Shown in pieces: positions 1 through 64,000 of a stretch of 64,000 nucleotides of DNA; position 1 is the stretch's first letter; every line of letters begins with the position of its first letter. The position numbers and the translations under genes are program-made. The DNA comes from Pirellulales bacterium. Lineage in GTDB: Bacteria > Planctomycetota > Planctomycetia > Pirellulales > JAICIG01. The stretch is taken from assembly GCA_035533075.1 (NCBI GenBank), contig DATLUO010000097.1, positions 1 through 64,000 on the forward strand, given 5' to 3'. A model generated the notes under the pieces. It was not told where the DNA came from, made no database searches, and was given only the letters and a program-made list of their open reading frames with translations.

Positions 1-3000
1 CTCACCCCGGTCAAGGACAATTCGCTGATCGAGTACCAGTATCCCCAGTACAGCGGAGGTGCATCCCAGTACATTTTTGTGGGTCTTGAGCACTATTCAT
101 TGACGCCCATGCGCGGCCTTGTCGACTTCAACGTTGCCGGCAGTATTCCCGCGGGCTCAACGATCAATAGCGTGACGCTCACCGTGTCGATCGAGTTGAC
201 CAATTCCACCACCGCCGTAACTCCCACCGTAGAGCTGCACGACGTGCTGTCGAATTGGGGCCAAGGCACGGGGATCCCCACTGCTTTCATGCCGCCGTTT
301 GCTCCGACCACGACCAATGACGCCACCTGGACAAACACCTTTTATCCCAATCAGTCCTGGAAGACCCCCGGCGGCGATTTCTCCTCCACGGTGAGCGGCA
401 CGACGGTTTTCGGCGCGGACGGTACAAGCTCCACGTGGAATTCCACCTCGCAAATGGTGGCCGACGTCCAGAGCTGGCTGAACAATCCGAGTACCAACTA
501 CGGCTGGTTGATGCTGGGCGACGAGACTCAGAACTCGGGCAAGATGATCGGTTCCATGCACTCGTCCAACCCGCCCACGCTGACGATCGATTACACACCC
601 CCAGCCCCGCCCGCGCAGCCGCCCGACCTCGTCATCTCCAGCAGCCATACGGGCAATTTCCGGCAGGGTGACACCGCCGACCAGTACACGTTGACGGTCA
701 GCGACACGGGCGCCGGGCCGACGAGCGGGCAGGTGACGCTGACCGACACGCTGCCGGCGGGGCTGAGTCCGACCGGGGCGACCGGCACGGGTTGGACGGT
801 GAGCATTTCCGGTCAGACGGTAACGGCCACGCGCAGCGACGCATTGGCCGCCGGAGCCGCGTTCCCCAACCTGACCGTGAAGGTCAGCGTCGCCAATAAT
901 GCTCCCGCGAGCGTCACCAACACCGCCGCCGTTTCGGGCGGCGGCGCGACCAATACCAACAACACGGCCAGCGATCCAACCACGATCACTCAGGTGGCGG
1001 ACTTGACGATCGGCGTAAGTCACACCGGCCAGTTCCGGCAAGGGGACACCGCGGACAACTATGCGATCACCGTGAATAACGTCGGGCAAGGCCCGACAAG
1101 CGGGCAAGTGACGGTCACCGACTCCCTGCCGGCGGGACTGACGCCGACGGCGGCCAGCGGCACGGGATGGACCGCCAGCATCTCCGGCCAAACCGTCACG
1201 GCCACGCGCACCGACGCGTTGGCGGGCGGCGCAAGCTATCCGCCATTGACCGTGACGGTCCGGGTCGAAAACAACGCCAGTCCGAGTGTCACGAACACGG
1301 TAACGGTCTCCGGTGGTGGCGAACAGAACACCGCCAACGATACAGGGACGGACGTAACCGCCGTCACTCAAGCGGCCGACCTTACGGTTAAGAGCAGCCA
1401 CGCCGCAAACTTCCAGCAGGGCAACAGCAACGACCAGTATACGATCGCCGTAAGCAATGTCGGCGCCGGGCCGACAACCGGGACGGTGACCGTCACCGAC
1501 ACACTGCCGGCCGGATTGACGCCCACGGCAGCCAGCGGCACGGGATGGACCACAAACATCTCCGGCCAAACCGTCACGGCCACTCGCAGTGACGTGCTGG
1601 CCGCCGGGGCCAACTATCCGGACTTGACCGTTACGGTGAGTGTCGCCAGCACCGCGCCGACCAGCGTCACGAATACGGTCACCGTCGCCGGAGGCGGCGA
1701 ATTGAACACCGCCAATGACACGGCCACCGATCCGACCACGATTACGGTTCCGGCGCCCGATCTGGCGATTACGAACAGCCACAACGGCAATTTCCGGCAA
1801 GGCGATAAGTCCGACACCTATGCGATTGCCGTAAGCAACGTCGGCTTGCTTGCGACGAATGGCCCGGTCACCGTCACCGATACGCTACCGACCGGTTTGA
1901 CGCCGACGGCGGCCAGCGGCACCGGCTGGACCACCAGCATCGCCGGCCAGACGGTCACAGCCACTCGTAGCGATGCACTGGCGGCCGGCGCCGGTTTTCC
2001 GGACTTGGCCGTGACGGTGAGCGTTGCCGCCGACGCGCCGGCCAGCGTGACCAACACGGCCACGGTTTCCGGCGGCGGCGAACTGAACACCGCCAACGAT
2101 ACGGCGACAGACGTAACCCCGATCGCGCAAGCGGCTGACTTGACGCTCGGCGTGAGCCACGTAGGCAACTTCCAACAGGGGGACAGCGCCGATAACTACA
2201 CGATCACCGTCAACAACGTCGGCGCGGGACCGACGATCGGACAAGTGACGGTGACCGATATCCTGCCGACCGGTTTGACGCCGACTGCGGCCAACGGCAC
2301 AGGCTGGACGACCAGCATTTCCGGTCAGACCGTCACGGCCACGCGTAGCGACGTGTTGGCCAGCGGCTCCAAGTATTCCGACCTGACCGTCACAGTGAGC
2401 GTCGCCAACAACGCGCCCGCCAGCGTGACCAATACGGCCACGGTCGCCGGAGGCGGCGAGTTGAACACCTCCAATGACGGTGCCAGCGACCCGACGAAGA
2501 TCACGCCGCCAATGCCCGATCTTACAATTGCCGCCCACCACTCCGGCAACTTCCGCCAAGGCGACAGCGCCGACAATTACACCATCACGGTCAGCAACTC
2601 CGGCCGCGCGCCAACCGTGGGACAGGTGTCGGTAACCGATACTCTCCCCACAGGTTTGACGCCCACGGCGGCCAGCGGCTCAGGTTGGACCACCAGCATC
2701 TCCGGCCAGACGGTCACGGCCACTCGCAGTGACGTGCTGGCCGCCGGCGCGAGCTATCCGGACTTGACGGTCACCGTGAGCGTCGCCGGCAGCGCGCCGG
2801 CCACCGTCACCAACACGGCCAACGTATCGGGCGGCGGCGAAACGAACACGGCTAATGATTCGGCCAGCGACCCGACCGTAGTGACCCAAGTGGCCGACCT
2901 GACCGTCAGCAGCAGCCACACCGGTAACTTCCGGCAGGGCGACAGCTCCGACAACTATACCATCTCGGTCGGCAACTCCGGCGCGGGACCGACGTCCGCC

Positions 3001-4179
3001 CCAGTGACCGTAACGGATACGCTGCCGGCCGGTTTGACGCCGACGGCGGCCAGCGGCACGGGCTGGACTACCAACATCGTGGGCCAAACGGTCACAGCGA
3101 CTCGCAGCGATGCGCTGGCCAACGGCGCCAGCTATCCGGACTTCACCGTCACGGTGAGCGTCGCCGACAGCGCACCGGCCAGCGTCACCAACACGGCCAC
3201 GGTCTCGGGTGGCGGCGAGCTGAACACCGCGAACGACACCGCCAATGACCCAACAACGGTCTCGCCCGCCACCGGCAGTCTCTCGGGATACGTTTATATC
3301 GACGCCGACAATGACGCTCGCCGGATCACTCCTCAAGGGATTCCTCATCTTGGCATGCCCGGCATTGTCGTGAGGCTCTTCAGCCAGGACAGTCAAGGGA
3401 ATTGGGTGCAGGTGGCAGGAAAATCGCCGATTCAAACCGGCCAGGACGGATCCTACCATTTCGACAAACTGCTGGCGGGAACCTATCAGATCCAAGTGAC
3501 GGATTCTCCCTATTTTCTCGACGGAATGGCCACCGCCGGCACCATCGGTGGAGTAGCGCGAGGAACCGCCAGCCAAGACCAGATCGTGGTTCAACTCGGC
3601 GCGGGAGAAAACGGGGTCGAGTATGACATCGGCGAGAGGGGACTCGTTGCGGGGCTGATCTCTCGCAGGTTGTTCTTGGCTTCGTCGCCGCCCATGGTGC
3701 AGGTCGTCGATAGTCTGTTCTCGCAGTCGGCGGCCGCCGCGCCACAATCTGCCGCCCAGACCACGGCTGCTTCGTCCCTGACGTCGGTATTCGCACCGGA
3801 CGCGCTGGCGGCCCTCGGAGTGCCGACCGGGTATGCGATTACAGCGAACCAATCGCTGATCCAAGCCGCCGATGCTTCGTCAGCGGGATTTACGTTTTCG
3901 GGCGCCCAGATCGGGGCGACCTATGACTACAGCGTAACAAGCGACGCCGGAGGGGCCGCCGTGACGGGAAGCGGCGTCATTTCCTCCGCCAACCAGGCGG
4001 TATCGGGAATCGACGTGTCGGCGCTGCCCGATGGGACCTTGACCTATACCGCGACGCTGACCGACGCGACGGGCGTAGGCAGCGCGGCAACGGCAACCGC
4101 GAAACTCGATCGCAGCGCGACGGCCGCCACTGCGGCCGTCGACTCCGTCTTTGCCCAGCAGAGTTGGCTTCACCCGTGA
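1..4179 (+). CDS. Giant DUF11-repeat surface protein, 5'-truncated by the window edge
   Basis: The reading frame is already open at base 1, and the first residues (LTPVKDNSLIEYQYPQYSGG) look like the start of a DNRLRE-type beta domain. The GTG at 79 is therefore only an internal codon and the real start lies upstream. The DNRLRE-like module runs to about base 600. Seven tandem DUF11 domains of about 125 residues follow (bases 622-3270), each opening with a P/A-D-L motif. An SdrD-B-like domain comes next (about 3280-3650, starting GSLSGYVYIDADND), then a low-complexity tail ending in LHP. This architecture is typical of secreted or wall-anchored adhesin-like proteins of planctomycetes. The ligand is unknown. 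The gene ends 25 bp before an exporter operon on the same strand. Family assignment is firm; an adhesive role is inference. Confidence 0.85.
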   Translation, partial: LTPVKDNSLIEYQYPQYSGGASQYIFVGLEHYSLTPMRGLVDFNVAGSIPAGSTINSVTLTVSIELTNSTTAVTPTVELHDVLSNWGQGTGIPTAFMPPFAPTTTNDATWTNTFYPNQSWKTPGGDFSSTVSGTTVFGADGTSSTWNSTSQMVADVQSWLNNPSTNYGWLMLGDETQNSGKMIGSMHSSNPPTLTIDYTPPAPPAQPPDLVISSSHTGNFRQGDTADQYTLTVSDTGAGPTSGQVTLTDTLPAGLSPTGATGTGWTVSISGQTVTATRSDALAAGAAFPNLTVKVSVANNAPASVTNTAAVSGGGATNTNNTASDPTTITQVADLTIGVSHTGQFRQGDTADNYAITVNNVGQGPTSGQVTVTDSLPAGLTPTAASGTGWTASISGQTVTATRTDALAGGASYPPLTVTVRVENNASPSVTNTVTVSGGGEQNTANDTGTDVTAVTQAADLTVKSSHAANFQQGNSNDQYTIAVSNVGAGPTTGTVTVTDTLPAGLTPTAASGTGWTTNISGQTVTATRSDVLAAGANYPDLTVTVSVASTAPTSVTNTVTVAGGGELNTANDTATDPTTITVPAPDLAITNSHNGNFRQGDKSDTYAIAVSNVGLLATNGPVTVTDTLPTGLTPTAASGTGWTTSIAGQTVTATRSDALAAGAGFPDLAVTVSVAADAPASVTNTATVSGGGELNTANDTATDVTPIAQAADLTLGVSHVGNFQQGDSADNYTITVNNVGAGPTIGQVTVTDILPTGLTPTAANGTGWTTSISGQTVTATRSDVLASGSKYSDLTVTVSVANNAPASVTNTATVAGGGELNTSNDGASDPTKITPPMPDLTIAAHHSGNFRQGDSADNYTITVSNSGRAPTVGQVSVTDTLPTGLTPTAASGSGWTTSISGQTVTATRSDVLAAGASYPDLTVTVSVAGSAPATVTNTANVSGGGETNTANDSASDPTVVTQVADLTVSSSHTGNFRQGDSSDNYTISVGNSGAGPTSAPVTVTDTLPAGLTPTAASGTGWTTNIVGQTVTATRSDALANGASYPDFTVTVSVADSAPASVTNTATVSGGGELNTANDTANDPTTVSPATGSLSGYVYIDADNDARRITPQGIPHLGMPGIVVRLFSQDSQGNWVQVAGKSPIQTGQDGSYHFDKLLAGTYQIQVTDSPYFLDGMATAGTIGGVARGTASQDQIVVQLGAGENGVEYDIGERGLVAGLISRRLFLASSPPMVQVVDSLFSQSAAAAPQSAAQTTAASSLTSVFAPDALAALGVPTGYAITANQSLIQAADASSAGFTFSGAQIGATYDYSVTSDAGGAAVTGSGVISSANQAVSGIDVSALPDGTLTYTATLTDATGVGSAATATAKLDRSATAATAAVDSVFAQQSWLHP
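622..3270 (+). repeat. Seven tandem ~375-bp coding repeats (DUF11 units)
   Basis: Seven consecutive units begin near bases 622, 996, 1372, 1753, 2129, 2512 and 2890. Each encodes one DUF11 domain with recurring segments such as GNFRQGD, VTDTLPAGLTPTAASGTGW and SGQTVTATRSD. Several segments are nearly identical at DNA level, which suggests recent unit duplication or gene conversion. Unit number may vary between strains. Confidence 0.9.
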
Positions 4180-4204
4180 AGCAGATTGGTGAAAGGGCCG
4201 CCCG

Positions 4205-5341
4205 ATGACCTGGATCGCTTGGAAAATGCTCACCGGCAACAAAGGCAAATACGTGGGCATCATTTTCGGCATCGCCTTCGCATCGCTCTTGATCGCGCAG
4301 CAAAGCTCGATTTTTTGCGGCTTGATGCTGCTCACCACCAGCCAGATCAAAGACCTGCAAGGAGCCGATATCTGGGTGATGGATCCCAGCGTGCAGTTCA
4401 TCGACGACATCAAACCGCTTACGGAGAACGATCTGTATCGCGTCCGCGGCGTGCCGGGGGTGCAGTGGGCCGTGCGGCTCTATAAAGGGCTGACGCGTGC
4501 GCGGCTTCAGACAGGCAGCTTCCAGCAGATCGTTCTGTTGGGACTCGACGACGCCACGCTCGTCGGCGCGCCGCCGCGAATCGTCGCCGGAAGCCTGGCC
4601 GATCTCCGCCGGCCCGGCGCCGTCATCATGGACGAGAACGGCTATCAGCAACTTTGGCCGAACCAGCCATATCGCACGGGCAGGACGTTCGAGATGAACG
4701 ACCGCCGGGCGGTGCTGGTCGGTGTCTGCAAAGCGCGGCGGACATTCCAGACGTATCCGGTCGTCTACACTCGCTACAGCGAGGCCGTGCTCTTCTCTCC
4801 CCGCGAGCGGAAGGTGCTGTCATTCGTGTTGGCCAAGGGTAAACCAGGCACCGGTCCGGCCGAGGTCTGCCGCCAGATTTACCTGCAAACGGGCTTAAAG
4901 GCCCAGACCCGCGAAGAATTCGCCTGGACGACCATCCTGTATTACATGCGCAAGACCGGCATCCCCATGAACTTCGGTATCACAGTCTTGCTCGGATTCA
5001 TCGTGGGAGCGGCAATCGCCGGACAAACGTTCTACCTGTTCACGATTGAGAACTTGAAGCAGTTCGGGGTTTTGAAGGCGATGGGAGCCGGCAACCTGCG
5101 GCTGGTGGCGATGATCTGGTTCCAGGCGATGGTCGTCGGTGTGATCGGCTATGGGCTGGGCATCGGCGCGGCCGCCGGTTTTGGACACGTCTGTCGCGAG
5201 TCGACGCGGATGGCGTTCTTCATGCCCTGGCAAGTGATGGTCGGCACAGGCATCTCCGTGCTCGTCATCGCCGCGTCGGCCAGCCTGCTATCGCTACGTC
5301 GCGTTTTACGTTTAGAACCAGCCGTGGTCTTTCAGAGTTGA
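4205..5341 (+). CDS. FtsX/MacB-type ABC transporter permease (DevC-like)
   Basis: This 378-residue inner-membrane protein has the FtsX/MacB permease plan. One transmembrane helix lies at about residues 15-40, followed by a periplasmic MacPCD-like domain of about 200 residues. Three C-terminal helices follow (about 255-285, 300-335 and 340-365); the sequence FTIENLKQFGVLKAMGAGN between the first two is a typical coupling region. It should pair with the ATPase encoded 15 bp downstream and the HlyD-type adaptor after it. Permease, ATPase and adaptor together resemble DevBCA/MacAB exporters, which use mechanotransmission to drive export through an outer-membrane partner. No TolC-like gene is nearby. 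The substrate cannot be read from the sequence. Confidence 0.85.
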   Translation: MTWIAWKMLTGNKGKYVGIIFGIAFASLLIAQQSSIFCGLMLLTTSQIKDLQGADIWVMDPSVQFIDDIKPLTENDLYRVRGVPGVQWAVRLYKGLTRARLQTGSFQQIVLLGLDDATLVGAPPRIVAGSLADLRRPGAVIMDENGYQQLWPNQPYRTGRTFEMNDRRAVLVGVCKARRTFQTYPVVYTRYSEAVLFSPRERKVLSFVLAKGKPGTGPAEVCRQIYLQTGLKAQTREEFAWTTILYYMRKTGIPMNFGITVLLGFIVGAAIAGQTFYLFTIENLKQFGVLKAMGAGNLRLVAMIWFQAMVVGVIGYGLGIGAAAGFGHVCRESTRMAFFMPWQVMVGTGISVLVIAASASLLSLRRVLRLEPAVVFQS

Positions 5342-5355
5342 AGGGTTCAGGGTTC
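5342..5355 (+). repeat. Two copies of the heptamer AGGGTTC before a start codon
   Basis: The 15-bp gap between permease and ATPase is almost wholly two tandem AGGGTTC words, ending one base before the ATG. The same word appears as its complement, GAACCCT, four times at 32821-32848. Confidence 0.8.
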
Positions 5356-5356
5356 A

Positions 5357-6082
5357 ATGACACCCGCCATCACCTGCCGCAATGTGACGAAAGACTTTGG
5401 CTCCGAGGGCGCCCTGGTAAAGGCGCTCCGCGGCGTCGATCTCGACGTCTATCCGGGCGAGATCACGCTGCTCGTCGGCCCCAGCGGCTGCGGCAAAACG
5501 ACGCTGCTCTCGGTGATCGCCGGCATTCTGCGGCCTACCGCCGGCAAACTCCATGTGCTCGGCGCCGACCTGGCCATGCTTGGCGGCAATCGACTGGTCA
5601 AGTTCCGCGGGCAGAACATCGGCTTTGTCTTGCAGCAGTTCAATCTGCTGCCGGCGCTGACCGCGGCCGAGAACGTCACCGTGCCGCTGATCGTGGCCGG
5701 CTGGCTGCGACGCAAGGCGTTGGCCAGGGCGCACGCCTTGTTGGAAAAAATGGGCATGGGCGACCGCTGCCATCACCTGCCGAGCAAGCTCTCGGGCGGA
5801 GAGCAGCAGCGGGTGGCGATTGCCCGCGCGTTAATTCACGGCCCGAAACTGCTCGTCTGCGACGAACCGACTTCGGCCCTCGATGCTCGCGCCGGCCGCG
5901 CGATCATGGAGCTGCTGCGTACGGTGGCGTTGGAAAACGGGCGGGCCGTAGTGGTCGTCACCCACGACAGCCGCGTGTTTGAATTCGGCGACCGCATCGC
6001 CCGCATGGAGGACGGGCGGATCACGGAGATTGAGACCAGCGCGACGGCGTGGAGCTTGGAAGCATTGCAGGCCGTTGCGTGA
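5357..6082 (+). CDS. ABC transporter ATP-binding protein (MacB/LolD/DevA-like)
   Basis: This 241-residue nucleotide-binding subunit has a complete motif set: Walker A GPSGCGKTT, Q-loop FVLQQFNLLP, signature LSGGEQQRVAIARAL, Walker B LLVCDEPTSALD and the H-loop VVTHDSRV. The length and the AENVTVPLIVAG segment fit the MacB/LolD/DevA branch that powers FtsX-type permeases rather than a classical importer. It would hydrolyse ATP on the cytoplasmic face of the permease encoded just upstream. The start is the ATG directly after the AGGGTTC repeat; no clear Shine-Dalgarno is visible there, so translation may be coupled to the permease. Confidence 0.92.
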   Translation: MTPAITCRNVTKDFGSEGALVKALRGVDLDVYPGEITLLVGPSGCGKTTLLSVIAGILRPTAGKLHVLGADLAMLGGNRLVKFRGQNIGFVLQQFNLLPALTAAENVTVPLIVAGWLRRKALARAHALLEKMGMGDRCHHLPSKLSGGEQQRVAIARALIHGPKLLVCDEPTSALDARAGRAIMELLRTVALENGRAVVVVTHDSRVFEFGDRIARMEDGRITEIETSATAWSLEALQAVA

Positions 6083-6085
6083 AAA

Positions 6086-6160
6086 GGCGTTAGGCGATAG
6101 GCGATAGGCTTTAGGCGCGGCCATCGAAACACCAACCCCCAACCCCCAACTGCCAACCCC
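6086..6160 (+). repeat. Short tandem words between exporter genes
   Basis: The 84-bp gap between ATPase and adaptor genes carries two low-complexity stretches. One is a TAGGCGA-like series (6086-6117), the other an AACCCCC-like series (6133-6160) that ends 6 bp before the adaptor ATG. Both belong to the class of short tandem words found elsewhere in the window. Confidence 0.75.
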
Positions 6161-6166
6161 TTCACG

Positions 6167-7228
6167 ATGATCACCCATTACTTCTTGCCCACCGCTGCCA
6201 TCGGACTCATCGTTTTCGCGGCCATGCACGTCGCCGGAGCGTCGAAAGATCCGCCGCTGGCCGAGCCGCCGATCGAACCTTCGCATGCGCCGTTCGCTCG
6301 CGCGGTTGCCGGGGCGGGCATGGTCGAACCGCAAACCGAGAACATCGCCATCGGCTCGCAGGTGCCCGGAGTGGTAACGCAAGTGTTCGTCGAAGTCGGC
6401 CAACGCGTCCAGGCGGGCGATCCGTTGTTCCAGCTCGACGACCGCATTCAGCAGGCCGACTTAAAGGCCAGGCAGGCGACGGCCGCGGCGGCCGAGGCGC
6501 AGTTGACGCAGATGCAGCGGCGGCCGCGGCCCGAGGAGCTGCCGGTGGCCGAAGCACAAGTGGCGGAAATGGAGGCGAACCTGGTCGCCCGCCGCGACTC
6601 GCTGGCGCGGGCTAAGCGGCTTTCGGCCAGCAAGGTGCTGACCGCGGAAGACGTCGTTTCTCGCCAACAGGAATATCAAAAGGCCGAGGCCCAACTCGCC
6701 CGCATGAAAGCCCAGCTCAAACTGCTCGAGGCGGGCACCTGGCAGTATGACCTGCTCGCGCAACAGGCCGCGCTCGACGAGGCGTTGGCGCAGGTCGAAC
6801 AAACGAAAGCCGAAATCGCCGTCCGCACGGTCAGGGCTTTGGTCGAGGGCGAGGTGCTGCAAGTGAACGTGCGGCTGGGCGAGTTCGTGGCGGCGCCGTC
6901 GAATCAGCCGTCGATCGTGCTGGGGAACATCGACTTGCTTCACGTCCGCGTCGACATCGACGAGCACGACATCCACCGATTTTCGGCCAACGCCCCGGCG
7001 GTGGCCACGGTGCGCGGCCGACCCGACCACGAGTTCGCCCTGAAGTTCGTGCGCGTCGAGCCTTACGTGGTGCCCAAGCGATCGCTGACCGGTGACAGCA
7101 CCGAGCGGATCGACACGCGCGTGCTGCAAGTGGTCTACAAGATCGAGTCGAACGGCGAGCGGCTCTACGTCGGCCAGCAGGTCGACGTCTCGATCGGCAT
7201 CGAAGAAGCCGTGCTGGCAAGGCGGTGA
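6167..7228 (+). CDS. HlyD-family periplasmic adaptor (membrane fusion protein)
   Basis: This 353-residue protein has an N-terminal membrane segment (residues about 5-25). A first lipoyl/biotinyl half follows (GSQVPGVVTQVFVEVGQRV, then DPLFQLDDR). A long alpha-helical hairpin rich in Ala, Gln and Glu covers about 95-225, with the returning lipoyl half around VEGEVLQVNVRLGEFV. The C-terminal beta-barrel and membrane-proximal part complete the HlyD/DevB plan. It would bridge the FtsX-type permease and an outer-membrane channel. It is the last gene of the exporter operon. The ABC assignment of the operon is firm; the substrate is unknown. Confidence 0.88.
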   Translation: MITHYFLPTAAIGLIVFAAMHVAGASKDPPLAEPPIEPSHAPFARAVAGAGMVEPQTENIAIGSQVPGVVTQVFVEVGQRVQAGDPLFQLDDRIQQADLKARQATAAAAEAQLTQMQRRPRPEELPVAEAQVAEMEANLVARRDSLARAKRLSASKVLTAEDVVSRQQEYQKAEAQLARMKAQLKLLEAGTWQYDLLAQQAALDEALAQVEQTKAEIAVRTVRALVEGEVLQVNVRLGEFVAAPSNQPSIVLGNIDLLHVRVDIDEHDIHRFSANAPAVATVRGRPDHEFALKFVRVEPYVVPKRSLTGDSTERIDTRVLQVVYKIESNGERLYVGQQVDVSIGIEEAVLARR

Positions 7229-7306
7229 CGTCGCGGCTGCGGCGATTGGCACCGGCTTGCAAATTGCGTGCTGCAGATCGGGTCAAAAGATGATACTGTT
7301 GGTGCT

Positions 7307-9265
7307 ATGGACCATTCGTCGCCGCCGACCGATCGAGGTAACGCCGAACGGTCGTTCCCCGGCGTACCAACCGGTGACGTTCTGTTCTTCGGCCGCTGGT
7401 GGGAGCGTCGCCACACCGCCATTGCGGCGATCACCCTCTTGTGCGTCGTCGCATATCTGATTGCGAAACATGGTTTTGTGATGCGGGAAACCGCGGCCCG
7501 ATGGTCGCTCTGGCTGGCATTGGCCGTCTGCGGCGGGCCGCTCATTGTCGAACTGGCGTTGCGACTGCTTAGAGGTCAATTTGGGTCGGACCTGCTGGCC
7601 GGCATGTCCATCGTTACCGCAATCGTGCTTGGGGAATACTTGGCCGGCGCCCTGGTCGTGCTCATGTTGTCAGGCGGCGCTGCCTTGGAATCCTTCGCCG
7701 TCCGGCGGGCATCGTCCGTTCTTGATGCGTTGGCTCGACGCATGCCGTCGCGGGCCCATCGCCAGACCGAGTCAGGCCTGACGGACATTGCGTTGGAGGA
7801 AATCCGGGTCGGAGATGCGATTGCGGTGTTGCCGCACGAGGTCTGCCCGGTCGATGGCGTGGTGATCAGCGGGCATGGCAGCATGGACGAGGCCTATCTG
7901 ACCGGAGAGCCCTACCGGGTCTCGAAGTCGATCGGGTCGGATGTGCTGTCGGGGGCGATCAACGGTGAGGCTGCCTTGGGCATTCGCGCCGTGCGGTTGC
8001 CTGTCGACTCGCGGTACTCGCGCATCATGCAGGTCATGCAAACGTCGCAGCAGCATCGCCCGCGGCTGCGAAGGCTTGGCGACCAACTCGGCGCCGTCTA
8101 TACACCCATCGCATTAGCCGTGGCATTGGCGGCCTGGCTGGTGAGCGGCGAAGCCACCCGCTTCCTCGCGGTGCTGGTGATTGCAACCCCCTGTCCGCTG
8201 CTGATTGCAATCCCCGTCGCGATTATCGGTTCCATCTCGCTGGCCGCCCGTCGCAGCATCATCATCCGCGATCCGGCGGTCCTCGAGCGGATCGGCCGCT
8301 GCCGTACTATCATCTTCGACAAGACGGGGACCCTGACCTACGGCGAGCCGAGATTGATCGAGCAGTACGTCGACGCCGGCTTCGATCGCAACGAGGTATT
8401 ACGGTTGGCCGCCAGCCTTGAGCAATACTCAAAGCATCCCCTGTCTACGGCAGTCCTCGATGCCGCGAGGGAGCTGCGGCTCCCGCTGGTTGCGGCTGAG
8501 TCGGTTCAGGAACATCCTGGCGAGGGATTGCGGGGAACGGTTGACGGGCGGTTCGTTCGGGTGACGAGCTCGCAGAAGCTGCTGGCCGAGCAACCGGACG
8601 TGGTCGGCCGCTTGCCGCCATCGACCGGTGGACTGCAATGCGTGATCGTGATTGACGGCCGTTACGCCGCCACGTTTCGGTTTCGCGATGAGCCGCGCGC
8701 TGAAGGGGCCGGGTTGATCGGCCACCTCGCACCGATGCACGGGTTTCAGAAAGTCATGCTTGTGTCGGGCGATCGACTATCCGAGGTGCAGTATCTGGGC
8801 GAGCGTGTCGGCATCAGTGAGCTCCACGCCGGCAAAACGCCCGAAGAGAAACTGGCCATCGTGCGTGAAGAGACTTCCCGCAACGATACCCTCTACGTGG
8901 GTGACGGTATCAACGACGCCCCGGCGATGGTTGCCGCCACGGTGGGCCTGGCGATGGGTCAGCGCAGTGAGGTGACCACCGAGGCTGCCGGCGCCGTACT
9001 GATGGATAACATGCTGGGCCGGGTCGACGAATTGCTTCACATCGGTGAGCGGATGCGTCGGATTGCGCTGCAAAGCGCCGTGGGAGGGATGTTGCTGAGT
9101 CTCGTGGGCATGATTCTGGCGGCCTGCGGCTACCTGCCGCCGGTGGCGGGGGCAATCTCGCAGGAGGCGATCGACGTGGTAGCCGTGCTCAACGCCTTGC
9201 GTGCGGCCTGGCCGCAAGGTGCGCTAACCGATTACGGCTCGCGCGTTGAAACTCGCAAGCGGTGA
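7307..9265 (+). CDS. P1B-like heavy-metal-transporting P-type ATPase with TPC motif
   Basis: From the ATG at 7307 the protein has 652 residues; an in-frame GTG at 7268 would add 13. It has no N-terminal Cys-rich metal-binding domain. Motifs: actuator TGEPYRVSK, phosphorylation site [11 protein letters not shown] (Asp at about residue 338), nucleotide-domain HP dipeptide in EQYSKHPLS, and hinge GDGINDAPA. The membrane metal-site motif reads [11 protein letters not shown], so the usual CPC position is TPC (about residues 294-296). This resembles P1B subgroups proposed for ions other than copper. It would pump a transition metal out of the cytoplasm. The metal is unassigned, and no metal regulator gene lies beside it. 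Confidence 0.87.
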
Positions 9266-9277
9266 GGCAATCGTGAA

Positions 9278-10882
9278 TCAGAACTGGTATTTCAGCCCCG
9301 TGGTGATTCCCTGCAACCAGAAGTCGGTGATCACCGACTGGAATTGTGGGGACGCGGGGCCGGTCAATTGTCCGGGCGGGAACTGGGAAGGATTGATGTG
9401 CAGGTCGACCTGGTTGGCCGGCCGGGCCACGCGGCTCCAATACACGACTGTGTATCCGAATGTGGCGCTCAGGCGTCGGGTGAACCGGTATTCGAAAGTG
9501 ACGCCGAGCTCGGGAAGCACTCCGAAGCCACCGAGTTGGTGGCGGCCGATGTTCGTCGGCAGAGCCAACAGCCCTCCCGAAGCGATGCTTGAAGCCTGTG
9601 AAGGAAGCGTTGTGGTCGTTACTCCCTGGACCAGAACCGAAGATTGGCTGTAGCCCAGGGCGATCTTGCACAAAAGGTCGACCGACAAGCGGCCGCGGCG
9701 GCTTTGGGTGGCAATCCCAAAATCCGCTCCGTAGAAATTGTTGGAGCCCCCGAAGAAATCCGAGATGCTCGTGGCGGTCCCTACCGGGACGGCCCCCGTG
9801 GCGGAGATGGACGTCGATTGCGAGTTGACATTGATGTCTTCCGTGAACCGGGCGTAGCGGAAGCCGAAAAGGCCGTCCAGACGGTACTTCGGTTCCCGCA
9901 CTAACGCCGCGCGAAACAGCCCTCCCAGCATGTAGAACTGGTTTTTCAACCTGACATCAAGCGTGCCCGTCTCGAGCCCCGGATAGGCCACGAGTGACGA
10001 GTCTTGTGCCCCGGTTTGGGCGTTGATGAAGGGCTGTGCAAGGATGGGATTGGTTTGATCCGAGGCGTGAAATCCCGCCGACGCCGATCCCGCGGTAAAA
10101 TACGTGGCCTCGAATCCGAACTTCTGGCTAGGGGAATGCCACCAGCCAACGGTGAACCGGGCGCCCGCCCGAGTGCTCGAATTGACCATCTGATCGCCAT
10201 AGAGCAGCGTCGTGCCTTGCGCGCCGAGAACGCCGGCCTGCGCCTGAGCCGTGCCAATCGGACTTGTGGTGGCTAGGGCCGGCAGGTCGGCGCCTTTGCC
10301 CCAAAGCAGCAGGAATTCGGCACGGCCCCAGAGCCGGCCGCCGGGGGCGTACCAGGGGTCGGGCTCATATTGATCCGGCGAAGGGGCCATCTGCCACGCG
10401 GGCACGTTGTTGTCTACGTAGGGCAGTACAATCTCTTCGCCCTCGGGCAAGGCGCCTAGCACTTCCCATTCCGGCAAGTTCTGCTGAGCGACGGACCGAG
10501 CGCTTCCAGTCCTCTGGGGAGAATAGCCTGGCGTCTGCCATTCGGGCAAGTTGTCCTCGACGACGGGTCGAACAATTGCAGGCCCCTGGCGCGGCGGATG
10601 TGGCATCGGCCGTTGGCGCGAGTTGTTCTCGACGACGCGGCGGGAAACCCGATTCTCGCGCTCCATGACAAGCGGCCAGTTCTGACTTTGCCAGGGAGCG
10701 GGATCGGCAGCATCCTCTTGCACGACCGACGGCTTCGACGCGGCCCTCGTCTGCGCCGCTGCCGGCCGGTTGCCTGACAGCCATGCCGCCGCCAGCACCA
10801 CGACAACCGCGGCCCACCGCACGGCCGGCCGGGCGCCATCCGCAAACGACGTCGCGTGTCGCGAGATGCGATGGATCGTCAT
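9278..10882 (-). CDS. BBP7-family outer-membrane beta-barrel protein with N-terminal PxW repeats
   Basis: The protein is about 534 residues from the ATG at 10882; an ATG at 10903 is also possible. A signal segment (WAAVVVVLAAAWLSG, cleavage near AAAQ) precedes a linker. The linker holds four or five degenerate repeats of about 30-35 residues built on V-x-x-N-x-P-x-W, for example VVEDNLPEWQ, VAQQNLPEWE and VDNNVPAWQ. The rest starts GGRLWGRAEFLLLWGKG and is a Gly/aromatic-rich beta-barrel ending in LKYQF, a typical outer-membrane C-terminus. It looks like the BBP7 family common in Pirellulales. Its function in that family is unknown. It follows the cytochrome-porin gene on the same strand and may be co-transcribed with it. 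Confidence 0.8.
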   Translation of the reverse strand: MTIHRISRHATSFADGARPAVRWAAVVVVLAAAWLSGNRPAAAQTRAASKPSVVQEDAADPAPWQSQNWPLVMERENRVSRRVVENNSRQRPMPHPPRQGPAIVRPVVEDNLPEWQTPGYSPQRTGSARSVAQQNLPEWEVLGALPEGEEIVLPYVDNNVPAWQMAPSPDQYEPDPWYAPGGRLWGRAEFLLLWGKGADLPALATTSPIGTAQAQAGVLGAQGTTLLYGDQMVNSSTRAGARFTVGWWHSPSQKFGFEATYFTAGSASAGFHASDQTNPILAQPFINAQTGAQDSSLVAYPGLETGTLDVRLKNQFYMLGGLFRAALVREPKYRLDGLFGFRYARFTEDINVNSQSTSISATGAVPVGTATSISDFFGGSNNFYGADFGIATQSRRGRLSVDLLCKIALGYSQSSVLVQGVTTTTLPSQASSIASGGLLALPTNIGRHQLGGFGVLPELGVTFEYRFTRRLSATFGYTVVYWSRVARPANQVDLHINPSQFPPGQLTGPASPQFQSVITDFWLQGITTGLKYQF

Positions 10883-10963
10883 GGCTTTACACGTTTTTGA
10901 CATTTGCCACACTCGTCCCGGACACCGGTTCGCGCCGATTACCGCTCGCTACATGCTCACGAT

Positions 10964-12601
10964 TCAGAATGTCACCGCCCAACGAACACCGAGGATGTCA
11001 ACACTGCCAAGACTATGGGGCAGGAACCAATGTTCCTCGTTCACCATCAACAGGCTGCCGCCCGGTAGCGTCCAGTTCACGCCATAGGTGAATCGCTGCA
11101 CCGTGAAACTTCCGGTCGTGAGGGTGCTGCCGGGAGGCGGCAGCAAGCTTTGCGTCGACTGCGAGTCGTACCGTGCCAGGAAACTCATATTCCAACGCCG
11201 GGAAATCAGCGCCTCGCCTTCCAGGTATAAGCCGCCGACTCGCTCGGTGAAAATGTTGGCGGGGACGGTTCCGACCCGGCCCGAATTGCGCTGCGCGTAC
11301 TCAAACTGCACGCGTAGCCGGTCTTTCCAGCGGAATGTCGCGTCGGCCCCGAAAATAAGGTAGTTCAATACCTGGTTGGTTGGGCTTGCCGCACTCGTAT
11401 TGAAGCTTCCCCCCGTCACGGACGCTCCCAGCCGCAGGTGCTGTCCCCCGATCGTAACCCTCCCGCCGCCGGCAGGCCGATTGTTGCCATAGTACTGTTG
11501 CCGCGTGAGAACAAAGTCGACGCCGTTGGAAGACCCTTGCAGGCCGTTGACGAGGTAGGCGTCGAACGTGGCATTTGCGTTCTCCGCGATCGGTAGACCA
11601 AGCGAAAGATTCGCCCCGGTATCCGCATAGGGCATCGGCAAGACCGGAAAGCCCAAGGGGCCTGCGCTCAGGCTGGTGGCAAAGACCCGCTCGCCCATGT
11701 TGTAGATCAGGGGCATGCTCACCGTGCGGTAAACGCCGGGGTTCGACTGCTGATAAAAGGCTCCGAAGGGGACGATGAACCGCCCGGCATCGATCGCCAC
11801 GTCGGCCTCCGGCTCGCTCTGGGACGGGCGAGTACAACTACGAGACCGCAGATACTTGGTGATGTCGAACCGGACCGCGGCCTCGACCAGGTCGAGTTTG
11901 GCCTCGTTATGGCAGGTTGTGCAGGCGGTGGCCCGGGCACTGACAGGTCCATCGCCTTGCCAGGTGCCGCCGATCCATAAACCGGGGAAGAAGCCGGGAT
12001 CCTGCACGGCGTTGCCACCGCCGCCGCGCCACCAGGGAGAGAAGGTGCCCCAGAAAGAGAATGGCGACCCGGCGTCGGCCGCCGCGGTCCCGGCCTCCTT
12101 TCCCCCGTTTGCCGCTGTTTCGCCACTTGCGCTTTGGTTGCGAGACGCGAGGTAGGTGGCGATCGACTCGTGGACGTTGCCCGGAATCTCCGCATCCGGC
12201 TTGCCGGCCATGCGCCGCACGGTGGTCCGCCAGCCGGCGAGGTTCTTAGTTGCCTGCAGGGCCTTCTGAGCGTCGTGGCACGAAGTGCAATGGCGGTTGA
12301 AGGCTGTTTCGCCTGCTTGAACGACCGAGGCGTCGAAGCCCTGGCCGGAACCGCCGGTCGATTTTGTCTTCGTGCCGTCGCCGTTGCCCAGAGGGGCTTG
12401 AGAGGCGGACGCGGCGTCTGCTGCGTCGGACTGCGCCCTCTGCGGCGATGGCGCGCTTGCCCTGGCGTATCGCGAGGCCACGCCGCCGCTAGCGGCAAAA
12501 AACGGCGATCGGCTGTCGTCGTCGGCGTCCGCTCGCGGAGCAAGGAGGCAGGCCCAAAGCGAAACGACAAGCGGCGCGCAGGTGAAAGTCCGACAATTCA
12601 T
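10964..12601 (-). CDS. Di-haem c-type cytochrome fused to an outer-membrane porin-like barrel
   Basis: The protein has 545 residues with a signal peptide (VVSLWACLLAPRADA). An N-terminal cytochrome c-like region carries CTSCH at residues 105-109 and a Met in RRMAGKP at 131 that could be the distal ligand. A second haem motif, CTTCH, lies at 227-231 after a Gly/Trp-rich linker. From about residue 245 to the end the sequence alternates like a beta-barrel (DAGRFIVPFGAF, LRVQFEYAQRN, FTYGVNWTLPG) and ends in Phe (VRWAVTF). The first half resembles periplasmic cytochromes, the second a porin. This layout recalls fused cytochrome-porins such as Cyc2, which move electrons across the outer membrane. 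The homology is not tested and the electron-transfer role is inference. Confidence 0.75.
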   Translation of the reverse strand: MNCRTFTCAPLVVSLWACLLAPRADADDDSRSPFFAASGGVASRYARASAPSPQRAQSDAADAASASQAPLGNGDGTKTKSTGGSGQGFDASVVQAGETAFNRHCTSCHDAQKALQATKNLAGWRTTVRRMAGKPDAEIPGNVHESIATYLASRNQSASGETAANGGKEAGTAAADAGSPFSFWGTFSPWWRGGGGNAVQDPGFFPGLWIGGTWQGDGPVSARATACTTCHNEAKLDLVEAAVRFDITKYLRSRSCTRPSQSEPEADVAIDAGRFIVPFGAFYQQSNPGVYRTVSMPLIYNMGERVFATSLSAGPLGFPVLPMPYADTGANLSLGLPIAENANATFDAYLVNGLQGSSNGVDFVLTRQQYYGNNRPAGGGRVTIGGQHLRLGASVTGGSFNTSAASPTNQVLNYLIFGADATFRWKDRLRVQFEYAQRNSGRVGTVPANIFTERVGGLYLEGEALISRRWNMSFLARYDSQSTQSLLPPPGSTLTTGSFTVQRFTYGVNWTLPGGSLLMVNEEHWFLPHSLGSVDILGVRWAVTF

Positions 12602-12920
12602 CGTCTCATCGTTAGCTCAAAGTCCCGGTAGGATGTGTTTATCGGTTACGGCGAGTTTAACGGTTAGTCAAAATCCGCCGTGCTCCGTGAATTGGTGAAA
12701 CCGCACACTTTGGTGGGAGATTTCGTGCCATTTCGCGCTCGAGTGTCACTTAGAAGTGAGACACCCGCGAACGTCACGGCTGTGAATTGCCAGACACGGC
12801 GAGAGAAACTCGGCTTGCCTGGCACCCCCGATTCTGAAACAATCCGCGCCCCACCGGATTCCAACTCTGCGGGCAACCGTCGTCCGTCCTAACCCAACGC
12901 CTTTCCTCGGAGGCGCGACC
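12602..12920. other. Divergent intergenic region (319 bp) with a small hairpin
   Basis: This spacer separates the divergent cytochrome-porin and DUF6666-like genes, so promoters for both should lie here. An imperfect hairpin at 12743-12764 (GTGTCACTT, then AAGTGAGACAC) has no following T-run and is not a clear terminator. A GGAGG-like ribosome-binding site at 12908-12912 sets the TTG start at 12921. No convincing gene is seen: the 70-codon frames on both strands have no recognisable content. Confidence 0.5.
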
Positions 12921-14225
12921 TTGAGCCGGCACAGCCTTCATTTCTGCGTGGTCAGCAGCGCGGCACTTGTTGCTTTCATCCTCAGTGGAGACGCCGACGC
13001 GCAATACTCCCCGTCCAACCTTACGGAACCGTCTCCTTATGCGCGGCCCGGCGCGGCCGCGCTGCCCGCTCCGGCGCAGCCCTTCCAGTCCGCCCCGAAT
13101 GCCTACGGCACTGCTCCGGCCGGCGTCCAGCAACCGAGCTATCCGGCCTCCTTTGCGCCGCCCACCGGTCGCGGGCCGGCGCCGCCCGGCATGCAGCCTT
13201 ACCCGCCAAATCAAAATCAAAACGTGCAGGGCATGCCCCAGCAGGATCTCTCGCAACTCTCCTATCTGAATGGGCCGCCCGCCAACCAAGCGATGCAAAC
13301 GCCGCCGGCGGCTCCCGCTTGCACTCAGTGCCAGGACGGCTCGTGCGACAACTGCCGCGCCGGAGCCGGCGACGTTGCGGTTGGCCAGGACGGCCCGCGA
13401 TTCGGCTTCGAAGCATTGCAGCTTTTCGACACCTTTCGTGGTCCGCCCGAAGGTTCGGGGCCAAGCAATTTTGGCGAGGTGACGCGCGCGAACGCCGGCG
13501 TGCCGATCTTCGAGGCCTGGGGAATCGGCTGGCAACTGGGAGCCAGCTATGGCATTTACGACTTCAGCGGCCGACCGCCGCCCGCCACGGAAACGAGCGG
13601 CGCGCAGCAGCAGGTTTTCGTGACCACCGGCTTTTTCCGCCGCGCAAAGGAGGGCCAGCGCGCCAGCTTCGGCCTTGTTCACGACTGGATGATCAACAAC
13701 AATTACTCGCAGTACGCCGTTTCGCCCACGATCAGTCAGTGGCGCGGACAATTCGAGTGGGCGCTGAGTGGCCGGAACTCATTTGGCGTGTGGGGGACGT
13801 GGCACGACAAGAGCTTTATCCGCGACGTCCCCGACAATCACAACCAGTTTCGCGCCATCAGTCAGATCAACGCCTTTTGGCACCACAAATATGAATTCGG
13901 AGCCGACACCTGGCTCCGCGTCGGGTTGCCGGTCTCGAAGGAACTGGTAGGAAATGCGCTGGCCGGCTCGGCGATCATCGGCGCGACGGCGCAGCTGCCT
14001 CTCAATCACCAGCTTGCCCTGTATGCCAACGCCATGTATATGGCTCCCAATACGTCGGCCGGTCCGATCGGTTCGGCCAGCGACGCCTACAACGTTTCGA
14101 TGGGGATCGCTTGGTATCCGGGCCGCAACGCTCGAACCCCGACCGTCAACGGCAGCCGTTGGCTGCCCTACATGCCGCTGGGCAACAATAGCAACTTCTT
14201 GGTCGACTCCAGTCATTTCGACTGA
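12921..14225 (+). CDS. Secreted DUF6666-like protein with Pro-rich N-terminus
   Basis: The protein has 434 residues and starts at TTG 12921, chosen because CGGAGG lies 8 bp upstream and the next residues form a signal peptide (VVSSAALVAFILSGDADAQ). Residues about 30-120 are rich in Pro, Ala and Gln. A short Cys cluster follows (CTQCQDGSCDNC). From about residue 150 it changes to a beta-rich domain (FGFEALQLFDTFRGPPEGSGPSNFGE, cited in parts) with many aromatic residues, ending LVDSSHFD. This looks like the planctomycete DUF6666 family, probably periplasmic or outer-membrane-associated. The function is unknown. The family name is from memory and untested. Confidence 0.65.
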   Translation: MSRHSLHFCVVSSAALVAFILSGDADAQYSPSNLTEPSPYARPGAAALPAPAQPFQSAPNAYGTAPAGVQQPSYPASFAPPTGRGPAPPGMQPYPPNQNQNVQGMPQQDLSQLSYLNGPPANQAMQTPPAAPACTQCQDGSCDNCRAGAGDVAVGQDGPRFGFEALQLFDTFRGPPEGSGPSNFGEVTRANAGVPIFEAWGIGWQLGASYGIYDFSGRPPPATETSGAQQQVFVTTGFFRRAKEGQRASFGLVHDWMINNNYSQYAVSPTISQWRGQFEWALSGRNSFGVWGTWHDKSFIRDVPDNHNQFRAISQINAFWHHKYEFGADTWLRVGLPVSKELVGNALAGSAIIGATAQLPLNHQLALYANAMYMAPNTSAGPIGSASDAYNVSMGIAWYPGRNARTPTVNGSRWLPYMPLGNNSNFLVDSSHFD

Positions 14226-14278
14226 CCGTCGGCACGTGCGAGCCGCCTGCTTCGTAAGCTATCGACAGACAATTGTCG

Positions 14279-17200
14279 TCACGCCGCTTCGTGCCCGTCG
14301 TCGCCGGGATGCCAGTCGTCGGAGCCGCTCCAGCGCGGGCCGTCGTCATCGGGCCACGTCTCGTCTCGATCGTCCACCTCGAACAGCGGCTCGTCTTCGG
14401 CCACCAACGCCGCGTCGTCCATGTCGTCATCGACCGGCTCGTGCCAGCTCGTATCGGCGAACGGGTTTTGAAGCGGTTTGCCGCGCACGACCGATACGCG
14501 GTGCGGGCGGCCTGGCTCCACGTCGTCGTCCACCGCGGGGCGATGTTCCGCCGCGGGCCGCGGCTTTTTCCGGCGGCCCTTCCGCGGCCGCTTCGGTTTG
14601 GCCCCGGCGGTCGGCTCCTCTTCGGGCACCTCGTCGATGACTTCCACAACGTCGCCGCCGTCCTCCTCAGGCTGCCATGCGGCCGCCACCTCGTAGCGAT
14701 CTCCTTGCGGCTCCTCCGTTGAATCGGCTTTGCGCGGATAGGCCACCGTGATCGCCCCCGAATCGTCGTTGGCCGGCAGCGCGTGGACCGACACCCTCAA
14801 ATTGCGGAACAGTTGCGCCAGGTGCTCGTGGCAGGTGAATACCAGCACCTGGTGCCCCGCGTCGGCGAACTCTCGCAATACGGTCGCGGCAGCTTGGGCG
14901 CGCCGGGCGTCGAAGTTCACCAGCACGTCGTCGAGCACCAGCGGCAGCTCGACGCCGCGCCGGCCGTACACGTCGACCAGCGCCAGCCGCAGGCTCAGAA
15001 AGAGCTGCTCGCGCGTGCCGCGGCTCAGTACCTCGACCGGCAGCGAGTTGCCTTCGCCGTCGTCGACGCGCAACGCCCGTTCGCCGAGCGGCGTCCAGAT
15101 TCGCGTGTACCTTCCGTCCGTCAGGCGTGCGAGGTGTTTCGACGCCTCCTTCAACGCCTCAGGCTGTCGCTCGCTCTCATAGGTGCGGCGGACGGAGTCG
15201 AGCAGGCATTCGGTCACGGTCAGTACGCGCCAGCGTTCAACCGCCTCGCGCACCTGCTGGTCGACCGCGCCCAACTCGACCAGCCGCGTCGCCATCCGCC
15301 GATCGTCGGCCAGCGAGATCGCCTCCTGCTCGAGCCGCCCGCGCTGTTCGTGCAGCACGTGCAGCCGGTCGGTGGCCGCGTCGATCTGCCGGGCCAATTC
15401 GTCCCAACGTGCTTCCAGTCGCTCGCACTCCGGACCTTCCAACCACACGCGCAGCTCGTCTTCGCTCAAGCGGCCCGCGAGGCCGGTGGCAATGTCGCGC
15501 GAGAGGGCGTCGCGGCGGGCGACAAGCGCCAGCCGTCGGTCGTGTTCGGCCGCGCGGACCCGCAGATCGGCCTCGCCGGCGGCGTGAGCTTCGTGCAACA
15601 ACTGCTGCCGCCGCTGCTCGCCTCGGCGAACGGCCGTGGTGAGTCGCGTTTGCTGGCGGCGCAAACGGGCGGCCCGTTGTTCCAAGGCCGCGCGTTTCGT
15701 GGCCACGACTTCGTGCGCGGCCAGCTTCTGCCGCAGCTCGTGCAGCTGTTCGCTGGCCCGCCGGGCCGAAGGATGTGCCTCGATGTCGTGGAACACCTGC
15801 TTGATGCGGCCGCTCAGGGCGTCGAGATCGCGTTGACGGTCTTGCAGCTCGCTCCACCGCTCTTCATGCTGCCGCGCCAACTCCGCCAGCTTGCCGTGCC
15901 GGCCGGCGAACTGGCGGGCCTGCTTGGGCGTAAGGTTCTTCGATAAACCGGCCGACGATAACGCCTGCTCCCAGCGTCGCCGGGCTTCGCGGCTGTCGCG
16001 GTCGGCCGCCGCAACCCGCGCTGCGGCCGCTTCGGCCGCGGCCAGCGCCGCCTTGCGCTGCGAATCGACGCCCAGTAGCTCTTCTAAAGCGGCCAGTTCT
16101 TTTTCGGCCGTTTGCAAGCGGACCAGCAGCGGGCCGCCGCCGCGGGGCAACTGTGCGTCGATGGCCTCGCGCTCTTCCTTGGCCTGCTTCACCTGCGACG
16201 CCAGAATGGCCGCCTGCTTTTGGCACGCTTCGAGCTGATTGGTCGCCGAGCGGTCGAGCAGGAACTTTCCGCCCGCCGCCCCGATGGCCCCCAGTGCGCC
16301 GATTGTGGCCAGCATCCAGCCGGCTGTTCCCACCAGCGACGACGGCAAGAACATGTTGGCGAGCACCAGCACCACGCCGAACACGAACACCGAGCCGAGA
16401 GCCACCAGCACCCAGGCCGGCAAAAGCTGGCGGTCGAGCAGCAGACGCCCTTGATCGGCCAGCTCCGATTCGTGCCGGGCAAGCTGGCCCAATCGCTCGT
16501 CGAGATGTACGCGGCGCCGCAGTTGTGCGACCAAGTTGCCGGCTCGTTCCAGCGCCGGAGCGAGATCGTGATCGGAGCCGTCGCGCAGCGCGGCACGAAT
16601 CTGCTCGGCCAGCTTTTGGGCCTGCCGGTCCGACGCGGCCTGCTCGTCGTGGGCGGTCTTGGCGCGCGCTTCCGACTTTGCCAAGCCGCGCGCCGCCGGG
16701 CGAAGGCGGCCCACGATCGCCTTGCGCGCCGGTCCTTGGTCGTGCGTTTGCTTGCCGTTGAGGCCCAGTTCTCGCCGGTGCTCGGCCAACTGGTGCTCCA
16801 GCGACGTGATCTCGGCGGTGAGCTGCTCGACCTGCGTTTCCAGCGTACCGAGCCACGTCGCCTGCTCGACCAGAGCTTCGATGCGCGGCGCATGGCGGGC
16901 CAGCCGGGCGTTGAAGTCCAATGCCCGCATCTCGTCGCGCACTGTTCTGCGGGCCCGCACCAGCTCGGCGATGCGTCTCCGCCGGCCCTGCAAGGCCTCG
17001 TTGAGCACGTCCAGCCGTTCGAGGGTGCCGGGCGAAACCGCGGCCACCGGCGGCAGCTCGGCGATCTCGCGAGTCAGCTCCGCCCGTCGCCGCCACGGTT
17101 CGCGAACGGTGACCGCCGCCTCCACGGCCCTGGCGGCCAGTTCCAGGTTCTCGCGGTCGGTTTCGCAAACGGCGACCGTCGTTTCCAGCTCGGCCAGCTC

Positions 17201-17848
17201 GTGGGCGATGGCCGCCTGGCGATGCACCTGCGACCGCAATTCGTCGACGTCGTGCTGAAGCGTTTCTCGGCGGCCGAGCAGATCTCCCAGCTTGCAGGCG
17301 TTTTTGTCCGACGAAACGGTTCGCTCGCGCGAGGCTGCCAGCTCGCGGAGCACTTCGGCCAGCGTCACACCGTTCAGGCCCGTCGAAAGCTGGTAAAGGA
17401 ATTCCGACGCCGCGGAATCGCCGAGCGTGCCGAGCTCCTGCATTTCGCCCAGCCCCAGGGCGAACACGTGCTTGAACGTCGCTTCGTCGATGCCGCCCAG
17501 CAAACCGCCCAGCACATAATCGGGCTGCAAGACGCCGTCGGCCGCCACGATCCGCAATTCTTCGTGCTCGCCGCCCTTTTGAATTCGATGCCGGCTGATG
17601 GCGAACCGTCCCGCGGCGCCGGCCGCCACGTGCAGCGTGCCGCCGGGCTGGCCGCCTCGGAGCGGAGGCAAATAGCGGTGGGCGCGATCGTGCGAAAAGC
17701 CGTAGAGCATGGTCCGCACGAACTGCAAGAGCGTGGTCTTGCCCGCCTCGTTCGGTCCGTAGAAGACGGCGATCCGATCATTCAGGTTTTCGAGCTTCAG
17801 ACCGCTCCAGACCCCGAAACCATCGACTTGGGCCGAAAGAATTCTCAC
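14279..17848 (-). CDS. SbcC/YhaN-like AAA ATPase with central membrane hairpin
   Basis: The protein has 1189 residues and starts at GTG 17848, which overlaps the stop of the upstream phosphoesterase gene by 4 bp (GTGA). The N-terminus VRILSAQVDGFG leads to Walker A GPNEAGKTTL at residues 31-40. Long coiled coils follow, interrupted near the middle by two hydrophobic helices (around LVALGSVFVFGVVLVLA and GWMLATIGALGAIGAAGG). The C-terminal ABC half has signature LSRGTREQLFL, Walker B LPLVLDDVLVNFD and a His in FTCHEH. A further ~150-residue acidic and basic low-complexity tail follows. This matches YhaN, the SbcC/Rad50 relative of Bacillus that has a membrane hairpin. It should form a complex with its phosphoesterase neighbour, probably in DNA repair or DNA-end processing. 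Confidence 0.87.
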   Translation of the reverse strand: MRILSAQVDGFGVWSGLKLENLNDRIAVFYGPNEAGKTTLLQFVRTMLYGFSHDRAHRYLPPLRGGQPGGTLHVAAGAAGRFAISRHRIQKGGEHEELRIVAADGVLQPDYVLGGLLGGIDEATFKHVFALGLGEMQELGTLGDSAASEFLYQLSTGLNGVTLAEVLRELAASRERTVSSDKNACKLGDLLGRRETLQHDVDELRSQVHRQAAIAHELAELETTVAVCETDRENLELAARAVEAAVTVREPWRRRAELTREIAELPPVAAVSPGTLERLDVLNEALQGRRRRIAELVRARRTVRDEMRALDFNARLARHAPRIEALVEQATWLGTLETQVEQLTAEITSLEHQLAEHRRELGLNGKQTHDQGPARKAIVGRLRPAARGLAKSEARAKTAHDEQAASDRQAQKLAEQIRAALRDGSDHDLAPALERAGNLVAQLRRRVHLDERLGQLARHESELADQGRLLLDRQLLPAWVLVALGSVFVFGVVLVLANMFLPSSLVGTAGWMLATIGALGAIGAAGGKFLLDRSATNQLEACQKQAAILASQVKQAKEEREAIDAQLPRGGGPLLVRLQTAEKELAALEELLGVDSQRKAALAAAEAAAARVAAADRDSREARRRWEQALSSAGLSKNLTPKQARQFAGRHGKLAELARQHEERWSELQDRQRDLDALSGRIKQVFHDIEAHPSARRASEQLHELRQKLAAHEVVATKRAALEQRAARLRRQQTRLTTAVRRGEQRRQQLLHEAHAAGEADLRVRAAEHDRRLALVARRDALSRDIATGLAGRLSEDELRVWLEGPECERLEARWDELARQIDAATDRLHVLHEQRGRLEQEAISLADDRRMATRLVELGAVDQQVREAVERWRVLTVTECLLDSVRRTYESERQPEALKEASKHLARLTDGRYTRIWTPLGERALRVDDGEGNSLPVEVLSRGTREQLFLSLRLALVDVYGRRGVELPLVLDDVLVNFDARRAQAAATVLREFADAGHQVLVFTCHEHLAQLFRNLRVSVHALPANDDSGAITVAYPRKADSTEEPQGDRYEVAAAWQPEEDGGDVVEVIDEVPEEEPTAGAKPKRPRKGRRKKPRPAAEHRPAVDDDVEPGRPHRVSVVRGKPLQNPFADTSWHEPVDDDMDDAALVAEDEPLFEVDDRDETWPDDDGPRWSGSDDWHPGDDGHEAA

Positions 17849-19089
17849 GGCTTGTCCTCGCTTGTCAGGAGAGAGGCCCCCAGGGCGGCCGCTTTTTGCA
17901 GCATCCGGCGACGATTGGCCGGGTCGCTCAGACGCAACAGCCGATCGAGCTGTTGCCCGCGCGGCGTTTGGCCGACGAGCAGCTCCAGCGGCCCGCTCAG
18001 ATCGGCCGGATCGTTGGTTCCCTCGCCGTCGAACTGCGGCAACGCACGCAGGAAATCGCCCAGCAGCGAATCCTGCTGCGACCAGGCGGGCGGCACCGCC
18101 GCCTCGGGTTCGAGCTCGATGGCCGCGCTCCACGCCACCGGACGGTCGTGGCCGAAGCGGCGCCTCAGCCGGGCAAGCAGCGTTTCGGCCAGCTCGCCAC
18201 GCCGCAGCTCGGAAACGACCGGTCCCGCCCCGGCGACCGACCAGACGACGAGCAGATCGAGATCGGGCGACGTGCTGCGCAACTCGCGCAATTGGTCGGC
18301 CAGCATCTGCTCCAGCGATTCGCCGGTCGTTGTCTCGTGGACGGTTGCCCGACGATGGCACCACCGCACGACGTCGCTGGCGGCGTTGCGCATTTCGACG
18401 CGGCCTTGTTCGTCAATTTCGACCAGCGTGCAGCCGTGCGCGCCCAGATCGGCGGGGCCGCGGCCTTGCGGGGTTCCTGGATAGTGGGCCGGCTGCGGGC
18501 CGTCAAGCAGGGTCGTGCGACGATGTTTGCCGCCCAGCGCCCAATAGTTGATGTTGCGGCCGGCGAGCGCCGCGCGGTCGATGCGGCCGTGCGCGGCGAC
18601 GATGGTCGGCAGCGAGTCGGGGTCGGGCCAGAAATCGGCCGCCCGCAGTTTGCCGCCGCGCGGGCGGCTCAGCCCCGTGAGGCGTGCCAGCGGGGCGTCG
18701 GCCGAGGGGAACAGAAAGTCTTCGGGCCGCCGGCTGGAAAACCGATAAACGTTGCCGGGCAAGTTCAGGGCGGCGGGCCAACGTTCGGGCCGATCGACCC
18801 GCCCGCCGGCCCAATAAACGGCAATCTGACGCTCGGCCAGCCGCGCGAACTGCCGCAACAAAAACGACACGCCGTGCGGCCCGGCCAGCTCGATGTCGAG
18901 GATGTCGCCCGACAATATCATGAAGTCGGCCTGCTCGGCCAGCGCCGTGCCGACGATTCTTTCGGCGGCACGGTAGGGCGCATCGGCAAAGACGGGCTTC
19001 AACAGATCGGGCACTTCCGTCAGCCCGACCAGCGGGCATTCCAAATGCCAGTCGCTGGAATGAACAAAGCGCAGCCGCCGTCGGGACAT
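17845..19089 (-). CDS. SbcD/Mre11/YhaO-like metallophosphoesterase, active site degenerate
   Basis: The protein has 414 residues from ATG 19089, preferred over ATG 19101 because GGAGG sits 5 bp upstream of it. Motif I (HSSDWHL, D13 and H15), motif II (SGDILD, D62) and motif IV (AAHGRID, H167) are present. Motif III, normally GNHD, reads GRVD at 96-99, so the Asn and catalytic His are missing. Motif V, normally GHxH, reads GGKH at 186-189, so one metal His is missing. The capping sequence YPGTPQGRGPADLGAHGCTL is typical of the YhaO/SbcD family. Its stop overlaps the ATPase start, so the pair is translationally coupled. Nuclease activity is doubtful; a structural or regulatory role is possible. 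Confidence 0.85.
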   Translation of the reverse strand: MSRRRLRFVHSSDWHLECPLVGLTEVPDLLKPVFADAPYRAAERIVGTALAEQADFMILSGDILDIELAGPHGVSFLLRQFARLAERQIAVYWAGGRVDRPERWPAALNLPGNVYRFSSRRPEDFLFPSADAPLARLTGLSRPRGGKLRAADFWPDPDSLPTIVAAHGRIDRAALAGRNINYWALGGKHRRTTLLDGPQPAHYPGTPQGRGPADLGAHGCTLVEIDEQGRVEMRNAASDVVRWCHRRATVHETTTGESLEQMLADQLRELRSTSPDLDLLVVWSVAGAGPVVSELRRGELAETLLARLRRRFGHDRPVAWSAAIELEPEAAVPPAWSQQDSLLGDFLRALPQFDGEGTNDPADLSGPLELLVGQTPRGQQLDRLLRLSDPANRRRMLQKAAALGASLLTSEDKP

Positions 19090-19264
19090 TGGCGCCTCCA
19101 TGTGCCTATCGCCCCCTCGGAATTCGTTCGACAGGGTAGTGTAGCCAAGCGGGGAAATTCGTGCTAGGGCGGTTCTGGGGCCGCGTGCGGAGTTTGACCT
19201 TACCGACGAGGGCGCGATAAGCTAATCACGCCACGAACAGCCCATTAGGATTGCCGGACGAGAC

Positions 19265-19678
19265 ATGGTTGCAATCGCACACGACCGCATCGAACGCGTG
19301 CTGCAGCGTCTCGCGCGGTCGCGGTTTCGGGCACGCTTCCGGCTCGATGAGCGCGAGATCGCGTATCTCGACCGCAAGGGAATGCCGATTGTCCTGCAAG
19401 AGGGGCGCGACATGCTGTCGCAACGGCTGGCTCCGGCCGCACCCGGTCGCGACGGCCGGCAGACGCCTTGGCGGGGCCATCCGGTATTCGTCGCGCAGCA
19501 CGCCACGGCCACCTGTTGCCGCTCTTGTTTGCACAAATGGCACGCCATCGACAAGGGCCGCGAGCTCATGGCGGATGAACTCGACTATGTACTGGCCGTC
19601 ATCGGGCGATGGCTGGAGGGACATCGGCCGCAGGGGCAATCGCCAACGGCCAGGCAATTGCCGCTGTTTGATGAATGA
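19265..19678 (+). CDS. DUF4186 family protein
   Basis: This 137-residue cytoplasmic protein has the strongly conserved core GHPVFVAQHATATCCRSCL followed by KWHAIDKGREL, and the helix DYVLAVIGRWLEG. These segments match DUF4186, a widespread small family of unknown function. The clustered Cys and His residues (CCRSC, H) could bind a metal, but this is inference. It stands alone, between the phosphoesterase gene on the opposite strand and two small exported genes on the opposite strand. Confidence 0.8.
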   Translation: MVAIAHDRIERVLQRLARSRFRARFRLDEREIAYLDRKGMPIVLQEGRDMLSQRLAPAAPGRDGRQTPWRGHPVFVAQHATATCCRSCLHKWHAIDKGRELMADELDYVLAVIGRWLEGHRPQGQSPTARQLPLFDE

Positions 19679-19687
19679 GCCGAACCG

Positions 19688-20056
19688 TCACCATGGCCCT
19701 CGGACATAGTAGACGCCGAACTGGTCGGTGCTGCTGGGCCAGCGGGGCGTGGGCAGAAAGCCGCGGCCGCCCGCGTAGGGTCCGGGATAGGCACGCGTGA
19801 ATTGCGGCCAAATCGGCGTCACCGACGTTTGCGCCACGCCCCAGTTCCAGTGCGTTTGCAGTTCGGCCGTGGGCGGCACGACCAAGGCCACGGGCTGGCC
19901 CCACATGGTGTGGTAATAACCGCCCGCCCACTCGGAGCCGCAGGCGTTGTGGCGTTTTGCGCGATGGGTGCCGCCGGCCAGGGCCGTGTCGGCCACGCTG
20001 CCAAGCACCGCGGCAAGCGCCACGGCCATCGTCACGGGTAAGAGTCGCGACTTCAT
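19688..20056 (-). CDS. Small exported protein of unknown function
   Basis: The protein has 122 residues with a clear signal peptide (VTMAVALAAVLGSVADTALA, cleavage near ALAGG). The mature part is rich in Trp, Tyr, Pro and Gly (SEWAGGYYHTMWGQPVALVV, THWNWGVAQT). No family was recognised. It follows another small exported gene by 61 bp on the same strand and the two may form an operon. The location is probably the periplasm or envelope. Confidence 0.6.
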   Translation of the reverse strand: MKSRLLPVTMAVALAAVLGSVADTALAGGTHRAKRHNACGSEWAGGYYHTMWGQPVALVVPPTAELQTHWNWGVAQTSVTPIWPQFTRAYPGPYAGGRGFLPTPRWPSSTDQFGVYYVRGPW

Positions 20057-20117
20057 ACTTCCCTCAACTTGTACTTGGCGCTTGTGAACATCGACGCAAC
20101 GGTCGTGGCGTCGGTCT

Positions 20118-20486
20118 TTACGGCGCGTATTGGAACATCACATCCGGATAGCGACGCGGATACCAGACGTGCCCCGAGAGCAGGCCCGATTTCCATGACA
20201 CCGTCGTGCGCGTCACCGGCAGCAGGTGGCGGCCATCGTAGCGGGAATAGCTGCGGTGATGGCGATAGAGGAATTCCTGCGGATAAAGCGGCTGGTACGT
20301 GACGTAGGTGTGACCGACCAGCGGTGGCGTCGGGCGCGGGCTGGGGTAGAGTTGGGCCGGCGGGTTGCCAGCCACGTAGTTGTTGTAAAACAGGTCGGCG
20401 GCCTGCGCGGCGACGCCGGTCAGGCTGAGACCTGTGGCGACGAGCGCCATGCACGCCAGGCGTGTGGGCAACCATGCACGAGCCAT
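20118..20486 (-). CDS. Small exported protein of unknown function
   Basis: The protein has 122 residues with a signal peptide ending near VAAQAAD. The mature part is rich in Tyr, Pro, His and Arg (FYNNYVAGNPPAQLYPSPRP, FLYRHHRSYSRYDGR), a composition often seen in small planctomycete envelope proteins. It has no similarity that I can see to its downstream neighbour. It is transcribed away from the topoisomerase VI operon. Confidence 0.6.
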   Translation of the reverse strand: MARAWLPTRLACMALVATGLSLTGVAAQAADLFYNNYVAGNPPAQLYPSPRPTPPLVGHTYVTYQPLYPQEFLYRHHRSYSRYDGRHLLPVTRTTVSWKSGLLSGHVWYPRRYPDVMFQYAP

Positions 20487-20704
20487 CGGGCGATTCCTTT
20501 CGGGGCCTGTCTGTGAGTTTGGTCTGATTGGCCGTTGGGCTAATAAGACTCTCGGCGGTCGCTATGCCCGCGACGCACGCTTTTTGCGGCCAGTCGCGCA
20601 ATCGTGACCGCAGGCGCGAGCCTCGCAAAAGGCAGAATTGCGCTCGTCGGCGAATAGGGCTCTTGCAGTCCCAAAACCGCCTGGGACCGCCGTAGACCGG
20701 CCGT

Positions 20705-20710
20705 TATAAT
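20705..20710 (+). promoter_or_regulatory. Candidate -10 box of the topoisomerase VI operon
   Basis: TATAAT stands about 125 bp upstream of the chosen start of subunit B. The -35 region is poor, so this is a suggestion only. Confidence 0.3.
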
Positions 20711-20824
20711 TCCTACGGTCGAAACTGTTCTTTCCTCGCAGGCGGGCGGCGCGGCATAATCTGCATCGTTGCCTGCCCACGGCAACCCACGGTTAGATGA
20801 AGCACGCCCGCAAATCGCACGCAC

Positions 20825-20829
20825 GGAGG
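20825..20829 (+). promoter_or_regulatory. Ribosome-binding site deciding a TTG start
   Basis: GGAGG with a 6-nt spacer to TTG at 20836. The upstream in-frame ATG at 20797 has no such site, so the TTG is the better start for topoisomerase VI subunit B. Confidence 0.6.
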
Positions 20830-20835
20830 TCCGCC

Positions 20836-22929
20836 TTGATCGGCGCAACGGAAGACGCACCCTTGAGCGAAAAACCCGCCGACCCTTCCGCCCAAGTCGA
20901 GCGTAACGGGTCTGCCGACGAAACCAACGGCGCGGCCCACGACCACACGGGCAACGGTTCGGTCAACGGCAACGGCGCGGCGTCCGCCCGCCGACGCCGG
21001 GCCACGGCCGAGTCGATGGCGGCCAGCCAGCGCGATATTTCGGTCAGCGAGTTCTTTGCCAAGAACCGGCACCTGCTCGGCTTCGACAACCCCCGCAAGG
21101 CCCTGCTGACCACCATCAAGGAAGCCGTCGACAACTCGCTCGACGCCTGCGAAGAGGGCGGCATCTTGCCCGAAGTCTGGGTGCATGTGGAGCAGACCTC
21201 GCCCAACCGCTTCAAAGTCGGCATTCAAGACAATGGCCCCGGCATCTTGAAATCGCAAATCCCCAATATCTTCGGCAAACTGCTCTATGGCTCCAAGTTT
21301 CACCGCCTGCGGATGAGCCGCGGGCAGCAGGGCATCGGCATCAGCGCCGCCGGCATGTACGGCGTGCTCACGACGGGCAAACCGGTTAAGATCATTTCCA
21401 AGATTTCGCCGCGCAAGCCCGCCCATTACTATGAAATCCAGATCGACACCAAGAAGAACAAGCCCGAAATCCTCAACGGCAAGGGCGAGGGCGTCGATAT
21501 TCCGCCGGGCGAGGCGGGACGCAAAGTCATCGAGAAGCACGAAATCGAGTGGATCGAGCTCGATCACGGCACGCGCGTGACGATCGAGCTGGAAGCCCGC
21601 TACCAACGCGGCCGCGGCAGCGTCGACGAATATCTGCAGCAGACGGCCATCGCCAATCCGCACGTCACGCTGCACTACGTCGATCCCGAGGGGAACACGA
21701 CCATCTACGAGCGGTCGGCCGAGCAGCTTCCGCCGGAGCCGAAGGAGATCAAGCCGCACCCTTACGGCGTCGAGTTGGGCCGGCTGATGACGATGCTCAA
21801 AGACACCAAGGCCACGACGTTGGCCCAGTTCCTGACCACCAGCTTTTCGCGCGTCAGCCCGGCGGTGGCCCGCAAAATTTGCGAAACGGCCAAGCTGAGC
21901 GTGCGGGCATCGACCACGAAAATCGGCCGTCACGAGGCCGACTCGCTGTATCAGGCCATCCAGCAGACGAAGATCGGCTCGCCCGCCACGGATTGTCTGG
22001 TGCCGATCGGCGAGGAGTTATTGCTGAAGGGGCTGCACAAGGTCGTGCCCGGCGAGTTTTATGTGGCCGCCACGCGTCCGCCGGCGGTCTATCGCGGCAA
22101 CCCGTTCGTCGTCGAAGCCGCGCTGGCCTACGGCGGCGTCAGCACGGCGCAAAAGGTTTCGCTGGAAGCGCTGATCGAGTTGCTTTCCGAGAGCGACGCT
22201 CGCAGCCTGCGGCAGTTCTTGATCAGCACGTTCAGCGGCATCGGCGCCGACGGCGCGGAAAAGATTCTGAAGGAAGCCGATCTCGGCCAACGCCTGACGC
22301 CCAGCAAGTTGAAGACGGCCGACATCGCCAAGTTGCACGCGGCCATGCGGTCGGTAAGCCTGGAAGACGGGCAAACGATGAACGTGATGCGGTTTGCCAA
22401 CCGGGTGCCGCTGCAGTTTCAGCCAGGCGCGTGTGCCATCACGCAAATGATTGCCGGCACGAACTGGCGGGCTTATGGTTTATCGCAGTCGCGCGGCTCG
22501 CTGCCCAACGGTCCTGTGACGATCATGGTCCACCTGGCCAGCGTCTGGGTGCCGTTCACCAGCGAGTCGAAGGAAGCGGTGGCGTCATATCCTGAGATCC
22601 AAAAGGAACTGCGGTTGGCGCTGCAAGCCGTCGGCCGCAAGCTGAACATGTATCTGCGGCGGCGTTTGAAAGTGAAGCAAGAAGGCGAGCGGCGAAACGT
22701 TTTCCTCCGTTACCTAGGCGAGGTGGCGACTGCGGTCAGCTCCATCAACCAGGCCGACCGCGACAAGCTTTACGATCGGCTCGTAGAGGTGGCCAGACGC
22801 AAGACGGCGGAAGCGGACGTCAAGCTCGACAAACGCGGGAAAAAGATCGAAGAAGAGGAAGAAGATTTCGGCGACAACGTGCTGATCATTCCGCAGGCCG
22901 ACGATATGGGTCAAGGTGGCACGGCTTAG
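20836..22929 (+). CDS. top6B: DNA topoisomerase VI subunit B
   Basis: The protein has 697 residues from TTG 20836 (710 if ATG 20797 is used). After about 65 disordered residues comes the GHKL ATPase: N-box EAVDNSLDACEE (E96, N100, D103), G1 box DNGPGI (D132) and the ATP lid RGQQGIGISAAGMYG. The H2TH region and transducer domain follow, including SESKEAV with the likely switch lysine. A Lys/Glu-rich tail ends the protein. ATP binding dimerises this subunit and drives strand passage through the break made by subunit A. It is the first gene of a three-gene operon. Topoisomerase VI is archaeal and plant-typical and uncommon in bacteria. All ATPase motifs are intact. Confidence 0.95.
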   Translation: MIGATEDAPLSEKPADPSAQVERNGSADETNGAAHDHTGNGSVNGNGAASARRRRATAESMAASQRDISVSEFFAKNRHLLGFDNPRKALLTTIKEAVDNSLDACEEGGILPEVWVHVEQTSPNRFKVGIQDNGPGILKSQIPNIFGKLLYGSKFHRLRMSRGQQGIGISAAGMYGVLTTGKPVKIISKISPRKPAHYYEIQIDTKKNKPEILNGKGEGVDIPPGEAGRKVIEKHEIEWIELDHGTRVTIELEARYQRGRGSVDEYLQQTAIANPHVTLHYVDPEGNTTIYERSAEQLPPEPKEIKPHPYGVELGRLMTMLKDTKATTLAQFLTTSFSRVSPAVARKICETAKLSVRASTTKIGRHEADSLYQAIQQTKIGSPATDCLVPIGEELLLKGLHKVVPGEFYVAATRPPAVYRGNPFVVEAALAYGGVSTAQKVSLEALIELLSESDARSLRQFLISTFSGIGADGAEKILKEADLGQRLTPSKLKTADIAKLHAAMRSVSLEDGQTMNVMRFANRVPLQFQPGACAITQMIAGTNWRAYGLSQSRGSLPNGPVTIMVHLASVWVPFTSESKEAVASYPEIQKELRLALQAVGRKLNMYLRRRLKVKQEGERRNVFLRYLGEVATAVSSINQADRDKLYDRLVEVARRKTAEADVKLDKRGKKIEEEEEDFGDNVLIIPQADDMGQGGTA

Positions 22930-22933
22930 CAGA

Positions 22934-23482
22934 ATGCGCGACGACTTGTTGCTAGCAACTTATGAGAGCGGCCTTTGTCTCGATGAATTGGGGCACCGGC
23001 AAGGGCCTCGATGGCTATTGGAGAAGTTGGCAAACGAAGCCCGTTATCCGGAGGCCATCATCACATTAGCGATTCAGCTTTATACCGACGCTCGGGAGAG
23101 TGCGGAGGATTTCCGTGTGTTTGTAGAACGACATTCGGACCATTTCTGGATGCTGGACACTCTGGTCAGGCGAAATCCATCGTGCGCCGAGAAAGAGTCA
23201 ATCTTGGAGCGGGCCATTGCAGTACACCCGGAGGCGAACCGTCTCAGATATCAGTTGCAAGTGAATCGCTGGTCCCAAAAAGCCGCAGAGACCGAGGACC
23301 TGCAGGAAATGCAGCATCTCTACGCGACTGGCGAGCCAGCCGTCTGGTTGGCTCTGGCAGGCAATCAGGCATCTCCGCGCGATTTAATCGAGCAGCTTGC
23401 CGCCGTCAAAGATGTCCGATTGGCGCGGAGAATCCGTAACCGCGCCAACGAGGCACTAAAGACCATTTCGAGCAATAACTGA
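22934..23482 (+). CDS. Unknown alpha-helical protein inside the topoisomerase VI operon
   Basis: The protein has 182 residues from ATG 22934; a GTG at 22916 would overlap subunit B by 14 bp. The sequence is nearly all helical, with HEAT- or TPR-like amphipathic segments (LLEKLANEARYPEAIITLA, AIQLYTDARESAEDFRVFVE). No signal peptide, membrane segment or catalytic motif is visible. It lies between subunits B and A with gaps of 4 and 9 bp, so co-expression is very likely. A role as an accessory or assembly factor of topoisomerase VI is inference from position only. I do not recognise the family. Confidence 0.7.
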   Translation: MRDDLLLATYESGLCLDELGHRQGPRWLLEKLANEARYPEAIITLAIQLYTDARESAEDFRVFVERHSDHFWMLDTLVRRNPSCAEKESILERAIAVHPEANRLRYQLQVNRWSQKAAETEDLQEMQHLYATGEPAVWLALAGNQASPRDLIEQLAAVKDVRLARRIRNRANEALKTISSNN

Positions 23483-23491
23483 AAGGAACTC

Positions 23492-24643
23492 ATGGCAAAG
23501 AAACGAACGACTCCCGCCCCCGACAAAGACCAAAAAAAGTCTCCGGCCAGTGTGCGCGATAAGCAAACGCTCGAACGGCTGCACGGCGTGGCCGACATGG
23601 TGGTCGCCACGGCTGAGCGCAGCCGCGACCCGTATGTCGATATTCCCGCACGGGCCTTGTCGAACGTGCGGTTCAACAAGTCGAAGCGGTTCATCGAAAT
23701 GGGGAGCAACACGAACCGTCGCCAACTGTTCAATTTGTCGCAAGCCAAAGCCTATATGCAGACGATGTTGGTCGCCAGTGGCTGCAAGACGCTCATCGAC
23801 CAGCAGAAGACCACGAGCATCCGAGGTCTGTTCTACCTGCTCAAGCACACGATCGAAGGCGCGAAGGAGGAGACATTCGCCACCCAGGACGAGTGCGACC
23901 CGATCATCGAAGACGTCGAGGTGATGCTCAACAGCCTGCGCGAGGAAATGCACCTCTACGCGAAGAAGGCGGGCGACATGGTCGGCCCCATCGTGCTTGT
24001 CGATAAAGGCGACGAGATCGACTGCTCGCGCATGGGTTCCGGAGGTTACGGCGTTCCTTCGATCGTCGAGCCGGACATCATCCAGTTCAAGAAGTGCGAC
24101 GCCAAATTCGTGCTCCACGTCGAAAAAGCCACAGTATGGGAGCGATTCAATGAAGACCGCTTTTGGCAGAATCACAACTGTATTCTCACTCATGGCGGCG
24201 GCCAGCCGCCCCGCGGCGTACGGCGCATGCTTTATCGGTTGCGCAACGAGTTGAAGCTGCCGGTCTATTGCTTATTGGACAACGACCCTTGGGGATATTA
24301 CATCTATAGCGTCGTGAAGCAAGGTTCGATCAACTTGGCCTTCGAGTCGAGGCGGATGGCGATCCCCGACGCCAAATACCTGGGCTTGCGCTCGAAGGAT
24401 TTTGAACGCTGTCAGTTGTCAAACAGCGTGAAAATCCAACTCGCCGACACCGATATCAAACGTGCCAAACAGATCGCCGACTATCCTTGGTTTGCCGACA
24501 AGAAAGCCTGGCAAAAGGAGATCGAGTTGATGCTTGCGAATGGCTTCAAGCTGGAAGTAGAATCGCTGATCAGCAAAGACATCAGCTACGTGACCGAGGT
24601 ATACGTACCCGATCGACTGCGAGAACAAGACTGGCTCGACTGA
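23492..24643 (+). CDS. top6A: DNA topoisomerase VI subunit A (Spo11-like)
   Basis: The protein has 383 residues and is preceded by a good ribosome-binding site (AAAGGAA). The winged-helix domain holds SIRGLFYLLKHT with the expected catalytic Tyr115 and its partner Arg111. The Toprim domain has Glu211 in LHVEKATVWERF and the DxD pair Asp263/Asp265 in LLDNDPWGYYIY. The conserved GGGQPPRGVRRML segment lies between them. It should make the transient double-strand break with 5'-phosphotyrosine links, working as an A2B2 tetramer with subunit B. The length is normal for the family and every catalytic residue is in place, so the enzyme is probably active. Confidence 0.95.
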   Translation: MAKKRTTPAPDKDQKKSPASVRDKQTLERLHGVADMVVATAERSRDPYVDIPARALSNVRFNKSKRFIEMGSNTNRRQLFNLSQAKAYMQTMLVASGCKTLIDQQKTTSIRGLFYLLKHTIEGAKEETFATQDECDPIIEDVEVMLNSLREEMHLYAKKAGDMVGPIVLVDKGDEIDCSRMGSGGYGVPSIVEPDIIQFKKCDAKFVLHVEKATVWERFNEDRFWQNHNCILTHGGGQPPRGVRRMLYRLRNELKLPVYCLLDNDPWGYYIYSVVKQGSINLAFESRRMAIPDAKYLGLRSKDFERCQLSNSVKIQLADTDIKRAKQIADYPWFADKKAWQKEIELMLANGFKLEVESLISKDISYVTEVYVPDRLREQDWLD

Positions 24644-24725
24644 GCATTGCTGTCCGCTTGGCGAAATGGCGCTCTGGTTGTGATTGCATCTCTCCGTCGT
24701 CTTGCTCCTCGTTTTTACTTCAGCT

Positions 24726-25679
24726 TCACGTCGAATAGATCCATCGACCGAAAAACATCGTGGGAAAGACCAAGGCCACAATCGCGGCGGCATAGAACGG
24801 CCCGCGCACGCCCATGCAAACGGCGGCGTCGAGAATGATGAGCGAAAGGAGGCATTGCTTCACGGTCCCTTGCACGTAGACGGGCTGCGGGAAAATCACC
24901 GCCCGCAACGCCCGCCATCCGATCATGACCGACATCAACCCCCAGAACCAGTACCAGCGGTCGCCGATCAATAGTGCATGCACCGGCTTGCTGACCGGCT
25001 CGACGCTCTCGGTATACCACTGCGGATACCAGGCCAACAGGCCGATGCCGCCCAGCATCACCAGCAGGCCCAAGGCGAGCTGCCCGCGATGACTGTCCGT
25101 GGCTTCGGTCCGGGCAAACCAGGTGACGCCGGCGATGTAGGTGCCCACGCCCAAGGCCACAATCCAATGGATCGGCTGAAACGGTTCGGTCGCCGCGCTC
25201 ATGCCAAGCAGCACGTTCAGCACTCGGCAGCTTCCCATGGCGAGCGGCCCCAGCGGCGTGCGCTTCAGCACGGCGTCGTAGAGCACAACCGCCGTCGCCA
25301 GCACCGTCGCCACGATGCCGCACCGAGCGTTGGCCGTCATCATTCCGGCGCCCCAGCCCGCCAGCAGCCCCACCGCCAACAATCCGAAGCCCAGCGCACG
25401 CGCCAAGCCGGCCGAAATCCGCCCCGACGGGACCGGGCGGCCGGGCCGTTGGAGGCGGTCGATATCGCGATCGAAGTAGTCGTTGAGCACCATGCCCGAC
25501 AGGTAAAGCGAGCCGGAAGCCAAGCCGAGCAATGCGAACTGGTGGGCCGGCTGGGCCGATTCGTGCGTGAACAGAAAGCCCATCGCCACGTCGGCCAGCG
25601 CGGTGAAGACGTTCGGCAAGCGCAGCAACTCGGCGAGGGCGCGAACGGTCGAGGGCGAGGCGTCGGAGGTGGTTGTCAT
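24726..25679 (-). CDS. UbiA-like prenyltransferase (EboC-like)
   Basis: This 317-residue polytopic membrane protein has about eight or nine hydrophobic helices. The first Asp-rich motif NDYFDRDIDRLQRPGRPVPS (N66, D67, D70, D74) is the prenyl-diphosphate/Mg binding site of the UbiA superfamily. The second Asp-rich motif is weak. It follows a TIM-barrel isomerase gene by 63 bp on the same strand. UbiA-like EboC and a TIM-barrel protein also occur together in ebo gene clusters, so an EboC-like role is possible. The aromatic acceptor is unknown. Confidence 0.78.
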   Translation of the reverse strand: MTTTSDASPSTVRALAELLRLPNVFTALADVAMGFLFTHESAQPAHQFALLGLASGSLYLSGMVLNDYFDRDIDRLQRPGRPVPSGRISAGLARALGFGLLAVGLLAGWGAGMMTANARCGIVATVLATAVVLYDAVLKRTPLGPLAMGSCRVLNVLLGMSAATEPFQPIHWIVALGVGTYIAGVTWFARTEATDSHRGQLALGLLVMLGGIGLLAWYPQWYTESVEPVSKPVHALLIGDRWYWFWGLMSVMIGWRALRAVIFPQPVYVQGTVKQCLLSLIILDAAVCMGVRGPFYAAAIVALVFPTMFFGRWIYST

Positions 25680-25742
25680 GGGTTTTAGAGGACAAAAACG
25701 GGAGGATGGCCGTCCTAGGCCGTCGCCCTCCGACGTGACGGG

Positions 25743-26612
25743 CTAGGAAGCCCATCCTCCCTGAATGCCAAGCCGTTTGACCGCCGCCGTGATATAAGCA
25801 AAAGCCGCGCGCGCCGCGGCGTCGGGGTCGTCAATGTAGGGGTACAACTCGACCGTAATCCAGCCCTGGTAGTTGGTGGCGGCGATCGCCTTCAACGTGG
25901 CGTCGAAGTCGATGGCCCCTCGGCCCGGCACCAGGTGCTGGTGGACGCGGGTGGCGGCGATGTCTTCGAAGTGATAGTGGCGAGTGTACGGCGCCATTCG
26001 CGCCACCCAGTGTTGCGGATCTTCGCCCACGCAATAGGCGTGCCCGATGTCGAAGTTCAGGCCCACCCACGGCGAGTCGATTCGTTCGACAAACTTGAAG
26101 AACTGCTCGAATCGCTCGATCATCAGGCCCGGCTCAGGTTCGATCAGCAGGCCCACCTCCAGCCGCTCGGCGACTTCGACACACGGCATCAGTTCTTCGT
26201 AAAACGTGTTGGCCGCCGATTCCCAGTCTTGACCGGGCTGCAGCGGCCCGCCCGGCTCGGTCTGGATGTTCTGCGCTCCGATCTCTTTGGCCAGCGCCAG
26301 TGCCCGTCGCGTGTGCTCGCGGCGGATGGCCCGATAGTGCGGGTCGGGCTCGATCCACGAGGGGTGCCAATACGGCTGACGTGGATCGTTGACGGCGTTC
26401 ATCATGAATCCGTTGACGTTCGACACCGACAGGCCGTGTCTTGCCAACGCATCCCGCAGCGACTGTTTTCGTTCGGGCAACAAATTGACGGGCCAGGCGT
26501 GCGGCACATCGGCCAGTATCTCGATTCCCTGGTAGCCGATTTCCGCCACTCGGCGAATCGCCTCTTCAACCGAGAAGTGCATGTAGGCATTGGAGCTGAA
26601 GGCGAGTTTCAT
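25743..26612 (-). CDS. Sugar phosphate isomerase/epimerase-like TIM barrel
   Basis: The protein has 289 residues from ATG 26612, where MKLAFSSNAYMHFSVEEAI is the typical first strand and helix of the AP-endonuclease-2/xylose-isomerase-like TIM barrel. Putative metal ligands include Glu in LLIEPEPGLM, Asp/His in NFDIGHAYCVGE, His in RHYHFEDIA and Glu in WITVELYPY. The fold is shared by epimerases, isomerases and endonuclease IV; the substrate cannot be told. It is probably the first gene of a two-gene unit with the UbiA-like gene. The sequence right before the start is a short tandem word repeat, with no clear ribosome-binding site. Confidence 0.8.
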   Translation of the reverse strand: MKLAFSSNAYMHFSVEEAIRRVAEIGYQGIEILADVPHAWPVNLLPERKQSLRDALARHGLSVSNVNGFMMNAVNDPRQPYWHPSWIEPDPHYRAIRREHTRRALALAKEIGAQNIQTEPGGPLQPGQDWESAANTFYEELMPCVEVAERLEVGLLIEPEPGLMIERFEQFFKFVERIDSPWVGLNFDIGHAYCVGEDPQHWVARMAPYTRHYHFEDIAATRVHQHLVPGRGAIDFDATLKAIAATNYQGWITVELYPYIDDPDAAARAAFAYITAAVKRLGIQGGWAS

Positions 26613-26613
26613 G

Positions 26614-26636
26614 AGTCCGTAGTCCGTGGTCCGTGG
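26614..26636 (-). repeat. Tandem AGTCCGT-like words next to a start codon
   Basis: About three copies of the word (A/G)GTCCGT(A/G) occupy the 23 bp directly upstream of the TIM-barrel gene start, where a ribosome-binding site would be expected. It belongs to the same class of short tandem words as at 5342, 6086, 32783 and 32821. Confidence 0.7.
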
Positions 26637-26779
26637 CGGGCGAGCAGGCATTGTACTCGGTCACCGCGACGCGGCGAAGGAACCGTAGCCGGTTAAATCA
26701 AGAGTAGCAATTCATTTCCAGCCGATTGGGTTCTATACTGCGGACGGACGAAACCGGGGCGTAACGAGGGTGGACGGCC

Positions 26780-27472
26780 ATGGCGGTCAAAAAAGAAGGC
26801 GAGTTGCGGGTGCGAAAAGGCGAGTCGGTGTATGGTCCGATGGCGCGCGACGACTTCGACCGCCTGCTGGCCAACGGTCGGTTCACTTCGGCGGACTTCG
26901 TGTCGCTGTGGGGCGGTCCCTGGACGCAAATCGCCGAGTTCCTGTCGCAGGCGGTCGAGGGAGAAAGCGCCGGTCCGGCCGACGCCGCAACGCTGCGCGT
27001 GCTGCGGGGCGACCGCGTCTATTCCGGCCTCAATCATCGCCGGCTGAATCAGCTCCGCGACGATGGGCGGCTCGCCGCCAACGACCTGGTGCAGGCCGCG
27101 GGCGGTCCGTGGATGGCGTTGGGCGATTTTCTCTCGCCGCCGCGGCCCTACGAACCGCCTGTGGCGGAGGCCGAGCCGCTTGAGGCCGAGCCGGTCTACG
27201 CGGAACCGGTCTACGCCGAGCCGGTCGAAGACGATTGGATCGATGTGCCGCTCAGATGGTATCACGTCTATGCCAGCGATCTGGAGGACCGAGCCAGCGA
27301 CCAATGGTTTGTGCGCGTGCGTGGCATCCATTCGGCGCCGCTCACGCGGCAGCAGGTGCGGCAGCTCTTGTCGGCCGGCGAGATTACCCTTTACGATCTG
27401 GCGCGGCACCGCACCTGGCGTGAAGACTTTTGGGTGCCGATTCACTCGGTTCCCGAACTGGCCGCCAGATAA
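26780..27472 (+). CDS. Protein with three GYF/DUF4339-like repeats
   Basis: This 230-residue cytoplasmic protein has three domains of about 50 residues. The first is ELRVRKGESVYGPMARDDF through WGGPWTQIAEFL. The second is LRVLRGDRVYSGLNHRRL through AGGPWMALGDFL. The third starts WFVRVRGIHSAPLTRQQ and ends FWVPIHSVPEL. The pattern (display residue, Gly-Pro, Leu-rich helix, acidic Asp-Leu/Val, W near the end) is that of GYF_2/DUF4339 domains, thought to bind proline-rich peptides. A linker repeats EPVYAEPVYAEPVE. Its last 89 bp overlap the end of fhcC on the other strand. The function is unknown. Confidence 0.7.
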   Translation: MAVKKEGELRVRKGESVYGPMARDDFDRLLANGRFTSADFVSLWGGPWTQIAEFLSQAVEGESAGPADAATLRVLRGDRVYSGLNHRRLNQLRDDGRLAANDLVQAAGGPWMALGDFLSPPRPYEPPVAEAEPLEAEPVYAEPVYAEPVEDDWIDVPLRWYHVYASDLEDRASDQWFVRVRGIHSAPLTRQQVRQLLSAGEITLYDLARHRTWREDFWVPIHSVPELAAR

Positions 27473-28265
27473 GGATTTCACCTTTGCCGGGCACGGAGGC
27501 GTCGCCGGAGTAACAGTCGTAGCGTCCTTCCTGGGCTGCATAGGGCAGTGTGACGCCCCACTCGCGAAGGCGCCGCGCATAGATGTTCAAAAAGACCGGA
27601 TTCTGCGAGCAGTCGAAGGCAAACGTCGGCAGCAAACGCAGCGGCTCAAGCGAGATGATCGTGCCGCGCACCATCCAGGCGCCGATGCGAATCTCGCCGC
27701 CGCGCAGCAAAACGATCGTGCCCCCCTTCATCTGTAAGCCGGCGAAATCCTTGGCGGGACCGCCGATCACAATCGTGCCGCGGCGCATGCGCATGCCGAC
27801 CTCCAGCCCGGCCGAACCGTCGACAAGGATGGCGCCGCCGCGCATCCCCGCCAGACTGCCGCGATAGGCCGCGCCCACCTGCCCGCCCGAATTGCCGTGG
27901 ATGCGAATGACGCCGCCGGTCATCTCGGCGCCCACCCAGTCGCCCGCATCGCCGTGGACTTCGATCGCGCCGCCTTTGATATGAGCGCCCAGATGCATGC
28001 CCACGCTGCCGCGGACGCTGATTCGCCCGGCCGTCATGCCGCGGCCGATCCACTTCACTTGGCGCAAATCGCCGTGGAGCTCGATGTCGTCACCGGGCTG
28101 GCCCTCGATCGTGAAGAAGTGGTCGAGCCGCAGCCTGCGTTTGCCCAGAAAGACGGGGCAAGCGGCGACTTCGTCCAGCGAAAGCTTCGACAAACCGTCG
28201 GGAGAAATAACTTCCGCTTCCAACGGCACCGGCGGCTGTTCTTTGAGCGTGAGGGCAAGGGGCAT
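27384..28265 (-). CDS. fhcC: Formylmethanofuran dehydrogenase subunit C (FhcC/FmdC-like)
   Basis: The protein has 293 residues with a ribosome-binding site (AAGGTGGGG) before the ATG. A glutamate-synthase-alpha-C-like parallel beta helix is built from G-x-I/M repeats, for example GRISVRGSVGMHLGAHIKGG, GAIEVHGDAGDWVGAEMTGG and MRRGTIVIGG. This is the pattern of subunit C of formylmethanofuran dehydrogenase/formyltransferase-hydrolase in tetrahydromethanopterin-dependent C1 transfer. Such genes are established in planctomycetes, usually beside fhcA, B and D; here it stands alone. The usual subunit ends near EILIWR, so the last ~25 residues, antisense to the neighbouring gene, look like an extension. 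Confidence 0.88.
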   Translation of the reverse strand: MPLALTLKEQPPVPLEAEVISPDGLSKLSLDEVAACPVFLGKRRLRLDHFFTIEGQPGDDIELHGDLRQVKWIGRGMTAGRISVRGSVGMHLGAHIKGGAIEVHGDAGDWVGAEMTGGVIRIHGNSGGQVGAAYRGSLAGMRGGAILVDGSAGLEVGMRMRRGTIVIGGPAKDFAGLQMKGGTIVLLRGGEIRIGAWMVRGTIISLEPLRLLPTFAFDCSQNPVFLNIYARRLREWGVTLPYAAQEGRYDCYSGDASVPGKGEILIWRPVREPSESAPKSLHARCGAAPDRKG

Positions 28266-28446
28266 TGCCCCACCTTACGAAAGCCGATTTCGCTGTCAAG
28301 GCAATCTGTCAAAGCCGGTCAGCTTCTCCAATGTGACGCCTGCCATTGGGCAGACCGCAACGGTTGTGCTCAATTTGCGGAGCGCGACATGCCGACAAGC
28401 CTTTAGTGTAAGAGACTAGATCCAGTTTTCCGGGGGAAACGCACCC

Positions 28447-29076
28447 ATGTTTCGACGGACCGTTTCGATCAGCTTGGCACTTCTGTGGGCCACTTGCTCG
28501 ATTGCCACAGCCACCGGCTGCCAAGGAGTCCGCGGGTGCGGCGGTTGTCGCACGTGCTCGATGCTCGGCCGCGGCGGCTGCGGTCCGGGCGGCTGCGATA
28601 AGCGATGCGACCGCTATGCCGCCCGGCCGAAACGCCGCTTTGACTGCCGCGTCGGACAAAAAGACCCCCGTATTCCAGGGCCGCGGATCATTTCCACCTT
28701 GCCTCGCCAGCAGCCGGAGATGGCCACGCCAACCTTCCTTTATCCCGTGCCCACCTATCCGGTGTTCGGACCGCGGTCTGAGGAGCCCGACGGCATCGAG
28801 CCGCAGCTTCAGCCGCTCATGCCCGAGGACGCCGAGCGGATCGAGTCCGAGCCGCTTCCGATGCCGAATGAATCGGCCGCTCCCGATGACGAGGAAGAAT
28901 ACGGTGACTTGACTGGCAACGGTTCCAGCGAGTTGGAACTGGCCGCCCCAAAGCAGACGGTCGAGCAGGCCGGTTGGAAGCCCGCCAAGGCCCGCGGCAC
29001 CGCAGCGTCGCGCGTCAGCCGTCCCTGTACCAAGTGCGGTGTTACGTTCCGGTCATCCAACCCGATCCGACAGTAG
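28447..29076 (+). CDS. Cys/Gly-rich putative lipoprotein of unknown function
   Basis: The protein has 209 residues. The N-terminus ISLALLWATCSIATATGCQ is a signal segment with a possible lipobox ending in Cys. It is followed by a Cys/Gly-rich stretch (GCGGCRTCSMLGRGGCGPGG) that could bind metal or form disulfides. The middle is Pro- and Glu-rich and looks disordered. The tail has a CxxC (RPCTKCGVTF). I recognise no family. Isolated gene; the 170 bp upstream hold nothing clear. Confidence 0.6.
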   Translation: MFRRTVSISLALLWATCSIATATGCQGVRGCGGCRTCSMLGRGGCGPGGCDKRCDRYAARPKRRFDCRVGQKDPRIPGPRIISTLPRQQPEMATPTFLYPVPTYPVFGPRSEEPDGIEPQLQPLMPEDAERIESEPLPMPNESAAPDDEEEYGDLTGNGSSELELAAPKQTVEQAGWKPAKARGTAASRVSRPCTKCGVTFRSSNPIRQ

Positions 29077-29287
29077 GAGGTGGTGCGAAGGTCCTAGGTA
29101 GAAGTTACCCTGTCCGGCCGACAAGCTGGGCGTTCTGTAGCGTCGGGACAATTCGCACGTTAAGCGCCCCCAACGTGACAACCGATTTACCTCGCAAGTC
29201 GCCGCACTATCGCCGTTCCAGCGCCCAGACTTCGGGCTTACGGCGCGCGTTCGGCACGGTCCTGCTCGGTTTGTTTCACCCGCGGCG

Positions 29288-30667
29288 ATGCACTCCATGA
29301 ACCGTCGATCGAGCCGATTGGCATTGCGTCCGTTCTTCGCGCTGGCCGGATGGCTGTCGCTGGCCTGCTTGGCCTCTCAGGCCGCGCCGCTGGCCGCCGA
29401 AGAACATGAACTGCGCCGCAGCGCGCTGGTGGTCGCCGTCGAGCGCGCTCGTTCGTCGATCGTCAATATTCATGGCGAAAAGACGGTGACGGCCGAAAAC
29501 CCCTACGCCGAAAGGGATGCCGCCAAGTCCGAAACCAAGCGCGTCAACGGCATGGGGACCGGCGTGATCGTCGACGAACGGGGCTATATCATCACCAACT
29601 TCCACGTGGTCGACGGCGTCAAGAAGATCACCGTCACGACCGCCGACCGCGAAACTTATATCGCCCAGCTCGTCTCGCGCGATGCCCAGACCGACCTGGC
29701 AATCATCAAGGTCGAGTCGCGCGAGAAGCTGCCGGTGATCGACATCGGCACCTCCAGCGACCTGATGCCCGGCGAGACCGTGATCGCCGTCGGCAACGCC
29801 TTTGGCTACGAGCATACGGTGACGCGGGGCATCGTCAGCGCCCTGCACCGCACCGTCCAGGTGAGCGACGCCCAGAACTACGAAGACCTGATCCAGACCG
29901 ACGCCAGTATCAATCCCGGCAATTCGGGCGGGCCGCTGCTGAACATCGAAGGGAGCATGATCGGCTTGAACGTGGCCGTCCGGGCGGGGGCGCAGGGCAT
30001 CGGCTTCGCCATTCCTGCCGACAAGGTTGTGGAGACGGCCGCCGAGCTGCTCAGCACGCGGCGGCTGGAACACACCTGGCACGGCATGGTCGCCCGGCCC
30101 ATCGTCGACGAGAACGGGGTCGTGATCGAAACGGTCGACGCACAAAGCCCCGCTGCCGAAAGCGGTCTGAAGTCGGGCGACATCATTCACGCCGTGGCAC
30201 GTCGCCACGTCAGCCGGGCGCTCGATTTGGAACGGGCCCTGTTGGGCCACCATCCGGGCGAAAAAATCGCCGTCGAAGCCGAACGCGACGGCCAGCGTTT
30301 GCAAGTCAACCTGGTGCTGGCTTCGGCGCCCGACGCCACGGAGGGACCGAGCGATCCGGTCTGGGATACGATCGGTCTGGAGGCGCGTCCCATTACGGCC
30401 AAGCAGTTTCAGCACCATCACCGCACGCGTTACCGCGGTGGGCTGCTGGTGCGGGAGGTGCGGCCCGACAGTCCGGCCGCCCGGCAAGGAATCCGTCGCG
30501 GCGACATCCTGGTGGGCATGCACATTTGGGAGACCGTCTCACTCGACAACCTGGCCTACATTCTCAATCGGTCGGACTTGGCCAGCCTGGAGCCGCTCAA
30601 ATTCTACATCCTGCGAGAAAACGAGCCGCAAACCCTTTACGGCTTTTTGCAGCTCAGCCGGCCATGA
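29288..30667 (+). CDS. HtrA/DegP-like serine protease with two PDZ domains
   Basis: The protein has 459 residues (ATG 29288, or ATG 29297) with a signal peptide ending near PLAAEE. The trypsin-like domain has the complete triad: His106 in TNFHVV, Asp136 in TDLAII and Ser213 in GNSGGPL. Two PDZ domains follow (about 265-345, and 355-450 starting near GLEARPI). The HtrA family degrades or refolds misfolded envelope proteins, so a periplasmic quality-control role is expected. No two-component regulator is adjacent. Confidence 0.92.
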   Translation: MHSMNRRSSRLALRPFFALAGWLSLACLASQAAPLAAEEHELRRSALVVAVERARSSIVNIHGEKTVTAENPYAERDAAKSETKRVNGMGTGVIVDERGYIITNFHVVDGVKKITVTTADRETYIAQLVSRDAQTDLAIIKVESREKLPVIDIGTSSDLMPGETVIAVGNAFGYEHTVTRGIVSALHRTVQVSDAQNYEDLIQTDASINPGNSGGPLLNIEGSMIGLNVAVRAGAQGIGFAIPADKVVETAAELLSTRRLEHTWHGMVARPIVDENGVVIETVDAQSPAAESGLKSGDIIHAVARRHVSRALDLERALLGHHPGEKIAVEAERDGQRLQVNLVLASAPDATEGPSDPVWDTIGLEARPITAKQFQHHHRTRYRGGLLVREVRPDSPAARQGIRRGDILVGMHIWETVSLDNLAYILNRSDLASLEPLKFYILRENEPQTLYGFLQLSRP

Positions 30668-30717
30668 CGTGCGACTCGATTGCATTTCTGTCACGTGCGG
30701 TTCAGAATGTCACGGAA

Positions 30718-31344
30718 TCACTCCTGGTATTGGTCGGAGACCGCCAGGAGCTTTGCCAGCGGCAACTCGAAGCCGGGCAAGAGCGGCGTGCGGTACGTCT
30801 CGGCTTCGCCGATGACCCGCTTCGCCCAACGGGCGCCTCGACGATGATATACGGTCATGATGCGGCGGAAGCGGTCGATGATCCAATATTCGCGAACGCC
30901 GATGTCGCGATACTCGGTTTTTTTCTCCTCGTAGTCGCGCCGCCGGTCGGCCGCGCGCGACGAGGGGAACTCGACCACGATCCTGGGCACGTCGCGGCGC
31001 CCGACCGGCCCACGACTTCGAGGCCGCCGCGCCAGCCCGGCCCAAATCACCCGGTCGCACCGGCGGTTTTGGCCGGTGGTCCGAACATTCTGCTCCGGCA
31101 GCGTCAGGTCGAGGGACTTGCCTTGCGGATGCGATTCTCGATAGTTCCGCAGCCAACGACCCAACTCTTCATTGGCGTCGCGCTCTTCTTCAAGTGCAGG
31201 CGGGGTCACGACCAGGACTCCGTGAATCAACTCGTAACGGTAGCCCAGTTCGAAGTCGGCCTCCTCGAACTCGTCCAGCGTCATGATCGCTCCGGCGTCC
31301 CTGGGGCCGTAGGGCGCCGTTTGCTTCGCGGTGATCGTCGACAT
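30718..31344 (-). CDS. Uma2 (DUF820) family endonuclease-like protein
   Basis: The protein has 208 residues. The Uma2 restriction-endonuclease-like core is visible: MTLDEFEEADFELGYRYELI, VLVVTPPALEEE, RIVVEFPSS and the terminal KKTEYRDIGVREYWIID. The Glu in VVEFPSS and the Lys residues downstream occupy the usual PD-(D/E)xK positions, though the Asp strand is less clear (CDRVIWAG). Uma2 proteins are very numerous in planctomycetes and cyanobacteria; their biological role is unsettled. It is a single gene, convergent with htrA. Confidence 0.85.
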   Translation of the reverse strand: MSTITAKQTAPYGPRDAGAIMTLDEFEEADFELGYRYELIHGVLVVTPPALEEERDANEELGRWLRNYRESHPQGKSLDLTLPEQNVRTTGQNRRCDRVIWAGLARRPRSRGPVGRRDVPRIVVEFPSSRAADRRRDYEEKKTEYRDIGVREYWIIDRFRRIMTVYHRRGARWAKRVIGEAETYRTPLLPGFELPLAKLLAVSDQYQE

Positions 31345-31421
31345 GCGTTGGCATCCGGAACAGGTTACGGCCGCATTCTAGTCCACCGCCGCCACGAAGG
31401 CCAGTCGCAGCCGAGTGAGCG

Positions 31422-32630
31422 TCATCCTCTTCGTCGCAGCGATAGGATGCTCAGAAAGAAGCTGGCGAAGATCGTCTGCACGCCCAACGTCATCAACACC
31501 ACGGCGGGGATCACGTGCCGCATGGTGACCTGCGGATCGAGCGCCCCAAGACCTGCCTGCTGCCAAATCCAGACCGCGTGGCCTAACAGCGCCGCCCCGG
31601 CGGTGCCAACGGTGATGCCCGCCAGCACGCCCCACTCCAGATTGACGTGCGGGTCGCTGCCCAACAGCCGGTGCGGCGGATGAAAACCCTCCGTGACGGC
31701 GTACATCTTGGTGAACACGCCGAACACGAGCAACTGATAACCTGCCAGCGCCAAAAAGCCGGCCACCAGCAAGCTGTGAATATCGAAGCCGACCCCCGCG
31801 ATGCGCAGCGGGCCGTGCATCAGCAGGACCGATGCCACGAGCCCCAGCGCGAAGCAGACCGCCCCCGGCCAGAGAAACATCCAACGCGGGCTGAACAGGA
31901 GCATGAACCGCAGGTGCCGCCAACCGTCGCGCCAGCTTCGCAGGTGTGGCGGCCGCGAACGACCGTCTTTGTAGAGCACCGTCGGCACCTCGGCGATCTT
32001 CAGACGGTTGAGGGTGGCCTTGATCACCATCTCGCTGGCGAACTCCATGCCGGTCGTGTGCAGCGCCATCCGCTGGTAAGCGCTTTTGCTGAAGGCCCGC
32101 AGTCCGCAGTGAAAATCGCCGGCCGGGCAATGGAAGAACAAGCGGCCGATGCCCGTCAACACGGGATTGCCGATCCAGCGGTGTTTCCAGGGCATGGCAC
32201 CGGGTACGATGCCGCCTTGGAACCGGTTGCCCATCACCAGGTCGTGGCCGGCCCGCAGTTTTTCGATGAACGGAAAGATGGAAGCGAAGTCGTAGCTGTC
32301 GTCGGAATCGCCCATGACGATGAATCGTCCACGGGCGGCTTCGATGCCGGCGCGGAGGGCGCTGCCGTAGCCTTTTTCGCGCACGGCCACGACGCGGGCT
32401 CCGAGCCGCTTGGCAATCGCCTGCGAGCCGTCGGTGCTGCCGTTGTCGGCCACGACGATTTCCGCGCTGAGTCCGTGCCGGCCGATCGCCTGCTGGGCCT
32501 TGCGAATGCACCGTTCGATGGTTTCGGCCTCATTGAGGCAGGGCATGACAATCGACACCTCGATTGCGGCCGCGCGCGGCTCTGGCGACGCAGGCGTTTC
32601 GTTGACGGGCGGCAGCAGGTCGAGCGACAT
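31422..32630 (-). CDS. GT2 family glycosyltransferase with C-terminal membrane helices
   Basis: The protein has 402 residues from ATG 32630, preceded by GAGGAACCC. Upstream in-frame codons run into a dispersed repeat and are not part of the gene. The GT-A domain starts EVSIVMPCLNEAETIERC, with the nucleotide-sugar DxD-like site in VMGDSDDSYDF, ADNGSTDGS before it, and AGDFHCGLRAF as acceptor region. Three or four membrane helices follow (about 265-400). This is like dolichyl-phosphate/polyprenyl-phosphate sugar transferases. It may supply lipid-linked sugar for cell-surface glycans. The donor sugar is unknown. Confidence 0.87.
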   Translation of the reverse strand: MSLDLLPPVNETPASPEPRAAAIEVSIVMPCLNEAETIERCIRKAQQAIGRHGLSAEIVVADNGSTDGSQAIAKRLGARVVAVREKGYGSALRAGIEAARGRFIVMGDSDDSYDFASIFPFIEKLRAGHDLVMGNRFQGGIVPGAMPWKHRWIGNPVLTGIGRLFFHCPAGDFHCGLRAFSKSAYQRMALHTTGMEFASEMVIKATLNRLKIAEVPTVLYKDGRSRPPHLRSWRDGWRHLRFMLLFSPRWMFLWPGAVCFALGLVASVLLMHGPLRIAGVGFDIHSLLVAGFLALAGYQLLVFGVFTKMYAVTEGFHPPHRLLGSDPHVNLEWGVLAGITVGTAGAALLGHAVWIWQQAGLGALDPQVTMRHVIPAVVLMTLGVQTIFASFFLSILSLRRRG

Positions 32631-32782
32631 GGGTTCCTCGGGCATAGACGTCCGAGAAAATATAGGTCGCTCCGCGGGCGGGAGGCGTGAGCCTCCCTGG
32701 TAAGTCCGTAGTGCGGCGAGCGCCTTGGTGAGAGGCGTAGGGTGGGACCAGCGAGCTTGCGAGCGCCGGCCCACCATTCAGA

Positions 32783-32800
32783 GGCGTCAGGCGTCAGGCG
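32783..32800 (+). repeat. Tandem GCGTCAG words
   Basis: GGCGTCA is repeated twice and then broken, inside the loop of the 39-nt inverted repeat. Confidence 0.65.
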
Positions 32801-32820
32801 AAAGTCAATCAAGTGTTTCT

Positions 32821-32848
32821 GAACCCTGAACCCTGAACCCTGAACCCT
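32821..32848 (+). repeat. Four tandem copies of the heptamer GAACCCT
   Basis: Exactly four GAACCCT units lie in the loop of the 39-nt inverted repeat. The complement of this word is the AGGGTTC pair at 5342-5355. The unit resembles a telomere-type repeat, but the location is internal. Confidence 0.9.
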
Positions 32849-32938
32849 TTCACGGTGGGCCGGCGCTCGCAAGCTCGCTGGTCCCACCCTACCTTGCTCG
32901 TCGTTCCCGCACGATCCGCAAAAACGCCGCAACCGCAA

Positions 32939-33595
32939 CTACGGCAACTCCTTGATGCGGATATTGCGGAACTCGACGTGCGCGTTGTGCCCCAGGAAGC
33001 CGACGTGACCGCGTGTCCGCTGAATGCCCGGATGCGCCTTGAGCACCTCCGGATCTTTCACGTCGTCCAGATTGCCGTCGACGGTCACCTGATCGTTGAC
33101 GGTGACCTTGATATGCCGGCCGTCGCAGACGATTTCCTCAGTGTTCCACTCGCCCGCCTTCTTCGGGGCGCCGCGTTTGGCCGGCAGCACCTTGTAGATC
33201 GAGCCGTGATATTGGCCCGGCTCCAGCTTGGCATATTGGGGTGCGTCGTCGTCGAGAATCTGGCTCTCCATACCGGAGTAGGCGGCGTCGCCTCGCAACG
33301 GCGCTCGCAAGCCGACGCCGTTGTTGCCGCCCGGTTCCAGGCGATACTCGAACCGCAGAATGAAGTTGGCGTATTCCTTGTTGGTGAACAGGTTGCCGCC
33401 GCCGTTCTTCGGGCAAACGAGCTCGCCCTCTTCGACTACATAGCCGGGACCCGTCTTGTTGACGATTTGCCAGCCGTCGAGGCTCTTGCCGTCGAACAGC
33501 GGCACAAAACCCTCCTCTTGGTCGGCCAGAGCGGGCGCGACGAAGACAAAGGCGACGAGTGCGAACAGAAGACACGATGGAAGGCGGGCAAGCAT
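32939..33595 (-). CDS. Secreted DUF1080 (3-keto-disaccharide hydrolase-like) protein
   Basis: The protein has 218 residues from ATG 33595, with a GGAGA ribosome-binding site. A signal peptide ([18 protein letters not shown]) precedes the DUF1080 beta-sandwich, which opens [20 protein letters not shown]. Other family marks are [21 protein letters not shown] and [23 protein letters not shown]1080 proteins are LamG/concanavalin-like, and some hydrolyse 3-keto-glycosides. They are greatly expanded in planctomycetes. The exact glycan substrate here is unknown. Alternative starts upstream are less likely because of the signal peptide. Confidence 0.9.
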
Positions 33596-33737
33596 GAGGC
33601 AGTCTCCGGGTGAGTTGGGCGTGGTTTTCGTTCTTGGTTTGGCAACGGACATGTAGGGTGGGATCTATTGTAGTTGCCGTGCCAACGACCGCAAACTCAT
33701 CTGGGCAAGCCGGACGATCCGCCGTAGGCTGTAAACC

Positions 33738-35435
33738 ATGGCCACCAGTCCTGTCCATGAAAGCCGCGCGCGCGTCGACCGAACCGCCGCCGCTGGGCAA
33801 ACAGCGGCGATCGCGCCGCGCGACGACGGCCGGCCGATGGCTGCCACCACCTGGCGGCCAGCCTTGCTCGGCAGCCTGCTGACCTATGCGGCGTTTCCAC
33901 CGGTCGATTGGTGGCTGCTGGCCTGGATGGGTCCGGTCTTCTGGCTGTTGCTCGTCCGCCGCCGCGAGCTGGCCGGCCGCCGGCCTTACGCCGTGCTCTG
34001 GCTGGCCGGGTTCGCCTTCTGGTTCCCCATGTTGCAGTGGCTGCGGCTGCCACACTCGGTGACGATCATCGGCTGGTTCGCGCTGTCGATTTATCTGGCG
34101 TTCTACATGCCGATGTTCGTGGCCGTCTGTCGCGTGGCCGTACACGCCCTGCGGCTGCCGCTGCTGGCCGTGGCACCGGTCGTGTGGATGGGGCTGGAAC
34201 TGGCCCAGGCGCACCTGCTCACCGGGTTCAACATGGCGTCGCTGGGGCACAGTCAATGGCGCTGGCTGCCGCTGGTGCAAATCGCCGATCTGGCCGGCGG
34301 CTATCTGGTGAGCGGACTGGTGATCTTCGTGGCCGCCTGCTTGACGACGATGCTGCCGGCCGAGGGGCGTCGCTGGCGGGCCTGTCCGCTACTGCCGATG
34401 GCCGCTGCGATGGCGTCCGCCCTGACCTACGGCTATTGGCGGCTCGACCACGCCGAGGGCCGGCCCGGTCCCACCATCGCCCTCATTCAAGGTTCGATCG
34501 ACACCGAGTTGAAGCACGACCCGGTGAAACAGCGGTTGGTTTATCCGCACTACTTCGCCCTTTCTGAGCGGGCTGTGGCCGAGTGCAAGCATCTCGACCT
34601 GATCGTCTGGCCGGAGACGATGTTCCGCGATTCGTTGTTTGTCTGCCCGGCCGACGTGACCGCTCCGGGAGCCTGGCAGGGTACGCGCGGCCAGTTGGAT
34701 CAAGAAATCATCGCCCGGCGAGAGTGGATCGGCCATCAAGCGAAAGCACTCGATACGCCGCTGCTGTTGGGCATCGACGCGGTCGAGTTCTGCACCACCT
34801 ATCCTCGGCGGTACAACTCGGCGCTCTTCGTCGATCGGCAAGGCCGGATCGGGCCGCGCTACGACAAAACGCACCCCGTGCTGTTCGGCGAATACGTGCC
34901 GCTGGCCAAAGACATGGAATGGCTGGCCAGCTTGTCGCCGATCGGGGCGGGCATCGACTGGGGCAGCGAGGTGCCGGTCTTCGAGGTGGCCGGCGCGCGG
35001 CTGGCGGCCAATATCTGTTATGAAAGCGTCCTTCCGCATGTCATTCGCAGCCAGGTGACACGCCTGCGGCAGGAAGGCAAGGAGCCGGACATCCTGGTCA
35101 ACCTGACCAACGACGGCTGGTTTCGCGGTTCCAGCGAGCTCGACCTGCACCTGACGTGTGCCGTGTTTCGGGCCATCGAGTGTCGCAAGCCGTTCGTGAT
35201 CGCGGCCAACACCGGTTTCTCGGCCTGGATCGACTCCGACGGACGGATCATCAAGCGCGGTCCGCGCCGCGAAGCCGACGTGATTATCGCGCGGCCGCGG
35301 CTCGACGGTCGTCGAAGCCCTTATCTTGTCTGCGGAGACTGGCCATCGGGCATCTGCCTGTTGGCCACCTGCGCGATCGGGCTTTTCGGGATCTACCGGT
35401 GCTACGTTCCACGCTCAACAGCGCACGACGGCTGA
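33738..35435 (+). CDS. lnt: Apolipoprotein N-acyltransferase
   Basis: The protein has 565 residues. About seven membrane helices fill the N-terminal 225 residues (WWLLAWMGPVFWLLLV, FWFPMLQWLRLP and others). The nitrilase-fold domain follows, with catalytic Glu293 in VWPETMF, Lys377 in RYDKTHPVLFGEYVPL and Cys427 in ANICYES. It transfers the third acyl chain to the N-terminal Cys of lipoproteins on the periplasmic side of the inner membrane. Residues 1-33 before the first helix are Arg- and Ala-rich, and M34 is an alternative start. No strong ribosome-binding site is seen for either. Neighbours are unrelated. Confidence 0.9.
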   Translation: MATSPVHESRARVDRTAAAGQTAAIAPRDDGRPMAATTWRPALLGSLLTYAAFPPVDWWLLAWMGPVFWLLLVRRRELAGRRPYAVLWLAGFAFWFPMLQWLRLPHSVTIIGWFALSIYLAFYMPMFVAVCRVAVHALRLPLLAVAPVVWMGLELAQAHLLTGFNMASLGHSQWRWLPLVQIADLAGGYLVSGLVIFVAACLTTMLPAEGRRWRACPLLPMAAAMASALTYGYWRLDHAEGRPGPTIALIQGSIDTELKHDPVKQRLVYPHYFALSERAVAECKHLDLIVWPETMFRDSLFVCPADVTAPGAWQGTRGQLDQEIIARREWIGHQAKALDTPLLLGIDAVEFCTTYPRRYNSALFVDRQGRIGPRYDKTHPVLFGEYVPLAKDMEWLASLSPIGAGIDWGSEVPVFEVAGARLAANICYESVLPHVIRSQVTRLRQEGKEPDILVNLTNDGWFRGSSELDLHLTCAVFRAIECRKPFVIAANTGFSAWIDSDGRIIKRGPRREADVIIARPRLDGRRSPYLVCGDWPSGICLLATCAIGLFGIYRCYVPRSTAHDG

Positions 35436-35559
35436 CGACACGCCCGTGGGGCGACCTTCCCAGGTCGTCGAGCGAAGACGCCTTTGATGACGTCGATTCT
35501 CGGCGCGAAGGGGCTTACAATCAGAGCGAACCCCATTCACATGCCCGAAGACTGCCACC

Positions 35560-37728
35560 ATGAAGATCCACCTCCGAAATTTGACGATCGCCGTAGTTTC
35601 TTTAGCATCGCTGTGGTTGTTTGCTCGATGCGCCGCGGACGACGAGCAGACCGCCGGCATCGTGTTTGCCGACTTCGAGGGCGGCGACTATGGTCGTTGG
35701 CAGACGAGCGGCACGGCCTTCGGAGCGGGGCCGGCCAAGGGGACGCTGGCGGGCCAAATGCCGGTAAGCGGCTTCTTGGGCAAGGGGCTGGTGAATAGTT
35801 TCGTTGGAGGCGATGAAGCGACCGGCAAACTCACGTCGCCGGAGTTTAAGATCGAAGGCAAGTTCATCGGCTTCCTGATTGGCGGCGGTGGCTATCCAGG
35901 GAAGACGTGCATGAACCTGTTGGTGGAGGGCCGCGTTCTGCGGACGGCCACCGGCCCGAACACACCGCCCGGCGGCAGCGAACAGCTTGAAGCCGCCGCC
36001 TGGGACGTGAGCGACCTGACGGGCAAGATGGCCCGCATCGAAATCGTCGACGAGGCCAGCGGCGGTTGGGGTCACATCAACGTCGATCAGATCGTCTTCA
36101 CAGACCGCCGCCCGATCGAGGTCGTCCACAACGCCCGCCGCGACCTGCCGGCCGAGCGGCGGTTCTTGCTCTTTCCCGTGCGCAACGGCGCCGCCAAGCG
36201 CCGCGTGACGGTCAGCGTACAGGGACGCGCCGAACGGCAATTCGAGATCGAGCTGGCCGACGGAGAGGCCGATTGGTGGGCGCCGCTCGACATCACTCGT
36301 TGGCAAAATCGGACGCTCACGATCGAGGTCGACAAGCTGCCTGGAGACTCGCACGCGCTCGACAACCTGCGGCAAAGCGACGACGCCGTGGAACCGAACG
36401 ATGTTTACCACGAGGCCTTGCGGCCGCAGTTGCACTTCTCGCCCCGGCGCGGCTGGACGAACGACCCCAACGGGCTTGTTTTCCATCAAGGACGCTACCA
36501 CCTTTTCTTTCAGCACAATCCCTATGGCTGGAGTTGGGGCAACATGCACTGGGGCCACGCCACGGGCAGCGATCTCGCGCATTGGCAGGAACTGGGCGAA
36601 GCGTTGTATCCCGATGCGATGGGGCCGATGTTTTCCGGCAGTGCGGTTGTCGACTGGCACAACACCAGCGGCCTGGGCCGCGACGGCCGACCGCCGCTGG
36701 TGCTCTGTTATACCGCGGCCGGCAGTCCGACCGTGCAATGCCTGGCCTACAGCAACGACGGCGGCCAGACGTTTACCAAGTACGAGCACAATCCGGTCGT
36801 CGACCAGATCACGCCCGGCAACCGCGATCCCAAGGTCTTTTGGCACGAGCCAACTCGCCGCTGGGTGATGGTGCTCTACGTCGGCTTGCCCGACAACAAG
36901 CACGCGATTCAATTTCTCACCTCGCCGGATTTGAAAGAGTGGAAGGTCGGCAGCCAGGTCGAGGGCTTTTATGAATGCCCCGATCTGTTCGAGCTACCGG
37001 TCGACGGCGATGCGGGCCGGAAAAAGTGGGTGCTGACGGCGGCCAGCAGCGAATATCAGGTGGGCAGCTTCGATGGCGAGCGTTTCGTTTCGGAAACGGC
37101 CCGGTTGCCCGGCCACCGCGGCCGCGGCTTTTATGCGGCCCAGACCTTCAGCGACATTCCGGCCCGCGACGGCCGCCGCATTCAGATTGGCTGGTTGCAA
37201 GCGGCGTCGCCCGGCATGCCGTTCAATCAATGCTTGTCTCTGCCGCTCAAACTCGGGCTGCTGACGACGGCCGATGGTCCTCGGCTGACATGGTCGCCCG
37301 TGACGGAGATCGAACGGCTGCGCGCCAAAGAATTCCGCTTCTCGGACAGCGTCTTGTCTGCCGAAGAGAGCAAGAAGCTGGGCGGAATTCAATCGGAGTT
37401 GCTCGACATCGTGGCGGTGATGGAACCCGCCAAGACCGCCGAAGTCGTCTTCGACGTGCGCGGCGTGAGCCTGAGCTACGACGCCGCGAAAGAACAGCTC
37501 ACCGTCAACGGGCACGCCGTCGCTGCTCCGTTGCGCGAGGGGAAACTCGACGTGCGAGTCGTCGTCGATCGGACCGCGTTTGAAATCTTCGCCGACGGCG
37601 GATCGATCTATATCCCGATGCCCGTCATCCCCGCGGCCGAGAACCGAAACGTATCCGTCACGGTCCGACGCGGCCAGGTGCGGTTGCCGCGGTTCGAGGT
37701 GTACGAGCTGCGGTCGATCTGGCAATGA
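35560..37728 (+). CDS. Secreted GH32 fructan hydrolase (levanase/inulinase-like)
   Basis: The protein has 722 residues with a signal peptide (VVSLASLWLFARCAAD). An N-terminal beta-sandwich (about 30-185, starting FADFEGGDYGRWQTSG) looks like a carbohydrate-binding module of the CBM66/DUF4980 kind. The GH32 five-bladed propeller follows with its three acidic residues: Asp302 in WTNDPNG (nucleophile), Asp423 in NRDPKV (transition-state stabiliser) and Glu472 in YECPDLF (acid/base). FSGS is also present. The C-terminal beta-sandwich ends with VRLPRFEVYELRSIW. It should release fructose from fructans such as levan or inulin outside the cytoplasm. No dedicated fructose transporter is nearby. Confidence 0.93.
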   Translation: MKIHLRNLTIAVVSLASLWLFARCAADDEQTAGIVFADFEGGDYGRWQTSGTAFGAGPAKGTLAGQMPVSGFLGKGLVNSFVGGDEATGKLTSPEFKIEGKFIGFLIGGGGYPGKTCMNLLVEGRVLRTATGPNTPPGGSEQLEAAAWDVSDLTGKMARIEIVDEASGGWGHINVDQIVFTDRRPIEVVHNARRDLPAERRFLLFPVRNGAAKRRVTVSVQGRAERQFEIELADGEADWWAPLDITRWQNRTLTIEVDKLPGDSHALDNLRQSDDAVEPNDVYHEALRPQLHFSPRRGWTNDPNGLVFHQGRYHLFFQHNPYGWSWGNMHWGHATGSDLAHWQELGEALYPDAMGPMFSGSAVVDWHNTSGLGRDGRPPLVLCYTAAGSPTVQCLAYSNDGGQTFTKYEHNPVVDQITPGNRDPKVFWHEPTRRWVMVLYVGLPDNKHAIQFLTSPDLKEWKVGSQVEGFYECPDLFELPVDGDAGRKKWVLTAASSEYQVGSFDGERFVSETARLPGHRGRGFYAAQTFSDIPARDGRRIQIGWLQAASPGMPFNQCLSLPLKLGLLTTADGPRLTWSPVTEIERLRAKEFRFSDSVLSAEESKKLGGIQSELLDIVAVMEPAKTAEVVFDVRGVSLSYDAAKEQLTVNGHAVAAPLREGKLDVRVVVDRTAFEIFADGGSIYIPMPVIPAAENRNVSVTVRRGQVRLPRFEVYELRSIWQ

Positions 37729-38028
37729 GTGGATTGTCGAGGAGCCAAAGTGATGTCGAGAGCGGTGCAACACCCGATGGTTCAGGCCCCATCCAGCTTG
37801 CCTGGATGGTGAATAAGATGCCTCCCGGCTGCTACGCAGCTCACCATCTCCTTCACCATCCAGGCGAGCTGGATGGGGTCGACTCGTGGCGGCGGCAAAA
37901 CCCACCCGGCTCAAGGACGCCACGCTCGACATACTTCTCTCAGCCGCCGGGACGTGTTATCGTTGGGCGCAGCACGCGCGCAGCGGGTTGCGGCGGAAAA
38001 AAGAGACCCCGAATGGTCAGGGGCAACG
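37729..38028. other. 300-bp spacer before the defence operon
   Basis: This region lies between the GH32 gene and the type III methyltransferase start. It holds a 26-nt inverted repeat pair (37788-37877) and no convincing gene. The methyltransferase frame is open from 37873, but the conserved protein starts at 38029 (MKLKHAILALLGREELKRIV). Confidence 0.6.
37788..37877. repeat. 26-nt inverted repeat pair with self-palindromic arms
   Basis: Arms at 37788-37813 and 37852-37877 are reverse complements with one mismatch. Each arm is itself a hairpin, CATCCAG-5 nt-CTGGATG. The loop is 38 bp. The layout equals that of the pair at 55374-55459, though the sequence differs. It could act as a transcription barrier before the defence operon or as a REP-like element. 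Confidence 0.85.
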
Positions 38029-41000
38029 ATGAAATTGAAGCACGCCATCCTCGCCCTGCTGGGCCGGGAAGAACTCAAACGGATTGTGGATGAATTCGAT
38101 CTCGACGGCGTCGACCGGCGCAGCGTCGAAGACATGCGGCGCGGGCTCTCGCGAGCGCGACGCGCCACTCCGGCAATCCTGTTGGAATACCTCGGCGAAA
38201 CGGAGGTCAAGGCGGTCTGCGAAGCCGTGGACGTTGATTCCGTCGGCCGTCGCGGGCAACTCATTGAGCGCCTCCTGGCGGGCACGGATGCCGCCGAAAC
38301 GGAAACCGCCGGCCCCGCGGAAGCGGACCCGGTGAAAGGCAAGGACGCGCTTTGGCCCGACGAAGGCACCGACACTAACCCGAAGCGCCAGCGAGGCGGA
38401 CAGACGGACCCCCAGCGCCAGCGAGGCGGGCGGGCGAGCGCGCGGCCGGGAACCGAACGCACGTCACAGACATCGGCCGGGTCCGGGTCGGCCGGACCGG
38501 CGGCGAAACGCGCGATCGAGCACTACGAACACTCGGACAAGACGCGCATGAACAATCCTCCTGTTGGCTTAGTGACGCCCCAGACCGATCCCGACGCGGG
38601 AACCAAAAAACGTTATGCCTACGACCCGCACCTCGATCCAACGCTGGTCTGGGCCGGCAAGGCGGAGCAGAGCGCCATCGAAGTGCCGACCGTCTCGCTG
38701 CACGTTCACGAGCGGATCGACCCGCGGACCATCATCGAAGCCGTGCGGAGGCGCAACGGCGGCGCGGCGAAGGCGGGCGGGGCGCCGGTGCAGCGATCGT
38801 TGTTCGAAGAGCCGGAAGAGAACCCGCCCTTGCGCGAGGCGATCGACTTCTACCGGCACGCCCACGGCTGGAGCAACCGCCTGATCGCCGGCAATTCGCT
38901 GTTGGTGATGAACTCGCTCTTGGAGAAGGAGGGCCTGGCCGGCAAGGTGCAGATGATCTACATCGACCCACCCTACGGCATCAAGTACGGGTCGAACTTC
39001 CAGCCCTTCGTCAACCGCCGCGACGTCAAAGACGGCAGCGACGACGACCTGACGCAGGAGCCCGAAATGGTCCAGGCCTTCCGCGACACCTGGGAGCTGG
39101 GAATCCATTCCTACTTAACGTACCTGCGCGACCGGCTGCTACTCTGTCGGGATCTCCTCACTGCCACGGGCAGCATCTTTGTGCAGATCAGCGATCAGAA
39201 TCTCCACCACGTACGCGAGCTCGTTACTGAAATACTTGGCGCAGACAACTTCGTCTGCACAATTGCATTCAAAAAGACCGGCGCAATGGCGTCCGCACGT
39301 CTGCCAGTAGTCTGCGACTACATCATTTGGGCCGCCAAAGACGGTTGCCAAATGCAATTCCAGCAACTCTTTATGAAGCGAAGTTCCGTTGACGGCGGCC
39401 TCGACGCTTTTAAGCACGTATTGTTGCCGTCGGGAGAGGTCGTCGGCGCCGTGGAATTCAGCGACGGCGCCCACTTGCCAGACGGCGCGAAGGCGTGCCA
39501 ATCAGTATCCCTAACTTCGCAAGATCCAAGCGAAACCAGGAACTACACATATCTATTTCGCGGACGTGAGTTCAAGCCACCAGCGAACCGACACTGGAGC
39601 ATTTCTGAAAATGCGATGCGGCGACTTGAACAAAAGCGCAGGCTGTTTGTTGCCGGCGACAGTTTGAGATTCGCGTACCTTCTCGAGGACAATCCTGTTG
39701 TGCCGATCAACAACATTTGGGCCGACACGGGCACGGGTAGTTTTACGGAGCCGCAACGGTACGTTGTCGAGACAGCATCGAAGGCCGTTGTACGCTGCAT
39801 GCTGATGACGACGAACCCAGGAGATCTCGTGTTCGACCCGACTTGCGGTTCGGGAACGACGGCGGCCGTGGCGGAGCGCTGGGGTCGCAGGTGGATAACG
39901 TGCGATACCTCGAGGGTCGCCACGGCGATCACGAAACAGCGGCTTATGACCCAGACCTTTCCCTATTATGAACTCGCTCATCCAAACGAAGGCATCCCCA
40001 GCGGTTTCGTCTACAAGACCGTGCCACGTATCACTTTGGGCGAGATAGCAAACGATGAGCCACCGTCGCAGGAAACGCTTTTCGACCAGCCAGACGTGGA
40101 CAAATCGAAGGTCCGCGTCACCGGCCCCTTCACGGTCGAAGCCGTGCCCGCGCCCGCCGTCCGGCCGATCAGCGAAATCGTCAAAGAAGAGCAGGCCGCC
40201 GTGCTCGACGAGCAGCCCAGCTTGCCGGGCATCGAACCGCTCGACGGACAAACGCGGTTGGAGCTGCGCGACGAAGTCGCCGTGGCACGCTACGGCGAAA
40301 CGGCCCGGCAACGCGAATGGCGCGACGAGCTCTTGAAGTGCGGCATCCGCGGTCGCAGCGGGCAACGCGTGGAGTTTGCCCGAATCGAGCCGCTGGGCGG
40401 CACGCGCTGGCTGCAATGCGAAGGGGAAACGAAGGGCGATTCGCCGGAGCACGTCGTGGTTTCGTTCGGCCCCGAATATGCGCCCTTGGAACAGCGGCAG
40501 GTGGAGTCGGCCTTGGAAGAAGCCGGCCGGCTGAAGCCCCGTCCGGCGCTCGTCGTGTTCGCGGCCTTTCAGTTCGACCCGGAAGCGGCCAAAGACATCG
40601 ACGAGACGCGCTGGCCCGGCGTCACGCTGCTCAAAGTGCAGATGAACACCGATCTGTTGACCGACGACCTGAAAAAGAAGCGGGCCAGCAACGAGTCGTA
40701 TTGGCTGGTCGGGCAGCCCGACGTGGCCGTCACGCGGCTGGCCGAGGGAGCGTACCGCGGCTTGTGGCAGGTCGAGGTGTACGGCTTCGATTATTACAAC
40801 CCGCGCAGCGGGCAGATCGAGTCGGGCGACACGTCGAAGATCGCGATGTGGCTGTTGGACACCGACTACGACGGTCGCAGCCTGTTTCCGCGGCAGGTGT
40901 TTTTTCCGATGGCGGGCGACAAAGAGGGCTGGTCGCGGCTGGCGCGCAACCTGAAGGCCGAGATCGACGAAGAGCGGATCGAGGCTTACCGCGGCTCCGT

Positions 41001-41100
41001 CTCGCTCCCCTTCGAGGCCGGCGAGCACCGCCGCGTGGCCGTGAAGATTGTCGACGACCGCGGCATCGAAAGCCTCAAGATCGTGGAGTTGAACGGATGA
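38029..41100 (+). CDS. Type III restriction-modification methyltransferase subunit (Mod-like)
   Basis: The protein has 1023 residues. Residues 1-90 hold two helical SAP-like halves (LLGREELKRIVDEFDLDGV, LLEYLGETEVKAVCEAVDVD). A disordered linker contains the dispersed-repeat peptide NPKRQRG. The beta-class adenine-N6 methyltransferase follows: DPPYG at 313-317 (motif IV) precedes FDPTCGSGTT at 602 (motif I, SAM binding). The ~350-residue C-terminal part (RLELRDEVAVARYGETARQ and on) is probably the Res-contacting or regulatory region. It would methylate adenine in the target sequence and give specificity to Res. Its TGA overlaps the ATPase ATG by 4 bp. It is the first gene of a coupled four-gene operon. 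Confidence 0.88.
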   Translation: MKLKHAILALLGREELKRIVDEFDLDGVDRRSVEDMRRGLSRARRATPAILLEYLGETEVKAVCEAVDVDSVGRRGQLIERLLAGTDAAETETAGPAEADPVKGKDALWPDEGTDTNPKRQRGGQTDPQRQRGGRASARPGTERTSQTSAGSGSAGPAAKRAIEHYEHSDKTRMNNPPVGLVTPQTDPDAGTKKRYAYDPHLDPTLVWAGKAEQSAIEVPTVSLHVHERIDPRTIIEAVRRRNGGAAKAGGAPVQRSLFEEPEENPPLREAIDFYRHAHGWSNRLIAGNSLLVMNSLLEKEGLAGKVQMIYIDPPYGIKYGSNFQPFVNRRDVKDGSDDDLTQEPEMVQAFRDTWELGIHSYLTYLRDRLLLCRDLLTATGSIFVQISDQNLHHVRELVTEILGADNFVCTIAFKKTGAMASARLPVVCDYIIWAAKDGCQMQFQQLFMKRSSVDGGLDAFKHVLLPSGEVVGAVEFSDGAHLPDGAKACQSVSLTSQDPSETRNYTYLFRGREFKPPANRHWSISENAMRRLEQKRRLFVAGDSLRFAYLLEDNPVVPINNIWADTGTGSFTEPQRYVVETASKAVVRCMLMTTNPGDLVFDPTCGSGTTAAVAERWGRRWITCDTSRVATAITKQRLMTQTFPYYELAHPNEGIPSGFVYKTVPRITLGEIANDEPPSQETLFDQPDVDKSKVRVTGPFTVEAVPAPAVRPISEIVKEEQAAVLDEQPSLPGIEPLDGQTRLELRDEVAVARYGETARQREWRDELLKCGIRGRSGQRVEFARIEPLGGTRWLQCEGETKGDSPEHVVVSFGPEYAPLEQRQVESALEEAGRLKPRPALVVFAAFQFDPEAAKDIDETRWPGVTLLKVQMNTDLLTDDLKKKRASNESYWLVGQPDVAVTRLAEGAYRGLWQVEVYGFDYYNPRSGQIESGDTSKIAMWLLDTDYDGRSLFPRQVFFPMAGDKEGWSRLARNLKAEIDEERIEAYRGSVSLPFEAGEHRRVAVKIVDDRGIESLKIVELNG
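38377..38429 (+). repeat. Two copies of a dispersed repeat inside the methyltransferase gene
   Basis: The word AACCCGAAGCGCCAGCGAGG occurs here and, with a changed 5' end, again about 30 bp later. It encodes TNPKRQRGG and DPQRQRGG in frame, between the N-terminal helical region and the catalytic domain. The same word recurs at 41109-41128. It looks like an intergenic repeat that has entered coding sequence. Confidence 0.85.
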
Positions 41101-42224
41101 AGAACACCAACCCGAAGCGCCAGCGAGGTCGAGGGGCAAAGATCAAGGAACTGACGGTGAAGAACTTCACCGTCTTCGACGAAGCGAAGTTCGAGTTTTC
41201 GCCGGGGCTGAACGTGATCATCGGCGAGAACGGCACGGGCAAGTCGCACCTGTTGAAGCTGATGTACGCGATCGTAAAGGGGTCAACCAATCCAGATCAT
41301 TCCACGCAGGACTTGGCAGAGGCGCTTGTGGCGTCTCAGCACGGCGTACTCCAGAAGCTCAGAGCGGTTTTCATGCCCGAGCACGGACGGTTGGAGCGGC
41401 TGGTGCGAAACGGCGCAAGGAGCGGTGCGAGCCTGCGCCTCGCAACGGACGGTGCTGCGGTCGAAATGTCGATTCAGCCCGCGAAGCAACGTGGTTTATC
41501 GCCAATTTACGGCTTTGAAGGTTCGCCGCAGTTCGACCTTGCCACACCGTGCGTGTTTCTGCCTCCGGCCGACGTGTTGGCGTTGTACGAGGGATTCATC
41601 GGCAGCTATGCCAAGCGGGCTCTCTCGCTCGACGAAACGTACAACGACCTGTGCATCGAACTGGATGTGCCTCTGTTGCGCGAAGAACCTGAGTGGGCGA
41701 TAGCGATGCTGCGGCGCATCGAGAAACTGATCGGTGGGAAGGTCGTGGTCAAAGGCGGCCGCTTCTACATCGGTAAGCTCGAAGCGCACTTAGTGGCGGC
41801 GGGCTATCGCAAACTAGGCGAGATCGTGCGGCTCATCGGCAACGGCAGTATCACCTCCGAAACGGTGCTCTTTTGGGACGAACCCGAAGCGGGTCTCAAT
41901 CCGCGACTGATCACCTTGGTATCGGAACTTGTGTTCTTGCTTGCCAAGGTGGGAGTGCAGGTGTTTGTGGCTACGCACGATTTTCTGCTGAGCGATCAGT
42001 TGTCGGTGGCGGTTGAATATGGCACCGAAGAGGGCAAGGCGGCAAACGCGCGGTTTTTCGGGCTAAGCCGGCCTAAGCCAAACGCGTCGGTCGTGATTGA
42101 GTCGGGCGGGGTCTTGGCTGACATCCAAAACAACCCGATCCTGGCGGAATACGCCGAGCAGAGTGATCGCGAGCGAAGGCTATTTTCAGGCGAAAGCGCC
42201 GCCGCAGCCAAGAGGGGCCCATGA
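41097..42224 (+). CDS. AAA family ATPase embedded in the type III operon
   Basis: The protein has 375 residues from ATG 41097, overlapping the Mod stop as ATGA. Residues 4-11 are the dispersed-repeat peptide. After it come KELTVKNFTVFDEAKFEF and Walker A IIGENGTGKSHL, then a regulatory insert. Walker B is VLFWDEPEAGLNPRL with the following sensor His in VFVATHDF. This is an SMC/RecF/OLD-like 'AAA_15/AAA_21' ATPase, of the kind that pairs with nucleases in anti-phage systems. No nuclease domain is present in this protein itself; the next gene may supply one. Its stop overlaps the next start, again as ATGA. Confidence 0.85.
   Translation: MKNTNPKRQRGRGAKIKELTVKNFTVFDEAKFEFSPGLNVIIGENGTGKSHLLKLMYAIVKGSTNPDHSTQDLAEALVASQHGVLQKLRAVFMPEHGRLERLVRNGARSGASLRLATDGAAVEMSIQPAKQRGLSPIYGFEGSPQFDLATPCVFLPPADVLALYEGFIGSYAKRALSLDETYNDLCIELDVPLLREEPEWAIAMLRRIEKLIGGKVVVKGGRFYIGKLEAHLVAAGYRKLGEIVRLIGNGSITSETVLFWDEPEAGLNPRLITLVSELVFLLAKVGVQVFVATHDFLLSDQLSVAVEYGTEEGKAANARFFGLSRPKPNASVVIESGGVLADIQNNPILAEYAEQSDRERRLFSGESAAAAKRGP
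41109..41128 (+). repeat. Dispersed repeat word just after the ATPase start codon
   Basis: AACCCGAAGCGCCAGCGAGG stands 12 bp after the ATG and is read as NPKRQRG. It is the same word as in the methyltransferase gene at 38377. Confidence 0.9.
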
Positions 42225-42787
42225 GCAGCGAATTCCGCGAGGGACAACTGCGATTCCAATTCAGTGACGAGTGGTACGTCGTCAAGTATGACGGGCACCG
42301 CGACTACTCCGCCGAGATGGCGAGGCTGCAAGGGACCAAGGCGGTCGATTTTATCGCCCTCCTCGAAGCGCAGCCGGCGGCGGAAATGCTTTGGATGGAA
42401 GTCAAAGACTTCCGCGGCTATCGAATCCAAAACAAAGCGCGCCAATTCGACGGCGAACTAGCCGCGGAGCTTGGTGAGAAGGTCCGCGACTCGATCGCTG
42501 GCCTGGTCGGGGCCTGGCAGAGATCCTCAACTCCCGACGTCTGGCTCCCCTTCATCGAACGGTTGTCCCAGCGCGAGCCGCCAATGAAAGTGCTGCTTTG
42601 GTTGGAAGACGATCCTCCGCCGCCCGGAGGCACACGTAACGCAACGCTGACCGAGCGCGTGCGAATACGGTTGCTCAAGGAGCGGCTGAGGTGGCTGACA
42701 ACCAAGGTAATCGTTGCCAGTCTGGCGACACGAAATTGGCCGAAAGGCATGAAAGTTTCCAACCTGCCTGGAGCGGGACGGCCATGA
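42221..42787 (+). CDS. Putative PD-(D/E)xK-type partner protein of the AAA ATPase
   Basis: The protein has 188 residues. Near the N-terminus VDFIALLEAQPAAEMLWMEVKDFRGYR gives Asp43, Glu60 and Lys62 (cited in parts), the D-x16-E-x-K spacing of PD-(D/E)xK nucleases. The rest is helical with a Pro run (DDPPPPGG). It overlaps the ATPase gene by ATGA at the start, and its TGA overlaps the Res ATG, so all four operon genes are coupled. The nuclease assignment is inference from the motif. It could instead be a non-catalytic restriction-endonuclease-fold scaffold. I know no named family for it. Confidence 0.6.
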   Translation: MSSEFREGQLRFQFSDEWYVVKYDGHRDYSAEMARLQGTKAVDFIALLEAQPAAEMLWMEVKDFRGYRIQNKARQFDGELAAELGEKVRDSIAGLVGAWQRSSTPDVWLPFIERLSQREPPMKVLLWLEDDPPPPGGTRNATLTERVRIRLLKERLRWLTTKVIVASLATRNWPKGMKVSNLPGAGRP

Positions 42788-45597
42788 CATCCAGCTATTC
42801 CATCCCCGAACTGATCATCAACTCGCCCTTCCGCGAGCCGGCGGCGCATTGGAGCTACGACCGCGCGTCGCGGCTGTTCACGCGTAAGGCCGCGCGGCGG
42901 CCGGCGGGCTACATTATGGCCACGCCCGGTAGCCAGTCGTTCGACGATCCGGGCGTGTTCGTCGAGCTGCCGCTGGTGAACCAGATTCGACAGCGCGTCA
43001 AAGCCTGGCGAGAACGCCCCGATAATCCCTACGCGGGTGTCAACGGCATCACGCGACGCCTCTTGGAACATTGGCGCGACGCCGAACAGCGCGAGGACCG
43101 GCAGTTTTTCTTTTGCCAGCTCGAAGCGATCGAAACGCTCATCTGGCTGGTCGAGGCGCCGGCCGCCGAGCGGCAGGGAATCGACGTGCCAGGCGACGGC
43201 GGCGACTTCACGCGGTGGTGCTCCAAGATGGCCACGGGCAGCGGCAAGACCATCGTGATGGCCATGCTCATCGCCTGGCACGTGCTCAACAAGGCGACCT
43301 ACCCGCAGGACAAGCGATTTGCCCGCAACGTGCTGGTGGTGGCGCCGGGCCTGACGGTGAAGAGCCGCTTGCAGGTGCTCGTGCCGGGCAGCGAGGGAAA
43401 CTACTACGACCTGTTCGCCGTCGTGCCGCCGGGACTGACGGAGAAGTTGCGGCAAGGCAAAGTGCTGGTGCGCAACTGGCACGCGCTCGACTGGGAAAGC
43501 GAGGAGCAGATCGCCCGGCGAAAGGGGGTCGACAAGCGCGGGGCCAAAAGCGACGAAGCCTACGTCCGTGACGTGCTGGGCGAGATGGCGTCGGCCCGAA
43601 ACCTTCTCGTCATCAACGACGAGGCGCACCATGCCTGGCGAGTGGCCGGCCACGGCAAGCCGGGCGCGAGCAAGGCCGAAGTCGAGACGGCGACCAAATG
43701 GATCGGCGGGCTCGATCGAATTCATCGCGCGCGTGGCATCTTGGCCTGCCACGACCTTTCGGCCACGCCCTTCGCGCCGACAGGCCGGCAAAGCACCGAA
43801 GAAATGCTGTTCGGGTGGATCGTCAGCGATTTTGGACTGGCTGATGCCATCGAATCGGGACTGGTCAAGACGCCGCGGGTGGTCGTTCGCGACGACGGGC
43901 GGCTGGCGCCCGACTACAAGTCGCGGCTGTACCACATTTACAACGATCCCGAAGTGAAAGACGACTTGAACCGCAAGGCCGAGCCGTTCGAGCCGCTGCC
44001 CGACCTGGTGACGAACGGCTATTACCTGCTCGGCAAAGACTGGCTGGAGACGGCCACTCGCTGGCGCGAGCAAGGCGAACCGACGCCGCCCGTGATGATT
44101 ACCGTGGCCAACCGCACCGAGACGGCAGCGCGGGTCAAGTTCGCCTTCGACCGCGCCAAGATCCAAATCGACGAGCTGGCGCGGCCCGAGCGGACGTTGC
44201 ACATCGACTCGAAGGTGCTGGAGATGGCGGAGGCCCAGGAGGAGCCGACGGCGCTGACGGGCGAGAACGAGGGCGACGACGACGATCAGGAGCAACCCGT
44301 GCGGAAGCTGACCAAGCAACAGCAGGCGGAGCTCTTGCGGCGGACGGTCGACACGGTCGGGCAGGTCGGCCAGCCGGGCGAGCAGATCCAGGCGGTGATC
44401 TCGGTGGGCATGCTTTCCGAGGGGTGGGACACGAAGACCGTGACGCACATCATGGGCCTGCGGGCTTTTTCCAGCCAGTTGCTGTGCGAGCAGGTCGTGG
44501 GCCGCGGGTTGCGGCGGACCAGTTACGACGTGAATGAGGCGACCGGCATGTATGAGCCGGAGTACGTGAACATCTTCGGCGTCCCGTTCACCTTCCTGCC
44601 GCACGAAGAAGGCGACGGGCCGCCGCCCCCGCCGCCCCCGCCCAAGACCAAGATCGAGGCGCTTGCCGAGCGGCGGCAGTTTGAGATTGTCTGGCCGAAC
44701 ATCGTGCGGATCGACCACGTGTTGCAGCCGCGGCTGGCCCTCGATTGGTCGTCCGTCGAGCCGTTGGTGTTGGACGCCTTTCACTTGACGATGCTGGCCG
44801 AACTGGCGCCGGTGATCGAGGGCAAGCCCGACGTGACGCGGTTGGCGCAGATCGAATTGGAGAGTCTGGCCCGGCGGTTCCGCGCGCAGAAGATCGCCTT
44901 CGAGGCCGCGCGCGACGTCTTCGACCTGGCGCGGCCAAGCTGGCGCGGCAACCGCGAGTTTCTGCTCGGGCAGCTTGTCGGCCTGGTCGAGCGTTTTATT
45001 CAGTCGGACCGGTTGCAGATCGTGCCCGACTCGTTCGCTCAGGACGAATTGCGACGGCGACTGGTGATCGCGCTGAACATGACCAAGCTGGTGCAGCATC
45101 TTTGGAACGCGGTACGAGAAAAGAACACCGAGCGGCTTGTGCCGGTTTTCGACGACGATCACCCGCGGCGTTCGACGGCCGACATGCAGCCCTGGTACAC
45201 GGGCAAGCCACATGAGTTAACACGACGTTCGCACGTGAATTTTTGCGTCTTTGACAGTACCTGGGAAGCCACCGAGGCGTTCGAACTCGATCGCAACGAT
45301 CTGGTCGAGGCGTGGGCGAAGAACGACCACTTAGGTTTCGAGGTTCTTTACAGCTTGCAGGGCGTAGTGCGGAAATATCGTCCCGACTTCCTGATTCGGC
45401 TGCGGGGCGGCACGTTGTTGGTGCTGGAGGTCAAAGGGCAAGATTCGGTGGCCGAGCAAACCAAGCGGCGTTACCTGGCCGAGTGGGTTGAAGCCGTGAA
45501 CGGCGTCGGCGACTTTGGCCGCTGGGCTTGCGACGTTTCGCGCCACCCCAAGGATGTGGCGGAGATTCTTGAGCGGCACGCCAGGTCGCACCGTTAA
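42784..45597 (+). CDS. Type III restriction endonuclease subunit (Res-like)
   Basis: The protein has 937 residues from ATG 42784. An SF2 helicase/translocase core: Q-like region FFFCQLEAIETLIWL, Walker A MATGSGKT (149-156), motif II NDEAHHAW and motif III LSATPFAPTG. The second RecA domain has GMLSEGWDTKTVTHIMGLRA and QVVGRGLRR (motif VI). The C-terminal nuclease has PDFLIRLRGGTLLVLEVKGQ, a PD-(D/E)xK site. It cleaves DNA after ATP-driven communication between two unmethylated sites. It is the last gene of the operon. The helicase and nuclease motifs look intact. Confidence 0.92.
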   Translation: MTSSYSIPELIINSPFREPAAHWSYDRASRLFTRKAARRPAGYIMATPGSQSFDDPGVFVELPLVNQIRQRVKAWRERPDNPYAGVNGITRRLLEHWRDAEQREDRQFFFCQLEAIETLIWLVEAPAAERQGIDVPGDGGDFTRWCSKMATGSGKTIVMAMLIAWHVLNKATYPQDKRFARNVLVVAPGLTVKSRLQVLVPGSEGNYYDLFAVVPPGLTEKLRQGKVLVRNWHALDWESEEQIARRKGVDKRGAKSDEAYVRDVLGEMASARNLLVINDEAHHAWRVAGHGKPGASKAEVETATKWIGGLDRIHRARGILACHDLSATPFAPTGRQSTEEMLFGWIVSDFGLADAIESGLVKTPRVVVRDDGRLAPDYKSRLYHIYNDPEVKDDLNRKAEPFEPLPDLVTNGYYLLGKDWLETATRWREQGEPTPPVMITVANRTETAARVKFAFDRAKIQIDELARPERTLHIDSKVLEMAEAQEEPTALTGENEGDDDDQEQPVRKLTKQQQAELLRRTVDTVGQVGQPGEQIQAVISVGMLSEGWDTKTVTHIMGLRAFSSQLLCEQVVGRGLRRTSYDVNEATGMYEPEYVNIFGVPFTFLPHEEGDGPPPPPPPPKTKIEALAERRQFEIVWPNIVRIDHVLQPRLALDWSSVEPLVLDAFHLTMLAELAPVIEGKPDVTRLAQIELESLARRFRAQKIAFEAARDVFDLARPSWRGNREFLLGQLVGLVERFIQSDRLQIVPDSFAQDELRRRLVIALNMTKLVQHLWNAVREKNTERLVPVFDDDHPRRSTADMQPWYTGKPHELTRRSHVNFCVFDSTWEATEAFELDRNDLVEAWAKNDHLGFEVLYSLQGVVRKYRPDFLIRLRGGTLLVLEVKGQDSVAEQTKRRYLAEWVEAVNGVGDFGRWACDVSRHPKDVAEILERHARSHR

Positions 45598-45787
45598 CGT
45601 TTGCAAAAGTCGGTGTTCGTCGCTCTGCTTCGTTTGGCGCGAATTGGCCATCTTCGAAATGCCCTGGACAGAGAATACTTCCTCTCCGAATCCGGAGAGG
45701 AGCGGCAGAACAATGGTGTATCGGTACGCATGCCCCGCAAGCTCATTGCGGGCCAGACTTGGCAGCCACAAATTTCCTGGCGGCTTG

Positions 45788-46021
45788 TCAACGAGCGCGG
45801 CCAGTTTTGGGTTTCGAGGGCGAACGGGTCTTTTTGCCACCGGCGCGGTTCACTCTTGCCCCCGGTTCGCGAATGATCTGTGCGTCCTTGAGGGCTTTGT
45901 AATCCTCCGATCGGACCACAAGCTGTTGCGGCGGACGCGTGTGGAATCCGATGCCGCAGCCCGCCAGGAACGCAACGGCCGCATCGTACTGGTCGCGGTC
46001 GTCAAAGTCAATTACGGGCAC
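45788..46021 (-). CDS. Small protein of unknown function (77 residues)
   Basis: It starts at GTG 46021, supported by AGGAAGG with a 7-nt spacer at 46029-46035. The first 50 residues (MPVIDFDDRDQYDAAVAFLAGCG, cited in parts, then LVVRSEDYKALKDAQIIRE) look like a compact alpha/beta fold. The tail is a basic, disordered stretch of about 27 residues. It could be an antitoxin-like or accessory protein, but no toxin partner is recognised in the 190 bp that follow before the Res gene. It is convergent with the defence operon. Confidence 0.5.
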   Translation of the reverse strand: MPVIDFDDRDQYDAAVAFLAGCGIGFHTRPPQQLVVRSEDYKALKDAQIIREPGARVNRAGGKKTRSPSKPKTGRAR

Positions 46022-46247
46022 GATTGAACCTTCCTATAACGGGATGGTACCGATCGCCGAGTCTCTACGCAATGACGCCCTTGTCGCACGGACCCATTTA
46101 TCTATTATCGTCGCATTTGTGGCGGACGCAAGGCCACGGAGGTTTGCGGCTGCTTGTCCATCGCTTAAGTAAAAACGCCGCTTGGAGATCGCCATGCCAA
46201 CGCCGCGCTCGCGGCGCGCCCCCCGAGCCAAATCGACAGATGGGCAT

Positions 46248-48416
46248 TTACGCTTTCCGCTCGCTGCGATAAAACCGGTTCGACATAAAATGTTCCACCG
46301 CCAGTACGAGGGCCACGAGCGCCATCAAGAGTGGAAACAGTTCGCGGCCGACCCGGCCCGTGCTCATCTGGCGGTCGATCTCGTCGCGGCTGCGGGCCAG
46401 GCGGAACTCGGTGTCGCCGAAAACCTGCTTCAGCCCGTCCTCGTCGGTGCGGCCCAGCTCGCTGGCGCTCGGCGGCAAGTTGACGCTGAAGCCGCGGTCG
46501 AGTCCGCCCTGCTTGCCGCCGGCCGTCACCTGATAGTTGCCCACCCAGGCCGTCGAAGTCACGACGATCGCTCGCTGCTTCGGATCGGCCGACTGGCGGT
46601 AGGTGTCGCCGCGCGGCGTGGTCAAGAGATAGGTCGTGTAGCGTTCGTCGGCCGACAGGCGAAGCACGGCGGCCTCGCCCGCCAGGTAGTTCAACTGCCC
46701 TTCGGTGCTGCCGGCCAGGTATGAGCCGACCTGCAGGACCAGCATGAAGTAGGGCCAGTTTTCCAGCCCCCGCACCAGCTCGTTCCACGGCTCATCGCCG
46801 GCGCTGTTGAGCATCGAAATCGGCGTGGTCATGAGCACCACGTGCCCCTTGCCGACCGGCCGCTCGACCAGCAACGGCTCTTTGTTGCACGTGGCCACCA
46901 CGGCCGTCCCGTTTGGCCGCTTGTGCAACGGCCAGTAGCGATAGATCGGAAACGCGTCCCAAGGCACCGAGCCTTTGAGCGGCCGGAACTTGGCCACCAT
47001 CGGATGCTGCTCGTTCGAGATCACCAGGTATTTGCCGCCGTCCGGAAAGTTGCGTGGGAATTTGCCCAGCTCGCCGGGCAACAGCCGCTTGGCCGCCGCC
47101 GATTGATAGCTCTCCGGCCGCGCCGCCGCTCCCAGAAAAATGCCCACGCCTCCGCCCGACTCCGCATAGCGGTCGAGCTGGTTCCAGACATCGTCGTCGA
47201 GCGCGCCGGGATCGACCAGCGCCACCACCGCATAATCCTCCAGCGACCGTTGCGATAGCTCGCCGAACGAGACCACGTCGCACTCGAACTGTGCCCGGCC
47301 CGTCTGCCGGAAGCCGTCGGGGGCCAGTGCTTCCGTGAAATAGCGCGTGCGTTCATAGAGGGGCGGCGACGAGGCGACAAGGACTTTCCAGGGCGGCTTG
47401 ACGTCGAGGGTGAACCAGCGGCGGTCGTCGGCGGCCAGACCGTCGGCACCGACCAACCGCACGAAGCCCTGGTGCGTGCCGGTGTCGAGCGGGCCGAGCG
47501 AAAACTCGGTTCCCTGGCTGGCGCCCGACGCCACCGCGACGATGTCTTGGGCGCGTTTTTCTTCCTCGCCGCTTTCGTTCACCAGATAAACTTCCACGGC
47601 CCTTTCAGCGGCCAACCCCGTGCTGACGACTTCGGTGGTGAGCGACCAGGGGCGGTTGCGGGTGATCGACTCGGCCAACAGACGCAACTCGCCCAAGGCC
47701 AGGTTTTGCGGCTCTTTCACCCCCACGTCGATCACATAGATGCCCAGTCCCAGGCTCTCCGCCAGACGCTGACGCAGCTTGGCCGCGGCCCGCGGATCCC
47801 ACTCGGCCTTGGTCAGGTCGGAAAAGACATACAGCTCCTTGCGTTCGGGCATCTCCTTTCGCTCCGGCTCGCCTTTCCTCAACAACTCGACCGCCTGCTC
47901 GATCACGTCCCATAGGTCTTGCGGGGCGGCGGTCGTCTCCAGCCGGCTGATGCGTTGCTGGGCGGCTCCCAGATCGACCTGAAACACGGGCTGGCCGGGC
48001 GTGGAATCGAGCACGGCCACCAGGCTGTCGGGCGGCAGTTGCTTGACGAGCCAATCGGCCGTCTCGCGGGCCTCTTCCAGCCGCGTTTTGTTCTCGCTTT
48101 TGTAGTCCATCCGCGGCGAGGTGTCGAAAACCATGGCCGCCGCCACCGGCGCTTCCTGATCGCCGATGAAACCGCTCGATTTGATGCTCGGACGCGCCAG
48201 GCCGAACGCCAGCAGACAAAGGACCGCCATCCGCAACAGCAGCAGCAGCAAGTGCCGCAACCGCATGCGGCGGCGATTGGCGATTTCTCGCCGCTGCACA
48301 AAGCGCAGCGCGGGAAACTCGAGGTGTCGCGGCTGCTGCCGCATCACCAGGTGCAGCACGACGGGCAGCGCCGCGGCGGCGGCGCCGAAGAGCAACGCGG
48401 GGGTGACAAAATCCAT
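46248..48416 (-). CDS. BatA-domain/vWA membrane protein
   Basis: The protein has 722 residues. The N-terminal BatA-type domain has two membrane helices around a basic loop (LLFGAAAAALPVVLHLVMRQ, then LLLLLLRMAVLCLLAFGLAR). A von Willebrand A-like domain follows. Its metal site reads FDTSPRM rather than a strict DxSxS, so metal binding may be weak. A long beta-rich region leads to a C-terminal membrane helix (LLMALVALVLAVEHFM). BatA proteins act with MoxR ATPases and DUF58 proteins in many bacteria, but none is visible here. It is divergent from the caspase/vWA gene with a 170-bp spacer, so shared control is likely. Confidence 0.82.
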   Translation of the reverse strand: MDFVTPALLFGAAAAALPVVLHLVMRQQPRHLEFPALRFVQRREIANRRRMRLRHLLLLLLRMAVLCLLAFGLARPSIKSSGFIGDQEAPVAAAMVFDTSPRMDYKSENKTRLEEARETADWLVKQLPPDSLVAVLDSTPGQPVFQVDLGAAQQRISRLETTAAPQDLWDVIEQAVELLRKGEPERKEMPERKELYVFSDLTKAEWDPRAAAKLRQRLAESLGLGIYVIDVGVKEPQNLALGELRLLAESITRNRPWSLTTEVVSTGLAAERAVEVYLVNESGEEEKRAQDIVAVASGASQGTEFSLGPLDTGTHQGFVRLVGADGLAADDRRWFTLDVKPPWKVLVASSPPLYERTRYFTEALAPDGFRQTGRAQFECDVVSFGELSQRSLEDYAVVALVDPGALDDDVWNQLDRYAESGGGVGIFLGAAARPESYQSAAAKRLLPGELGKFPRNFPDGGKYLVISNEQHPMVAKFRPLKGSVPWDAFPIYRYWPLHKRPNGTAVVATCNKEPLLVERPVGKGHVVLMTTPISMLNSAGDEPWNELVRGLENWPYFMLVLQVGSYLAGSTEGQLNYLAGEAAVLRLSADERYTTYLLTTPRGDTYRQSADPKQRAIVVTSTAWVGNYQVTAGGKQGGLDRGFSVNLPPSASELGRTDEDGLKQVFGDTEFRLARSRDEIDRQMSTGRVGRELFPLLMALVALVLAVEHFMSNRFYRSERKA

Positions 48417-48586
48417 TCCGTTAGGTTACCGGGCCCAGTCGAGCAACGTCAAATAGACTTCACGCGGGCCCGCGGAGCCACGTGCTTGTCACTGACGCAG
48501 CCGTCTGCTTAGATAAGAGTGCCGTGGCGAGCCACGCTCCGCAGGGTTGCGGACCCTTCTGCCACGTTCCTTGAGAGGCACTCATC

Positions 48587-51500
48587 ATGGCAGCAAACGA
48601 CGCGGGACCGGGCAAGGATGACCAGGCACGCTCCCCACGGCGCGCAAGCTGGCGCGGCTCGGCGACTGCCACCGCCTCGCCCTCCGATTATCGCTGGCGC
48701 GACCGCGGCGAAAAAACCAACCGCGAAGTCGCCCAGCAGAACCTGCGGCGGCGAGTCAAACTGGCCTTGTTGACCAGCAGCGTGCTTGGACTCTGCGGCG
48801 CCTTCGCCTGGTATTGGCTGATGCGGCCCCGCGCCACGCCGCTGTTGGCGGTCAGCATCACGCAGTACGTCGCGCCGCTGCCGCCCAACAGCTTTGCCGC
48901 TGAAGACGTGACGCGGCTGTCCGAGGTGGCCAAGGCCGCCTCCCGCGGCAGCGGCATGTTGACCGTCAAGTCGTCGCCGACCGCGGCCGACGGCAGCGAC
49001 GACGAGCGGGCCGCCTGGAACTCCAAATCGGCCGAGTCCCTGCTGAAGCAGGTGGGGCAATGGCTGGAGGGCGCCACGCCCGGCGGACCGGGCCGGCGAA
49101 TGCTGGGCTCCGGCGGCACGGTGGTGCTCTACATCACCGGGCACGGGGCCGTCGATGAGAAAGGCCGCGCGTGCATTATTCCGGCCGACGCGGCAAAATC
49201 GCGCGCAGCAGCCGAACCCGCCTACTTGAAGTCCGACCGCTGGTTGGCCGTGGCCGACGTTGTGCAGCGGCTCGACGAAATACGGCCCGATGTCAAAAAA
49301 CTGCTGGTGCTCGATTGCAACCGTCTCGACGCCGATTGGGCCATCGGCTTGCTCTACAACGGATTTGCCGAAGCGCTGCCCGCCGCACGGGGAAACGCCA
49401 AATCAGTGGCGATTCTCAGCGCGGCGCAGGCGGGCCAGCTTGCCTGGCCTGGCGTGGAGCTGCAAGGCACGCCGTTCGGCTTTTATCTCTCGCAGGCCTT
49501 GATCGGCGATCCCGCGGCCGACGACGATCGCAACGGCAAAATCTCTTTGCAAGAGCTCGCCCGGTTCGTCCGCACGCGCGTCTCGAACTGGGTCCGCGCC
49601 AATCGTTACGACGATCAGCTTCCGTTGCTGGTGCCCGAAGAGGCCGATTTTGACGTCGCTTACAACGATTTGGGCGCGGTCGATGTGGTTCAGCCGCCCG
49701 ATGCGGCAAAGATTCAGAGCGAATTCAACGAGCTGCAGCCGTTGTGGAGTCAGCTCGATGATCTGTGGCGGGAGCACGAGCGGCTGCAAGGCCCGGTCGT
49801 AAACGAGTCTTCGCCGGTATGGTCGGAGCACTGCCTCGACTGGCACCGCTTTCAGCAGGAACTGGTGCGTTGCGGCTCGCTGCTGCTGGCCGGCCGCGAA
49901 TATCGTGACGAATGCGGCGCCTGCCTTTCGCAATTGAAAGGCCTGGCCCAGAAGCTGAGCCAGCGGCGGCAGGAGGCGCTGCCCGTCCCGAGCTTGCCGC
50001 TGGCCCGCCGTTGGCGAAAGTTGCCGATCGACCCGTCGCTGCGCGAGGAGGTGGCCGGGTATCTTCAAGGCGAGAAGAAGAGTCCGTCCAGCGAGGTGAA
50101 GGGCGACTATTTCGTCCGCGCCGACGGCGTTTGGCAATGGCTGGCGACGGGCCGCGCGCCGGCGGGGCAGGACGGCCGCGATGCCGGCCGCAGGGCGGTC
50201 GATTTCGTCGACGCTCCGGCGCCGCCAGATAAATACGATGTCGTCGAAATCCGTTTATTGAAGTTGCTGGCGGACCATGCGCCCGATTCGCTTTGGAACC
50301 AGGCCGACAAGCAGCTTCTGCCGGTGCTCAAGCTCCGCGAATCGGCCGAAGAGGCGGCCGCTCCGCGCGACGTTCGGGCACACTATGCGCTCCGGCGGCG
50401 GGTCGAACGGGCCGATGCCGATCTCCGCCGTCTGGAAGACGCCCTGTTTATCAACGACGATGTCTGCAAACAGGCCGGGCCGTGTCTGGCGCGCAAGCAG
50501 GATTATGAATCCGCCCAGCGCGACGGCGAGCGGCTGGCCGAGATCCTTGCCAAGCGCGATCAGGCATGGGCCGAGTTCCCCTACCTCGCCCAGTGGCTGC
50601 TGCGGCGACCCGACACGCTCGACGGCGGCGACGTCGAGGCGATCGGCAAAATCTCCGAGACGATCGCCAGCCTGCGCGATCTCGACGTTCGTCTCGACGC
50701 CTATCTTGAAGGTTTCCTCCGCAATGACGTGGCGGCCGCGGGCCAAGAAGAAACCCTCGAAGAGCTGGAATTCGGCGCCGACAGGGTCGACGGCTGGCGA
50801 AGGGGCGTGGGCGTGAAGCTGCAGGACGCAGTCGATCGCGCGGTCGTCAAGGCGCGCGACGAAGTGACGCTGCGGCAGCTTGTCTCCCTGTTGGCCAGTC
50901 CGCTGGTGTCGGGACATAAGCGAATCGCGCTGCGGAGGCAGTACTCCGACGCCTTGCAAAAACCGCTGGCGTCGGCGGGAACGTCGGCCGCGACAAGCAC
51001 CACGGGCACATCCACGCCGCCAACGGAATCCGGCGACGATAATGTCTATCTGCGGCGGTTGACTGCGGGCGACCATCCGGCGCTGGCGCTGGTGGGTTGG
51101 GAGGCGATAACGTCGAAGGAGCCCGATTCGAGCGGCAAACAGGCGGCCGAAGCGTCGTGGCTGCGGCTGGCGCGGCAGGGGGGCGACGTGCGGCAACGAC
51201 TGCTCGAATTGGCCTCGGTCGGTGTCGTCGGGCCTCAACCGGTCGGCGACGATGCGGAGCCCGCGCCCGCCCGGTCGGTTTACAGCTTCGCAGAGCGACG
51301 GCTGCGGCCGGCGGCGGCTCTCTGCGCCTCGGCCGAGTTCGCCGCCAACGACCCCATCGACCGACTGGCCAGGTTCGACCTGAACGAGTTTTTGGCCTGG
51401 CGTGCCGAGCGCACGCTCGACGATTTTTGGGGTTCGGGCGACGAGGACCGTCCCGCGAAGCCCTACTTCGCCTTGGTGTTCGACGAGCTGCGCGATGCGG

Positions 51501-53740
51501 CCCGCAAGCTCGGTGGGGCCGATCAGACGGGCGGCAACGACCTGCAAGCCCGCTGGTCGCCCTTGAAGGACCGAGCGCAGCAGCTTGTCGCGGCCGCCGA
51601 AGAATCGGGCCTCGCCAAAGACCGCAACGACGTCTCGCGGGCGCCGGGCACCACCTTCCAGCGCAAAGTGCCGATGATCTTCACGCCGCAGTTGCCTCCG
51701 GGAGAAGCCGCGCTGTTTGTCCTCGATGGCGACAAGCGTCCCGTGCAAGCCCGCCGGACCGCGTCAGACCAGAGAGACTTTCAGGCCCGGTTGCCGGTGT
51801 CGACTGCCGGACAGAAGCAGCCCCAGACGGAAACGACGATCGAAATTCGCCGGGGCAGCGTGAGCGGCAAGTCGACCGACGCCGAACAAGAAGGTTCTGG
51901 TCGGCCCTGGTCCGTCGTTTGGTTCTATCGCGGCCACCGCAAGGCACGTCCGTTCAACCTCGTGGTCGAGCGAGAGGGGATCGAGATCGTCTACCAGCGG
52001 CGCGCGCAGCCCGTCGATACGACCGTGACCGTGACCGGCGACGACCTCAAGGAAGCCTCGATTGTGTTCATCCTCGACTGTTCGGGCAGCATGGGCGAGC
52101 CCGACGCCGGCGGCGGCGCACGGCGGATCGACGTGGCCCGTAACACGCTCGATGGCATTATCGAAGACCTTTCTCGAACGCAGCGGCTGCGCGTCGGCCT
52201 GTGGCTCTATGGACACCGGTTGGGACGCCTTGTGGCCGGCGGCCCTGTGGCAATCAATCCCAACTGGCAGCCTCCGCCGGCGAACCTGCCGATCGGCAAC
52301 GACGTGGAGCAGGTGATTCCCTTGGTTCTGCTCGACAACGCCGCCAAACGCGAGTTTCAGAACAAGCTGCGTGGGGCAAAGCCGTGGGGCGAAACGCCGC
52401 TCTACATGGCGATCGTCGAAGCGATGAAGCCGTTTCATTGGCCGGCGGGCTCCGGCGCGCGGCACCTGGTGGTGATTACCGATGGCAAGAACGATGTGAC
52501 GCAGCAGCAACCGCGGATTCTGGACAGGCAACTCATCACAGCCATGCAGGCCGACAAGCAGAACAAGGGTCGCCAGCCGATCAAGCTACACGTGCTCGAT
52601 TGCACGCCTTTGCAGAATGCCGAGCTCCGCGGCCTGCTGGCAAATAACCGCCTGGGTCAATACATCGCGGTCGACAAGTGGCAGAAGCTGGAGCAAACCT
52701 TGAAAGACGCGCTCGGGCTGGCGGAATACGAGCTGCGGTCGCTCGATCCGCGCGAGGCCCGCACGCTGGGACCCGAGCCCCTGGGCAAACCGCTGGTGGT
52801 GCCGGGGCCGTTTCTGCCCGACCTGTCGCGCGAGTATGAGGTGCGAGTGCTCGACCGTCCGGCCTTGGCGCGCAAGGTGAAGCTGGAGGGCGAAGAGGCG
52901 TTGAGGCTGTCGGTCGAACGGCGGGGCAAGCAGGAACAGCTTGTGTTCGAGCGTTACGAGCCCGAGGGGCAATACGTGGCCGAGCAGTCGATCAGCCGCA
53001 AGACGCCGAACGTCGTGCCATTGGGAGCGGCCGACGACGAGTTTCGTCCGGTGATGTTCGACATCGCGGCCTACTCGCCGCAGTGGGAGGGCGGTGCGGC
53101 GAAGTCGAAGCGGCCCTTGCGATTTGCCATTTCGATTCAAGACGCGGGCGACCCGCCCGGCTTCAGCCCACGGCCGGCCGAAGCTTGGGTGGAAATCACG
53201 CCGCTGGCGGCCCAGGGCGCAGCCTCGGGCCCGTACCCGTTCTATGACTTGTTGTTCGAAGAAGAGCGGCCGGTGCCCGTGTTGCTGTGCCGAGTGCCGC
53301 AGTGGCCGGTGGCGGCGCGCGACGCCGAGATCCGTCTTTGGTTCAAGTTCGACCACATGAGGCCGTCGAAGGAAGTTGTGATCGGCAAAATGGAAACGCC
53401 GGTCGACGAGACGCAGGAACTGGTGATCCCCGGAGCGCCGGCGCTGCGATTGGGCGTGCAAACGGCCGACGAGGACGACGGCTGCCGGCTGGTGGTGACC
53501 GAGGAGCACCCGCCCGAGGACGCCGCCGCGGATTGGCTGCGCGTGCAGACGTTGGAGCCGCCGGACCGCGTGGTGCGCACCTTCAGCTACAGCGGGCGAT
53601 CGGCGACGCACGTTTTTTACTTCCACGGCCGTCCGCGTTCGTCGCTGGTGAACGACAGGCTGTTGCTGACCACCAAGAAAGATCTCGCTCGCGACGCGAT
53701 CGCCGTGGACAAAATCCCGTTGCGGGTGACGGTTGAATGA
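48587..53740 (+). CDS. Membrane-anchored caspase-like protease fused to a vWA domain
   Basis: The protein has 1717 residues. One membrane helix lies at about 58-78 (LALLTSSVLGLCGAFAWYWL). A C14 caspase-like domain follows: His186 in YITGHGAVDEKG and Cys244 in LLVLDCNRLD form the dyad. The later sequence GTPFGFYLSQALIGDPAADD with NGKISLQELARFV is typical of metacaspase domains. About 700 residues of helical, low-similarity linker lead to a vWA domain with a perfect MIDAS, FILDCSGSMGEP (Asp1164), and a beta-rich C-terminal region. A caspase joined to a metal-binding adhesion domain suggests a sensor-effector role. The substrate and trigger are unknown. Confidence 0.8.
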   Translation: MAANDAGPGKDDQARSPRRASWRGSATATASPSDYRWRDRGEKTNREVAQQNLRRRVKLALLTSSVLGLCGAFAWYWLMRPRATPLLAVSITQYVAPLPPNSFAAEDVTRLSEVAKAASRGSGMLTVKSSPTAADGSDDERAAWNSKSAESLLKQVGQWLEGATPGGPGRRMLGSGGTVVLYITGHGAVDEKGRACIIPADAAKSRAAAEPAYLKSDRWLAVADVVQRLDEIRPDVKKLLVLDCNRLDADWAIGLLYNGFAEALPAARGNAKSVAILSAAQAGQLAWPGVELQGTPFGFYLSQALIGDPAADDDRNGKISLQELARFVRTRVSNWVRANRYDDQLPLLVPEEADFDVAYNDLGAVDVVQPPDAAKIQSEFNELQPLWSQLDDLWREHERLQGPVVNESSPVWSEHCLDWHRFQQELVRCGSLLLAGREYRDECGACLSQLKGLAQKLSQRRQEALPVPSLPLARRWRKLPIDPSLREEVAGYLQGEKKSPSSEVKGDYFVRADGVWQWLATGRAPAGQDGRDAGRRAVDFVDAPAPPDKYDVVEIRLLKLLADHAPDSLWNQADKQLLPVLKLRESAEEAAAPRDVRAHYALRRRVERADADLRRLEDALFINDDVCKQAGPCLARKQDYESAQRDGERLAEILAKRDQAWAEFPYLAQWLLRRPDTLDGGDVEAIGKISETIASLRDLDVRLDAYLEGFLRNDVAAAGQEETLEELEFGADRVDGWRRGVGVKLQDAVDRAVVKARDEVTLRQLVSLLASPLVSGHKRIALRRQYSDALQKPLASAGTSAATSTTGTSTPPTESGDDNVYLRRLTAGDHPALALVGWEAITSKEPDSSGKQAAEASWLRLARQGGDVRQRLLELASVGVVGPQPVGDDAEPAPARSVYSFAERRLRPAAALCASAEFAANDPIDRLARFDLNEFLAWRAERTLDDFWGSGDEDRPAKPYFALVFDELRDAARKLGGADQTGGNDLQARWSPLKDRAQQLVAAAEESGLAKDRNDVSRAPGTTFQRKVPMIFTPQLPPGEAALFVLDGDKRPVQARRTASDQRDFQARLPVSTAGQKQPQTETTIEIRRGSVSGKSTDAEQEGSGRPWSVVWFYRGHRKARPFNLVVEREGIEIVYQRRAQPVDTTVTVTGDDLKEASIVFILDCSGSMGEPDAGGGARRIDVARNTLDGIIEDLSRTQRLRVGLWLYGHRLGRLVAGGPVAINPNWQPPPANLPIGNDVEQVIPLVLLDNAAKREFQNKLRGAKPWGETPLYMAIVEAMKPFHWPAGSGARHLVVITDGKNDVTQQQPRILDRQLITAMQADKQNKGRQPIKLHVLDCTPLQNAELRGLLANNRLGQYIAVDKWQKLEQTLKDALGLAEYELRSLDPREARTLGPEPLGKPLVVPGPFLPDLSREYEVRVLDRPALARKVKLEGEEALRLSVERRGKQEQLVFERYEPEGQYVAEQSISRKTPNVVPLGAADDEFRPVMFDIAAYSPQWEGGAAKSKRPLRFAISIQDAGDPPGFSPRPAEAWVEITPLAAQGAASGPYPFYDLLFEEERPVPVLLCRVPQWPVAARDAEIRLWFKFDHMRPSKEVVIGKMETPVDETQELVIPGAPALRLGVQTADEDDGCRLVVTEEHPPEDAAADWLRVQTLEPPDRVVRTFSYSGRSATHVFYFHGRPRSSLVNDRLLLTTKKDLARDAIAVDKIPLRVTVE

Positions 53741-53761
53741 GACTGTGCAGGCAAGGCTTGG

Positions 53762-55321
53762 CTACTTGACGCGCAAGCGAGCGGCCTTGGCCAGCCGCGG
53801 CTGGGGCGCGCCGGCCCGCCACTGGACCGCCATCCAGTCGCCTACGAGACCTACGGGAACGAGCGTGCCCCATTCGCCATCCCGCAATGTGACGCCGCCG
53901 GGCGTCAAGCGGGGCGACAGCGTCTTTTCGATCCAGTTCCAGGCCAGGGCTTCGCACTGCTGGACGCCAATCATAGAGCAGGGACTGGCCGCGACGCTGT
54001 TTTTCAGCCGGTCGACGAGGGCCGAATGCACTTGCAGCGTAAACGCGCGGTTCTGCTCGTGACGCGGACGGCCGGGGGGCGCGCCCAGCGGGCCGTAGAC
54101 CGCGCCGATTCGAAGCATCCGTGTTTCGGAGCAGAAGCGAATGCGGGTCCGCGCAGCGTGGCCGCCGACCATCGCCAATACAGGCGCCAAGGCGACTCGG
54201 TCGAGCCTCTTAATGAGAGCGTCGGACTCGCGATCCAGGGCCGCTTTGAGTTGCGTTTCAGCCTGCCGGGCCGAATCGCGTTCGGACGCCTCTCTTACGG
54301 CTTGCCAACGCCGCAGGGCAACCCGCCGCACGAGGCCGGCGGCGAGTCCGCGGCGGAACGCCGCGACGTTCGACGCCAGCGTTCGAGTCTCGGCGACACA
54401 GACCGCCGGCAGCACCTTCAAGCCGGCGCCGCTGAGCAGCAGCGGCTTTTCGGCACGAAAGCTCGTCAGCGCGCGCGCGGAGATTCGCGCCGGTCCTGCC
54501 CGGCCGATGGTCTCGGTGTCGAGGGTTCCGCGGACCACGATCCGCAACCGGGCCTGGTCGGCATACGGTTCGATCACCAGGTCGCTCGCCGCCCTGAGCC
54601 GTCCGCGGCCCGAGACCGGCGTGCCGAGGATCACGCTTTGCACGTGTTCCCAGCGGTCAATGCTTTGGATCACCGACTGCTCGAGATATTCCTCCGAAAT
54701 ATCGATCCAAACGTTCGGGTGGCTGTAATACTGCCGAATGGCCGCGACGAGCGGCCGGGCGTCGCTCGCATCGTCAAGCCAGCGGAGGTGCATGTCGATC
54801 GCTTCCGCCAGTTCCTCCGTCGGTCGATCGGCGTACCGCGGCAGCAAGGCCAGCAACGCGGTCAGTCGCGCCCGCAACTCGTGCTTGTGCGCCGCATCGG
54901 TCTTATGGGAGACCAACCGCGCCGCTGGGCGAGCGCGCGCGTGGGGCCGCCGCAAGATCGAATCGGCGACGGACACAAGTTGCCGGTCGGCGGGAAGACA
55001 CTCCCAGGCCAACCACCCCTGCAAGCCGCTCCGCAGTTCTAAAAGCGGCTGGGCCGACAGAGCCGATGCATCGCTCGATAGCCGGCGAAGTGATCGTCGG
55101 ATGACCGAAAGGTCGGGACGCTCTTCGTCCAGCTCGCGCCGCAACGCGTCGGTGCCGAGATAGTTGCGCCAGGCGCGACCATGTTCGCTCGTCGACAGCC
55201 ACCGTTGCGTGCCGTCCAAAGCGGCCCGCACCACCTCAGGGCCAACTTGCTCTGCGCCCGGAGCCCATGCGGGCGTCAACCCTGCCCAGACAACGATGGC
55301 AGAAAGGCAAACATTCCTCAT
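53762..55321 (-). CDS. Exported protein of unknown function
   Basis: The protein has 519 residues with a short signal peptide (LSAIVVWAGLTPAWAPGAEQ). The first ~230 residues are helical and Arg-rich. The later part has beta segments (LVIEPYADQARLRIVVRGTL) and a C-terminal region with TLVPVGLVGDWMAVQWRAG. I recognise no domain. It is convergent with the caspase/vWA gene (21-bp gap) and is separated from the sigma factor gene by a repeat-containing spacer. Similar proteins exist in planctomycetes as far as I recall, without function. Confidence 0.65.
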   Translation of the reverse strand: MRNVCLSAIVVWAGLTPAWAPGAEQVGPEVVRAALDGTQRWLSTSEHGRAWRNYLGTDALRRELDEERPDLSVIRRSLRRLSSDASALSAQPLLELRSGLQGWLAWECLPADRQLVSVADSILRRPHARARPAARLVSHKTDAAHKHELRARLTALLALLPRYADRPTEELAEAIDMHLRWLDDASDARPLVAAIRQYYSHPNVWIDISEEYLEQSVIQSIDRWEHVQSVILGTPVSGRGRLRAASDLVIEPYADQARLRIVVRGTLDTETIGRAGPARISARALTSFRAEKPLLLSGAGLKVLPAVCVAETRTLASNVAAFRRGLAAGLVRRVALRRWQAVREASERDSARQAETQLKAALDRESDALIKRLDRVALAPVLAMVGGHAARTRIRFCSETRMLRIGAVYGPLGAPPGRPRHEQNRAFTLQVHSALVDRLKNSVAASPCSMIGVQQCEALAWNWIEKTLSPRLTPGGVTLRDGEWGTLVPVGLVGDWMAVQWRAGAPQPRLAKAARLRVK

Positions 55322-55373
55322 AGCGCGAAAGCTGACGCATTCTTAATGCCAAACGAATGTTCTGTCACTCGTA

Positions 55374-55459
55374 GCCCGCTTGCTCCGCAAGCGGGAGGGC
55401 CTTCCAGTTGGGGGGATGCGGCCCGAAGCAATGCCGTTCCGCTTGCGGAGCAAGCGGGC
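55374..55459. repeat. 23-nt inverted repeat pair with self-palindromic arms
   Basis: Arms at 55374-55396 and 55437-55459 are reverse complements with one mismatch. Each contains CCCGCTTG-5 nt-CAAGCGGG, a perfect 8-bp hairpin (one end changed in the second arm). The loop is 40 bp. It lies in the divergent spacer between the unknown exported gene and the sigma factor gene. The design is the same as at 37788-37877. Confidence 0.85.
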
Positions 55460-55542
55460 CCACGTGCGTCTCAATTTTGGAATTCCCTGTCGTTTCCCCG
55501 GCCCGGCCGGTGTGGCGCGCCACGTGCTTATATGCTTGCTCC

Positions 55543-56964
55543 ATGAGATCGACGTACGAGAACAACGACTCGCTTCAGGCCTATCTTGACCAGATGGGGA
55601 GGTTCCCGCGGCTGACGGCGGCTGAAGAGTCGGCCGCGGCAGACCGGCTGGTGGACGCGCGCCGGCGGCTGCGGACCTGCCTTTTATCGAGCGATTTCGT
55701 TCTTGAAAAGGCGGCCCGCTTGCTTGAGCGCTTGCAACAGCGCGAGTTGCGGCTCGACCACACGATCGGATTTTCGACCAACGACGCCGCCGAGCGGCAA
55801 AGGGTGACGGCGCTGTTGCCGACGGTCGTCGAGCGGCTTCGTACCGTTTTGCGCGACAACCGCCGCGATTTTGCACAGTTGATGCGCCGCGGTTTGCCCG
55901 TCGAAGAGCGGCGGGCCGCTTGGCGGAGGATGGCGGCGCGGCGCCGCACGGTCGGGTCTGCGGTCGATCAGATTGGCATCCGCACGCGGCATTTGCAGCG
56001 GTGGGAACAGCAGTTGGAGTCGCTGGCAATGGAAGTCGAGTCGCTCCGCCGTCGCGTTACACCCGTTCAGACGTCGGGCCCCGATGCCGTGACACCCGAT
56101 GCCCGGACAAAAGAGGAGCGGCGACGGTTGCATGCCCTGCTGCGAGAGACCGGGCAGCTTCCTGCGACGCTTGGCCGGCAAATCGAGTCTTGCCGGCGGC
56201 ACGAGCGCGAGTATGAGGAGATCAAACAACACATCGTTTCCAGCAACCTGCGGCTGGTGGTGGCGCTGGCCAAGCGCTATCGCCGCCGCGGCGTCGGCTT
56301 TCTCGACCTGATCCAGGAGGGAAACGCCAGCCTGCTGCAGGCGGTCGACCGCTGGGACCCGAAGAGGGGCAAGTTCGCCACCTATGCCACCTGGTGGGCG
56401 CGCCAGGCGATGAAGCAAGCGGTCCGTTTGCAGCCGCGGACGATTCGCCTGCCCGAACAGGTCGTCGAGCGCTTGCGCCGCATTCAAGGCGCCGCTCGCT
56501 CGCTGGTGCAGCAGCACGGTTTCCATCCCGACGTGGAGACGCTCGCCAGCAAGGCCGGCATGTCGACCGAGCAGGCGGAGCGGATGCTGCGGGTCCATCG
56601 TGAGCCGTTTTCACTCGATCAGCCCTTCGATGAAAACAGCGAGGCGGCCATGGGAGAACTGATCGTCGACCCCCGCGCGAGCGCCTTTGCCGAAGATTTT
56701 AGCCGCGAACAGCTCAAGTCGCGTTTGGCCGACGTGCTCACCGAACTCAATGAGCGGCAGCGGACCGTGATCAGCCTGCGATTTGGCCTGCTCGACGGGT
56801 CGCAGCGGACCCTGGACGAGGTGGGCAAGCTCATGAGTCTGACTCGCGAAGGGGTGCGGCAAATCGAGCTCCGCGCCGTCGAGCGCTTGCGCCATCCCAC
56901 CCGCAGCCGTCTGTTGCGGGGGTTTCTCGACACCGACGAAATACATACAATGAACCGTGGATAA
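55543..56964 (+). CDS. RNA polymerase sigma-70 family factor
   Basis: The protein has 473 residues from ATG 55543; upstream in-frame codons run through the repeat and are excluded. Region 1.2 is DSLQAYLDQMGRFPRLTAAE. A ~190-residue Arg/Glu-rich helical insert follows. Region 2 is SSNLRLVVALAKRYRRRGVG, LDLIQEGNASLLQAVDRWD and KFATYATWWARQAMKQAV. Region 3 and region 4 follow (TVISLRFGLLDGSQRTLDEV, SLTREGVRQIELRAVERLR). It directs core polymerase to a promoter set. The insert suggests a group 2-type factor distinct from the housekeeping one. It is followed by a receiver protein and a PP2C phosphatase gene. Confidence 0.92.
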   Translation: MRSTYENNDSLQAYLDQMGRFPRLTAAEESAAADRLVDARRRLRTCLLSSDFVLEKAARLLERLQQRELRLDHTIGFSTNDAAERQRVTALLPTVVERLRTVLRDNRRDFAQLMRRGLPVEERRAAWRRMAARRRTVGSAVDQIGIRTRHLQRWEQQLESLAMEVESLRRRVTPVQTSGPDAVTPDARTKEERRRLHALLRETGQLPATLGRQIESCRRHEREYEEIKQHIVSSNLRLVVALAKRYRRRGVGFLDLIQEGNASLLQAVDRWDPKRGKFATYATWWARQAMKQAVRLQPRTIRLPEQVVERLRRIQGAARSLVQQHGFHPDVETLASKAGMSTEQAERMLRVHREPFSLDQPFDENSEAAMGELIVDPRASAFAEDFSREQLKSRLADVLTELNERQRTVISLRFGLLDGSQRTLDEVGKLMSLTREGVRQIELRAVERLRHPTRSRLLRGFLDTDEIHTMNRG

Positions 56965-57116
56965 GCCGGGCGCGGTCAGCCGTCGCCGGCAACGACGTTG
57001 TGAGAGCTCCTCGCGTCTGGGCGGCGCCGGGAGCATTTTTTTGCGCAAGCGCATCGAAGTTCCGGCGGATCCGCCGCAGGCCCGTTGCCTCCGTTGGAAA
57101 GGGGCGTGAAGGTCGC

Positions 57117-57503
57117 ATGCCACATTCACTGACTGTCAGCATCGCCGACGACGAGCCCGCCGTGCGCCATACGCTCGAGCGGATGCTCGTTGCGTTGGGC
57201 CATACCGTGCTTTCGCTGGCCGAGAACGGCCAACAGTTGCTGGACCAGTGCGGGCAGGCGCGGCCGGAGTTGGCCATCATCGATTTGGAGATGCCCGTGC
57301 TCGATGGACTGGCCACGGCCGAGGAGTTGCGATCGCTGGCCCCGGTGCCGATCATCTTATTATCGGGTCATCCCGACTTCCAGCAGGTCGTTCGCAGCCA
57401 GGAGCCGATCGAGGTCTATCTGGCGAAGCCGATTACGTTGCGCGATCTCGACCGCGCGATCCAAGAGGCGTTGGCGCGGATTAACGGCGGCCAGCCCGTG
57501 TGA
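57117..57503 (+). CDS. Single-domain response regulator (CheY-like)
   Basis: The protein has 128 residues from ATG 57117; the open frame starts earlier, but the receiver fold begins at MPHSLTVSIADDEPAVRHTL. The acidic pair is in IADDEP, the phosphoacceptor Asp in LAIIDLEMPVLDG, and the switch Lys in VYLAKPITLRDL. There is no output domain. It would act by protein contact after phosphorylation. It stands between the sigma factor and the PP2C phosphatase. The partner kinase is not in the window. Confidence 0.88.
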   Translation: MPHSLTVSIADDEPAVRHTLERMLVALGHTVLSLAENGQQLLDQCGQARPELAIIDLEMPVLDGLATAEELRSLAPVPIILLSGHPDFQQVVRSQEPIEVYLAKPITLRDLDRAIQEALARINGGQPV

Positions 57504-57820
57504 CGGGAGGGGGGAAGGAGAGACGGAGCGAGGGAGAGACGGAGCGAAGGAGCAGTTCCTCATCACCGACGTTCCAGGCGATGCCCGCCTGCGAGCCGTT
57601 GCGGACCGCGACCACGACCGCTCGCCGCCGAGCTTTTCCGCCACATGGACATCCTCGATATTGTCCCTCCGCCGCACCGGATGTTCGTCAGCCCGCGCCC
57701 CCGAACTACGTCCCTCAGTCTCTCCATCCCTCCGTCTCTCCGTCTCTCCCTCTTTTTCCAGAGGGAGCTATAATACGCGCTACCCGTTCCAGCCCCACAG
57801 AACTCGCACAGGAGGCCCCC
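57504..57820. repeat. Polypurine/polypyrimidine inverted tracts in a 317-bp spacer
   Basis: A purine tract (57504-57550) contains GAGAGACGGAGCGA(A)GG twice in tandem (57518-57533 and 57534-57550). A pyrimidine tract (57711-57757) contains CTCCGTCTCTC, the reverse complement of the core word. A TATAAT at 57769-57774 could be a -10 box, but the -35 region is poor. No gene was recognised between response regulator and phosphatase. Confidence 0.75.
57811..57815 (+). promoter_or_regulatory. Ribosome-binding site deciding a GTG start
   Basis: GGAGG with a 5-nt spacer before GTG 57821. The open frame extends 320 bp further upstream into repeats, so this site marks the true start of the receiver/PP2C gene. 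Confidence 0.7.
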
Positions 57821-58978
57821 GTGGTCCCGCCAGTGCTGCACGTTTTGCTGGTTGAGGATAACCGGCTCGACGCCGTGGTCGTCATGCGCTGCTTGGAAGA
57901 AAGCGCACACGAGTCGTTCGCCACCGAACACGCCGATTGCCTGGCGGCGGGGCGCAACCGTCTCGCGCAGGGTGGCATCGATGTGGTGTTGCTCGATCTG
58001 AACCTTCCCGACAGCATGGGCATCGCGACGCTCTCCAGCTTGCTGAACGACCGCGCCACCGTGCCCGTCGTCGTGATGACGCGCCTCTCCGACGCCGAGC
58101 TCAGCTTGGAAGCGATCCGCAAAGGCGCGGAAGACTATCTGTTCAAGGACGAACTGACCGGCCCGCTCGTGCGTCGCACGCTGCGGCACAGCGTCGAGCG
58201 GTTTCGCACCCGGCAAAGCCTGCGGGAGAAAGAATCTCAGTTGCAACTGATGGCCGACGAATTGCAGTTGGCGCGCAAGATCCAAGAAGGGATGTTGCCG
58301 CGTCCGGTCCCGGCGCAGTTCGGGTTCGACGTCGGCGGCTGCTGCTCTTCGGCCGACGCGACGGGCGGCGATTTCTTCGACTATCTTTCGCTTTCCGACG
58401 GCACGCTGGGGCTGATCGTCGGCGATTCGAGCGGTCACGGACTCGGCTCGGCACTGGTGGCCGCCATGACGCAGGCCTCGCTGCGGACCATGGTGAGATT
58501 GGAACAGCCGGTCGATCTGGGGGCCATGTTGGCCGCCTGCAACGAGCTACTGTGCGATGAGACGGGCGACGAACGGTTTGTGACCGTCCTGTTGGCCAGC
58601 ATCGCGCCGCGCTCGCGGTTGCTGCTTTATACCAGTGCCGGGCACCCGCCGGGCCTGGTCGTATCGAACACGGAACGCCTCAAGGCGATTCTGCCCAGCA
58701 CCGACGTTCCCTTGGGGATTCTGCAACACGCCTCGTTCCCGCTGGGCGAGGCCGTGATGCTCGAACCCGGCGATGTTGTGATCTTCGCCACCGACGGTCT
58801 CCTGGAAGCCATGTCGGACGACCGGGAGCTGTTTGGAACCAGGCGGGTTTTGGAGGTGGTCTTTGCCCACTGGGCGCTGGACGCCCAACGAATTGCCGTC
58901 GCGCTGTGCAAGGCGGCCCGCGAGTTCGGCGGCGCGCCGCAGCAAGACGACATTACTGCACTGGTCATCAAAGTATAG
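57821..58978 (+). CDS. Receiver domain fused to PP2C (SpoIIE/RsbU-type) phosphatase
   Basis: The protein has 385 residues. The receiver domain has LLVEDNRLD, the phosphoacceptor Asp in VVLLDLNLPDS and Lys in LFKDEL. A helical linker (RQSLREKESQLQLMADELQL) follows. The SpoIIE/RsbU PP2C-type domain has metal-binding Asp residues in DATGGDFFDYL, VGDSSGHGLGSA, FATDGLLEAM and QQDDITALVIKV. Such fused proteins switch anti-sigma or anti-anti-sigma partners by dephosphorylation. With the sigma factor and CheY-like protein beside it, it probably belongs to a stress or signal pathway. No anti-sigma gene is visible nearby. Confidence 0.9.
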   Translation: MVPPVLHVLLVEDNRLDAVVVMRCLEESAHESFATEHADCLAAGRNRLAQGGIDVVLLDLNLPDSMGIATLSSLLNDRATVPVVVMTRLSDAELSLEAIRKGAEDYLFKDELTGPLVRRTLRHSVERFRTRQSLREKESQLQLMADELQLARKIQEGMLPRPVPAQFGFDVGGCCSSADATGGDFFDYLSLSDGTLGLIVGDSSGHGLGSALVAAMTQASLRTMVRLEQPVDLGAMLAACNELLCDETGDERFVTVLLASIAPRSRLLLYTSAGHPPGLVVSNTERLKAILPSTDVPLGILQHASFPLGEAVMLEPGDVVIFATDGLLEAMSDDRELFGTRRVLEVVFAHWALDAQRIAVALCKAAREFGGAPQQDDITALVIKV

Positions 58979-58992
58979 CGCGCTAGTGCATC

Positions 58993-59091
58993 GTAGGGTG
59001 GGACCAGTGAGCTTGCGAGCGCCGGCCCACCAGAATCGGCAAGGTCACTCTCGGTGGGCCGGCGCTCGCAAGCTCGCTGGTCCCACCCTAC
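58993..59091. repeat. Second copy of the 39-nt inverted repeat pair
   Basis: Arms at 58993-59031 and 59053-59091 are reverse complements with one mismatch, separated by 21 bp. The arm sequence equals that at 32737-32775, apart from one base in the left arm. The element sits 3' of the phosphatase gene and upstream of the POT transporter. Confidence 0.9.
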
Positions 59092-59183
59092 GTGACTACC
59101 GCGTTTCGACCGCGGCCTGGCCAACCTCTGCCCTAGCCACCGCGTGTCGGTTACATTAGGCGTTTTCCTACGGAGAACGCTGC

Positions 59184-61229
59184 ATGTCGACCGCCGAGCC
59201 GCAACGCGAGACGCTCTTTGGCCACCCCGCCGGCCTCTACACGCTCTTTTTCGCCGAATTGTGGGAGCGGTTCTCCTACTACGGCAATCGCGCCTTGCTC
59301 GTGCTCTATATGACCAAGGGCTTCTTGGGCTACGAAGACAGCGACGCGTTCACCGTTTACGGCGCCTATACCGCGCTGGTTTATATGACGCCCTTCTTCG
59401 GCGGCATGCTGGCCGACCGGCTGCTGGGGCGGCGCCGCGCCGTGATAATCGGAGGCGTGTTGATGGCGCTGGGCCAATTGATGCTGACCGCCAGGTTTAC
59501 CTGGGCTTTCTTTGGCGGCCTGGCGCTGCTCATCGCGGGCAACGGCTTCTTCAAGCCCAATATCTCCACCATCGTGGGCTCGCTCTATGCCGAGCGCAGC
59601 GGCAAGCGCGACGGCGGCTTCACCATCTTCTATATGGGCATCAACCTGGGCGCCGCGATGGCGCCGTTGCTCTGCAGTATCGTCGGCGAGAGGTACGGCT
59701 GGCACTACGGGTTTGGCCTGGCCACCATCGGCATGCTCACCGGCCTGGCCATCTTCGTCATGCCCGGCATCCTGGCACGACTGCTGATCGCGGGCGGCGC
59801 CGCGGCGGCGGCCTACGGATTGTGCATGTATCACCCTTCCAACCCGGTGGTGATCGGCATTTACGTGTTTGTGGCACTTTCCGTTTTGGCGGCCGCGGCG
59901 GTGTCGTGGGTGGCGATCGGCCGAGGCGGTCTGCCGGAAAGCGCGGGGGCGCCGCCCGCCGGCAACCTGCTCGACAAACGCGTCTTGGGCCCGATCACCG
60001 CCAATGCCGCCGTGTACCTGGGGACGCTGGCGGCGATTCCTTTGCTCGCGCTGCTGGTTTCCGGTTTCGCTCCGCTCCGCAAGGAAGGAACGGCGTTGGT
60101 GCTCATTCCCGACTCGTCGGTCAAGGCGTTGGAAAAGAGCGAAAGCCCGGTCCTTCGCGTCCTGGGTCAGGTCGCCAAAGAATCGAGCAAGCCGGCCGGA
60201 CTCGTGCTGGCACTGGCCGGCCTGGCCGCGGGAGTCTACTTGGTGATCGAAGCGTTCCGCCTCGACCGCGTGCCGCGGGAACGCCTGTTCGTGGTCTTCG
60301 TGCTGTTTTTCTTCATCATGCTGTTTTGGGCCTTTTTCGAACAGGCCGGCAGTTCGCTTAACCTGTTTACCGATCGCAACGTCGATCGCGTCATTGAAAG
60401 CGGTAAGGCTCTCACGATCGGCGAGGCCGATGTCGGGAAAACGCTGACCTTGGAGCCGACGCAAGAACAGCTTGGCTACAGCAACGGCGACAAGCTTTTT
60501 ACGATGGACGTGCTGGACCGCCTGCGCGCGGAGGCCGCTAAGAGCGATCGTATCGCAGCGGTGGGCTCCGCTGCCGCGAAAACGAATGCGGAGGACGTGC
60601 GCCTGGAGGTCCCCTGGAAAGTGGCGCCCGACAACGTCGGCATGCGCGTGGCGCGCAGCAACGATGAGATTCCCACCAGCGCCTTTCAATCGGTCAATGC
60701 CATCTTCATCATCGTGTTCGGCCTGCTCTTTACCGCCGTCTGGAACTTCTTGGGATCGCGGGGTCTCGAGCCGAGCACGCCGTTCAAGTTTGCTCTGGGG
60801 CTGCTGCAGCTCGGCTTGGGCTTCGTCAGTTTCTGGTATGGCGCCCGCGAGGCCGACGCACGCGGAATCGTGAGCATCGGCTGGCTGCTTTTGGGCTATC
60901 TGTTCCACACCACGGGCGAGCTCTGCTTGTCGCCCGTCGGGCTGGCCATGGTCACCAAGCTTTCGCCCAGGCACCTTGTGAGCACGGTGATGGGCGCTTG
61001 GTTCTTGTCGACGGCCTTTTCGCTGTATCTGGCGGCGATCATTGCCCAGTTCACGCGCGTCGAGCAAGTCGCGGGTCAAAAGGGCGTCATGCCGCCGCCC
61101 ATCAAGACGGTCCACACCTACGGCGCCGTGTTTGGCCACATCGCCGTCGCCGCCATCATTTCCGCGGTCATCTGCTTTGCCCTGGTGCCGCTGTTGAAGC
61201 GCTGGATGCACGAAGAAAGCGATTTATGA
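59184..61229 (+). CDS. POT/PTR2 family proton-dependent oligopeptide transporter
   Basis: The protein has 681 residues and about 12-14 membrane helices. The family motif FFAELWERFSYYGNRALLVL is at the N-terminus, FYMGINLGAAMAPLLCS follows, and the conserved GELCLSPVGLAMVTKLSP segment lies near the C-terminus. It imports di- and tripeptides with protons. Between NLFTDRNVDR and IPTSAFQSVN there is a ~110-residue hydrophilic insert (VGKTLTLEPTQEQLGYSNGD and on) that ordinary POT proteins of about 500 residues lack. The insert probably faces the periplasm. Single gene; no peptidase is adjacent. Confidence 0.9.
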   Translation: MSTAEPQRETLFGHPAGLYTLFFAELWERFSYYGNRALLVLYMTKGFLGYEDSDAFTVYGAYTALVYMTPFFGGMLADRLLGRRRAVIIGGVLMALGQLMLTARFTWAFFGGLALLIAGNGFFKPNISTIVGSLYAERSGKRDGGFTIFYMGINLGAAMAPLLCSIVGERYGWHYGFGLATIGMLTGLAIFVMPGILARLLIAGGAAAAAYGLCMYHPSNPVVIGIYVFVALSVLAAAAVSWVAIGRGGLPESAGAPPAGNLLDKRVLGPITANAAVYLGTLAAIPLLALLVSGFAPLRKEGTALVLIPDSSVKALEKSESPVLRVLGQVAKESSKPAGLVLALAGLAAGVYLVIEAFRLDRVPRERLFVVFVLFFFIMLFWAFFEQAGSSLNLFTDRNVDRVIESGKALTIGEADVGKTLTLEPTQEQLGYSNGDKLFTMDVLDRLRAEAAKSDRIAAVGSAAAKTNAEDVRLEVPWKVAPDNVGMRVARSNDEIPTSAFQSVNAIFIIVFGLLFTAVWNFLGSRGLEPSTPFKFALGLLQLGLGFVSFWYGAREADARGIVSIGWLLLGYLFHTTGELCLSPVGLAMVTKLSPRHLVSTVMGAWFLSTAFSLYLAAIIAQFTRVEQVAGQKGVMPPPIKTVHTYGAVFGHIAVAAIISAVICFALVPLLKRWMHEESDL

Positions 61230-61482
61230 AGCTGCGAGAGTGAGATTCTCGTCGGCGGTCTCGCCGCGCCTCGGCATGGTTCAAGACCTCAGCGTCTCTC
61301 GGGACCGCCTGGCACGGGGCTGGTCGGTGGCCGCCCCGCGCCGTAAACTCAAGCCAACCATGCGGCAGCGCCATTCAACCCACCTGGTAAGCACTGGACT
61401 TGCCGCGTCTCTCTTCGTAATCTGTCGTATGGTTGGCGTAACCTTTCTTGCGCCGCGGTGTGGTGGATGCTGAGGAAAAGAT

Positions 61483-63519
61483 GTGAGTCATTGCGTGGTT
61501 TTCCGCATTCGTGGGCGAATCGAGCGCATTGCCGTCGTCTTGCTTGCGGTGCATTCGGCGCTGTTGGCTTGCAGCGCATTCATGCATAGCCCCACACTGA
61601 ACGAGCCGGCCCACTTGGCTGCGGGTATCAGCAATTGGCAGTTCGCGCGATTCGACGTTTACTGCGTTAATCCGCCATTGGTGCGTATGCTGGCCAGTGT
61701 CCCGGTTCTGTTAAGCGGGATGGAGACCGACTGGCGCGCCTATCACGAAGGGCCGGGCGCGAGGCCGGAGTTTTCCCTGGGCGAAGCGTTTGTCGAGGCC
61801 AACGGCGAACAGGCGACCAAGTTGTTTGTGCTGGCTCGCTGGGTGTGTATTCCGTTTAGCTTGCTGGGCGGGTGGATATGCTATTGCTGGGGTCGGGAGT
61901 TGTGCGAGGACGACAATCCCTCGACCTCCCCTTTCGCAACGGGAGAAAGGAAGCTGGCGGGATTGCTAGCGCTGACCCTGTGGTGCTTCTGTCCGAATGT
62001 CCTGGCACACGGGGCACTTATTACGCCGGACATTGGGGCCACGGCTTTGGCACTGGCGGCGTGCTATGCGTTTTGGCGATGGCTGAAAGAACCGACATGG
62101 TGGTGGACGTTTTGCAGCGGCTTGGTGCTGGGTGTGTCGCAACTGACCAAGTTGACACTCGTGATCTTGTATCCCCTGTCGATCCTGTTGTGGGTGGTGT
62201 ATCGATGGGTAAAGCAGCGGGAATGTAGTGGTTGCACTTCCTTAGACGAAGCTAAGAAGCGCTTTCCGCATACACTCCCCGAGGACGGCGAGAAAAAAAC
62301 GCTGCTTTCATCGCTTGGTGCGAGGCAGTCGTGGTGGCTGCACGAGCTAGCTATGCTGTTCGTGCGGGCGGTGATTGCGGTGTACATCGTCAACTTAGGC
62401 TATTTCTTTGAAGGGTCCCTCACTCGTCTTGGAGACTTTCGATTCGTGAGTGCGGCGCTTCGCGCGGAGCCGGACCATGATAAACCGCGGCCGGGGACTG
62501 GAAACCGGTTCGCCGATTCGTGGCTGGGCGGTTTGCGCGTGCCGTTGCCGAAAACCTACGTGCTGGGGATCGACCTACAGATGCGGGACTTCGAGAGCTA
62601 CGGAAGGCCCTCGTATTTGCGCGGTGAATTTCGCGAAACTGGATGGTGGTATTATTACTTATATGCGCTGGCGGTCAAGGTGCCGTTAGGAACCTCGGCG
62701 CTGGTCATTCTGGCGGCAACCGCCGGCGCCTTGAGGAAAACCCTAGCCCCTCCCCTTTGTGCAGGGCGATGCATAAGCTGGCGAGATGAGTTTACTCTCC
62801 TTGCGCCCGCGATGGTGATCCTGGCGCTCGTCAGCTCGCAGACAGGATTTAGCGAGCATATGCGGTACGTGCTACCGTGCTTTCCGTTTGTGTTCGTGTG
62901 GATTGGACGTGTAGCATTCGTATTCACTCGGGAGTGGTGGCACAGCGGTCCCTCCATGCGCAAGGAACGCGATATGGCAAAGCGATCCACCGCCATGGGG
63001 CGGCGGGCGGTCACAGGCATGGCCGCAGCGGCCCTGATCTGGTCCATCGGCAGCAGCTTGTGGGTCTATCCGCACAGCTTGTCCTATTTCAACGAGTTGG
63101 TCGGCGGGCCAATGGGCGGGCCGAAGCATTTAATCAACAGTAACTTGGACTGGGGCCAAGATCTGCTGTTCCTGAAAGATTGGCTACACGATCATTCGGA
63201 GGCGGGGCCATCGCAACCGCGCCGAGCGCCGATCAGCCTTATCTACTTCGGCTACTTTAACCCACGGCATGCAGGTATCGAATACACGGTGCCCGACGCA
63301 CTAGTGGAGCGTCAGGACGGGCCTGTGCCGGTAGAGGTCATACCGCCCGGATGGTATGCCGTGAGCGTCAATTTCGTGCGCGGATATCCATGGTTTGTTT
63401 ACAAGCCTGATGGGACGAAGGCAGGCGTAAGCCAGAATGCGCTAGCAGCGTTTCAACGACTCAAGCCCGTTGCGATCGCGGGATACTCGATCTATATCTA
63501 CAAAGTGGAATTGCCTTAG
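61483..63519 (+). CDS. GT39-like membrane glycosyltransferase
   Basis: The protein has 678 residues from GTG 61483, supported by GAGG 8 bp upstream. About ten membrane helices. The first loop has SPTLNEPAHLAAGISNW, the acidic motif typical of ArnT/GT39 (lipid-phosphate sugar donors). Other parts: LTLWCFCPNVLAHGALITPD, DWGQDLLFLKDWL and a C-terminal soluble end. It would transfer a sugar from a polyprenyl-phosphate donor to an extracytoplasmic acceptor. Two loops (61921-61950 and 62743-62770) are encoded by C-rich words resembling intergenic repeats. The acceptor is unknown. Confidence 0.82.
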   Translation: MSHCVVFRIRGRIERIAVVLLAVHSALLACSAFMHSPTLNEPAHLAAGISNWQFARFDVYCVNPPLVRMLASVPVLLSGMETDWRAYHEGPGARPEFSLGEAFVEANGEQATKLFVLARWVCIPFSLLGGWICYCWGRELCEDDNPSTSPFATGERKLAGLLALTLWCFCPNVLAHGALITPDIGATALALAACYAFWRWLKEPTWWWTFCSGLVLGVSQLTKLTLVILYPLSILLWVVYRWVKQRECSGCTSLDEAKKRFPHTLPEDGEKKTLLSSLGARQSWWLHELAMLFVRAVIAVYIVNLGYFFEGSLTRLGDFRFVSAALRAEPDHDKPRPGTGNRFADSWLGGLRVPLPKTYVLGIDLQMRDFESYGRPSYLRGEFRETGWWYYYLYALAVKVPLGTSALVILAATAGALRKTLAPPLCAGRCISWRDEFTLLAPAMVILALVSSQTGFSEHMRYVLPCFPFVFVWIGRVAFVFTREWWHSGPSMRKERDMAKRSTAMGRRAVTGMAAAALIWSIGSSLWVYPHSLSYFNELVGGPMGGPKHLINSNLDWGQDLLFLKDWLHDHSEAGPSQPRRAPISLIYFGYFNPRHAGIEYTVPDALVERQDGPVPVEVIPPGWYAVSVNFVRGYPWFVYKPDGTKAGVSQNALAAFQRLKPVAIAGYSIYIYKVELP

Positions 63520-63745
63520 CATTGGGATTTCAGCCGCAGGCCCTCGTGGAGCGGTGAGCCGTGTCATCCGAGGTAATCGATCACGATCGACGCGTCCACG
63601 TCGGATAAGCGGCGCTGCGAACCGGCCGAGCCGCCAGGCGCTCGGTGAAGCGCGTGCGCTTATCGCTCCTCAGCGCTCGATTGATCATGGCTCGCTTAAT
63701 CGGGAATTCGTCAAATCCGATAAACAGCTTTTCTCTTGCGAACAT

Positions 63746-63985
63746 TCATCGTTGGATTGATATCGCTTCTTTACGGTCCTGAACAAACCCTACAGCGGAA
63801 ACCGCCTGCTCAAAGCACGAGGCACCGGTGTCTTTACTGAGGGAGATGCTCATTTCGGCCGCAATGTGCTCGCGCGGAGCGTTCGTTCCTAGCTCCAGGT
63901 CAACAATCCACTCGCCGCGCAGTTTGTCGTGCGCTTCTTCTTTCACAGTGAGCCAATTCGCATGCGTATCGACATGCAATGTCAT
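63746..63985 (-). CDS. Possible small protein, perhaps the end of a longer gene
   Basis: The protein has 79 residues (MTLHVDTHANWLTVKEEAHD and on, ending EAISIQR). The frame is also open upstream to the window edge, so the start could lie outside. Composition is normal (acidic, balanced), unlike random frames here. There is no recognised domain. The 226 bp between it and the glycosyltransferase gene hold nothing that I can identify. Confidence 0.4.
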   Translation of the reverse strand: MTLHVDTHANWLTVKEEAHDKLRGEWIVDLELGTNAPREHIAAEMSISLSKDTGASCFEQAVSAVGFVQDRKEAISIQR

Positions 63986-64000
63986 GACATCAGACCGATT

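Follow-up and report, generated by a model that had tools for sequence, protein, structure and literature searches.

A putative cytochrome c-porin fusion from a Pirellulales bacterium with a candidate haem site in its barrel

A cytochrome domain joined to a predicted porin-type barrel

Does the protein encoded at 10964-12601 of this contig join a c-type cytochrome to an outer-membrane barrel, and could such a protein pass electrons across the membrane? The gene (P0001) lies on the minus strand of the window (the whole stretch of 64,000 nucleotides analyzed), has its stop codon at 10964-10966, and encodes 545 amino acids. An earlier note on this DNA had reported CxxCH motifs at residues 105-109 and 227-231 and a terminal Phe; all are exact in the ORF translation, the motifs being CTSCH and CTTCH, respectively. 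The pair of motifs is far above chance at the composition of P0001 (0.0013 CxxCH expected per shuffled protein; two CxxCH in 0 of 200,000 shuffles). The features discussed below are as follows.

10964..12601, minus strand: whole gene P0001, predicted cytochrome c-porin fusion (homologues at 42-54% identity)
12524..12601, minus strand: likely N-terminal signal peptide, residues 1-26 (read by eye)
12137..12328, minus strand: predicted monohaem cytochrome c domain, residues 92-155 (weak Pfam/NCBIfam matches: Cytochrome_CBB3, SorB)
12275..12289, minus strand: haem motif 1, CTSCH, residues 105-109 (kept by 9/9 relatives covering it)
12209..12211, minus strand: Met131, candidate axial ligand of haem 1 (conserved in every relative covering it)
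10967..12055, minus strand: predicted Porin_O_P-like beta-barrel, residues 183-545 (aligned by hhalign with PF07396 porins of Pirellulales)
11909..11923, minus strand: haem motif 2, CTTCH, residues 227-231, end of strand 3/loop L2 (invariant in 26 barrels; position from alignment)
11696..11698, minus strand: Met302, candidate axial ligand of haem 2, loop L3 (invariant in 26 CxxCH barrels, missing from 7 without CxxCH)
9278..10912, minus strand: BBP7 barrel gene downstream of P0001 (51 bases past the stop; PF07585, 3e-104)

Residues 1-26 (MNCRTFTCAPLVVSLWACLLAPRADA) are likely a Sec signal peptide, as read by eye. Matches to the cytochrome domain reach 1e-8 in relatives of P0001, and CxxCH 105-109 is kept together with Met131 in all nine relatives that cover this region; Met131 would thus be a candidate to ligate haem 1. 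Three relatives (L002, L004, and L028) carry three CxxCH because each has two N-terminal cytochrome domains. Homologues lacking CxxCH had been named in the earlier note as one observation that would count against the proposed conduit; among the close relatives, motif 1 is present in 9/9 that cover it and motif 2 in 10/10.

P0001 matched no porin family in Pfam, with Porin_O_P below its gathering cut-off, and its barrel part reached no Pfam family at that family's cut-off. A NCBIfam scan of 26 barrels containing CxxCH (22-55% identical to the P0001 barrel) returned no family, and the PDB gave no relevant match by sequence or by barrel profile. The profile of these 26 barrels matched that of 20 Pirellulales Porin_O_P porins at 93.5% (hhalign, E = 2.4e-7), and a profile of the unfused and CxxCH-less members matched Porin_O_P at 96.1% (E = 3e-9). 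BBP7, a barrel family from the same genome, gave 0.6%, which is a weak control because its profile was built from two sequences. Two members without CxxCH (L065 and L059) are above the PF07396 cut-off of Pfam, and one with CxxCH (L050) is slightly under it (20.1 vs 20.9). By these profiles the C-terminal part of P0001 is collinear with Porin_O_P over most of the barrel and falls within that superfamily. Since AlphaFold failed on a two-sequence input (P0001 and L016, pLDDT 27), the predicted fold is drawn entirely from the profiles. A terminal aromatic residue is found in nearly all family members, and P0001 would be located in the outer membrane. The fusion of a c-type cytochrome domain to a predicted outer-membrane porin-type barrel is well supported.

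A haem motif and a methionine within the barrel

The earlier note had placed both CxxCH motifs ahead of the barrel, a position for CxxCH 227-231 that we abandoned once the alignments showed it to be barrel-internal, after the first strands and before the AGRFIVPFG strand. The stretch SFWGTFSPWWRGGGG, previously read as a Gly/Trp linker, aligns as barrel strand 1 and its loop. On the Porin_O_P alignment, CxxCH is at the end of strand 3, entering loop L2, and the Met302 column is in loop L3, the inward-folding constriction loop of OprP and OprO.

Across the 26 CxxCH barrels there are 22 invariant columns, among which the only residues capable of serving as axial ligands are the His of CxxCH and Met302; no column outside CxxCH and Met302 is composed throughout of such residues. 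Both CxxCH 227-231 and Met302 are conserved in all ten close relatives, and one CxxCH at the same site is also present in the separate barrel proteins of distant members (L049, L051-L053, and L055-L057; 364-412 aa). The seven related barrels without CxxCH (L054, L058, L059, L062, L065, L067, and L074) have no Met in the Met302 column; L054 has a Met one residue off it. In the tree, CxxCH barrels form a single group (90/81), so that CxxCH and Met302 sit on one branch and their co-occurrence reflects a single gain or loss and counts as evidence only once. Haem 2 would be a His/Met haem formed at CxxCH 227-231 with Met302.

Distribution, gene clusters, and surroundings

Of 57 genomes searched with the protein, 10 gave matches (42-54% identity), the window's own among them. 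With a profile, barrel relatives turned up in 16 of the order's 396 genomes, again counting the window's own; the remaining matches covered the cytochrome domain only and were excluded from the 16. The close relatives come from the same order, with one relative in a Planctomycetaceae genome, and barrel relatives are scattered through further classes of Planctomycetota; the distribution across the phylum is patchy. Searching genome contigs with one protein returned L016 as the sole match, and viral contigs contained no relatives of P0001. By sequence comparison, P0001 belongs to a conserved Planctomycetota family outside Pfam and NCBIfam, and no description of this family was found in open-access PMC papers. 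The window's own genome also contains a second, partial copy (L011, G000:C165:2302-2673) that covers the last 124 barrel residues, shares 77% identity with L004 (from a related genus), and is preceded by an unrelated ORF; it is probably a remnant.

In other planctomycetes the cytochrome and the barrel are encoded separately. At six loci (L092, L094, and L096-L099), the first gene encodes a lipoprotein-type protein whose C-terminal part has a cytochrome motif; a CxxCH barrel comes next, and then a small lipobox monohaem cytochrome that resembles the N-terminal domain of P0001 (lipoboxes were read by eye, one being atypical, and a contig end truncates one of the upstream proteins). In the two upstream proteins that were scanned, a PSCyt1 domain (8e-8 and 1e-7) accompanies Big_2 Ig-like domains. 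In L050, a domain like the small cluster cytochrome is fused before the barrel, yet L050 is placed within the unfused clade, and the two parts have thus been joined or split at least twice. Such repeated fusion suggests that the cytochrome and the barrel act together. Two further clusters (L100 and L101, with barrels L054 and L058) pair a barrel lacking CxxCH with genes for a monohaem cytochrome and a lipoprotein of PSCyt1 type; they may represent a form of the system that has no haem in its pore. In another lineage, L059 and L062 are Porin_O_P-type barrels without CxxCH that have monohaem cytochrome genes on either side.

At the Pirellulales loci there is no conserved redox neighbor or surface cytochrome adjoining the gene; only the pairing with BBP7 recurs, in two genomes. 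A BBP7 gene follows the P0001 relative in the same direction in G051, as in the window, and this neighbor is the best BBP7 match in that genome (49%, the next being 41% or less). The BBP7 gene is a possible co-transcribed partner of P0001. On its other side, P0001 is flanked by a gene for a DUF6666 protein (12921-14225, 1e-30), predicted to belong to the envelope. Genes for an HlyD-type protein and then a P-type ATPase (E1-E2) are found at 6167-9265, convergent with the BBP7 gene; they are not conserved near relatives. All six genomes tested encode a member of PF01578, a c-haem assembly family.

Proposed working, alternatives, and known systems

The reading we favor, and consider rather probable, is that P0001 is an outer-membrane electron conduit combining a pore haem in a Porin_O_P-type barrel with a periplasmic monohaem cytochrome c. 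It is based on the conserved family, the invariance of CxxCH and Met302, the Porin_O_P profile, the clusters, the repeated fusion, and the presence of PF01578. The N-terminal cytochrome (haem 1, His109/Met131) would sit at the periplasmic mouth of the barrel, and haem 2 would be bound covalently to CxxCH 227-231 where strand 3 enters loop L2, with Met302 of the constriction loop L3 capping it and placing it in the pore. Electrons might then move by way of haem 1 and haem 2 between the periplasm and an external donor or acceptor; in some relatives the external partner could be the PSCyt1-containing lipoprotein at the surface. Haem attachment, axial ligands, pore position, outer-membrane location, direction, and substrate are all inferred from sequence in this model. 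Two haems may be insufficient to bridge the membrane without a further carrier. Of the earlier proposal of a haem protein fused to a porin-like barrel as a conduit, the fusion is borne out by the conserved family, the Porin_O_P profile, the clusters, and the fusions, whereas conduction is a functional reading of them.

Some of the same observations would suit other functions. Members of Porin_O_P serve as transport channels, one haem at the constriction would suit gating, and no redox partner adjoins the gene in Pirellulales, so P0001 might be a haem-bearing outer-membrane enzyme or redox-gated porin, performing small-molecule redox or gating with no electron path across the membrane. We regard this as unlikely, given that the invariant Met302 suggests a six-coordinate electron-transfer haem and that the unfused cluster apparently has a cytochrome on either side. 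Somewhat less likely still is that the barrel CxxCH and Met bind copper or zinc in a metal channel or sensor, with the cytochrome serving reduction. Cys2-His-Met is a plausible Cu(I) ligand set, and P-type ATPase and HlyD genes are close by, but these genes are not conserved beside relatives, and the invariant CxxCH is the exact haem c signature, adjoining or fused to monohaem cytochromes. That P0001 consists of a soluble cytochrome domain and a non-barrel domain, with no membrane conduit, would accord with the two-sequence AlphaFold model (pLDDT 27) but is hardly credible in view of the profile relation to Porin_O_P (93.5-96%), the likely signal peptide, and the C-terminal aromatic residue of nearly all members.

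Known outer-membrane conduits have either a separate multihaem cytochrome running through a large barrel (Mtr/Mto/Pio) or one haem before a small barrel (Cyc2), and to our knowledge few extracellular electron transfer systems have been recognized in Planctomycetota. If the conduit reading is true, a porin whose loops themselves hold a haem would add a third layout, working in single-haem steps, and CxxCH after strand 3 together with the L3 Met would be a searchable signature of planctomycete outer-membrane redox. We give about even chances to the wider proposal that the porin is itself a cytochrome, with haem c at strand 3/L2, an L3 Met ligand, a fused or separate periplasmic monohaem cytochrome, and in some lineages a PSCyt1 surface lipoprotein, which together would form a one-haem-per-step wire and a new minimal class of conduit.

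Could P0001 instead be an iron oxidase of the Cyc2 type, a fused cytochrome-porin that carries an additional haem? In both, a c-type cytochrome at the N terminus is fused to an outer-membrane barrel resembling Porin_O_P, the Cyc2 porin being modeled on OprO/OprP (PMC8406198), and a Cyc2 gene has been reported from one Bythopirellula MAG (PMC10732223). This barrel superfamily is, however, widespread in the planctomycete genomes examined (37/39). The defining features of Cyc2 are the motifs AXPXFAR[Q/K][T/Y] and PXL, placed around one CxxCH that precedes the porin (PMC8406198). P.FAR was found in 0 of 33 proteins, and none of the 33 has P.L within 12 residues after any CxxCH (PXL being expected four residues past it). 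Full-length fused members of the P0001 family have two or three CxxCH, whereas Cyc2 has one; its haem precedes the barrel, whereas the P0001 family has a CxxCH within the barrel and an invariant L3 Met. The N-terminal domain of P0001, unlike that of Cyc2, resembles ordinary monohaem cytochromes. The Cyc2 barrel is a 16-stranded OprO/OprP-like one; the profile of the P0001 family matches Porin_O_P, and its barrel may be of that kind. Membership in Cyc2 is therefore very improbable: with its motifs absent from all 33 proteins and the haem positions differing, the P0001 family shares the outline of Cyc2 without belonging to it. The earlier note's suggestion of a Cyc2-like protein in a different arrangement is consistent with this as to the outline and the extra haem motif; what it lacked is that the barrel itself contains one of the haem sites.

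P0001 is likewise not Mtr-like. The MtrCAB, MtoAB, and PioAB systems share with it a barrel and a periplasmic cytochrome, to which the unfused clusters add a candidate surface cytochrome, but the P0001 family has one haem motif per cytochrome domain, not ten. In MtrAB-type systems a decahaem cytochrome lies within a 26-strand barrel (PMC8406198, PMC10654088), whereas the P0001 barrel is smaller (363 residues), of Porin_O_P type, and has a haem motif in the barrel itself. The PSCyt1 (PF07635) cytochromes belong to the unfused clusters, and P0001's own cytochrome domain is of another type. The barrel resembles Porin_O_P (PF07396; OprP/OprO), with which it is collinear by profile over most of its length, although P0001 is below Pfam detection and CxxCH is found in 0 of the 20 porins examined.
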